From a virus, in the IMG/VR virus record IMGVR_UViG_3300041407_000348, positions 1-34,279 of that record: DNA of 34,279 nucleotides; one strand, 5' to 3'. A model generated the notes under the pieces. The model was given only the letters and a program-made list of their open reading frames with translations, was not told where the DNA came from and made no database searches. The stretch's first letter is position 1, and the number at the start of each line of letters is the position of its first letter. Both the position numbers and the translations under genes were made by a program. Below are positions 1-34,279 of the stretch, one piece after another.

Positions 1-1083
1 ATGACGGAAGCACCTTTGAATGTTCAAGCGCCCGATGAACAGGGCCTGCGATTACTCCAGCTGCTGGTCTCAATGCTTCCAAACATCCGGCCAAACGACC
101 CGAGAACCTTTATCAGCTACAAACAGGTTCATAACGTTTTGGGCCTTTCGCAGCACGGGACCACTTTTGGTAGAAGCCTTCAACAACAGGGCCTGAACTC
201 GCTGTCCGATTGGACGGCAAAATCGGGAAAGCCAGGCATCACCGGGTTGATCATTGACAAAGATAAAATGTTACCAGGAGAAGGTTACTTCACACTGTAT
301 AACCGCCAGCCTGAAGACTTTAACTGGTGGTTCGCCGAAATCCAGAAGTCTAAAAACTTCGATTGGGCGCCTTATTTGTCCAATAATCCGGAGGGTTTGT
401 GCATTGCAGGTGACGATTGGACCGGCGACGAATTGCGCGCATCGGTCGTAGCCTACTTAGAGATGCAGCGTCTGGATCGTGCGGGTATTCCGGTCAAGAA
501 AAGTGATTTCTACAATGCGCTTGTCGGGGACTTCGGGAGATCGTCGGCAGCATTCGAGTACCGCATGCACCACATTTCCTACGTCTTATCCCTCATGGGG
601 CGGGATTGGTTGACTGACCTTAAACCTGTAACCAACGTCGGCGTAAACGTAGCAGAGCAAATAGAGAAACTCATTACCGAAGTAGAGAAAAGACCATTCG
701 CAGCAGTTGCCGCCTTCGAAATTTCCGTCCGAGAGGGCATCCAAAGGGAAGATCTTCCACCGCCTGAAGGAAGCCAAATCCCTCGATTTAACGTTTCATC
801 AGTCACGCAGTTCCAGCGAGATGCCTCGGTCAAAGCATGGGTACTAAAGGTGGCCGGGGGTATTTGTGAGTGTTGTGAACAGCCTGCGCCATTTGAAACC
901 ATTGACGGATTGCCTTTTCTGGAAGTCCATCATGTTAGAAAGCTTGCTGAGAATGGATCGGACACCATAAGTAATGCAGTGGCTGCTTGCCCAAACTGTC
1001 ATCGTGCTCTCCATTATGGTGCGCATGCGAAAGACTTGATTGAACACCTCTACCTTCGAGTGGCACGTTTGAAAAGAGAATGA
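1..1083 (+). CDS. HNH endonuclease, McrA-like (putative restriction nuclease)
   Basis: A 360-residue protein with a C-terminal HNH nuclease domain. A C-x2-C pair (CECC, about residues 290-293) is followed by the VHH catalytic motif (about 313), an asparagine near 327 and a second zinc pair CPNCH (about 333-337). This is the beta-beta-alpha-metal fold used to nick or cut DNA. The N-terminal region contains the QQQGLNSLSDW / GITGLIIDK pattern that I recall from McrA-type restriction proteins, and the middle region (about 140-220) is the matching helical domain of those proteins. Its target, for example modified phage DNA, is inferred. The gene starts at the first base of the window, so its promoter and RBS are not visible and a longer N-terminus cannot be excluded. 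It stops 105 bp before the convergent integrase stop. It could be host DNA next to attL or phage cargo. Confidence 0.85.
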   Translation: MTEAPLNVQAPDEQGLRLLQLLVSMLPNIRPNDPRTFISYKQVHNVLGLSQHGTTFGRSLQQQGLNSLSDWTAKSGKPGITGLIIDKDKMLPGEGYFTLYNRQPEDFNWWFAEIQKSKNFDWAPYLSNNPEGLCIAGDDWTGDELRASVVAYLEMQRLDRAGIPVKKSDFYNALVGDFGRSSAAFEYRMHHISYVLSLMGRDWLTDLKPVTNVGVNVAEQIEKLITEVEKRPFAAVAAFEISVREGIQREDLPPPEGSQIPRFNVSSVTQFQRDASVKAWVLKVAGGICECCEQPAPFETIDGLPFLEVHHVRKLAENGSDTISNAVAACPNCHRALHYGAHAKDLIEHLYLRVARLKRE

Positions 1084-1097
1084 GTAAAGTCGATGAA

Positions 1098-1150
1098 GTG
1101 CTAGTACCACGTCCGATACCAGTTTTTGGAGTATTACGGGGCTCTAGCAC
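1098..1150. repeat. 7-bp inverted repeat between HNH and int
   Basis: GTGCTAG at 1098-1104 and its exact complement CTAGCAC at 1144-1150 are separated by 39 nt, in the short gap between the HNH stop and the 3' end of the integrase gene. TACCA also occurs twice (1105-1109 and about 1117-1121). The position suits integrase arm sites or the attachment region, but no matching core was found at the right end. It may be chance. Confidence 0.25.
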
Positions 1151-1188
1151 AACATAGTTCAGGTGAGGTAGTCTCCCAGTTTAAAGGC

Positions 1189-2355
1189 TCACAACTTCAG
1201 TGCAATCTCCAACATCCCAACAACATCCGGCCCGTCCTCATTAATCCAAGTCCCATAGTGCTGCCGGATCATGTTCCCGTTCGTATGTCCCATCTGCTCC
1301 GCGATCCAGTCAATCGAAGCTGCCCCCGTCGTCAGCAACTGACTGGCATACGTATGCCGACACTGCCCCGGCCCCCGATACCTCACCCCAGCCGCATTCA
1401 AATGCGCCTTAAAAAACCGATCCCGCACAACAAAATCGCTCACATGCGGCAATCCGCTTTTGCTGTTCAAAAAAACAAAATGCAGTGTGTGCTGCCGCAC
1501 CGTCTTGTTGTCCCGCTCAACGACATCCACCGTCTCTGCTTTTTTCTTCAGGTTGATCGCATCGATCTTGCGTAGCGCGTCCCAGGCCGGCCCCAGCAGC
1601 TGCACCTTCCGCGTCGAGCGCCGAGTCTTCGTCACCCGATAAGCCCCGCGCACCTTCGACCGGCGAAAAATCACCGTCCCTCGCTCCAGGTCAACATCCT
1701 CCCAAGCCAGCGCAATGGTTTCCGACACCCGAGGCCCTGCCCAAATCATGAACTGCACCATCAACAGCTCCTGCGTACGGCTGGTAGGCGTTTCGAGGAT
1801 CTGCTTGATCTCCGCCCTGGTGAACGGATCCGGCGCTTCCGGATCAGGCAGGCGGACAAACAACCCTTCAGTCGGGTCATGAGCAACCTTCTTGCGGGTC
1901 CGGTACAGCCTGAAGACCTGACGCACGTTGCTGATGATGTCGCGAATGGTCTTATTCTTCAGCCGTTTCGACAGCGTGTCCTGCACCCACTCCTGCAAAT
2001 CCAGGTGATCGATCTGGTCGATTTGAACCTTGCCCCAGCGCGGCCGTACATGAACCTCTGCCTTGTTGGCGTAACCCCGGTAAGACGTTGCGGCAACGCT
2101 GTTGCGCTTGATCTTCAGCCACAGGTCCAGGTAATGGCCAAAGGTGTTTTCCACCAGCCTGGGCGAGTTGGGAAAATGCCGGCTGTACTCGAAGGTACCG
2201 GCCTGAATCTCGTACTCGATGATATTCACCAGGCGCGCGGCATGCTCCCGGTTGGCCGCGGTGTTGCCGCCGGGTACCAGCTCCCGGCACAGCTCGCCAT
2301 TGAAACGAAAATAGACCCGTACCGAATTGCCCCGGGCCTCTACGCCATCTGCCAT
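1189..2355 (-). CDS. int: Tyrosine-family site-specific integrase
   Basis: About 388 residues from the ATG at 2355, which has GGGGA 6 nt upstream; a GTG four codons earlier is less likely. It integrates and, with a directionality factor, excises the prophage at attP/attB. It has an N-terminal arm-binding domain (about 1-55, DUF3596 type), a core-binding SAM-like domain (about 60-160) and a C-terminal catalytic domain. Catalytic signatures visible are the arginine in GPRVSE, a beta-hairpin lysine region, the CRHTYASQLL box, the MGHTNGNMI segment and the tyrosine in RQHYGTW. The first histidine of the canonical HxxR box is glycine here (GQCR), which I believe is tolerated in this subfamily. The gene is transcribed leftward with its 3' end toward the HNH gene. 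A terminator just upstream (2407-2428) separates it from the early operon, so it probably has its own promoter. Confidence 0.95.
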   Translation of the reverse strand: MADGVEARGNSVRVYFRFNGELCRELVPGGNTAANREHAARLVNIIEYEIQAGTFEYSRHFPNSPRLVENTFGHYLDLWLKIKRNSVAATSYRGYANKAEVHVRPRWGKVQIDQIDHLDLQEWVQDTLSKRLKNKTIRDIISNVRQVFRLYRTRKKVAHDPTEGLFVRLPDPEAPDPFTRAEIKQILETPTSRTQELLMVQFMIWAGPRVSETIALAWEDVDLERGTVIFRRSKVRGAYRVTKTRRSTRKVQLLGPAWDALRKIDAINLKKKAETVDVVERDNKTVRQHTLHFVFLNSKSGLPHVSDFVVRDRFFKAHLNAAGVRYRGPGQCRHTYASQLLTTGAASIDWIAEQMGHTNGNMIRQHYGTWINEDGPDVVGMLEIALKL

Positions 2356-2406
2356 GTGCGTCCCCACGCGATGTATTGAAAAAGCCGACCAACCTCCGAA
2401 AAGAAG

Positions 2407-2428
2407 AAAGGCCCGTTGCCGGGCCTTT
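2407..2428 (-). terminator. Intrinsic terminator of the leftward early operon
   Basis: A perfect 9-bp stem AAAGGCCCG / CGGGCCTTT with a TTGC loop. Read on the - strand it is followed by CTTCTTTTC, a weak T-rich tail. It lies just after the stop of the last small early gene (2448) and before the integrase start (2355), where an early-operon terminator is expected. On the + strand the tail is TTTCGGGG, so a bidirectional role is less convincing. Confidence 0.8.
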
Positions 2429-2447
2429 CGGGGTCAAGTGTTGCCGA

Positions 2448-2657
2448 TCATTCGTGTCGGAGTAACCAGAACAATCCGACGCCTTTTCTAGGTTTGGGAG
2501 CGATACCGGCTTGTGCCTCCTCAGCCCTGCGTCGTGCGTTGAGCACCTGGCGCGCTTTACTGCACTTCTTGTGGTTGCCATGGGCGCGGGATTTTCCGCA
2601 TTGGTCGCATATGCCGGTCAGGTCGAGGTTCCAAGGGAAGGATTTACCGTTGTTCAT
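2448..2657 (-). CDS. Small cysteine-rich hypothetical protein
   Basis: A 69-residue protein from the ATG at 2657, chosen because GGGGA lies just upstream. In-frame starts at 2675 (ATG) and 2690 (TTG) have no comparable RBS. The core carries C-x2-C (CDQC) and then a histidine and a cysteine in GNHKKC, a possible small zinc site. The next stretch is basic (ARQVLNARRR), which would suit nucleic-acid binding. It is the last gene of the leftward early operon and overlaps the preceding gene by 14 bp. I do not recognise the family. Confidence 0.6.
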   Translation of the reverse strand: MNNGKSFPWNLDLTGICDQCGKSRAHGNHKKCSKARQVLNARRRAEEAQAGIAPKPRKGVGLFWLLRHE

Positions 2658-3018
2658 GGCTTCCCCACTTGTCATCCGAACCCGCGCCAATGGCTGTCAG
2701 CCGTACTTCATCGAGAAACTTGCACATCTGCAGCTGAGTGCGCCTGCCGCGATTCTGTGGGTTTTCGCACGTTTGCTTGATGGAGTCCCTGAATCGTCTG
2801 AGTTGTTCGACCTCTAGTTGAAGCGTGTCGTAATCGGCCAGGGTGACGAAATGCAGAGTGGGATTCAGGCTTGAATCAACCAAGCCAGGTACGGAATAGC
2901 TTTTTATGTCCTTCATGCGGCCGTCAACCATCTGCCCCACTTGGCTGAGCCTATCGCCGACTTCGGGGGAGTTCGTGATAGCCTCTGTCCCGCTGCCGCT
3001 TGGGTGTTGTGCTTGCAT
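2644..3018 (-). CDS. Hypothetical early phage protein
   Basis: A 124-residue protein starting at the ATG at 3018, which has a strong RBS in AAGGAGAAGCACC directly before it. The longer reading back to 3069 lacks an RBS. The sequence is polar. A stretch near residues 55-85 (ADYDTLQLEVEQLRRFRDSI) should form an amphipathic or coiled-coil helix, and the C-terminal third has several basic residues. No enzyme motif is visible and I do not recognise a family. It lies between two small early genes and its 3' end overlaps the next start. Confidence 0.6.
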   Translation of the reverse strand: MQAQHPSGSGTEAITNSPEVGDRLSQVGQMVDGRMKDIKSYSVPGLVDSSLNPTLHFVTLADYDTLQLEVEQLRRFRDSIKQTCENPQNRGRRTQLQMCKFLDEVRLTAIGAGSDDKWGSHEQR

Positions 3019-3041
3019 GGTGCTTCTCCTTGGGGTGGTGG

Positions 3042-3069
3042 GTGTCGGGGAGTTGCCGCTCCTCGACAC
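3042..3069. other. Hairpin in early-operon leader
   Basis: The arms GTGTCG-GGGAG and CTCCT-CGACAC flank a 6-nt loop, giving 10 base pairs around one mismatch. In the early mRNA the hairpin sits between the stop of the 68-residue gene and the AAGGAG RBS of the next gene. No T-run follows it on either strand, so it looks like a translation or mRNA-stability element rather than a terminator. Confidence 0.5.
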
Positions 3070-3075
3070 CGTCTT

Positions 3076-3282
3076 TCAGGCCTGCTTGGCCAGGTCTTTC
3101 TGAATCATCTCGATCACTTCATCCCGGTCTTTCGCATAAGCGAAGGGCAGGGCGCCATGTGGCCGCGTGATGGGATATCGCCTGTCCGGTAACCGGCACT
3201 CGGCCACGGTGTAGCCACCGTCAGTCACCCAGCAGTGCGGGATGATCTGCCCGTCACGGTTGCGCTTCGAAGCCCACTTCAT
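3076..3282 (-). CDS. Small hypothetical early protein
   Basis: A 68-residue protein. The ATG at 3282 forms an ATGA overlap with the stop of the upstream gene and has CAGGAG 6 nt upstream, so it is preferred over the start at 3309. The sequence mixes basic and aromatic residues (MKWASKRNRDGQIIPHCWVTDGGYTV...) and ends in a charged helix (KDRDEVIEMIQKDLAKQA). It resembles small conserved proteins of Pseudomonas prophages in general character, but I cannot name a family. Confidence 0.65.
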   Translation of the reverse strand: MKWASKRNRDGQIIPHCWVTDGGYTVAECRLPDRRYPITRPHGALPFAYAKDRDEVIEMIQKDLAKQA

Positions 3283-3617
3283 GCCCAGCTCCTGCGTAGG
3301 TTTTCCCAAATGGCATCGCCGTTGTGGACGTAGGTGTGCACCTCCTGTTCAGGGCTGTTGTCCAGCCGCAGGACGGCAATGCAGTCGTCGAACAGCCCCG
3401 CGTCCAGGTGGCGTAACTCCGTCAGATCGAACGGAAATACCGGGCCGTTGTACAAACCCAGCAGAAAGCGGGCGATGACTCCGCTCTGGCCGGTATTGCG
3501 TTGAGCGACAGGCACCAAGCGCAGCAAGGCATCAATGCCTATTGCGCGAATGGCAGGGCGTTCTGCCCGGCATTGAAACAACTCATCAAAAAATTCTCGT
3601 GCAGCGGGATTGGGCAT
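3279..3617 (-). CDS. DUF7673-like small phage protein
   Basis: A 112-residue protein with the pattern RFLLGLYNGPVFPFDLTELRHLD followed by DDCIAVLRLD and EVHTY. I associate this pattern with a conserved uncharacterised family (DUF7673) of Pseudomonas phages and plasmids. The ATG at 3617 is preceded by AAGGAGAAGCACC, the same 13-nt leader found before the gene at 3018. It is translationally coupled by ATGA to the next gene. The role is unknown, and its place in the early operon downstream of the replication protein suggests an accessory early function. Confidence 0.7.
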   Translation of the reverse strand: MPNPAAREFFDELFQCRAERPAIRAIGIDALLRLVPVAQRNTGQSGVIARFLLGLYNGPVFPFDLTELRHLDAGLFDDCIAVLRLDNSPEQEVHTYVHNGDAIWENLRRSWA

Positions 3618-3667
3618 GGTGCTTCTCCTTGTAGTGCTGAATTCAGGCGTTGCCGCGCCTGGTTGCG

Positions 3668-6382
3668 TTACGCGCCCTGGAACACCCAGCAGCGCACGGT
3701 TAACGGTTTGTTGAACATCGAATTGCCCGCACTCTGCGAGGCGCGGACGGCGCTGTAGGTGGGCTTGTTGGTATCCAGCAGCTTGCGGCTGCGGCTCTCG
3801 GTCAGCAGCGTGCGAAGGGTCTTCAGGTCGGCCAGGTTCTGCCGGTGCACGCTGGCCAGCTCGGCGAATTCGTTGAGATTGATGGCGATCAGCGTGGGAT
3901 CGGTGCTGTGGTTGACCTGCGGGCCTTCGCCCAGACTTTCGAGGTAGTCGAAAACCTCCCAGAACTCAGCCACCGACGGGTGATCCGCGCTGATCGCGGT
4001 TTGGCGCTCCAGGGCCATGACCGTCAGCGCCTGTTGCGTCGTCACCACCTGGTTTTCATCCAGCGGGCACACCAGGCGCAGGCAATCCACCAGGGCCATC
4101 AACTGGCTGTGATTCTTGATGATTCGCTCGACGCGAATTTCCTTGAGCGTGCGCAGCTGCCGTTCATGAACCAGCACCCGTTCGGCGAACTTCGCCATCA
4201 CCTGCGCCTCTGCGCGCACGGCCAGCAGCAGGAAGTGGCTCAACTGTTCAACCGGGATCAGGTTCAGATTGTCAGCGGCCGCGCGGCTCTCCGTGGTGAC
4301 TTCCGGGCGCGCAAAGTGCGATTTGATAATCCGGGTCAGGATGGCTTCTGAGGCGTTGACATCGGCGTTCTGGCTGATCGCAATGGCGCCGCGAAACGGC
4401 GGTTCGTAGGTCTCGTTACCACTTGTCTTCATACCCTTGGTGCCGAGCGTGCCACCACCGTAGAAGTCTTTCAGCTCATCCCAGTCGAAGCCCTTGGCAT
4501 GCGCCTTGTCCGGCTCATTGCGGTCGCCCTCGATCAAAACCACCGGCATGTTCGACACTTGGCCCATGGCGCGCTGACGGCCGGCACGGGTCGATTTCGA
4601 TGGGTCGAAACCCTCATGCTCCCGGCCCAGCAGTTTCCACAAAAAGGTCAGCAGCGTGGTCTTGCCGGCGCCGGCTTCCCCGGTGACCTCGAGGAACGGA
4701 AACGACTTGTACTGCGCGCGGATCTGTTCGGCGAACAGCGAGCCGAACCAGAATGCGAGGGCGACGATGCCCTTGGCGCCGAAGCACAGCCACAGCATTG
4801 GCAGCCAGTCGCTGCGGTACTGCTTGCTGTCGCGCTGGATGTGCATGGCGATCGACTTCTGCAGCGTCTTGAGCCGCAGTTTTCCGAACTCGAAAAAATC
4901 CTCCTTGTTCACCTGGCTGACGATGCCGTTGCGCACGGCAATGTCACCGAACACATAGCAGCTGTGTTGTTTGCTGTAGCCTATGAAATCGATGGTCTCC
5001 ACGGTTTTTAGGCCGAAGAGCTGGTCTTTCATGATCTTGTCGAGTTGCTGGCCACTGCCGGTGAATACGGCGCCGGCGGCCATGCTCAGCAGGCGCTTCT
5101 TGAACTCGCTGGCGGCGGCGACCTGGCCGCCGGTGAAAGTATTTTTGACGCTGCCGCTATCGTGCGGGAAATCGACCCGAAAGTAGTACCAGGACTCGTC
5201 GGTGACTTCGTTGCGCTGGAAATACAGCGCTTGTGGGTAACAGTTGGCGATTTCCACCACGCCGCCGCATTGGCGCAGGGCCTTTTGGCGGCGCTGCTTT
5301 TCATTGAGTAGCTGGTCTTCGTGACTGGTGGATGTCTCCAGCGACTGCATGGCCTTATTGAACTTCTCCAGGTCCATCTTGAACCAGTACAAACGACTGT
5401 CGAAACCGAAGTGAAACTCATGGCGTTCGCGCCAGTCGTACATCAGCACGCCTTTCTCTGATGCACTTTCAGCGATCAGCAGAGAGCCGTGGTAGCGAGC
5501 AGTGGCCAGGTCTTTTTCGACTTGCTCGATGCGTTGGGTTTCGTCATCAATGAAGTTCCAACGCTGGTGCAGGTCATTCCAGTCAACCTTGCGGCTATCC
5601 GGTTGAGGGATCTGCGCCGCTTCGCACTCATAGCCCAGGGCGCGCGCCTGCCGTACCCAACGCCTGGTGTACTTGTGCGCCCCCGGCTCGTTATCCAGTG
5701 CCCACACCAGCTTGGGCAACTTGCCACCCCGCAACCGAGACAGCTCTTTCAACGACTCTTCCGGATAGGCGCCGGACGACATCGCCGACACCGCCGCAAC
5801 GCCGTTATGCACCAGGGCAATAGCGTCGAAGATCCCCTCGACAATCCACAGTTCTTTAACGTCCAGCAGCTCGACACACGGAGGGCACCACCAAACACCC
5901 CGCGGGCTGTCACCGGGCTTGAATCGCGCCTTCATCTTGCCGAAGCGGTGCGGCCGATCGATCAGCCGTTCCCAGTACCCACCCTTGTCCAGGGCAAAGC
6001 GCACCGTCGCGCTGCCGGCATTCAACTCACCGGAGAAATACGTTTCCTGGGTGAACCACCCCTGAATCAAATCCAGGCGAAAGCCTCGGGCAAACTCCAG
6101 GTACGCCCGGGCCGTTGCATGGGGATGCTGTTCGGTCGCCGGCGCACGTTTGCTCCAGTCGTCGAACAGATCTTCGTAGATCTCCTTCACATGCCAGGTC
6201 TGGCCACACTTGCCTCGGCCGCAGCGGATCATCCACGGATCATCATGGAAGGCGTACAGCTCTCTTTTCTTGCACGCAGGGCATTCGCCTTCGCGCATGT
6301 ACCTGCCGGCCTTGTGCTTGAGGCCGTAGTCGGCCTGGAGCCGTTGCAGAATGTCGGCGCGTAAGTCGTGTTTCATGTTCAT
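3668..6382 (-). CDS. Zinc-finger/TOPRIM primase-helicase replication protein
   Basis: A 904-residue multidomain replication protein. The N-terminus has a primase-type zinc ribbon with Cys34, Cys37, Cys54 and Cys59. A TOPRIM signature follows near residue 178 (WIVEGIFDAIA), with the acidic partner in LVWALDNEPG near 225. The C-terminal half is a helicase-like NTPase with the Walker A motif GEAGAGKTT near residue 568 and an acidic LIEGDRNE segment downstream. It probably primes and unwinds phage DNA, combining roles as the P4 alpha protein does. It appears to replace the P2 gpA rolling-circle nickase, which I do not find in this window. The start is ATGAACATG, and either methionine is possible. 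It lies 6 bp after the stop of the upstream small gene and is the main product of the leftward early operon. Confidence 0.9.
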   Translation of the reverse strand: MNMKHDLRADILQRLQADYGLKHKAGRYMREGECPACKKRELYAFHDDPWMIRCGRGKCGQTWHVKEIYEDLFDDWSKRAPATEQHPHATARAYLEFARGFRLDLIQGWFTQETYFSGELNAGSATVRFALDKGGYWERLIDRPHRFGKMKARFKPGDSPRGVWWCPPCVELLDVKELWIVEGIFDAIALVHNGVAAVSAMSSGAYPEESLKELSRLRGGKLPKLVWALDNEPGAHKYTRRWVRQARALGYECEAAQIPQPDSRKVDWNDLHQRWNFIDDETQRIEQVEKDLATARYHGSLLIAESASEKGVLMYDWRERHEFHFGFDSRLYWFKMDLEKFNKAMQSLETSTSHEDQLLNEKQRRQKALRQCGGVVEIANCYPQALYFQRNEVTDESWYYFRVDFPHDSGSVKNTFTGGQVAAASEFKKRLLSMAAGAVFTGSGQQLDKIMKDQLFGLKTVETIDFIGYSKQHSCYVFGDIAVRNGIVSQVNKEDFFEFGKLRLKTLQKSIAMHIQRDSKQYRSDWLPMLWLCFGAKGIVALAFWFGSLFAEQIRAQYKSFPFLEVTGEAGAGKTTLLTFLWKLLGREHEGFDPSKSTRAGRQRAMGQVSNMPVVLIEGDRNEPDKAHAKGFDWDELKDFYGGGTLGTKGMKTSGNETYEPPFRGAIAISQNADVNASEAILTRIIKSHFARPEVTTESRAAADNLNLIPVEQLSHFLLLAVRAEAQVMAKFAERVLVHERQLRTLKEIRVERIIKNHSQLMALVDCLRLVCPLDENQVVTTQQALTVMALERQTAISADHPSVAEFWEVFDYLESLGEGPQVNHSTDPTLIAINLNEFAELASVHRQNLADLKTLRTLLTESRSRKLLDTNKPTYSAVRASQSAGNSMFNKPLTVRCWVFQGA

Positions 6383-6388
6383 CGGGGC

Positions 6389-6622
6389 TTACTTCACTTC
6401 GCCGAGGCTGTGTTTGAGGGCGCCAATCAGGCGTTTTTGTGCGGCCATCACCGGAAAGGCCGCGAGCAACGAGCCATGCCGCAAACCCTCAGGTACCAGG
6501 CGAAACCGATCGTCGTACCAATGCTCGTTGAACTGCATCGCGTACTGGCTGCGTAGCGTTTCGAGCAACGCCTCGGCCTGTGAACGGCTCAGTTTTGCGG
6601 TGATGGCGACGTCGATTTCCAT
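6389..6622 (-). CDS. Small hypothetical early protein
   Basis: A 77-residue protein from the ATG at 6622, which has GAGGTGG upstream; the longer reading to 6652 lacks an RBS. Its start, MEIDVAITAKLSRSQAEALLETLRSQ, suggests a beta strand and an amphipathic helix, and its end contains a positively charged helix. It immediately precedes the primase-helicase, which suggests a replication or regulatory partner, but no family is recognised. Confidence 0.65.
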   Translation of the reverse strand: MEIDVAITAKLSRSQAEALLETLRSQYAMQFNEHWYDDRFRLVPEGLRHGSLLAAFPVMAAQKRLIGALKHSLGEVK

Positions 6623-6697
6623 GGTCCACCTCGGATTTCGGGCAAAGCTCACCCAAACCCACGGGAAGCGGGGCAGGGCGGGAGGGTTAGAAAGGGC

Positions 6698-7069
6698 TTA
6701 CTGAGGGTGTTGCTTGAGCGCGGAGGCACGCTGGGCGAGCAAGGTCTGAGGCAGCAGCCTCGCCGGGACCGGGTAACGCAGGTCCGCCCGCGTGTCGATC
6801 AGATGCACAACGGTACTGCCCGGGGAGTTGCCCCAGTCCACACAGATCCACTTGCGCTGGTTGATCACCTGCAACTCTGTCCAGGCGTTGTGCACCAGTT
6901 GCTGCGCCAGGAACACTGGCACCTCCAGAGCAGTGGTCATGTGCCGTACGCAGTTGTCGTACAGCAAGTCGGAATCCACCAGGTGCTGTGCCTCATGCCG
7001 TTGCAGATAGGCGAACGCCGCCCGCTGCATGCTGCTGCGATAGTCGTGATCAAGCTGTTCGTGGTTCAT
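6698..7069 (-). CDS. Hypothetical early protein
   Basis: A 123-residue protein. The ATG at 7069 overlaps the Ogr gene stop as ATGA and has GGAG about 9 nt upstream; a GTG at 7078 is also in frame. The sequence begins with a helical, histidine-rich stretch (HEQLDHDYRSSMQRAAFAYLQRHEAQHL) and contains a tryptophan-rich middle (AWTELQVINQRKWICVDW). I do not recognise a domain. Translational coupling to Ogr suggests it is made in proportion to it. Confidence 0.65.
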   Translation of the reverse strand: MNHEQLDHDYRSSMQRAAFAYLQRHEAQHLVDSDLLYDNCVRHMTTALEVPVFLAQQLVHNAWTELQVINQRKWICVDWGNSPGSTVVHLIDTRADLRYPVPARLLPQTLLAQRASALKQHPQ

Positions 7070-7356
7070 TGCGTACACTCCATTTCCATTTGGTCGAGCA
7101 GGTCGGGTTGATCGTTGGCGGTCCTCATCGCGGCGCGACGCAGGGCGATATCGGCGACGGGCAGGCGCACGGCTGGGTTGGCCATGCCGCTGGGGCTCAT
7201 CTCGTGAGTCATTTCGAACTGGGCACGCACCGACCAGCCGCAGGCTTCATTGGTGCATTGCAGATAGGCCACACGCAGGAAGATGTGGGTGCCTTCGCTG
7301 GTGCGGATGCGCATGCGGCCAAAGCAGTGGGGGCAAACGAGTTTGTAAGTGCTCAC
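7066..7356 (-). CDS. ogr: Ogr/Delta-like zinc-finger late transcription activator
   Basis: A 96-residue protein with the exact Ogr/Delta metal motif C-x2-C-x22-C-x4-C (Cys8, Cys11, Cys34, Cys39). In P2, Ogr binds dyads upstream of the late promoters and contacts RNA polymerase alpha to start late transcription. Four matching dyads are present in this window upstream of P, O, V and FI. The start is a GTG that overlaps the upstream CII-like stop as GTGA. In P2, ogr stands alone downstream of D. Here it sits inside the leftward early operon between the CII-like gene and the replication genes, so it is probably induced together with replication. Confidence 0.93.
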   Translation of the reverse strand: MSTYKLVCPHCFGRMRIRTSEGTHIFLRVAYLQCTNEACGWSVRAQFEMTHEMSPSGMANPAVRLPVADIALRRAAMRTANDQPDLLDQMEMECTQ

Positions 7357-7826
7357 CTGACAGCCCCCCGGGCGTGTAGCTGGATCGTGGCCAGCACCTC
7401 GGCGTAGCGAGCGGACATGTAGTTCATCAAGGCCGTGATAATCGCCTGGGCCTCACCGGGTTTGATCACCCCGTCGTCCAGGGCTGCGGCAATAATCTGA
7501 TCAACCTTGCCGCGCTTGGCGGCAGCCTTGACTGACCGGTTGTACAACTCGACGTTGTCCAGGTCTGCTGCGGCGGTCAGCGGAACAAATATGCCGCCGT
7601 ACATGGCTGCGATGTAGCTCGGCAAAAATGCAGTACCTGCAATCTGCTCAAGCCGGTGAATGTGGTCGTCACTCAAGGGGCGGCTACCGGCACTTTCATA
7701 AGCCTGGTTATCGAACTTCTTTACCGGCATGCCCAACTCGGCAGCGGCATAGGGGCGACCACCTGGGAAAGCGCAGATAACGGCGCTGACAACATCTTTC
7801 CGGTTGGCTAGAACTGGACGTTTCAT
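7353..7826 (-). CDS. CII/YmfL-like phage regulatory protein
   Basis: About 157 residues from the ATG at 7826, with GGGAG about 10 nt upstream; a reading from 7850 adds eight residues. The N-terminal region has an HTH-like layout (VVSAVICAFPGGRPYAAAELGMPVKKFDNQAY), followed by a helix with DDHIHRLEQIAG. This is the architecture I associate with YmfL/CII-family regulators of P2- and Mu-like prophages. A C-terminal helical part (about 105-155) may oligomerise. It is the second gene of the early operon, downstream of the Cro-like gene and coupled to ogr. Confidence 0.75.
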   Translation of the reverse strand: MKRPVLANRKDVVSAVICAFPGGRPYAAAELGMPVKKFDNQAYESAGSRPLSDDHIHRLEQIAGTAFLPSYIAAMYGGIFVPLTAAADLDNVELYNRSVKAAAKRGKVDQIIAAALDDGVIKPGEAQAIITALMNYMSARYAEVLATIQLHARGAVR

Positions 7827-7866
7827 CTTCTGGTTTCTCCCTGGCATCACGGCCTCTACAGTTGAT

Positions 7867-8127
7867 TCACAGCCTCAGTTCATCAGGTAGCTCAGCAGAA
7901 TCCACAAGGATCCCGGGCAGTACTTCTTTTCCAATCAACCTTGAAATATCGCGCAGGATGCAGAACGAGAGTCGTCCTCGTGGCAGCGAGTCATGACCGG
8001 CCCAGCGCTGGACGACTTGCGTCACTGTCCGTGGCTCGTAGCCGTGGCTGAGGGCGAATTGGCGGAAGTTGCTACCGTGCTCAATCAATCGCGCCTGGAT
8101 ATGGCGCTTTTCCATGGCTTGGCTCAT
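7867..8127 (-). CDS. Putative Cro-like DNA-binding protein
   Basis: An 86-residue basic protein that begins the leftward early operon. Residues about 10-40 (ARLIEHGSNFRQFALSHGYEPRTVTQVVQRW) read as a helix-turn-helix in which the turn is HGYEP and the recognition helix is RTVTQVVQRW. The start at 8127 is used because TAGGGA lies upstream; ATG at 8115 is possible. It is divergent from the CI-type repressor across an 88-bp region containing two operator-like dyads, the usual place for Cro or an excisionase/Cox. Its exact role (anti-repressor, directionality factor or both) is inferred from position. Confidence 0.7.
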   Translation of the reverse strand: MSQAMEKRHIQARLIEHGSNFRQFALSHGYEPRTVTQVVQRWAGHDSLPRGRLSFCILRDISRLIGKEVLPGILVDSAELPDELRL

Positions 8128-8129
8128 GG

Positions 8130-8158
8130 TTGATGTGTCCCTACTTGGTTAATATGTA
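8130..8158 (+). promoter_or_regulatory. Candidate promoter of the CI-type repressor
   Basis: TTGATG at 8130-8135 and TATGTA at 8153-8158 are separated by 17 bp and point toward the repressor at 8216. The -10 is only a partial match. The operator dyad at 8157-8171 overlaps its last bases, so occupancy would allow autoregulation. Confidence 0.45.
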
Positions 8159-8171
8159 CCCAATGTGTGTA
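8157..8171. promoter_or_regulatory. Operator-like dyad O1
   Basis: TACCCA-ATG-TGTGTA is a 15-bp imperfect dyad. Its left half matches the O2 dyad and its right half matches the O3 dyad inside the repressor gene. It overlaps the candidate repressor promoter and the expected start point of the Cro-like transcript. Its centre is 22 bp from O2, two helical turns. Confidence 0.65.
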
Positions 8172-8199
8172 GCCTAATTACCCAAAATGGGTAAGTCAA
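8171..8199 (-). promoter_or_regulatory. Candidate early promoter (toward the Cro-like gene)
   Basis: On the - strand TTGACT (8199-8194) and TAGGCT (8176-8171) are separated by exactly 17 bp. That spacer is filled by the O2 dyad, a layout that suits direct repression of the lytic operon. The -35 is good and the -10 is weak. Confidence 0.55.
8178..8194. promoter_or_regulatory. Operator-like perfect palindrome O2
   Basis: TTACCCAAAATGGGTAA has 7-bp perfect arms around AAA. It lies between the -35 and -10 of the leftward early promoter, where CI or Cro binding would block transcription. The core TACCCA-N3-TGGGTA defines the operator pattern shared with O1 and O3. Confidence 0.75.
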
Positions 8200-8215
8200 C
8201 AATGGATTATTCGAA

Positions 8216-8632
8216 TTGGATAAAAAAAGCGCGGCTTCCGTACTGGATCGTCTGCAGCTCGTCTTTGGCGTAAAGAACGATTCCCAGTTATGTGAGGAAC
8301 TAGAGGTTAACCGCCCCACATTGGGTAATTGGCGGTCTCGTAATTCGGTGCCCTACACATTGTGTGTAAATATTGCAGGTGAGCGAGGACTCTCACTTGA
8401 TTGGCTTCTAGCGGGGGAAGGCGCTATGTATCGAGGTGTTTCGGAGAATAAAATCGATCCCTCGACACTTAATTCTCAGGAGGAGGCCGTACTTGAGCTG
8501 TTCCGCTCCCTGGGAGAGGCGGGCAAGCGAGAGATCCACAGCGCCGCCGAAGAAAAAAAACGCCTGATGGATGTAGAGCAACGCCTCAAGGATCTGACTG
8601 AAGCCCTTGCCGATACTAAACGGCCAGCATAA
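8216..8632 (+). CDS. CI-type phage repressor (short form)
   Basis: A 138-residue repressor. The N-terminal 65 residues match the phage CI repressor HTH family: VLDRLQLVFGVKNDSQLCEELEVNRPTLGNWRSRNSVP, then DWLLAGEGAMYRG. The C-terminal part is a charged helical stretch (EEAVLELFRSLGEAGKREIHSAAEEKKRLMDVEQRLKDL) that likely oligomerises. No LexA-type serine-protease domain is present, so SOS autocleavage is not expected. No in-frame ATG exists after the TAA at 8192-8194, so translation seems to begin at the TTG at 8216, with no obvious RBS. That suggests low expression. An operator-like dyad (8354-8368) lies inside the coding region. It probably maintains lysogeny by repressing the divergent early promoter. 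Confidence 0.88.
   Translation: MDKKSAASVLDRLQLVFGVKNDSQLCEELEVNRPTLGNWRSRNSVPYTLCVNIAGERGLSLDWLLAGEGAMYRGVSENKIDPSTLNSQEEAVLELFRSLGEAGKREIHSAAEEKKRLMDVEQRLKDLTEALADTKRPA
8354..8368. promoter_or_regulatory. Operator-like palindrome O3 inside the repressor gene
   Basis: TACACA-TTG-TGTGTA is a perfect 15-bp dyad (6-bp arms). It keeps the same 6-3-6 geometry as O1 and O2 and shares the TGTGTA half-site with O1. It encodes part of the segment after the HTH. A more degenerate copy, GCCCCA-CAT-TGGGTA, lies at 8313-8327. Confidence 0.5.
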
Positions 8633-8946
8633 TCTGTACCCATTAAGAACGGATCAGTCAGACAGGGACGCCGATGATCCACTCGCGAAAGCCCGACGAC
8701 AGGACTGGTGAGACTGCCAACCGGCGCTACCTCAAACCGACATAGGGACGTGATCTATGTTCAAAACAACATTAGCGGCAACGCCCTCGCTTAGAAGTTA
8801 ATAACTCTTGCCAAACGTGCGCATATCGCAATGACGAGAGATGGTAGGGGTGTGTTTGTCTGCAAAGCCTACCAAAAAAATGATGGAAAATTGAATGTGA
8901 TTAACATGGGATTTCCATGTTTCACTAGAATTGTTTGGGGGTATAG
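8633..8946. other. 314-bp region without a confident gene
   Basis: The region between the repressor and the accessory cassette. It holds an orphan operator half-site (TACCCA, 8637-8642) just after the repressor stop. There is also a 39-codon ORF from the ATG at 8831 whose TGA overlaps the next gene start as ATGA but which has no RBS, and a 7-bp-arm palindrome at 8903-8921. No terminator, RNA gene or strong promoter was recognised. Confidence 0.5.
8903..8921. promoter_or_regulatory. Palindrome upstream of the two-gene accessory cassette
   Basis: AACATGG-GATTT-CCATGTT has 7-bp perfect arms and ends 25 bp before the ATG at 8947. It could be an operator for cassette control or an mRNA hairpin just before the GGGGG RBS. 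Confidence 0.5.
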
Positions 8947-9828
8947 ATGACTAGGGTAAGAAGTTCTGCAATTCATATCGGTGCGCTTAATATTGTTCTT
9001 CAGCCGCACACGCCAGAAAAGTACATTGAATTGCTTCAAAAGATGGCGCGATATAAGTTTGATGCTCTTGTAAGGGGGGATGATGCGCTGCTTTTAGGTT
9101 CTTGTCGGTACCTTGATCCGAGTAATCCGCTAGCAGGAGTTAGAGGTGATATTTATAAATTTCTGAAGTTGGACTCGGCTGAAGCTTGGTTTAATACTGA
9201 GGTTATGGACGCAGCTACCGAGGATGAAATTGCTGAAATAAATATTCCGGACAATTTGAAGCCGCATTTTAAAAAATTTCAATATATTTTTATTCCGAAG
9301 GGGCACAGGTTTTACTTTGTTAGTGCTAAACCAAAACATAATCTTTCCCCTAGACTCGTAAAACGGTTTTTTGAAGCTGTATTTCTGAGAGAGGAGTTTG
9401 CTGAATTTGGTACTCTAAACGTTACAATTCAACCTGATCCTAGTGGTCTCAGTGAACTATTGTCATTGAAGCGAATCTCAATTTTGAAGATGGAAATCGA
9501 TCGCCCTAATCCGGATGATCTGGAGGATATGGAAGAAGAAATTTTGAGGAGGTTGAATAAATTGAATGCCAGGACAGAGAAAATAGAGTTTATGGAGGCG
9601 AGTAACGAAGGGCTTCGACCTGATGCGTATGTTAAGGCATTAGCAGCGGTAGCGAATGACAATGGCTTTGTGGCGGTTGAAGGTAAAGATAGTGATGGGT
9701 TGAAAAAGTACCTATCAACAAAAGATATGCCATTGCACGAAACAGCTAAATATAATCCCAACCTTACCTCGGAGTTTGACGCACTCTATGATAAAGTGGT
9801 TGAGATTCATCGCGAGATCACTAGGTAA
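8947..9828 (+). CDS. DUF4747-like protein, first gene of an accessory pair
   Basis: A 293-residue soluble protein of unknown function. A good RBS (GGGGG, 6 nt before the ATG) supports the start. The N-terminus (IGALNIVLQPHTPEKYIELLQKM), a LVRGDDALLLG segment and INIPDNLKPHFKKFQYIFIPKGHRFYFV resemble my memory of the uncharacterised DUF4747 family (240-300 residues); this is recognition by eye only. Residues about 195-220 are highly acidic and helical (DDLEDMEEEILRRLNKLN). No nuclease or ATPase motif is visible. The gene is AT-rich compared with the phage core and reads + among leftward genes. The membrane-protein gene starts 2 nt after its stop, so the two are almost certainly co-translated. 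A phage-exclusion or toxin-type role is a hypothesis. Confidence 0.75.
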   Translation: MTRVRSSAIHIGALNIVLQPHTPEKYIELLQKMARYKFDALVRGDDALLLGSCRYLDPSNPLAGVRGDIYKFLKLDSAEAWFNTEVMDAATEDEIAEINIPDNLKPHFKKFQYIFIPKGHRFYFVSAKPKHNLSPRLVKRFFEAVFLREEFAEFGTLNVTIQPDPSGLSELLSLKRISILKMEIDRPNPDDLEDMEEEILRRLNKLNARTEKIEFMEASNEGLRPDAYVKALAAVANDNGFVAVEGKDSDGLKKYLSTKDMPLHETAKYNPNLTSEFDALYDKVVEIHREITR

Positions 9829-9830
9829 CT

Positions 9831-10403
9831 ATGAATCTGTTAAGTAAGTTAAAGAAGGATTTCAAGGGGGTTCGCCGCATATGGGGCCAATACTGGTCAA
9901 TGTACGGCGGCTGCTCGGCTCTGTTTAGCTCTACTTACTTTTACGTTGCTTTGGGTTTAACTGTTTTAAATTTTGGGGCTTGGTTTCATTCGGGTTGGTG
10001 GGATATCGTGATTGCGAGTGTCCCAACGATTCTTGGTTTTACTTTGGCTGGGCTTGCTGTTTTTTTAGGGATGGATTCGGGGTTTAGTCGATTTCTTGTT
10101 GATAGTGATGAGGGGCAAATTTCGCCATTCATGGCTCTTGTTTCTGCATTTGCGCATTTTATTATTACTCAAGCAGTTGCAGTGATCGTTGCGCTTACAG
10201 TGAAGTCGGCGTATTTTGATGTTGATGGGTTGCCTGAGATTTACTATCAGGTTGTCTATGTCTTAAATAGAGTTGTTTGGTTTATAGGTTATTTTATTTA
10301 TATGTATTCAATGGTTCAGGTATTTAGTGCCGTTTTTGCAATATTTCGAGCAACATCGTGGTTTGAAAAATATGCGAGCAGTGAAAGAAGCAAGCAAAAA
10401 TAA
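9831..10403 (+). CDS. Four-helix membrane protein, second gene of the accessory pair
   Basis: A 190-residue integral membrane protein. Hydrophobic segments lie at about residues 29-52 (SALFSSTYFYVALGLTVLNF), 56-80 (WWDIVIASVPTILGFTLAGL), 100-123 (MALVSAFAHFIITQAVAVIV) and 138-170 (YQVVYVLNRVVWFIGYFIYM). Both ends are short and basic, consistent with cytoplasmic termini. The ATG lies 2 nt after the stop of the preceding gene, which implies coupling. No signal peptide or enzyme motif is recognised. Pairing a soluble protein with a small membrane protein resembles exclusion or abortive-infection systems where the membrane partner is the effector, but that is inference. Its stop is 3 bp from the convergent stop of gene D, with no terminator between. 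Confidence 0.8.
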   Translation: MNLLSKLKKDFKGVRRIWGQYWSMYGGCSALFSSTYFYVALGLTVLNFGAWFHSGWWDIVIASVPTILGFTLAGLAVFLGMDSGFSRFLVDSDEGQISPFMALVSAFAHFIITQAVAVIVALTVKSAYFDVDGLPEIYYQVVYVLNRVVWFIGYFIYMYSMVQVFSAVFAIFRATSWFEKYASSERSKQK

Positions 10404-10406
10404 GCA

Positions 10407-11669
10407 CTAGCTGCTTTGTAGTTTCGCCCACTCCCGATCAACCGCACGCTTCGCGGTCGTCTCAGTGGCATACAACCACCGCAGCCGCTTCAGCTTACTC
10501 TGTCCCCCAGCCGTAACCGTCTTTTCCTTCCCGGTTTTTTTGTCACGGTAGTACGCAGCAACCCCTGTGAAGTCCCCCTTGTCCTCTTCTGCCAAAACCT
10601 CAACCGTATCCTCCGGCAACTTGCTCTCCAGCTCCAGACTGACGGTGTAGCCATTGTCGGCGCTGAGGATGTGCTGCACATTCCCGCCATACCAAATGAT
10701 TTCATCAATCTCAGTCTTCACCCCCTGGAGCGTGTAGGTCAGCTCCGGGATCAAATCCGGTCGCCCCATGGCCAGGGTGTAGCTGAGCGTCGTACTACCG
10801 CGTTGCAGCCGGTTGAACTCAGCCCGGGCAGCGCGCAGAGCAGACTGGCGGTCGCTGTAGGTATGACGCAAGTCCTTGAGGTTCTCCCCGCCGCCGGCAA
10901 TGGCTTCCTGTTTCTTGGCACTATTCACGTCGTAGAAGTAGGCACGCACACCGTCATAGCTGTCGCGCTCGGCATGCAGGTAGCGGTGCTGGTCGCCGTC
11001 GGCGCGAGTCAGGGTGATGTGGGGCAACTCGGCGCCGCTTGCGGTCTTGCCGCCGCTCGCCGGCAGGCACAGCAGGCAACCAGCCTTGACGGTGACCACC
11101 GCATCGAACTCTTCACCAATGCGGCTGAGCAGGTTGGCATCAGATTCGTTGGCCTGGTCGAGCTGCAGGATGGGCAACCCGTCCAGGGCGCTGGCAATGG
11201 TGGCGGTCAGACCGTTGCCCAGGGCAATGTCGCCCAACACATCGCCGAGTGTTGCGTTGCTCCAGCTGCGTTCGCGTTTGGTCTTCAACCCCTTGCGCAG
11301 GTCCGCCGAGCGGGCACGGATGCTCAGCACATCGGGTGCGCCGCTGTGTTCGGTTTCGTCGACGGTGTAGGAGCCTTTGTCGACCAGACCAGTGTCGCTC
11401 CAGCCGAGCCACAGCCGGATTACCGCACCCGTGGGCGGGATGGTCAGCAAGCCGTCGTGGTCGCTGAGGGTTAAGCTGAGCTGGTCGGCCTCTATGCCGC
11501 GGTTGTCGGTCAGGTCCAGGTTCATCAGCCGCGGGCTGATCAAATGAGCAATGTCATTGCCATCGACGGTGATGCGAAACGCCGGCACCGGGTAGGCGGC
11601 ATCCCGTCGAAAGCGTTCGGCGCTATCGCTCAGGAATCCGGTGACACGGGAGAGGGCGGCATCGATCAC
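10407..11669 (-). CDS. D: Tail protein D (late control protein, tail hub)
   Basis: A 420-residue homologue of P2 gpD, the hub below the baseplate connecting tail tube and spike. The N-terminus has the family layout (VPAFRITVDGNDIAHLISPRLMNLDLTDNRG, then EADQLSLTLSD). The C-terminus has paired repeats containing KLKRLRWLYATETTAKRAVDREW. It starts at a GTG that overlaps the stop of U as GTGA and is the last gene of the F operon (FI to D). Its 3' end faces the accessory cassette rather than ogr, which follows D in P2. Confidence 0.93.
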   Translation of the reverse strand: MIDAALSRVTGFLSDSAERFRRDAAYPVPAFRITVDGNDIAHLISPRLMNLDLTDNRGIEADQLSLTLSDHDGLLTIPPTGAVIRLWLGWSDTGLVDKGSYTVDETEHSGAPDVLSIRARSADLRKGLKTKRERSWSNATLGDVLGDIALGNGLTATIASALDGLPILQLDQANESDANLLSRIGEEFDAVVTVKAGCLLCLPASGGKTASGAELPHITLTRADGDQHRYLHAERDSYDGVRAYFYDVNSAKKQEAIAGGGENLKDLRHTYSDRQSALRAARAEFNRLQRGSTTLSYTLAMGRPDLIPELTYTLQGVKTEIDEIIWYGGNVQHILSADNGYTVSLELESKLPEDTVEVLAEEDKGDFTGVAAYYRDKKTGKEKTVTAGGQSKLKRLRWLYATETTAKRAVDREWAKLQSS

Positions 11670-12106
11670 AGTAGCGATCTCATGATGCCAACGCCCGCGC
11701 GGGTGCCGGCGCCGATCAGGTCGATCCGGTCGTCATCGATGCGCTTGAGGATGAGGGTGAACTCGATGCGCCGTGGCGTGCCATCGCGGAAGAAAATTGT
11801 CCTGGTCTCGCTCAGGCTCTCGATGATCCACAAGCCGTAAATACGGCCGCTGCCTTCGACCATGGGCCAGGCCTTGCCGGTGTTGGCCATCAGGCGCAGG
11901 GCGTCGAGGCTGAGGGTGCTGCCGGCCAATTCGGGCAGGATGATGCCGGGGAGGGTGATGGCGTCTTCTCCACGACCGATGAACTGCCTGGCCGGTGCCG
12001 CGCCGACGCGGTTGTTGCTGGCGTGGCGCCATTCGGTTTGGCGTTGCAGCTCCTGGTAAGCGGCAGTGGATAGGCTGAAGACGAACATGCCGAGGGCCAG
12101 CATCAT
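11666..12106 (-). CDS. U: Tail protein U
   Basis: A 146-residue gpU homologue that acts at tail termination and completion. Typical features are the hydrophobic MLALGMFVFSLSTAAYQELQR start, the TLPGIILPEL segment and GRIYGLWIIESLSETRTIFFRDG followed by PRRIEFTLILKRID. The start is at 12106 (two adjacent methionines). It follows T by only a few bases and is GTGA-coupled to D. Confidence 0.93.
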   Translation of the reverse strand: MMLALGMFVFSLSTAAYQELQRQTEWRHASNNRVGAAPARQFIGRGEDAITLPGIILPELAGSTLSLDALRLMANTGKAWPMVEGSGRIYGLWIIESLSETRTIFFRDGTPRRIEFTLILKRIDDDRIDLIGAGTRAGVGIMRSLL

Positions 12107-12112
12107 GGTTGT

Positions 12113-14677
12113 TTACTCCAGGTCCGACAGTCTGCTGCGCGTGCGGGCGCCTTTTTCACGCTCGATGCGGGTCAGCTCGGTGCGCACAACACGGGCAATG
12201 GCGTGTGCATCCATGCCGGGGGTTGGATGAATGTTGATCTCATAGTTGTCGTGGCTGTCGTAGGCCGGCGAAGTCATGCTGCTGATCGGCGGTCGATCAT
12301 CGATGGCCAGGGCGGGCATGGACGTAGCGCCGAGCGCCAGGGTTCCGGCAGCGGTGAGCTGTTTGCCCATGCGGGTGATGGCGTTGAGAGGGCCTTTTGC
12401 ACCTCCTTCCAGACCGAGGGTCAGGCCCGCCATGGTGAAGCCACCCAGCTCGGCAAACACCCGCGAGGGGCTGTGGATATCGAGTTTTTCCTTGAACCAG
12501 CCGATGGTCGAGTCACCGATTGAGGTGATGGCGCCCTTGATCTGGCCCATGCCAGCGAACAGCCCGTTGACCAGGCCGTTGACGATCATGTTGCCGAACT
12601 CGGTAAAGCGGCTGGGCAGGTCCACGCCCAGGTAACTGAGCACGCCGGCGAACGCCTGGTAGATCAAACCGATGGGGCTGAAGTTGGTCAGCGTCGTGAG
12701 GATGCCACCGATTCCGCTGCTGAAGCCGGCTTTGATTTCGGTCCAGGCGCTGGTGAAGTACAGCTTCACCGCGTCCCAGTTCTGGTAAATCAGGTAGGCC
12801 GCGCCGGCAAGGGCGGTCACGGCCAGGCCAATGGGGTTGAGCATCAGCGCGCGACCGATCATGAGCAGGGCCTTGCCGACAAAAGGCAAAACGGTTTTGC
12901 CAAGCTTCCATAGCATGCCTATCAGACTAGGCAGTCGAATTCCCATTTTGGCGAACATTAAGCGCAGGGCGGCGAAGGGCAGTAGCACGCTGGCCACGGT
13001 CACTAACAGCCCGCCGATGGCCATGCCCAAACCGGCCACAATGGCGATGGTTTTGACCAGCCCCGATGCGAGTCCGGGGTTTTCCTTGGCCCATGTTTTA
13101 ACGCCGCGAACAATGTCGATCACCGCCTGCACCAAACCCCGCAGCGGACCATCCTGCTGCTCTTGCAGTTCGATACCCAGGTCTTGCCAGGCACTGCCGA
13201 GCGTGGTCAGGTCACCCTTGAGATTGTCGGCCATCACTTTGGACGTTTTGGCTGCCTCGCCTTGGGTCTCGCGCAGGGTTGCAATGAGTTTTTGCAGCTT
13301 GCCGATACCGGCACTTTCGACCAGCTCTGCCATGCCCTTGACTGCGTCTTCACCCGCAATGTCCTTGAGTAATCCGCCTTTTTTGATGTTGCCCAGGGCT
13401 CTGGTTTTGTCGTAAATCTCTTTGAGGATGTCGGGCATCGGCCGCATGTTGCCATCGGCATCGGCGGTTTTAATCTTAAGTTGTTCCAAGGCTTTTTCAG
13501 CAGCTTTGGGCGGAGCTGCCAGGCGGTTCATGATGGTGCTCAACGCTGTGCCACTCATGCTGCCCTGAAGACCGGCATCACCCAGTTTGCCTGCCATGGC
13601 GGCCGCAACTTCGAGTTCGACGCCGTAGGTTTTCGCCATGGGCGCGGCATATTTCATGGTGTCGCCGAGCATCTGCAGGTTGGTGTTTGAGCGCGTGAAG
13701 GTGCCCACCAGCACATCGCCCAGTTTGTCCATCTGATCGGCTGTCATGCCCAAGCCAGACATGATGTTTGAGGCGATGTCGGCCGTCTGCGCCAGGTCAG
13801 CGCCACCGGCTGTCGCGAGGTCGAGCATGCCGGGCATCGCGGCTTTGATGGCTTTAGGGTCGAACCCCGCCATGCCTAGAAACCCCTGAGCATCGGCAGC
13901 CTGGCCGGCGGTGAACATTGTCGAACCACCCAGTTCACGGGCTTGATCGCGCAACGCTTGAAGCTGCGCCTCTTTCTCTGGATCGTCCTTGTCCAGTCGA
14001 GTGATGGCCTGCACCCGACTCATGCTGGCGTCGAATTCCAGACCAGGTGCAAGAACACGCGCTCCACCATAGAGCGCAGCGCCACCGCCGGCCAACATGG
14101 ATGCACCCTTGCCCGCCAGATTGCTCGCCGTTTGCTGCTGACGTTGATAGGCCTTGCTGGCTCGAGTCAGGCTTTGTTGTTGACGCGCCAAGGACTCAAG
14201 GCGCTGGCGTTGAGTCTCCATTTGCTGATTGGCGCCGCTGATGTCTTGACGCAGTCGTCGCTCATGCTCGCTCAGCGTGCGGGTCGTCATGCCGGCAGCT
14301 TGCAGCTTTTGGCGCAGTTGCTGGAGTTGCACTGTTTGGGCACTTTCTTGCTGTCTGAGCTGATGCAGCGTGCGCTTGGCTTGTGCGAACTCTCGGGTCA
14401 TGGCACGGGTAGGGTGTTGAGTTTGTCCCAGGGTTTTCCCTAATTGCTGGGTGTGCAGGCGAGCGCTCTCCAGTGCTGTCCTGGTGGAAGCCAGACCCTG
14501 TTTCAGCTCACGGAACCCAGTGACTTGCTTCTGGGCATCGTTAAGGTTTTTTAGCTTGTCGCGAGCCGCTTTGAGCGCTTGCGCCGCTTCTGTTGACTGC
14601 CGCTGAATGGCGCGGAGCGGTCGTGTAGCGCGGTCGATGGCGTTGAGAATTACCTGAAGTTTTAAGTCATTGGCCAT
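12113..14677 (-). CDS. T: Tape-measure protein (gpT)
   Basis: An 854-residue tail tape-measure protein that sets tail length and is likely ejected into the host envelope. Residues 1-190 are a long alpha-helical coiled coil rich in Q, R, L and A. A TP901-type core follows (about 210-420: LEFDASMSRVQAIT, GGSTMFTAGQAADAQGFLGMAGF, SNIMSGLGMTADQM). Hydrophobic segments lie between about 530 and 640, and a C-terminal region contains DIHSPSRVF near 750. The start has GGAG about 8 nt upstream. It overlaps the end of the E' frame by 11 bp, as in P2, where E/E' frameshifting precedes T. Confidence 0.95.
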   Translation of the reverse strand: MANDLKLQVILNAIDRATRPLRAIQRQSTEAAQALKAARDKLKNLNDAQKQVTGFRELKQGLASTRTALESARLHTQQLGKTLGQTQHPTRAMTREFAQAKRTLHQLRQQESAQTVQLQQLRQKLQAAGMTTRTLSEHERRLRQDISGANQQMETQRQRLESLARQQQSLTRASKAYQRQQQTASNLAGKGASMLAGGGAALYGGARVLAPGLEFDASMSRVQAITRLDKDDPEKEAQLQALRDQARELGGSTMFTAGQAADAQGFLGMAGFDPKAIKAAMPGMLDLATAGGADLAQTADIASNIMSGLGMTADQMDKLGDVLVGTFTRSNTNLQMLGDTMKYAAPMAKTYGVELEVAAAMAGKLGDAGLQGSMSGTALSTIMNRLAAPPKAAEKALEQLKIKTADADGNMRPMPDILKEIYDKTRALGNIKKGGLLKDIAGEDAVKGMAELVESAGIGKLQKLIATLRETQGEAAKTSKVMADNLKGDLTTLGSAWQDLGIELQEQQDGPLRGLVQAVIDIVRGVKTWAKENPGLASGLVKTIAIVAGLGMAIGGLLVTVASVLLPFAALRLMFAKMGIRLPSLIGMLWKLGKTVLPFVGKALLMIGRALMLNPIGLAVTALAGAAYLIYQNWDAVKLYFTSAWTEIKAGFSSGIGGILTTLTNFSPIGLIYQAFAGVLSYLGVDLPSRFTEFGNMIVNGLVNGLFAGMGQIKGAITSIGDSTIGWFKEKLDIHSPSRVFAELGGFTMAGLTLGLEGGAKGPLNAITRMGKQLTAAGTLALGATSMPALAIDDRPPISSMTSPAYDSHDNYEINIHPTPGMDAHAIARVVRTELTRIEREKGARTRSRLSDLE

Positions 14678-14786
14678 CGGTGGAACTCCGCACCCTGGCG
14701 CGCTCGCGCCAGTCCATCAGTTCTTGCAGGCCCAACTGGTCCATGTCAGCTGGCGCCCAGTGAAAGACCACGGCCAGGTCGGCCAT
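14667..14786 (-). CDS. E': E' (GpE) tail assembly chaperone extension
   Basis: A reading frame in -1 relative to E. It is expressed mainly as a fusion by slippage at 14837-14843; coordinates here give the internal ATG product MADLAVVFHWAPADMDQLGLQ..., 39 residues, typical of annotated GpE proteins. The open frame reaches back past the slippery site to 14864, so an E+E' fusion continuing as VAEVGENGCLPRC...EDAMADLAVV is possible. In P2 the E and E+E' proteins chaperone tape-measure assembly. Confidence 0.85.
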   Translation of the reverse strand: MADLAVVFHWAPADMDQLGLQELMDWRERARVRSSTDGQ

Positions 14787-14794
14787 GGCGTCTT

Positions 14795-15124
14795 CTACGC
14801 ATCGAGGGAGGCATCCGTTCTCACCGACCTCTGCAACAAAAAACCGGCAATCTTGCTGCCGCACGCGAGCAGGTCGGCCGGGTCCATGCCGGTGGCTTCC
14901 GGCGTGGTAATGCCTGGGCTGGTGATGCGCGGCAGGATCTTGATCAGGGTGGTCACGTCCATGTTCAGCAGCTCTACCAACTGGATGCCGCGCAGCTCGC
15001 CGGAGGTGGGTTTGCGCAGGGTCAGGCTGGTGAAGTAGCTCTTGCCGCGAACAATGGGCGTATCCAGGTGGACGGTGTTGTCGTCAGTCGGGGGCAGTGC
15101 TGCGACGGTGTCTTCAGGCTTCAT
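14795..15124 (-). CDS. E: Tail assembly chaperone E
   Basis: A 109-residue gpE homologue with the TVHLDTPIVRGKSYFTSLTLRKP and SGELRGIQLVELLNMDV motifs of the P2 E family, and GGAG upstream of the ATG at 15124. Near the end (AGFLLQRS) codons GGT TTT TTG create the canonical T_TTT_TTG heptamer, where a fraction of ribosomes should shift -1 into E'. It lies between the tail tube gene FII and the tape measure T, as in P2. Confidence 0.92.
   Translation of the reverse strand: MKPEDTVAALPPTDDNTVHLDTPIVRGKSYFTSLTLRKPTSGELRGIQLVELLNMDVTTLIKILPRITSPGITTPEATGMDPADLLACGSKIAGFLLQRSVRTDASLDA
14837..14843 (-). promoter_or_regulatory. Programmed -1 frameshift site (T_TTT_TTG)
   Basis: On the - strand TTTTTTG is in exact X_XXY_YYZ register with the E frame (GGT TTT TTG). 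Slippage continues as GTT GCA GAG..., the open E' frame. This matches the E/E' arrangement known from P2. Confidence 0.9.
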
Positions 15125-15178
15125 GTGTGGCTCCAGATTTCAGGGTTGGCCGTTCTCGGTTGAGCGCGGCGGGATGGG

Positions 15179-15694
15179 TCAAATGCCGAGGGCGGCGCGC
15201 TGTTTTTCCAACATGTCGACGCCGTTGACCTTCTCGATGAAGTTGAGCAAGTCGATCTCGATGATTTCCTCGTTATCGACGATCAGCTTGTAGTAGGTGC
15301 AGGTGGTGGTGATCGAATGTTCGGTGTCTTCCCCTGGTGCCGCATCGCCCATCTCGATGGTTTCGTGACGGCCACGCAGGACGACTTCCACGGTGCTGAC
15401 TTCACCGGTGTCATCCTGCTGGAACGGACCGGAGAAACGCAGGCCGATGCCGGCCGCGTTGACGGCGCCGAACTGGCGCAGGGAAATCAGGTCCAGGCCG
15501 CCGGTCTTCCATTCGAACTGGATGCCGTCGTCGGAGAAGCCCAGGTCAACCTTGACCGGGCCGTTCATGCCACCGCCGCGATAGGCTTCCATCTTGCGAC
15601 CGAGCGGGGGCAGGGTGACTGACTTCACCACGCCGACGTAGCTGTGGGCGTCGTTGAACAGGTTGAGGTTTTTCAGTTTGCGAGGCAGGGCCAT
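15179..15694 (-). CDS. FII: Major tail tube protein (gpFII)
   Basis: A 171-residue tail tube protein. MALPRKLKNLNLFNDAHSYVGVVKSVTLP is the typical N-terminus, followed by PVKVDLGFSDDGIQFEWKTGGLD and VVLRGRHETIEMGD. The tube protein polymerises inside the sheath. The start has GGAG about 9 nt upstream. It follows the sheath gene FI with a 23-bp gap. Confidence 0.94.
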   Translation of the reverse strand: MALPRKLKNLNLFNDAHSYVGVVKSVTLPPLGRKMEAYRGGGMNGPVKVDLGFSDDGIQFEWKTGGLDLISLRQFGAVNAAGIGLRFSGPFQQDDTGEVSTVEVVLRGRHETIEMGDAAPGEDTEHSITTTCTYYKLIVDNEEIIEIDLLNFIEKVNGVDMLEKQRAALGI

Positions 15695-15717
15695 GGCGGT
15701 GTTCTCCGGTACACGGG

Positions 15718-16887
15718 TCAGCTATTGATCTTGTTGGCGAAGTTGATCAGGTAGCGGTCAGTGATGCGCTGCCGCAGGGTGAGGTCTTCGAGCGGTGGCA
15801 CGGGCGTGTAGTCGTAGTCGAGGAACAACTTGCCGGCCTTGAGGGTGTCCTTGTCGTTGATGTCTTCCGGGTACCAGCAGCTGCCGCCAATCAGGTAGCC
15901 AGCGGCAATCAGCTCGCGAAACTTGGCGTTGATGCTCTCGATCATGTCGCGCACCAGGGAAGGATTCATCGGCTTGTCGATGGCCCACATCTGCGCCTCG
16001 GCCATGGTGTCGGCGAGGATCTGCGCGGTGCGCGTGTAGTTCTCGAAGGCGAACAGCGGATCGTCGCTGCAAGTGCGGCTGCCCCAGAAGCGGAAGCCGC
16101 CCTCGTTGATCAGGGTGGTGACTTCGTTGCTGTTGAGGTAGTTGGCGTCGGTGACCGGGTTTTGCAGATCCCAGAACACGTCGGCACTGATGCCGGTGAC
16201 GCCGTTGACGGCGACGTTGGACAGGGTTTTGTGCCAGCCCACTTCCTGGTCAATTTTGGCGCGCAGGCCGAGGGCACGGGCAACGGCCGAGGCTTTCACT
16301 GTCGCACTGGTCACGGTGTCCCAGTTCTGGAAGTCCGGCCAGATCACCATCACTTCACGGGCGCCGAAGTTCTCGCGGTAGGCGACAGCTTCTTCTTTGG
16401 TTTTGCAGTCCCAGGCACTGACGTAGTTGAACGCGCGCAGCTGCTGGCCGATGCTGACCAGGGCGGCGGCCACCGGTTGGTTGTCGAGGCCCGGCACGCC
16501 GAGGATGCGCGGCACCATGCCGACTTTGGCCTTGGCGGCGAGCAGGGCTTTCATGCCAGTGTATTTGCCGTCGGCGGTGGTGGTGCCAATCAGGGCGCTG
16601 TTGGTTTCCGCCTCGGTAGCGCCTTCCTTGACGCGCACGACGATGGTGTAGGGTTTGGTCTGGTCGGCGATGGCTTGCAGGCTCACCGCCAGGGTGCCTT
16701 TCACGCCGGCCTTGCCGACGGCAGTCTGCACGTTAGTCAGCAGTACCGGAGTATCCAAGGGAAAGAGAGTGGCATCGGCGTCGTCGGCCGTGCAGACCAG
16801 GCCGATGACAGCGGTGGGGATGGTACGAATAGGGCGGGTGCCGTCGTTGAGTTCGAGCACCCGCACGCCGTGAAGATAATCGGCCAT
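15718..16887 (-). CDS. FI: Tail sheath protein (gpFI)
   Basis: About 389 residues from the ATG at 16887 (MADYLHGVRVLELNDG), close to the usual FI length; the 12-residue upstream extension is not typical of the family. It forms the contractile sheath. Family features include the IRTIPTAVIGLVCTADDAD segment and RFWGSRTCSDDPLFAFENYTRTAQI near the C-terminus. It is the first gene of the F operon. An Ogr-type dyad centred 86 bp upstream (16963-16982) probably controls it. Confidence 0.95.
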   Translation of the reverse strand: MADYLHGVRVLELNDGTRPIRTIPTAVIGLVCTADDADATLFPLDTPVLLTNVQTAVGKAGVKGTLAVSLQAIADQTKPYTIVVRVKEGATEAETNSALIGTTTADGKYTGMKALLAAKAKVGMVPRILGVPGLDNQPVAAALVSIGQQLRAFNYVSAWDCKTKEEAVAYRENFGAREVMVIWPDFQNWDTVTSATVKASAVARALGLRAKIDQEVGWHKTLSNVAVNGVTGISADVFWDLQNPVTDANYLNSNEVTTLINEGGFRFWGSRTCSDDPLFAFENYTRTAQILADTMAEAQMWAIDKPMNPSLVRDMIESINAKFRELIAAGYLIGGSCWYPEDINDKDTLKAGKLFLDYDYTPVPPLEDLTLRQRITDRYLINFANKINS

Positions 16888-16962
16888 GGTTTTGCCTGCG
16901 CAGTAAATGAGATGACAGTGCACAGGCTGCCGCGCGCGCGGCGGTTGGGCGAGCGCGTGGGC

Positions 16963-16982
16963 TTGTCTGAGGGGTGATTACA
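16963..16982. promoter_or_regulatory. Ogr-type activator site for the F operon
   Basis: TTGT-N13-ACA (next base G) has its centre at 16973, overlapping the stop of G and upstream of FI. If P2 geometry applies (centre about -55) the transcript starts near 16918, giving FI a roughly 30-nt leader. Confidence 0.7.
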
Positions 16983-17529
16983 GGGTGGACAAAAGGCGGC
17001 TGAATGACTGACGTTGCTCAGCCAACCATTGTGGTGCTGCCGGACGGCGATCAATTGACGGAAATTCGCCCGACTCTGGCCAGTTGCGCAAGGCACGGCG
17101 ATAGACCTGAAGGTCGGTGTATTGCAGGGCGGTCAAGGTTGTTGCGGTACCGTCCTCCAGCTCGTCACGGTGACGGGTGACCACTTCATCGGTCACTCGC
17201 AGTTCACTGTCGCGCCAGTACCGTTCTTGCTCCGCGAGCTGTTCGGGAGTCTGCGGCGGTGGATCCGCCAGCACCGGATGACCCTCGGCATCCTCGCAGA
17301 TGACCTTGCCTGCAGACTGACCGTCCAGAAGCGCTTGATGCCATTCGTGGGAAATCATACTGGCGTCCACCGGAATCATGCAGTCCGGATTGTCGATCAA
17401 CACCATTGGCGCCGGCGCGGTTGAGCCCTGCGGAGGATTCCAGTCCGGGTCCGGGATAATCATTTTGCGAGGGCCGTGATACTCCTCGTCGTAAAAGGCA
17501 CGAGGGCTGCTGTGATAGAAAATAGACAC
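16978..17529 (-). CDS. G: Tail fibre assembly protein (gpG-like)
   Basis: A 183-residue protein starting at a GTG with a strong GGAGG 7 nt upstream. N-terminal MSIFYHSSPRAFYDEEYHGP and the middle PPPQTPEQLAEQERYWRDSEL are typical of Pseudomonas phage tail-assembly chaperones that help fold the fibre encoded next door. It follows the fibre gene H. The stop overlaps the Ogr-type site of the next operon. Confidence 0.85.
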   Translation of the reverse strand: MSIFYHSSPRAFYDEEYHGPRKMIIPDPDWNPPQGSTAPAPMVLIDNPDCMIPVDASMISHEWHQALLDGQSAGKVICEDAEGHPVLADPPPQTPEQLAEQERYWRDSELRVTDEVVTRHRDELEDGTATTLTALQYTDLQVYRRALRNWPESGEFPSIDRRPAAPQWLAEQRQSFSRLLSTL

Positions 17530-17544
17530 GAAAACCTCCAGTGG

Positions 17545-19071
17545 TTAATAGCCCAGTGCGCGCCAGTAGATCGGTGTTGCTACGCCGTTCGACCGACCGA
17601 CAAACCCGGTTAGCGAGGCGTTGTTGTCCAGCCAGGCGACGACATCGCTAGTGCTGGGAGAAATGGCAGTGAATTGAAGCGAGAGCACCCCGCCCGTGAA
17701 CGCCAGGGGGAACGTCACAGCAGACGCCGCGCCGGATACGGCCTGGCTCGTCCAGATGCCCCACTGCTCAACGATGCCGCCGCTATGTTTCTTGTAGCCG
17801 TTGATGCCCCTTATCTGCCCATGGCTGCCGCTGCCGATGACAAGCCAGAGGCTAGCGTATCGGGTGATGGACACCTCATCTCCGACCTCCAGGCCAAACG
17901 TGGTGGCGGTGCCTGAGGTGTTGAAGGCACCAATGAAGCTGTCGCCTTCGTTGGCCGTTGAAAAGTTGACTCGACCTGCGCCCAGGTTAATCAGGCGTAC
18001 CGAAGCACCATCGGCGACGGATGCAAGGCTCGGCATCCTCAACAGAGTATTGGCTGAGGCCGAAACAACTATATCGGCCCCCATTTCCGTCGCCGCGATG
18101 GTGCCGGAGCCGATGATTGCCGTGGTTCGTCTCTTGTTGCCCACAGCGCGTTGCACAAACTCGGTTGTTGCCAGCGCCTTGCTGCTGTCAAATTGAGGGG
18201 GAGTATTGGCCCTGGGATCGCTCAGCACCGCCGCGTTGATCGGCGCAAAGCCGTGGGTCACGTTCTGGAACATCAGCGCCGTGGTGCCGACGACAATGGC
18301 CCCGTCCGTAATCAGTTGCCAGCGCGTGTCGGCCAACGTTGCGCCTTGCTCGACTGACACCAGCATTGCTGACGTGACCTTGGCATTGCTATCGGCATCG
18401 GGCGCCCGTGACCAGGCGGCAGCCGCGGCGATGTAGAGACCGTTGTCCTTGCCCGCGGTCTGGTTCTTCACCAGCACCCGGTCACCGGCCAACAATGTCA
18501 CACCGTCAACCGTTTGAAGGCCGACCAGTGCGATGCTGGTTGTGGTCGCCACGCGCACCGATTGTTTGCTGTCGAGCTTGTACAGCTCTTCCAGGATCCG
18601 CTGTTCGACAAACTCTCGGGTCGCCAGCACCACCGCAGGATCGATCTTGAGAGTGATGTTGCCGGCGCTGCTGACGATCAGGTTCATGCGCACAATCTGC
18701 GTGCGTCCGGAACCTTGCGACAGCACCGGTTTGAAGCTGGGGGCGCAGTTGGCCACGGCCACCAGGTCGCCATCGGCATCGTACAGGCCGATTTCCTTGA
18801 TCCACTTTCCACCTTCATCGGCCGGGATGATTTGTTCGGCAATGATCACCGCCGGGTTGACCGGGTCGACCTTGAGCTGGTTCAGCGGCCGGCGCCGCCA
18901 TTCATTGATCAGCCGGGTTTGCATGCGATCCGGAACGGGTTCGGTACCGTTGGCATCGCCCACACCCATGTCGGTGATCAGCCAGGGCCGGCCGAGTGCG
19001 TCGGCATTCGCCTGCTTGGCCTCGCCGACCTGGGTCAGGATGGCGAAAAACTGAGAGTTCGCGTCAATCAT
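17545..19071 (-). CDS. H: Tail fibre protein (gpH), receptor binding
   Basis: A 508-residue fibre. Residues 1-160 form the tail-collar/DUF3751 domain (MIDANSQFFAILTQVGEAKQ, WLITDMGVGDANG, NPAVIIAEQIIPADEGG). The shaft includes an AVVLATREFVEQRI linker and a repeat-like ALVGLQTVDGVTLLAGDRVLVKNQT region. The C-terminal 85 residues form a Gp53-like receptor tip ending in YWRALGY. The C-terminus is the variable region of Pseudomonas phage and R-pyocin fibres and probably sets host range. It overlaps gpI by 8 bp and is followed by its assembly protein G. Confidence 0.93.
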   Translation of the reverse strand: MIDANSQFFAILTQVGEAKQANADALGRPWLITDMGVGDANGTEPVPDRMQTRLINEWRRRPLNQLKVDPVNPAVIIAEQIIPADEGGKWIKEIGLYDADGDLVAVANCAPSFKPVLSQGSGRTQIVRMNLIVSSAGNITLKIDPAVVLATREFVEQRILEELYKLDSKQSVRVATTTSIALVGLQTVDGVTLLAGDRVLVKNQTAGKDNGLYIAAAAAWSRAPDADSNAKVTSAMLVSVEQGATLADTRWQLITDGAIVVGTTALMFQNVTHGFAPINAAVLSDPRANTPPQFDSSKALATTEFVQRAVGNKRRTTAIIGSGTIAATEMGADIVVSASANTLLRMPSLASVADGASVRLINLGAGRVNFSTANEGDSFIGAFNTSGTATTFGLEVGDEVSITRYASLWLVIGSGSHGQIRGINGYKKHSGGIVEQWGIWTSQAVSGAASAVTFPLAFTGGVLSLQFTAISPSTSDVVAWLDNNASLTGFVGRSNGVATPIYWRALGY

Positions 19072-19684
19072 GGTAAACGTCCAGGGTGTCTATGGAATGT
19101 TCGCGACCGACCACGTCAAAGCGGCCGGTGACCTCGATGTCACGCATCACTGGTGGGTAAACGTCGATGACGTCGCCTTCGTACAGGGCGACGCCGATGT
19201 TCAGGCGGCCCTGAGTTTCGAGGCTGATGGCGAGGCCGGTCAGGTGGCGCGTGAGGGGCTTGGCGTCGTCGATAAGCCAGGTCAGCTCCTGGTACATCTC
19301 TTCGGTGATACCGGTGTCCAGTACCCCTACCTTGAGTGTGAAAGTGGCGCGGGGACCGAGCGGAACGGTCTGCCACCACTCGATGATTTCAATCAGGTAA
19401 CCCAGTGGTTCGACCACCCTACGCAGGGAGCCGATGGTGCCCTTGCGCGAATGGATGTAGTACGCCGCGCGGATGGCCGAGCGCTTGGCGGACTCTGCCC
19501 ATTTGCTGTCCCATCGATCCACTGAAAACGCCCACGCGAGGTACGGCAGCAAGGGCAGGGGGCATTGATCCGGGTTGTATAGCATTCGCAGGGGAATGGG
19601 CACGCGCTGAATCTGGGCCAAGGCCTGGGCGGCCTGTCGTTCCAGCGGTGTCGAGTTACCGGGCAACAGCAACTGGTCGACCAT
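19064..19684 (-). CDS. I: Tail protein I (baseplate)
   Basis: A 206-residue gpI homologue of the baseplate, with MVDQLLLPGNSTPLERQAAQALAQIQRVPIP, then LPYLAWAFSVDRWD and AIRAAYYIHSRKGTIGSLRRVVEPLGY, all family signatures. The ATG at 19684 overlaps the stop of J; a GTG one codon earlier is also possible. It lies between J and H, in P2 order. Confidence 0.94.
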   Translation of the reverse strand: MVDQLLLPGNSTPLERQAAQALAQIQRVPIPLRMLYNPDQCPLPLLPYLAWAFSVDRWDSKWAESAKRSAIRAAYYIHSRKGTIGSLRRVVEPLGYLIEIIEWWQTVPLGPRATFTLKVGVLDTGITEEMYQELTWLIDDAKPLTRHLTGLAISLETQGRLNIGVALYEGDVIDVYPPVMRDIEVTGRFDVVGREHSIDTLDVYHD

Positions 19685-20595
19685 CACTCAACCCCCAGTA
19701 CTAATTCAATGTGGGTGCAGAACGGAGCCTGGTATCGGGTGGCGACGATGTCCACCCAATCCTCCAGCACGACCTTGCGCACGCCCTCGACGTGCAACGC
19801 GGCATGCACGATGGATTCGGAAACCTCCAGCGCCAGTCGCCGCCGTTGATGCACGAACTTGAGCAACCGAGCTTCAGCCGCGGCGAGGATCAGCTCGGTT
19901 TCAGGGCCGCTGGTCAACGGGTAGATCCTGGCCTTGATTTGGTAGTTGATGATTTGAGCGCCCTGAACGGACAGGCGATCCGCGACAGGACGGCGGTCTT
20001 CATCGCTAAGATAGGCGTTGACCTGGTTGAGTAGGGCCTGCGAGGCGGTGCCATCCCCCAAAACCGATTGCACCGTGACCACGGCTTCGGCTGGTGCCGG
20101 GCTTTCGGCGGTCGCGTCGGCGACCTGACCATCAGCGGATCGGGCGTGAAAGATGTAGCTGTTGCGCGGCCCGGCAGTGCTGAGCCCTTCCCACGCCATT
20201 TGTGCGCGTTCGCGCAGGCTGTCGTCGCTCTCCATTTGCTGCTGTATCGGCGGTATGGCCGTTGGATTGCCGGGCTGTATGATCAACCGTTTGACGTTGT
20301 AGTTGGCGGCGAGGTTTTCCAGGTCGGTGCCTTTGGCCAGGGCGAGCATGTTGGCGATGGACGCCTCGTTGACCCGCTGCCGCCACACGGTTTCGCGGTA
20401 GGCGTTTTCCTCGAGCAATTTGGTCAGAGGCTCGGATTCCATTTCCAGGCGCGCAGCGATTTCTTCCTGCTGCTCGGCCGGCCAGAGGCTGACGGCGTAG
20501 GCCTTGCGCTCGGCGAGGATCTGCTCGTAATCGAGCTGTTCGACGATTTGCGGTGCCGGCAGTTGGCTGAGGTCGATGGCGACGAAGCTGTTCAT
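19684..20595 (-). CDS. J: Baseplate assembly protein J
   Basis: A 303-residue baseplate J/gp47-family protein. MNSFVAIDLSQLPAPQIVEQLDYEQILAERKAY is the classic N-terminus. The middle shows the SLRERAQMAWEGLSTAGPRNSYIFHARSA motif, and the C-terminus contains RRLALEVSESIVHAALHVEGVRKV. It forms the baseplate wedge with W and I. The ATG overlaps the W stop as ATGA. Confidence 0.95.
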   Translation of the reverse strand: MNSFVAIDLSQLPAPQIVEQLDYEQILAERKAYAVSLWPAEQQEEIAARLEMESEPLTKLLEENAYRETVWRQRVNEASIANMLALAKGTDLENLAANYNVKRLIIQPGNPTAIPPIQQQMESDDSLRERAQMAWEGLSTAGPRNSYIFHARSADGQVADATAESPAPAEAVVTVQSVLGDGTASQALLNQVNAYLSDEDRRPVADRLSVQGAQIINYQIKARIYPLTSGPETELILAAAEARLLKFVHQRRRLALEVSESIVHAALHVEGVRKVVLEDWVDIVATRYQAPFCTHIELVLGVE

Positions 20596-20936
20596 GCGCT
20601 GCCCCCCAGTTGAAGCGGCACGCTCAGGCTCAGTGGCTGGTTGCTGTCGACCAGTGTGCCTTCAAGATCCAGCGATGCTTGGCCTTGCAGGTTCACCCCG
20701 ACGAACTGCACGCGACTCAAGCTGATGCGTGATTCCCAGCGCATTAAGGCCATGACGGTGGCGGCGTAGACCTGCAAGCGGGTGAAGTCGTTGAACGGTT
20801 GATCCACCAGTTCGGGCAGCAGGCTGCCGTACTCGCGGCGCATGACACGGGTGCCGAGGCGGGTGGTCAGGATGTCGGTGATGGACTGGGCGATGTGTTC
20901 GACCAGGTTGAGGGTCGCGCCGGTTTCTCGGTTCAT
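20592..20936 (-). CDS. W: Baseplate assembly protein W
   Basis: A 114-residue W/gp25-like protein of the baseplate wedge. HIAQSITDILTTRLGTRVMRREYGSLLPELVDQPFN is the diagnostic segment, which includes the conserved REYGS. The start overlaps the V stop as ATGA and its own stop overlaps the J start, so V-W-J are tightly coupled. Confidence 0.95.
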   Translation of the reverse strand: MNRETGATLNLVEHIAQSITDILTTRLGTRVMRREYGSLLPELVDQPFNDFTRLQVYAATVMALMRWESRISLSRVQFVGVNLQGQASLDLEGTLVDSNQPLSLSVPLQLGGSA

Positions 20937-21505
20937 TCCGGTTTCCCTGTTTTCCCAGGGCCGGGCATCACGGCGCCGTGCAGGTGGTTGACCAGGCTGA
21001 TGCCGGCTGCGACCACGTCTTCGGACGCTGTGACCTTGCCGGTGATGGTCTGGTTTCCGGTTTGTATGTAGTCGCCTTCGTGGGTGATCGGGCCGACGAT
21101 GTGGATGCCGCCGCGGCTGGTAAGGTTGGTAGTGCCGTCATCGGTCAGCGTGGCACTCAGGTGATGGGCGATGCTGTCGTACTCGATCACGGTGCCGTCG
21201 CGGTAGGTGCTGCGGTGTAGACCTTCGCGGTCGCCGTTGGCCAGGATGTGGTCGCTGAACAGGCCGGTCAGGACGAAGCCGTTACCGAGCTGGCCGGAGG
21301 GACTGAATAGGATGACTTGCTCGTCGACTGTCGGAGGATTCCACTCGCAGTCGGCGCCGGCCCGCGGGGCGATCCATGGTAGCCAACCGGTGGTTAGTGA
21401 TCCGGTTTTGACTTGTACGCGCGGGGGCTTCATCTGGACGGCGGTGATGGTGCCGAGGCGGATGAGGTTTTCGATGAGGCGGGCGAGGGTGCTTAGGTCG
21501 TTCAT
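20933..21505 (-). CDS. V: Baseplate spike protein V
   Basis: A 190-residue gpV homologue, the tail spike that pierces the outer membrane. It has an N-terminal OB-like part (GTITAVQMKPPRVQVKTG, WLPWIAPRAG, VDEQVILFSPSGQLGNGFVLTGLFSD), a beta-helix prism with ITHEGDYIQTGNQTITGKVT, and an apex containing HLHG, which in P2 V coordinates metal at the tip. The ATG at 21505 has no RBS and lies 57 bp from the centre of an Ogr-type dyad. Confidence 0.94.
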   Translation of the reverse strand: MNDLSTLARLIENLIRLGTITAVQMKPPRVQVKTGSLTTGWLPWIAPRAGADCEWNPPTVDEQVILFSPSGQLGNGFVLTGLFSDHILANGDREGLHRSTYRDGTVIEYDSIAHHLSATLTDDGTTNLTSRGGIHIVGPITHEGDYIQTGNQTITGKVTASEDVVAAGISLVNHLHGAVMPGPGKTGKPE

Positions 21506-21551
21506 GCTCAGAGGATGATTGGTTCACGCGTAGGAACGCATTCCGTACAGC

Positions 21552-21572
21552 TTGTATAGTCTTGCTGCACAA
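21552..21572. promoter_or_regulatory. Ogr-type activator site for the V operon
   Basis: TTGT-N13-ACAA has its centre at 21562, between V (start 21505) and the divergent accessory gene (21696). AATCAT on the - strand at 21520-21515 sits where a -10 would be expected for a centre-at-minus-55 site. The V start codon lies 57 bp from the centre. TATAGT on the + strand overlaps the site. Confidence 0.75.
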
Positions 21573-21695
21573 TCAGCATCAGACTCGGTTAACGCCCGGT
21601 CTGTGTGCGTAAAGGTTGAACTGCGGTTAATCAACGCAGAACGATGCTGCGTGACGAAATATCACTTAAATTCGCCGAACGGGATGGGGTGGGGA

Positions 21696-22679
21696 ATGAA
21701 TAAGCGTTATCAGGTATTCGTAAGTTCGACCTACATGGATCTTATGGATGAGAGGAAGGATGTAACCCAAACGCTGATGGAAATGGATTGTATTCCTGCA
21801 GGCATGGAGCTGTTTCCTGCTGCCGATGAGGAGCAGTGGGCGTTCATTAAAAAAATAATTGATGATTGCGATTACTATCTTTTGATTGTTGGCGGAAGGT
21901 ATGGGTCGGTTGGGGCAGAGGGAGTGAGTTATACTGAAATGGAGTTCGATTATGCGGTTGAAAAGGGTATAAAGGTCGTTGCCTTGCTGCATGGTAGCCC
22001 GGAAAAGCTGGCCCTGGAAAAGTCAGATATTTCCAGCGAGGCTAGAAAGAAATTACAGGCTTTTCGAGATAAAGTTTCCGAAGGTCGCTTGGTTAAGTAT
22101 TGGACAAGTTCAAGTGAACTGCCCGGTTTGGTTGCACTAAGTCTGGGTAAGACTATAAAGGTTTTTCCAGCTGTGGGTTGGATTCGAGCTAGTGAAGGTA
22201 CAAGCGAGGAGCTACTAAAAGAAATAAACGAGCTTCGCAAAGAAAATGACAGGCTGAATCAAGAGCTGACGCAAGTTAATTCCTCAAAGAAAACTGTTTT
22301 CGAAGTACCCGATCTAGCAGGTTTCGAGGATGTATTTGTACTGCATGGGACCTACTGGGACGGACATACGATTAATTGGGAGCATAGGATTACGTGGGGC
22401 GAAATTTTTTATTATGTTTCCCCCTATTTGGTAGGCTCTCGAAGCGAGTTCTTGGTTAAGAATATACTTCTGGAAGCGATTTGTTCTATTAAAGGGGTTG
22501 ATGTTTCGATGGCAGAACTTTTAGATCAGGATTTCCAAACTGTAGCAATTCAGTTTCAGGCTTTGGGAGTGATTTTGATTGAGTCTTCGAGTTCTGCCGT
22601 GAATAGTGGTGAGCCTATTTGGTCGTTAACAGGCGAGGGTGAGAAGCTTATGGTGCAGTTGAGAGCTATGAGGAAGTAA
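21696..22679 (+). CDS. DUF4062 protein with coiled coil (accessory, defence candidate)
   Basis: A 327-residue protein from the ATG at 21696; an in-frame ATG at 21684 and a TTG at 21552 are alternatives. Residues about 3-100 match DUF4062: [19 protein letters not shown], then [14 protein letters not shown] and [22 protein letters not shown]. This is a TIR/nucleotide-processing-like Rossmann fold usually fused to larger STAND-type NTPases. Here it is short, with a helix near 170-200 ([21 protein letters not shown]) and a 110-residue C-terminal region. No NTPase motif is visible. It reads + in the S|V gap among leftward genes and is AT-rich. A sensor-effector role in phage defence is plausible but unproven. 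Confidence 0.8.
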
Positions 22680-22733
22680 AATTTAAGTCGGGTTTGTTCG
22701 CGGGGCTTCACTCTGAAATTGGTGTGATAATAA

Positions 22734-23195
22734 TTATTTTGCCGTTAAGTTAGTCAATAAGCCGTCGCGGATTAGATCAAGATCCGCTTCGGTGAAACCT
22801 AAAACTTCCCGTTGATGGTATTGAGCGTCTGAAGCATCACGCTCTGCACGATCACTCAATCCGTACTGGTGCACCCGTGCAATGCGGGCAGTGGAACCTG
22901 TGAAACCCACACTAATGGCGTTGTCATCACCTCGTAACTTCAAAAAGCTGGTTGTACGCAACTTTTGGAACATCTTTACCTTCCGCTTCACCCGCCCTTG
23001 CTTGCCGCGCAGGTTGCGCTGTTTGCGCGGTGCGTACTTGCTCCCGTCCGGATTTCGCTGGGCAATGATTCGTTGTTGCTGACTACGACGCAACGCCTGG
23101 CCGAGGCTGCGGGCCAGCTTGTTGCGCGATGCCGGTTCGAGCTGTCCGAGCAGGCCGGCTGCCCAGTCTTCCAGCACTTCCAGGCGGTTGGTCAT
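22734..23195 (-). CDS. S: Tail completion protein S
   Basis: About 153 residues from the ATG at 23195, which overlaps the R stop as ATGA. The P2 S family pattern is visible: LEDWAAGLLGQLEPASRNKLARSLGQALRRSQQQRI, the very basic KYAPRKQRNLRGKQGRVKRK stretch and ARIARVHQYGL. It completes the tail top together with R. An AT-rich gap follows before the accessory gene; no clear terminator was seen. Confidence 0.92.
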   Translation of the reverse strand: MTNRLEVLEDWAAGLLGQLEPASRNKLARSLGQALRRSQQQRIIAQRNPDGSKYAPRKQRNLRGKQGRVKRKVKMFQKLRTTSFLKLRGDDNAISVGFTGSTARIARVHQYGLSDRAERDASDAQYHQREVLGFTEADLDLIRDGLLTNLTAK

Positions 23196-23668
23196 TCTGG
23201 CAGTACCCATTCGCTACCCGTGCCCTGGGCGCCAGGTATCCAGTTCGGATCGAGGAAGTCAGCTGCACGCTGCGGTTCGCCGGGATGCCGGATTGTGGTG
23301 TTGCCTTGGTCATCCTTTCCTATCACCACCCGCTCGGTCAGTGGCAGGCTCAGGCTCAAATCGACTTTGCTGTTGTCCAGGATATCGGCCTCGAATTGGA
23401 TACCGTCAGCCGCCTTGCTCAGGTTCTCCAGCAGTTCGGATTGATGGACGCTCAACCAACCAAGCAGCGGCAGCATGACGCTGTCGGGGTGGCCGGCGAA
23501 GTCGGTGAGGATGACTTGCAGGTCGAAGCTGTATTCGAAGGAAAGCGTTGCGGCCGCGGTGCAGCGGATCTTGCCGTTGTTGATGAAGATCAGCAGCCGG
23601 TCGGGGTTGTGCTTGAGTTCGGCGACGGTGGCCAGCAGGTGAGCTTTCAGGCTATCGGGTTTGTTCAT
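23192..23668 (-). CDS. R: Tail completion protein R
   Basis: About 158 residues from the ATG at 23668, which overlaps the Rz1 stop as ATGA. The start MNKPDSLKAHLLATVAELKHNPDRLLIFINNGKI and the segment DLSLSLPLTERVVI match the P2 R family. It acts in tail completion and lies between the lysis genes and S, as in P2. Confidence 0.92.
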   Translation of the reverse strand: MNKPDSLKAHLLATVAELKHNPDRLLIFINNGKIRCTAAATLSFEYSFDLQVILTDFAGHPDSVMLPLLGWLSVHQSELLENLSKAADGIQFEADILDNSKVDLSLSLPLTERVVIGKDDQGNTTIRHPGEPQRAADFLDPNWIPGAQGTGSEWVLPE

Positions 23669-23922
23669 GGTTGTGCCTGCTGATGTTGGTAGACCATATC
23701 GATCTGACTGGCGCATTCAGCCCAGGCGGCCTCGACGCGATCCTGATCGGTGAGCTGGTCGCCGTTACTGCGTGGGTTGGTCGCCGGCAGGGTGCAGGGC
23801 AACACGGCCGGACAGCCACTGACGATAAGCGTCGGCGCCGGTGAGGGCGGGGCGTTCGCGCAGCCGGCGAGCAGCATCAGGCATAGGCTGGGCAGCCCAA
23901 TTGCGTAGTTCGGTGTTTTCAC
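23665..23922 (-). CDS. lysC: Rz1-like outer-membrane spanin lipoprotein
   Basis: An 85-residue lipoprotein. A short hydrophobic signal ends in the lipobox LLAGC (Cys21), and a proline-rich mature part (PPSPAPT) follows. The reading frame begins inside the Rz-like gene in another frame, the nested Rz/Rz1 arrangement. It joins with Rz to fuse inner and outer membranes at lysis. The stop is ATGA-coupled to R. Confidence 0.9.
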   Translation of the reverse strand: MKTPNYAIGLPSLCLMLLAGCANAPPSPAPTLIVSGCPAVLPCTLPATNPRSNGDQLTDQDRVEAAWAECASQIDMVYQHQQAQP

Positions 23923-24208
23923 GTTTCAGTGCCTCGATGGTGAGTTCGCGCTTTGCCAGGCCTTGGCGCAGTTGATCCTGCTGGGTGCGCAGGGTGGCCT
24001 GGGCGGTGCGTTCCTGTTGCAGGGTGGTGCGCAAGGCGTTGGCGTTCGCGAGGTGACGCTCGGCCTGTCCCCGAGCGGTGGTCGCATCCTGGGTGGCCAG
24101 CTTGGTGTGTTGGTTCGCCGCGCTGATGCGCAGCTCCTGGTTCCAGATCAACAAGGCCAAGGCGGTCAGCAGTGCGATGCCAAATAGGGTCTGGCGCAGG
24201 GTGGTCAT
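23765..24208 (-). CDS. lysB: Rz-like inner-membrane spanin (LysB)
   Basis: A 147-residue protein from the ATG at 24208, which overlaps the preceding stop as ATGA. A transmembrane helix lies at about residues 7-25 (TLFGIALLTALALLIW), followed by a long periplasmic helical region rich in Q, T, R and A (about 30-110). This is the Rz topology. The outer-membrane partner is encoded in the overlapping frame. Confidence 0.88.
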   Translation of the reverse strand: MTTLRQTLFGIALLTALALLIWNQELRISAANQHTKLATQDATTARGQAERHLANANALRTTLQQERTAQATLRTQQDQLRQGLAKRELTIEALKRENTELRNWAAQPMPDAARRLRERPALTGADAYRQWLSGRVALHPAGDQPTQ

Positions 24209-24411
24209 GCGCGGTACCAGCCGAGTGTGTTCATGGCGTCGACGTCCAGCTGGTGCACGGGGCCGCGGATGATGATGACCTTGCGATCCGGCATCTGGAC
24301 GTACAGCGCATCGCACAGCAGTTCCATGTCGTGTTGATCGCTGTCCCGTGGCACCACCAGCAGATCACCGTCTTGCACGTTCAAGCGTTGCACGGCGTCG
24401 AAGTCGATCAT
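24205..24411 (-). CDS. Small hypothetical protein of the lysis cassette
   Basis: A 68-residue protein starting at the ATG at 24411, which overlaps the endolysin stop as ATGA; its own stop overlaps the Rz start in the same way. MIDFDAVQRLNVQDGDLLVVPRDSDQHDMEL suggests a small beta-rich fold. The coupled position between endolysin and spanin suggests it is expressed with them. No family recognised. Confidence 0.75.
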   Translation of the reverse strand: MIDFDAVQRLNVQDGDLLVVPRDSDQHDMELLCDALYVQMPDRKVIIIRGPVHQLDVDAMNTLGWYRA

Positions 24412-25250
24412 GCGGCCACCGCCTGACCGCAGCCGCAGTCTTCGTGTCGTTCGTAGGCGCGCTTGAGTTTGGTGTCGTACAGGTTCCGCTGGTAGTCCGG
24501 CCCGTTGTAGAGCTTGGCGAACTCGGCCCATTTGCGGCCCTTCAACGCCTTGTGCAGTGCCGGGTCAGTCTCAATGAAGCGCACGAACGCATCGAATTGC
24601 TGCGACTCGCCCGCGCTCATGGCTGCGACGAAGTCCTGCACGTTGCTGTAGCCCATGCGTTGCCAGTGAAAGCCCATGATCTGGAACGCGCCCCAGGAGG
24701 TGGACTCGAGTGCGGCTGTGTCGTCGATCAGGCGCGCGTTGGTCAGACGCTGGTGTTCGGCGGTGCCGCCGGCATAACCACCCGACTTGGGATTGACGAT
24801 GGCCGGATTGGTTGCGGCCAGTTGGTCGGCGTTGTGCTTGAGCGTCGCGGCATCGTCGCCTTCGTACCGAACCTTCGACAGTTGGCGGTACATGACATGC
24901 CGCTCGAACAGGATCACTGGCTTGCCGTTGTCGAGGAAACCGGCGCCTTTCGATTCGACTTCGTTGACCGCGTAGACACTGGCCAGCGGCACGCCGAGGC
25001 GTTCGGCGGCGTTCACCAGGTCGGTGTTTTTAAGCAGCCGCTGGCAGTCAGCCCCGGCGAGTGCGGCCTGTGTCTTGCTGCCGGCGATGCCATCGGCGAC
25101 CAGGCCAACCTTGAGTTGGTAGGCACGCACGGCGGCTTCGGTGACGTCACTGTAATCGCCATCGATGATCAGCCTGGCGCCGTGCTGGTTGAGGTTCTTT
25201 TGCAGGATGCGCACCGCTTGCGAGCGGTCGCCGTGGTGGAGGGTGGTCAT
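24408..25250 (-). CDS. Endolysin: peptidoglycan-binding N-acetylmuramidase
   Basis: About 280 residues from the ATG at 25250, which overlaps the holin stop as ATGA; upstream in-frame codons are not coding-like. An N-terminal peptidoglycan-binding domain (about 1-70: RSQAVRILQKNLNQHG, IDGDYSDVTEAAVRAYQ, VADGIAGSKTQAAL) precedes a muramidase domain (DUF3380 type). The catalytic glutamate is likely in VYAVNEVESKGAGF (about residue 100), with ILFERHVMYRQL and STSWGAFQIMGFHW downstream. It degrades peptidoglycan during lysis after holin action. P2 gpK belongs to the same functional slot. Confidence 0.93.
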   Translation of the reverse strand: MTTLHHGDRSQAVRILQKNLNQHGARLIIDGDYSDVTEAAVRAYQLKVGLVADGIAGSKTQAALAGADCQRLLKNTDLVNAAERLGVPLASVYAVNEVESKGAGFLDNGKPVILFERHVMYRQLSKVRYEGDDAATLKHNADQLAATNPAIVNPKSGGYAGGTAEHQRLTNARLIDDTAALESTSWGAFQIMGFHWQRMGYSNVQDFVAAMSAGESQQFDAFVRFIETDPALHKALKGRKWAEFAKLYNGPDYQRNLYDTKLKRAYERHEDCGCGQAVAA

Positions 25251-25570
25251 AGCTGATCTACCTTGCGGGTGAAGAGCTTTTTCGCCGCAGCACGGGTGCC
25301 TTCGACGCCCAGCAAGCCGATGACGCCGCCGAAGAAAGGGGCGGTCGAGGCTGGAATCCCCACCAGCGACAAACCATGGCTCACCGCAAGGGCCAGCGCA
25401 CCGCACAGCGGCGCCTCGATCACCATCCGGCGCAAGGTGCCGCCGCCGTAGATGACCCGCAGGCCTGCGATGATCAGGGCAAGTAGGCCGGCGTAGATAG
25501 TCGGCCAGTGCTGTTCGAGCCAGGCAGCGAGCCAGGCCCAGGTTTCGTGACGGTCAGGCATGCGTTTCAT
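25247..25570 (-). CDS. Lambda-type class holin
   Basis: A 107-residue membrane protein with three hydrophobic segments: about 26-45 (IYAGLLALIIAGLRVIYGG), 53-73 (PLCGALALAVSHGLSLV) and 77-95 (TAPFFGGVIGLLGVEG), followed by a basic tail (KKLFTRKVDQL). This is the lambda-family holin 3 layout, and it forms the lesion that releases endolysin. Both the ATG at 25570 and one at 25561 are plausible, which could give a two-start holin/antiholin pair. Confidence 0.88.
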   Translation of the reverse strand: MKRMPDRHETWAWLAAWLEQHWPTIYAGLLALIIAGLRVIYGGGTLRRMVIEAPLCGALALAVSHGLSLVGIPASTAPFFGGVIGLLGVEGTRAAAKKLFTRKVDQL

Positions 25571-25615
25571 TCCATGATCCAGGGTGGTTGGGTTCAGGGG
25601 CGCGGTGCAGGTGGG

Positions 25616-25828
25616 TCAGTCCCATAGGTTCACCATCTGCCGTTTCGGGGCGGTGGTTTGGGCTTCGGGCATTTCCACCGGGAGGCCTTGCGGTAGTGTC
25701 GGACCGTGATCGGCCAGACCGGGGTTGGCTTCAAGCACCACTTCGGTTACGCCGGCCGTGCGGCCGTAATGACGCCAGCACAGGGCATCCACGGTGTCGC
25801 CTTGCTGGGCGCGGACGGTGACGGCCAT
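25616..25828 (-). CDS. X: Tail protein X
   Basis: A 70-residue gpX homologue with a LysM-like fold: VTVRAQQGDTVDALCWRHYGRTAG followed by VLEANPGLADHGPTLPQGLPVEMP. It is a tail component that binds near the baseplate. The start overlaps the L stop by one base (TGATG). It lies between head completion L and the holin, as in P2. Confidence 0.94.
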   Translation of the reverse strand: MAVTVRAQQGDTVDALCWRHYGRTAGVTEVVLEANPGLADHGPTLPQGLPVEMPEAQTTAPKRQMVNLWD

Positions 25829-26289
25829 CAGATCAACTCCACGGTGGTGCGGCCGAGACCGAGGAAGTCGCGTACCGCCCAGCGCTGGTCGCGGCGAAGT
25901 TCATCGATGCTGGGGGTGAGGTCGTCGGCGTTCTGATTGCCGCTATTGGTGCTGTCGTAGGAGCGGTAGCGTTCGCTGATTTCTGCGCCGGTCGCGGCGT
26001 AGATGGCGCGTTGGTACAGGTGGACCAATTGCGAGAGATCGTTGACCTTTTCGGCCGGGACGTCGGCGAGGGTGACGTAGCCTTCGGCCTGCTTGGTGCC
26101 GCGCCACTCGGCAAACTCACGGTTGACGCTGATGGCAGCGGCGATGGTCGCGGTTTCCAGGCGGATCGGGGTGACGCTGGAGTCGATGCGCAATGTGCCG
26201 CGCACGTCGTCGAGGTCTATCGAGGGCCAAAAGGGATCGGTGTTGATATGGCCGGTGGGGGACGTGCCGCCCGCAATGAATCCGCTCAT
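25828..26289 (-). CDS. L: Head completion protein L
   Basis: A 153-residue head-completion/stabilisation protein at the head-tail connector. DPFWPSIDLDDVRGTLRIDSSVTPIRLETATIAAAISVNREFAEWR is the family core, and the C-terminus has DELRRDQRWAVRDFLG. The start at 26289 is ATG. It follows M in the O operon. Confidence 0.93.
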   Translation of the reverse strand: MSGFIAGGTSPTGHINTDPFWPSIDLDDVRGTLRIDSSVTPIRLETATIAAAISVNREFAEWRGTKQAEGYVTLADVPAEKVNDLSQLVHLYQRAIYAATGAEISERYRSYDSTNSGNQNADDLTPSIDELRRDQRWAVRDFLGLGRTTVELI

Positions 26290-26393
26290 GGAACTGCGCT
26301 CTGTTGTAGGTCGCCGGTGGTCGGGGCTTCACGTTCAGGAGGAGCGGCCTGGCCGATCCGCCCCGAGCCGGCGGGGTGCGTGGGGACGCTCGG

Positions 26394-27092
26394 TCAGCTA
26401 CTGGTGGTAGCGTGTTTTTTAAGCAGGCGGTCGGCCCGCTCCAGATCCTTTTTGCCGCCGCAGGCATCGTGCAGGTCGATGGCTTTCTTCAACAGGTCGA
26501 TGCCGGCCTGCACTTGCCCCGGTTGGCCGGACAGTTCTTCGCTGAGGCCTTCCAGTGTTGCGCGGCCCATGGCGAGGAACAGCTTGGCGCGGGCCTGATC
26601 GGGCATGTCTTCGGCATCGGTCAGCTCGGCGGTTCGGTGCAGGATGGCCAGGTCGAACGGTTCGCCGACCTTCTGCGCCTTGAATGCGGCGGTCGCGACT
26701 TCTTCGGCGACCAGGCAGCCGAGGGTGCGGGCGAAGCGGTCGGGCATAACCATCTTGTGCCGCAGCACGTATTGGGCGATGTCGAGGCCGCCAGTGAAGT
26801 CGCCGGCATCGAAGCGCCAGACCATGACGGTTGTCATCACTTCGTCCTGGGCGCCTTGGCCAGCCTCCAGCACGCCTTGCACGTAGGGCACGTAGTCGGG
26901 CAACAGCTGGCGTTTGAGTTCGGCCTTGCCCTGGTTCGACTGCACCTGTTTCAGACGCAGGCGATCTTGCAGCAGCTGGTTGAGCTGATGCTCGTAGGCC
27001 GTGGCTCCGGCCATGGTTTGGGTCGGTTCGGCGGCTGCCGCCTCGATGGCGGCAGTGACCCGTTGGAAATGGCGGCGGCAGGGGTTGGTCAT
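26394..27092 (-). CDS. M: Terminase endonuclease subunit (gpM)
   Basis: About 232 residues from the ATG at 27092 (MTNPCRRHFQRV...). P2 gpM is the DNA-cutting partner of the ATPase P. Recognisable segments are the N-terminal CRRHFQRVTAAIEAA, VMVWRFDAGDFTGGLDIAQYVLRHKMVMPDRFAR and the C-terminal AIDLHDACGGKKDLERADRLLKK. The first in-frame methionine at 27143 overlaps gene N and is less likely. It lies between N and L in P2 order. Confidence 0.93.
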   Translation of the reverse strand: MTNPCRRHFQRVTAAIEAAAAEPTQTMAGATAYEHQLNQLLQDRLRLKQVQSNQGKAELKRQLLPDYVPYVQGVLEAGQGAQDEVMTTVMVWRFDAGDFTGGLDIAQYVLRHKMVMPDRFARTLGCLVAEEVATAAFKAQKVGEPFDLAILHRTAELTDAEDMPDQARAKLFLAMGRATLEGLSEELSGQPGQVQAGIDLLKKAIDLHDACGGKKDLERADRLLKKHATTSS

Positions 27093-27103
27093 GGTCGGCC
27101 CCC

Positions 27104-28114
27104 TTACGATGCGATTTCGATGTTTTCGGCGAGCGAGGCGCATTCCAGATCCTCGATCACGTAGGCATCGTTGACCGACTCGTAGTTCTCGACGCGGTCG
27201 CGCTTGGCGTTGTCGAGGACAGTGCGACGGCGGCTGCCTTCCTGCCAGTAGATCGACAGGTTTTCCAGCTTGGTCACCAGCAGCCCGCGCGCCGGGAAGT
27301 ACGGCACGCGCACCGCTGGCAGATTGCCCAGGCGTTTCTGGCTGGTGACGATGTCAGCGGCCAGCATCTCGGTCGGGGCGTTGTCCTTATTGATGATCGG
27401 GAAGTACTTGTCGGCCAGCAGTTGGCGGCCGCAGATCACCACCAGGTCCGGGTCTTCCTGGTACCAGGGCGCGATGAACTCTTCGACCATGCTGAAGACC
27501 AGGGCGTCGAGGTTAGTGAAGTCCTTGCCGGCGCCGATGGTGATCTTGCCCGAGCCTTCGCCGACTTCCGACATGACCCGGGCGGCGTTTTCGGTGCGCA
27601 TCTTTTGCAGCCAGCCGACGTTGACGTCCTGACGTAGCGGGTTGGTTGCTGGGTTGGAAGTGGCGGCACGGTTGATGCCATTCCAGCCGATCAGGATGCG
27701 GTCCAGCGCCTGGCGTTTGAGGATCGCGTCACGAATGCGCGCCTGAAAGTCGGGGAACTTGGCCCAGGCATCCAGCTTGCTGTAGCGCAGGTGGGTGTCG
27801 AAGTTGGTCTGTGAGCAGAAGTAGCCACGGTCGTCGAGGGTGGTGATGTCAGTGGTTTCGCGATCCTTCAGGGTGGTGTCGGTGGTGCCGGCATTCGGCC
27901 CGCCGATACCCATGCCGATCTTTTCGCCCATCTGCTCGGTCACGCCGTAGATGTTGATCGCGCTGAGGAACTGACTGGATTCCTGCATGCGGGTTTCCAG
28001 CGTTTGGGTGACGCTCGGCGCGGTGGCGAACTTGGTGGTCACGTCCGGCACGCTGTGCAGTTTGGCCAACTGGCCAAGGTAGGCGTTGAAGAGGTTGCGG
28101 GTATCGTTGCGCAT
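27104..28114 (-). CDS. N: Major capsid protein (gpN, P2 family)
   Basis: A 336-residue P2-family major capsid protein with MRNDTRNLFNAYLGQLAKLH, then KIGMGIGGPNAGTTDT and FDTHLRYSKLDAWAKFPDF. In the family the N-terminus is cleaved by the O protease. The ATG at 28114 follows three 13-bp tandem repeats in the O-N gap. It is the most abundant capsid product, between scaffold O and terminase M. Confidence 0.96.
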   Translation of the reverse strand: MRNDTRNLFNAYLGQLAKLHSVPDVTTKFATAPSVTQTLETRMQESSQFLSAINIYGVTEQMGEKIGMGIGGPNAGTTDTTLKDRETTDITTLDDRGYFCSQTNFDTHLRYSKLDAWAKFPDFQARIRDAILKRQALDRILIGWNGINRAATSNPATNPLRQDVNVGWLQKMRTENAARVMSEVGEGSGKITIGAGKDFTNLDALVFSMVEEFIAPWYQEDPDLVVICGRQLLADKYFPIINKDNAPTEMLAADIVTSQKRLGNLPAVRVPYFPARGLLVTKLENLSIYWQEGSRRRTVLDNAKRDRVENYESVNDAYVIEDLECASLAENIEIAS

Positions 28115-28130
28115 GGATGTTGTCCTTCGA

Positions 28131-28169
28131 TGTTCGGGGCTTTTGTTCGGGGCTTTTGTTCGGGGCTTT
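28131..28169. repeat. Three tandem 13-bp repeats in the N leader
   Basis: Three exact copies of TGTTCGGGGCTTT (28131-28143, 28144-28156, 28157-28169) lie between the stop of O and the start of N. In the transcript the unit is AAAGCCCCGAACA. The copies end 16 bp before the capsid start codon. They could reflect replication slippage or a leader structure. Confidence 0.9.
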
Positions 28170-28183
28170 GGGTAGGCCGACTG

Positions 28184-29014
28184 TCAGCAGTCGGTCATGA
28201 CCTGGTTATCGCCACCGGTGACCGGAGGGCGCTTCGTTTGGTTGTGGTCCTGGGTGGTGGAGAGCTTGGTTTTCAGCTCTTTCAGGTCGGTGCTGACCTG
28301 TTCGATTTGCGTCTTCAGCCCAGCGGAGAATTTCTTCTCGGCAGCCAGTTGTTCGGGCAGGTCCTTGACGTGCTCGGCCACGGCTTCGACGGCTTCGCTG
28401 ATTTGGGCAAAATCCGCGTCGTCTTTGGTCTGTTTGCCCTTGAGCAGGTTTTGCACCTTGTTGAAGAGCTGGGCACCGATGCCGGGCTTCTCTTCGATTT
28501 CCTCGAACGTCAATTCGGTCTCGACCGCCTCGGTGAACATCGAGGTCGCGGAGTAGTGGCGATCCTTGAACGGGCTGGCGTCAGGTTTTTGGGCTGAGAA
28601 CGACAGCACGTCAGTGCCGAGGCTAGCCGGGGAGTCGGTGATGCCAAGCCCGACGATGTAGGCTTCGCCGGTGTCGGCGAAGCTGTCGTCGATTTCAATC
28701 GAGGTGTAAACCTTCTGCTTGGCCTTGTTCAGAGCGATCAGTTCGGCGGTCGGTTCGACCTGGGCGAACAACGCCAGTTTCTTCTGGCCGCCGATGTCCA
28801 CTTCTTCAGTCTTCACCGCCAATACGTCGCCGTAGGCCTTGAATGGGCCGTCTGGCAGCACGCTGCGGTAATGCTCCAGCCAGATGCGCGCGCCGTAGGT
28901 GGACGGGTTGAAGTTCTTCGCGGCTTGTTCCAGCCAGTTGCGTTTGATGGTGCGCTTGTCCGAGGTAGCGCCCTCGACGGCGACGCGGAACCAGTTGCTG
29001 CGAAATTTCTTCAT
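28184..29014 (-). CDS. O: Capsid scaffolding protein/protease (gpO)
   Basis: About 276 residues from the ATG at 29014 (MKKFRSNWFRVAVEGATSDKRTI), which has GAGGA upstream. Longer in-frame readings lack coding character. P2 O is a scaffold with an N-terminal serine protease that processes N and itself. The conserved ARIWLEHYRSVLPDGPFKAYGDVLAVK and QKVYTSIEIDDSFADTGEAYIVGLGITDSPASLGTD segments are clear, and the C-terminal part (about 190-260) is a charged helical scaffold. It is the first gene of the O operon, with an Ogr-type site upstream. Confidence 0.95.
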   Translation of the reverse strand: MKKFRSNWFRVAVEGATSDKRTIKRNWLEQAAKNFNPSTYGARIWLEHYRSVLPDGPFKAYGDVLAVKTEEVDIGGQKKLALFAQVEPTAELIALNKAKQKVYTSIEIDDSFADTGEAYIVGLGITDSPASLGTDVLSFSAQKPDASPFKDRHYSATSMFTEAVETELTFEEIEEKPGIGAQLFNKVQNLLKGKQTKDDADFAQISEAVEAVAEHVKDLPEQLAAEKKFSAGLKTQIEQVSTDLKELKTKLSTTQDHNQTKRPPVTGGDNQVMTDC

Positions 29015-29116
29015 GCCAGGAATCCTCATTGCGTGGGGCGCCTGCCGGTGGGTGAGCAGTGCGTTGCGATGAGGGGCATGGTCGTGACGCGCGTCAGCTA
29101 CATCAATGAGGGAGAG

Positions 29117-29137
29117 TTGTAGATTTGGTGATGACAA
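29117..29137. promoter_or_regulatory. Ogr-type activator site for the O operon
   Basis: TTGT-N13-ACAA has its centre at 29127, 113 bp from the O start codon. With a centre near -55 the transcript would begin about 29072, leaving a roughly 58-nt leader. The promoter itself has no strong -10. Confidence 0.75.
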
Positions 29138-29154
29138 GCATGACGTCAAAAGCA

Positions 29155-29182
29155 TTGAAAAATAATGGCGTCATGCCATTAT
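29155..29182 (+). promoter_or_regulatory. Candidate promoter of the CoiA-like accessory gene
   Basis: TTGAAA (29155-29160) and CATTAT (29177-29182) with a 16-bp spacer point toward the gene at 29243. A perfect palindrome (29160-29184) covers the spacer and -10. Confidence 0.45.
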
Positions 29183-29184
29183 TT
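29160..29184. promoter_or_regulatory. 25-bp palindrome (10-bp perfect arms) over the accessory promoter
   Basis: AAATAATGGC-GTCAT-GCCATTATTT. On the - strand the hairpin is followed by TTTTTC, so it could also act as a weak terminator there, but no - strand gene precedes it. Position over a promoter favours an operator. Confidence 0.6.
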
Positions 29185-29242
29185 GGGGCTAGATTGGATC
29201 TACTGATGTAGCGTTTCTTAAGACCGAACAGGAGTTCCTGAT

Positions 29243-30409
29243 ATGACAGCTGAAAACTTGAATAACAATCGTATAAAATTTGCCTATTATCTCGAGGGAT
29301 GGAGATTCGAAACAGGAAATAAATCAGTATTGCGTTCGACAGCAAGATCTATTCTGACGTCGGAATATCAACAAGAAATGAAGGGTGAAATATTTTGTCC
29401 GGAGTGCTGTGTTGAGCTATTCATTTCTCCCAGTAATGGGCAAAACGATGCTAATGGAAGGCCCGCATACTTTGCTCACAGTCGCAAACGAAGATTACCT
29501 TGTGGTTTAAGAGTTAAAAAGCGAGAAGGGCTTCATTTTACTGATGAGGAGGAAGCTAAGCGAGCGATAGATGATGGGTTGTTGGTTGTTGTAAAAGAGT
29601 TCATGAAGGAGCGACCGGTCGCACCAAAACTTCCCGGGCTGGAATATAGTGGTCCTGTTGTCGAAGATGTTGATGGCGAACTAGCTGATATTCCTATCCC
29701 TAGGCATAATGGCGAAGAAATTAAAGTTCCAAGTCGAATCACAACGGTTCGAGGCTTGAGTCGTAGTTTTGATAAAAATTACCATAAATACTATTACTTT
29801 CCTGGGGCGCAGTATGCTCAGCTGTTAAGTGATGCGTTAACCGATGCGTCGATGGTTGAGGGCGTAAATGAGGTTCCGAAGCTTTATTACGGGAAGATAG
29901 TTGAGTCATTTGCAATGGGAGAGGGTAAGCCCTGGAATATGCAAATGACTAAAGTTGAGTATCGCTCTGGTAGTGGCTATAAAGATTTTTTTCTGAAAAT
30001 GTCGGTTCAAGATTCTATAGAGCATGGTATTGATAAAAGCGCGGTCGGTAGAGTTCTTTTAATGTATGGGGCTGTTGTCGAGAGTGGTATTGGGTTAGCG
30101 ATAACTGACTTAGGGTGGGGTGAGTTTGCGTTGCTCCCAGCTAAATATGATGCTGTTCTTTACCCTGATGAAACGGTGGAGTACGAGTCGACTTTAGAGC
30201 AGCTCTTGGCTGACATGACTGGCCTTACTCTTGAAGAGTTAGAGCAATGGATGGAAAGTGAGTCACAAGAGATTACCGACGACGGTGTACTCGTTGGGCA
30301 TATAGTTGATTTTCGAACCACGACTCCAGCAGCCATCATGAATCGTGTGATTGGCCGTACTGGAGAGTACACAGCAAACGTTGGTGTTATCGATTTGGAT
30401 GACGAGTGA
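29243..30409 (+). CDS. CoiA-like zinc-finger accessory protein of unknown function
   Basis: A 388-residue protein with a strong RBS (AGGAG, 8 nt before the ATG). Cys52, Cys55, His79 and Cys87, in an FCPEC ... YFAH ... C pattern, resemble the zinc site at the N-terminus of competence protein CoiA and related uncharacterised nuclease-like proteins. The rest has no motif I recognise: a DGLLVVVKEFM helix, a DGELADIPIPRHNGEE segment and a regular C-terminal part ending in acidic residues. The nuclease part of CoiA is not obvious, so nuclease activity is not claimed. It is AT-rich, reads + and sits between O and P, flanked by both Ogr-type sites. Its function is unknown, and a phage-exclusion or host-fitness role is the leading guess. 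Confidence 0.75.
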   Translation: MTAENLNNNRIKFAYYLEGWRFETGNKSVLRSTARSILTSEYQQEMKGEIFCPECCVELFISPSNGQNDANGRPAYFAHSRKRRLPCGLRVKKREGLHFTDEEEAKRAIDDGLLVVVKEFMKERPVAPKLPGLEYSGPVVEDVDGELADIPIPRHNGEEIKVPSRITTVRGLSRSFDKNYHKYYYFPGAQYAQLLSDALTDASMVEGVNEVPKLYYGKIVESFAMGEGKPWNMQMTKVEYRSGSGYKDFFLKMSVQDSIEHGIDKSAVGRVLLMYGAVVESGIGLAITDLGWGEFALLPAKYDAVLYPDETVEYESTLEQLLADMTGLTLEELEQWMESESQEITDDGVLVGHIVDFRTTTPAAIMNRVIGRTGEYTANVGVIDLDDE

Positions 30410-30442
30410 GATTGGCCTGATTTTATTTAAGTTGGACCCTTT

Positions 30443-30476
30443 TCGGTCGCTAAGCCCTTTGTGGCAAAGCGACCGA
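30443..30476. terminator. Hairpin after the CoiA-like gene
   Basis: The arms TCGGTCGCT and AGCGACCGA (9 bp) flank a 16-nt loop that can form an extra GCC/GGC inner stem. It begins 33 bp after the accessory stop and 29 bp before the Ogr-type site of P. There is no long T-run, so it is a possible but imperfect terminator. Confidence 0.45.
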
Positions 30477-30504
30477 TAGCTTTCCGTACAGAGATGAGTC
30501 GTAG

Positions 30505-30525
30505 TTGTTTGAGCGCGATTGACAA
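30505..30525. promoter_or_regulatory. Ogr-type activator site for the P-Q operon
   Basis: TTGT-N13-ACAA has its centre at 30515, 58 bp upstream of the P start codon. The distance is almost identical to the V site (57 bp). A weak CAGCAT at 30560-30565 is the only -10 candidate. Confidence 0.75.
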
Positions 30526-30572
30526 AGACCGAGTCTTTTTGAGTTACCAACTTGAGCGGCAGCATCGTTGCC

Positions 30573-32330
30573 ATGATTACGACCGCTCTGTTGCCCATCG
30601 ATCCCCGCCGCCAATCCAAGTTCCTCTACTGGATGGGATGGCGTATCTGCGAGATTGCCGAGGCTACGGGCGAAAAGGAAAAAACGCTACACAGCTGGAA
30701 GGCCCGCGATGAATGGGATCGGGCCGATAACGTCGAGCGCATTGGCGGGGCGTTGGAGGCACGTCTGGTGCAGTTGATCCTCAAGGAAGGTAAGAGCGGC
30801 GGTGACTTCAAGGAGATTGATCTGCTGCACCGGCAGTTGGAGCGGCAGGCGCGGATTCAGCGCTTTCAGGGCGGCGGTACCGAGACTGACCTCAACCCGA
30901 ACCTGGCCAAACGCAACGCCGAGCCGAAGAAGAAGGCCGTCAAAAACGAGATTGATGAAGACCAGGTCGAGTTGTTGCGCGAGGCGTTTATTGATGGCTG
31001 TTTCGACTATCAGAAGGACTGGTACCGGGCTGGCAATCAGCGAACCCGCGTCATCCTCAAGAGCCGGCAGATTGGGGCGACTTACTATTTCGCTCGCGAG
31101 GCGTTTATCGATGCCCTGGATACCGGGCGTAATCAGATTTTCCTCTCGGCCTCGAAGAACCAGGCTTATCTGTTCCGCGGTTACATTCAGGCGTTTGCCC
31201 GTGAGGTGATCGGCGTTGAGTTAACCGGTGATCCCATTGTGTTGCCCAACGGCGCTGAACTGTTTTTCCTCGGTACCAATGCCCGGACCGCCCAGGGCTA
31301 CCATGGCAATTTCTACTTCGACGAGTTTTTCTGGACGTTCAAGTTCGAGGAGCTGAACAAGGTCGCCTCGGGCATGGCGATGCACAAGAAATGGCGCAAG
31401 ACCTACTTTTCGACGCCGTCGAGCATGGCCCACGAGGCGTACACCTTCTGGACGGGCGAGCGTTTCAACAAGGGTAAGCCGGCGGCGCAGCACACGAAGG
31501 TGGACGTGTCCCACGGCGCGCTCCAGCAGGGGCGGTTCTGTGAGGATCGGTTGTGGCGGCAGATCGTCACGATCCTGGATGCGGAGCGGGGCGGGTGCGA
31601 CCTATTCGACATCGAGGAGCTGCGGCGCGAATACAGCCCCGAAGCTTTTGCCAACCTGTTGATGTGTGAGTTTGTCGATGACGGGGCGAGCATCTTTCCG
31701 CTGACGCTGTTGCAGTCCTGCATGGTGGACAGTTGGGTTGAGTGGGCTGAGGACTACAAGCCGTTTGCCATGCGTCCGTTCGGTGATCGGCAGGTGTGGA
31801 TTGGTTATGATCCGGCTGAGACGGGCGACTGCTCGGGCATGGTGGTGGTTGCACCGCCGCTGGTGCCGGGTGGCAAGTTTCGGATTCTGGAGCGGCACCA
31901 GTTTCGCGGGATGGACTTTGCCGCGCAGGCCGCGTTTATCAAGAGCATCTGCGATCGCTACTGGGTGACCTACATCGGCATCGATGTCACTGGGCTGGGC
32001 AGCGGCGTGGCCCAGCTGGTGCGCCAGTTCTTTCCAGCGGTGACCACCTTCAGCTATTCGCCCGAAGTCAAAACCCGCTTGGTGCTCAAGGCGTACGACG
32101 TTATCCACAGGGGGCGGCTGGAGTTCGATGCTGGATGGACTGACATGGCGCAGTCGCTGATGGCCATCCGCAAGACCGTCACCGCTGGCGGTCGCCAGTA
32201 CACCTATACCGCAGGGCGCAACGACAACACCGGCCACGCCGACCTGGCGTGGGCGCTCTTTCATGCATTGCACAACGAACCGCTTGAGGGGCAGACGGCT
32301 GCCAATACCGGGCGGATGGAGATTTATTGA
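30573..32330 (+). CDS. P: Terminase ATPase subunit (gpP)
   Basis: About 585 residues from the ATG at 30573; a TTG at 30552 would start it earlier, and neither has an RBS. An N-terminal HTH (WRICEIAEATGEKEKTLHSWKARDEW) precedes the packaging ATPase, with Walker A-like LKSRQIGATYYFA near residue 165 and Walker B in FYFDEFFW. A C-terminal nuclease-fold region contains WIGYDPAETGDCSG, IGIDVTGLGSG and HADLAWALFHAL. It drives DNA into the capsid with gpM. It reads + and opposite to O, as in P2, and its stop overlaps the Q start by one base. Confidence 0.95.
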   Translation: MITTALLPIDPRRQSKFLYWMGWRICEIAEATGEKEKTLHSWKARDEWDRADNVERIGGALEARLVQLILKEGKSGGDFKEIDLLHRQLERQARIQRFQGGGTETDLNPNLAKRNAEPKKKAVKNEIDEDQVELLREAFIDGCFDYQKDWYRAGNQRTRVILKSRQIGATYYFAREAFIDALDTGRNQIFLSASKNQAYLFRGYIQAFAREVIGVELTGDPIVLPNGAELFFLGTNARTAQGYHGNFYFDEFFWTFKFEELNKVASGMAMHKKWRKTYFSTPSSMAHEAYTFWTGERFNKGKPAAQHTKVDVSHGALQQGRFCEDRLWRQIVTILDAERGGCDLFDIEELRREYSPEAFANLLMCEFVDDGASIFPLTLLQSCMVDSWVEWAEDYKPFAMRPFGDRQVWIGYDPAETGDCSGMVVVAPPLVPGGKFRILERHQFRGMDFAAQAAFIKSICDRYWVTYIGIDVTGLGSGVAQLVRQFFPAVTTFSYSPEVKTRLVLKAYDVIHRGRLEFDAGWTDMAQSLMAIRKTVTAGGRQYTYTAGRNDNTGHADLAWALFHALHNEPLEGQTAANTGRMEIY

Positions 32331-33346
32331 TGACTGAACAAGTTGCCGGTCAGACGCTGTTGCCTGCGACCACACCTTCCACCGGGACTCAGGTGTTTTC
32401 CTTTGGTGAGCCGACGCCGGTGCTGGGTGGCCGGGAGGTGTTTTATTACCTGGAGTGCTGGTTTAACGGGCGATGGTATGAGCCGCCGTTGTCATTGGAT
32501 GGGCTGGCCCGGTCGGTGGGGGCGAGCGTGCATTTGCACTCGGGGTTGATGTTCAAGCGCAATTTATTGAGCAAGACGTTTATTCCGCATCCGCTGCTGT
32601 CGCGGGCTTCGTTTGAGCAGTTTGCTCTGGATTTCTTGTGTTTGGGCAATGGTTACCTTGAGGGACGGCGTTCGAGGCTGGGCGGTGTTCGCAAACTGGA
32701 AACGCCGTTGGCCAAGTACATGCGTGCTGGCCCGGACGGGCAGTTCTACCAGGTGCGCGGATGGAAGGACGAACACGCATTTGAGCCGGACAGCATTTTT
32801 CACCTGCGCGAAGCGGATCTGCATCAGGAGATTTATGGGCTGCCGGAGTGGATCAGCGCGTTGCAGTCGGCGTTGTTGAATGAGTCGGCGACGTTGTTTC
32901 GGCGCAAATACTACGAGAACGGCAGTCATGCCGGGTTCATTCTGTATATGACGGATGCGGCGCAGACCGAGGCCGACATTGATGCGTTGCGCAAAGCGCT
33001 TAAGGATTCAAAGGGACCAGGCAATTTTCGGAATTTGTTTGTGTACTCACCGACTGGGAAGAAGGATGGGATTCAGCTGATTCCGGTGAGTGAGGTTGCA
33101 GCGAAGGACGAGTTCAACTCGATAAAGAATCAGACGCGGGATGATGTGCTGGCGAGTCTGCGGATTCCGCCGCAGTTGATGGGTATTGTTCCGCAAAATG
33201 CAGGAGGATTTGGGTCTATCCGGGAGGCTACGGAAGTGTGGGTTATGAATGAGCTTGAGCCAATACAAACGCGGATGTCTCAGCTTAACGAATGGATCGG
33301 CGATGAGGTTGTTAGCTTTAAAGCTTATGAGCTTATTCATGAATAA
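32330..33346 (+). CDS. Q: Portal protein (gpQ)
   Basis: A 338-residue PBSX/P2-type portal, the dodecameric ring for DNA entry. VFSFGEPTPVLGGREVFYYLECW is the N-terminal signature. DFLCLGNGYLEGRRSRLGGVRKLETPLAKYMRAG, LREADLHQEIYGLPEWISALQSALLNESATLFRRKYYENGSHAGFILYMTD and RIPPQLMGIVPQNAGGFGS are diagnostic further on. The ATG at 32330 overlaps the P stop (TGATG). It is the last late gene on this side, and cos should lie just beyond. Confidence 0.96.
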   Translation: MTEQVAGQTLLPATTPSTGTQVFSFGEPTPVLGGREVFYYLECWFNGRWYEPPLSLDGLARSVGASVHLHSGLMFKRNLLSKTFIPHPLLSRASFEQFALDFLCLGNGYLEGRRSRLGGVRKLETPLAKYMRAGPDGQFYQVRGWKDEHAFEPDSIFHLREADLHQEIYGLPEWISALQSALLNESATLFRRKYYENGSHAGFILYMTDAAQTEADIDALRKALKDSKGPGNFRNLFVYSPTGKKDGIQLIPVSEVAAKDEFNSIKNQTRDDVLASLRIPPQLMGIVPQNAGGFGSIREATEVWVMNELEPIQTRMSQLNEWIGDEVVSFKAYELIHE

Positions 33347-33356
33347 AGTTTGATGA

Positions 33357-33384
33357 GTAGCTGGCGAAGGAAGCCAGGAGCTAC
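33357..33384. other. Bulged hairpin after the portal gene
   Basis: GTAG-CTGGC pairs with GCCAG-(GAG)-CTAC around a GAAGGAA loop, 11 bp after the portal stop. No T-run follows, so it may be an mRNA end structure, or part of the packaging region expected here in P2-type phages. No cos sequence was confirmed. Confidence 0.35.
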
Positions 33385-33392
33385 ATTGCTGA

Positions 33393-33416
33393 AAACAAAA
33401 GCCGGTATCAGCCGGC
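33393..33416 (-). terminator. Terminator of the Abi_C gene
   Basis: Read on the - strand, GCCGG-CTGATA-CCGGC is followed by TTTTGTTTTC. It lies 18 bp beyond the stop of the leftward Abi_C gene. The stem is short (5 bp) but GC-rich. Confidence 0.6.
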
Positions 33417-33433
33417 CATGTGTTGGGTAGTAA

Positions 33434-34279
33434 TTATGGATATTGATTTCTGTGTCTTTTTAGGCTGTCCTGAATATACCGGAAAATTGTATAGACCGAG
33501 TTAACTATCAATGTTGCCTCTGGTTCGTCCAGAAGCTCATTGGCGTGCGCTAGGCTTGCCTTGTTTCGAATAGTAGAAAGTGCATCAATTGATGCGGCAA
33601 AAGACTGAAGGACTCTAGTTACTTCTGAGGCGCGAGGTCCACGGGGTGTGAGAGCTGGATGATTCTCTCGTAGAATTTTAAAAGCTTTGGTTGAAGTAGT
33701 GTCTTCACCTAAAACTAGGTTTGTTTCAGCACAAATTGAAAGCAAGTATCCATGAAGTGCAGTGTGGGCTCGGTCTACTGCACTTGATGCGTTTGTTTGA
33801 CCAATTAGTGCTTTAGCATCAGCTAAAGCACGTTCGACAATACTTTCGGGAGATGCGGTTGGTGCTGGAGGAGTAATGTGGTTTGAAGTCGCGCTAAGTG
33901 TGTTGTCAATTATTCTAAAAGGTATGCCGTGCTTCTCTAATACCCCGTTTACGTGTTCGTGTGAAGGCGTGTGAATATCGTAACGTGACAGAAATTCACA
34001 CGTATCGCAAAATGCAGAAACGAAGGCTGGGGTATCGACGGCTGCTAGCGTTGCGTAATCATCTAGATCACTTTCTGCCCATGATAAGTTCGAGCTTTTG
34101 GAGTATGAGTTGCCACTGGCTCTTGCAAAGTTTTCTTTGAATTTTTCAATGATGTACTGCTTCTCTCCTTTTGTTGTTATTTTTCTTGCCAAACTTACAA
34201 ACTCAGTTACTGCGCCGGCTCCCATTTCTGTAGGTTTTCCCATTGGGAAGCGCAGGTCAGCGGTCATATTTAATGGCAT
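33434..34279 (-). CDS. Abortive-infection family protein (Abi_C domain)
   Basis: A 281-residue protein reading in from the window edge. An ATG at 34279 is the first codon in view, and ATGs at 34267 or 34243 are alternatives. The C-terminal half (about 145-275) matches the Abi_C domain: AHTALHGYLLSICAETNLVLGEDTTSTKAFKIL, then HPALTPRGPRASEVTRVLQSFAASIDALSTIRNKASLAHANELLDEPEA. The N-terminal half is helical and AT-rich in sequence, with no recognised motif. In related lactococcal and other systems such proteins halt phage growth by killing or arresting the cell; the trigger is unknown here. It sits just right of the portal gene with its own terminator. Upstream sequence is outside the window. 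Confidence 0.88.
   Translation of the reverse strand: MPLNMTADLRFPMGKPTEMGAGAVTEFVSLARKITTKGEKQYIIEKFKENFARASGNSYSKSSNLSWAESDLDDYATLAAVDTPAFVSAFCDTCEFLSRYDIHTPSHEHVNGVLEKHGIPFRIIDNTLSATSNHITPPAPTASPESIVERALADAKALIGQTNASSAVDRAHTALHGYLLSICAETNLVLGEDTTSTKAFKILRENHPALTPRGPRASEVTRVLQSFAASIDALSTIRNKASLAHANELLDEPEATLIVNSVYTIFRYIQDSLKRHRNQYP

Follow-up and report, generated by a model that had tools for sequence, protein, structure and literature searches.

A mobile single-gene cassette between the late operons of P2-like phages encodes a zinc-site, predicted OB-fold protein with a proposed role in anti-phage defence

Computational analysis of a 34,279-nt viral DNA (here called the window) identified a mobile, independently equipped single-gene cassette between the capsid scaffold gene O and the terminase gene P. 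The encoded protein has an invariant zinc site followed by a predicted OB fold, and its relatives are often found in defence-gene neighbourhoods. As the best explanation, we propose that it is a single-gene, non-catalytic anti-phage defence, expressed by the prophage and acting through nucleic-acid binding. Because there is a gap between association and function, we give this proposal no more than even weight.

Results

A conserved, AT-rich gene lies between O and P

The P2-family capsid protein, scaffold O and terminase P were recognized in the window with Pfam, and the DNA probably belongs to a P2-like Pseudomonas phage, the host genus being judged from its relatives. The ORF between O and P, which begins with an ATG at 29243, ends with a TGA at 30409 and encodes 388 aa, is a real gene. 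Its dN/dS of 0.03-0.05 among Pseudomonas-type relatives indicates that the protein is under strong purifying selection. With a G+C content of 0.44, compared to ~0.59-0.60 in O and P, it agrees with an earlier sequence-only reading that described an unclassified, AT-rich gene in this place. The locus contains the following features.

28184..29020, minus strand: gene O, capsid scaffold (Phage_GPO, Pfam match)
29118..29136, no strand: TGT-N13-ACA late-activator-like site, O side; position conserved in relatives
29155..29182, plus strand: sigma-70-like promoter motif TTGAAA-16-CATTAT with TG, extended -10 TGCCATTAT; kept in relatives
29160..29184, no strand: perfect inverted repeat AAATAATGGC-GTCAT-GCCATTATTT with 10-bp arms over the cargo promoter -10, read directly
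29230..29234, plus strand: Shine-Dalgarno sequence AGGAG, 8 nt before the ATG, read in the sequence
29243..30409, plus strand: cargo gene, with zinc domain, OB-fold domain and C-terminal module
30443..30476, plus strand: terminator-like hairpin 3' of the cargo gene (TCGGTCGCT ... AGCGACCGA), z -2.5
30506..30524, no strand: second TGT-N13-ACA site, P side; found only where the cargo gene is present
30576..32330, plus strand: gene P, terminase (Terminase_5/6, Pfam match)

Other parts of the window also resemble cargo. An Abi_C (abortive infection C-terminus) protein (E 1.1e-13) is encoded at 33434-34279 on the minus strand, reaching the record end just past 32327-33346, which is probably portal gene Q and follows P; its place resembles the published P2 cos-proximal defence hotspot. 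At the opposite end, positions 1-1083 encode an HNH endonuclease protein (E 2.8e-11) that is probably another cargo gene. Positions 8947-10403 on the plus strand encode a DUF4747 protein (E 1.6e-62) and then a 190-aa ORF without family match. This segment is opposite in strand to the large minus-strand ORFs around it and looks like a two-gene cargo.

The O-P slot is either empty or holds this gene

Across the 80 nearest O relatives and the cargo gene's own loci, the O-P gap measured either ~140-175 bp or ~1.5 kb, and every long gap held the cargo gene and no other. All scorable O-P sites of a second O clade were empty but one, and the filled one again carried the cargo gene. Overall, empty sites spanned ~140-190 bp and usually contained one TGT-N13-ACA site (13 of 13 examined in detail), and occupied sites had two, flanking the gene. 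The O tree requires a minimum of 10 changes between presence and absence of the gene, with 8 of them forced by well-supported branches, and therefore the cassette has been gained and lost repeatedly. The empty and occupied sites among relatives thus bear out the gene's proposed status as cargo. A search of ~100 loci gave no sign of a general O-P hotspot carrying assorted cargo, and the location between O and P, not A-Q, places the gene outside the cos-proximal A-Q site of P2.

The cassette carries its own expression signals

The Shine-Dalgarno sequence accounts for the strong ribosome-binding site that had been claimed for the gene. The extended -10, TGCCA(T/C)TAT, was present in 14 of the 14 occupied loci checked, and the remaining upstream region was variable. 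The inverted repeat over the -10 is a possible operator; part of it was retained in two relatives (L003 and L004) and in none of the others. Hairpins formed by differing sequences follow the cargo gene in most, not all, relatives. The one in the window is without a T-run, and the terminator scan made no call there.

The TGT-N13-ACA motif is not enriched by itself in the window (7 observed vs 6.1 expected), and what is meaningful is its position conserved across relatives, not the motif alone. The late promoters of P2 contain TGT-N12-ACA, and a single site of Smp131 serves both PO and PP (PMC3931495). By analogy, we read the TGT-N13-ACA sites as late-activator sites, and the two are assumed to act outward, on O and P, while the cargo gene has its own promoter. 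The previous suggestion of late sites on both sides and independent expression therefore holds in outline, with the correction that the sites probably face O and P and that the cargo gene has its own extended -10. P2-like Pseudomonas phages carry the gene as a self-contained moron cassette, which consists of the extended -10 motif, a ribosome-binding site, the gene itself and, in most cases, a hairpin, and which is placed where the O and P late operons diverge. The late-activator-like site remaining on each side would keep the virion genes controlled, and the lysogen may produce the cargo protein from the cassette's promoter.

A zinc domain is followed by a predicted OB fold

Three regions of the protein were delineated.

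29354..29512, plus strand: residues 38-90, CoiA/DUF7830-like C2HC zinc site C52, C55, H79, C87 (homologue alignment)
29867..30136, plus strand: residues 209-298, predicted OB fold, beta1-beta2-beta3-alpha-beta4-beta5 (AlphaFold core model, Foldseek)
30191..30400, plus strand: residues 317-386, C-terminal module, in Pseudomonas-type copies only; stand-alone in other phages

The protein gave nothing above cut-off in Pfam, PADLOC, PHROGs or NCBIfam profiles or in a PDB sequence search, in keeping with the prediction that it matches no known family. It matched no system model of PADLOC 2023, where its relatives had chance-level hits only, and a PDB profile match to Gp26 (E 0.032) was treated as chance. 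Plasmids yielded no match to the cargo, annotated phages no nucleotide match, and scans with a gapped wide alignment and with the relative from locus L138 found nothing. In the literature, we did not find CoiA-like defence, DUF7830 or DUF6035 described.

The zinc ligands C52-x2-C55 ... H79-x7-C87 did not vary among 24 homologues with identities as low as 22%, confirming the CoiA-like zinc site noted previously. The only profile match, to DUF7830 (PF25169) over residues 38-84, scored 16.9 bits (E 0.0058), below the Pfam gathering cut-off of 27.5, and the protein is therefore not assigned to that family. CoiA_N and CoiA_nuc gave no profile match to the cargo protein up to E 10 and likewise none among 21 relatives up to E 1. 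CoiA carries a PD-(D/E)XK nuclease domain (PMC1913061). The cargo protein is not a member of the CoiA family, and its likeness to CoiA is confined to the zinc domain. Two genes from a relative of the cargo gene, Vibrio phage 10N.286.54.F2_PE001 encodes a protein with both DUF7830 and DUF6035 in full that also matches CoiA_nuc weakly.

Because the full-length AlphaFold model was poor beyond residue 310, the core (residues 1-308) was refolded alone, giving pLDDT 79 and pTM 0.76. The predicted second domain is a five-strand beta barrel with a helix between strands 3 and 4. Its best PDB matches by Foldseek, which span only ~100 of the 308 core residues, were the OB folds of LysRS, Teb1, Stn1 and RPA (E ~1e-4 to 1e-3), and viral fold matches included phage SSB-like and tRNA_anti-like proteins. 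OB folds can also bind proteins or sugars. The structural check for a hidden nuclease fold was negative: the top matches contained no nuclease domain, and such a nuclease was therefore rejected on fold. This outcome supports the earlier statement that there is no recognizable catalytic domain. Residues 91-200 could hide an activity.

The C-terminal module resembles small stand-alone phage proteins from AUS531phi and two 66-kb phage contigs. Two stand-alone relatives (L015:5956-6192 and L185:3863-4204) are each near DNA methyltransferase genes, the neighbour in L185 being a putative methyltransferase as read from sequence, and the L015 protein has a sub-threshold YdaS match. The Pseudomonas copies may have borrowed this module from a small phage protein and added it to what would be a non-catalytic nucleic-acid binder, composed of a CoiA-type C2HC zinc domain and then an OB fold.

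Relatives are found among defence genes in unrelated hosts

Relatives of ~300 aa with 22-52% identity were found in Vibrio, Massilia, Aestuariicella, an Oceanospirillaceae MAG and several phages. The distribution is sporadic (2 of 369 and 6 of 392 genomes), and the gene is not phage-only, because the chromosomes of Vibrio, Massilia and others have islands that contain relatives. Across these unrelated hosts, relatives often lie among defence genes. Drt2 is within ~4 kb in Massilia and two Vibrionaceae (Vibrio) genomes, and other neighbours within this distance are type IV restriction enzymes, retron type VI RT, TIR-TM, bSEFIR, PDC-S54, PDC-S31 with RmrT, HNH restriction and putAbiC. Shedu SduA is 91 bp from one relative, and the Vibrionaceae genome G475 has two family copies (L135 and L137), one adjoining Drt2 and one Shedu. 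No defence gene was recognized near the relatives in L138, L141 and L131; the last (L131:7232-8122), a very distant relative with 22% identity, is in a housekeeping setting with glutamate kinase- and Obg-like genes.

The 248 Vibrionaceae genomes contain 8 copies of true Drt2, and the cargo family also has 8 copies in Vibrionaceae. Two Drt2 copies, a pair of close copies, lie within 400 bp of the cargo family, compared to ~2e-4 adjacencies expected from a rough background (1.5-kb reach on each side, genome ~4.8 Mb). In Vibrio phage locus L029, the relative separates the integrase side from an HTH-M78 repressor-like gene, and relatives of the integrase are mostly from Vibrio phages. This position matches that of a Vibrionaceae defence hotspot reported by Rousset et al. 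(2022, PMC9122126), which lies between the cI and integrase genes in K139-like phages related to P2.

The cargo gene had been suggested to represent a new phage-borne function. It corresponds to no described family, but it is not phage-borne only, and because the gene neighbourhoods point to anti-phage defence, its function is more specific than that phrase implies.

Discussion

We infer the defence role from gene neighbourhoods and the mechanism from the predicted fold. A cargo protein expressed in the lysogen would bind the incoming phage's ssDNA, RNA or replication intermediate and thereby block or sense the phage. More tentatively, the zinc domain and OB fold may together recognize and block a single-stranded intermediate without enzyme activity, and the Pseudomonas C-terminal fusion may alter target or regulation. 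Defence genes abound in the accessory regions of prophages, and the defence neighbourhood is therefore guilt by association only. An O-P slot with one gene only also differs from ordinary variable defence hotspots, which counts against defence.

Counter-defence genes can share such places, and the protein could conceivably shield the phage that encodes it against restriction or other immunity of the host, by attaching to phage DNA or to a host nuclease. A binding-only architecture would suit this role, for which Lar, a small zinc protein that alleviates restriction, is a precedent. One relative adjoins a type IV restriction-like HNH gene, another is near a type IV restriction enzyme, and other phages have the C-terminal module close to genes for DNA methyltransferases. 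However, the cargo gene does not sit in an early operon but comes with a sigma-70-like promoter and a hairpin of its own, and its relatives adjoin defence genes in chromosomal islands, not in phage early regions. We consider counter-defence unlikely.

A shade less likely again is an accessory nucleic-acid protein for ssDNA binding, recombination or DNA uptake, with defence neighbours as a by-product of shared mobile elements. The OB fold resembles those of the ssDNA binders RPA, Stn1 and Teb1, and the zinc domain resembles the N-terminal region of CoiA-type proteins, but the family's sporadic distribution argues against such a role. So does the gene's absence from most close phages, which makes it dispensable for replication.

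The adjacency to Drt2 in Massilia and two Vibrio genomes could mean that the protein does not stand alone but serves neighbouring systems, above all Drt2, as an optional partner. This is improbable, given that gene order differs between Massilia and Vibrio, that 6 of the 8 Vibrionaceae Drt2 copies are without a family match (in short flanks), that other copies pair with unrelated systems and that the Pseudomonas cassette is alone. The location between O and P would fit a late morphogenesis factor of the virion, which is very hard to sustain when most close phage relatives have empty O-P sites, the gene has its own promoter motif and relatives occur outside phages.

If the defence explanation is correct, an undescribed family would be added to prophage-borne immunity in Pseudomonas, Vibrio, Massilia and others, with an architecture confined to binding, which searches based on nucleases or enzymes would miss. 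The cassette also marks a point of insertion in P2-like phages, between late operons that run in opposite directions, where a late-activator-like site is retained on each side.

Like the P2/P4 and Vibrio K139-type hotspots (PMC9122126), the O-P slot places small cargo between conserved phage genes. The Pseudomonas slot differs from the P2/P4 hotspots in lying between O and P rather than A and Q, and in holding the cargo gene or nothing. Drt2 and Shedu SduA resemble the cargo family as single-gene cargo in the same islands, but the cargo protein has neither a reverse transcriptase nor a nuclease and is unrelated to them in sequence. The CoiA/DUF6035 family shares the N-terminal CxxC...H...C zinc pattern, with a weak DUF7830 match to the cargo protein; its members join a DUF7830 or CoiA_N zinc domain to CoiA_nuc or DUF6035, a PD-(D/E)XK-type nuclease, whereas in the cargo protein the predicted OB fold replaces the nuclease domain. 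RPA32, Stn1, Teb1 and the LysRS anticodon-binding domain, the top Foldseek matches, have the predicted OB topology in common with the cargo protein. They show no sequence similarity to it, and the OB fold of the cargo protein is instead fused to a CoiA-like zinc domain.
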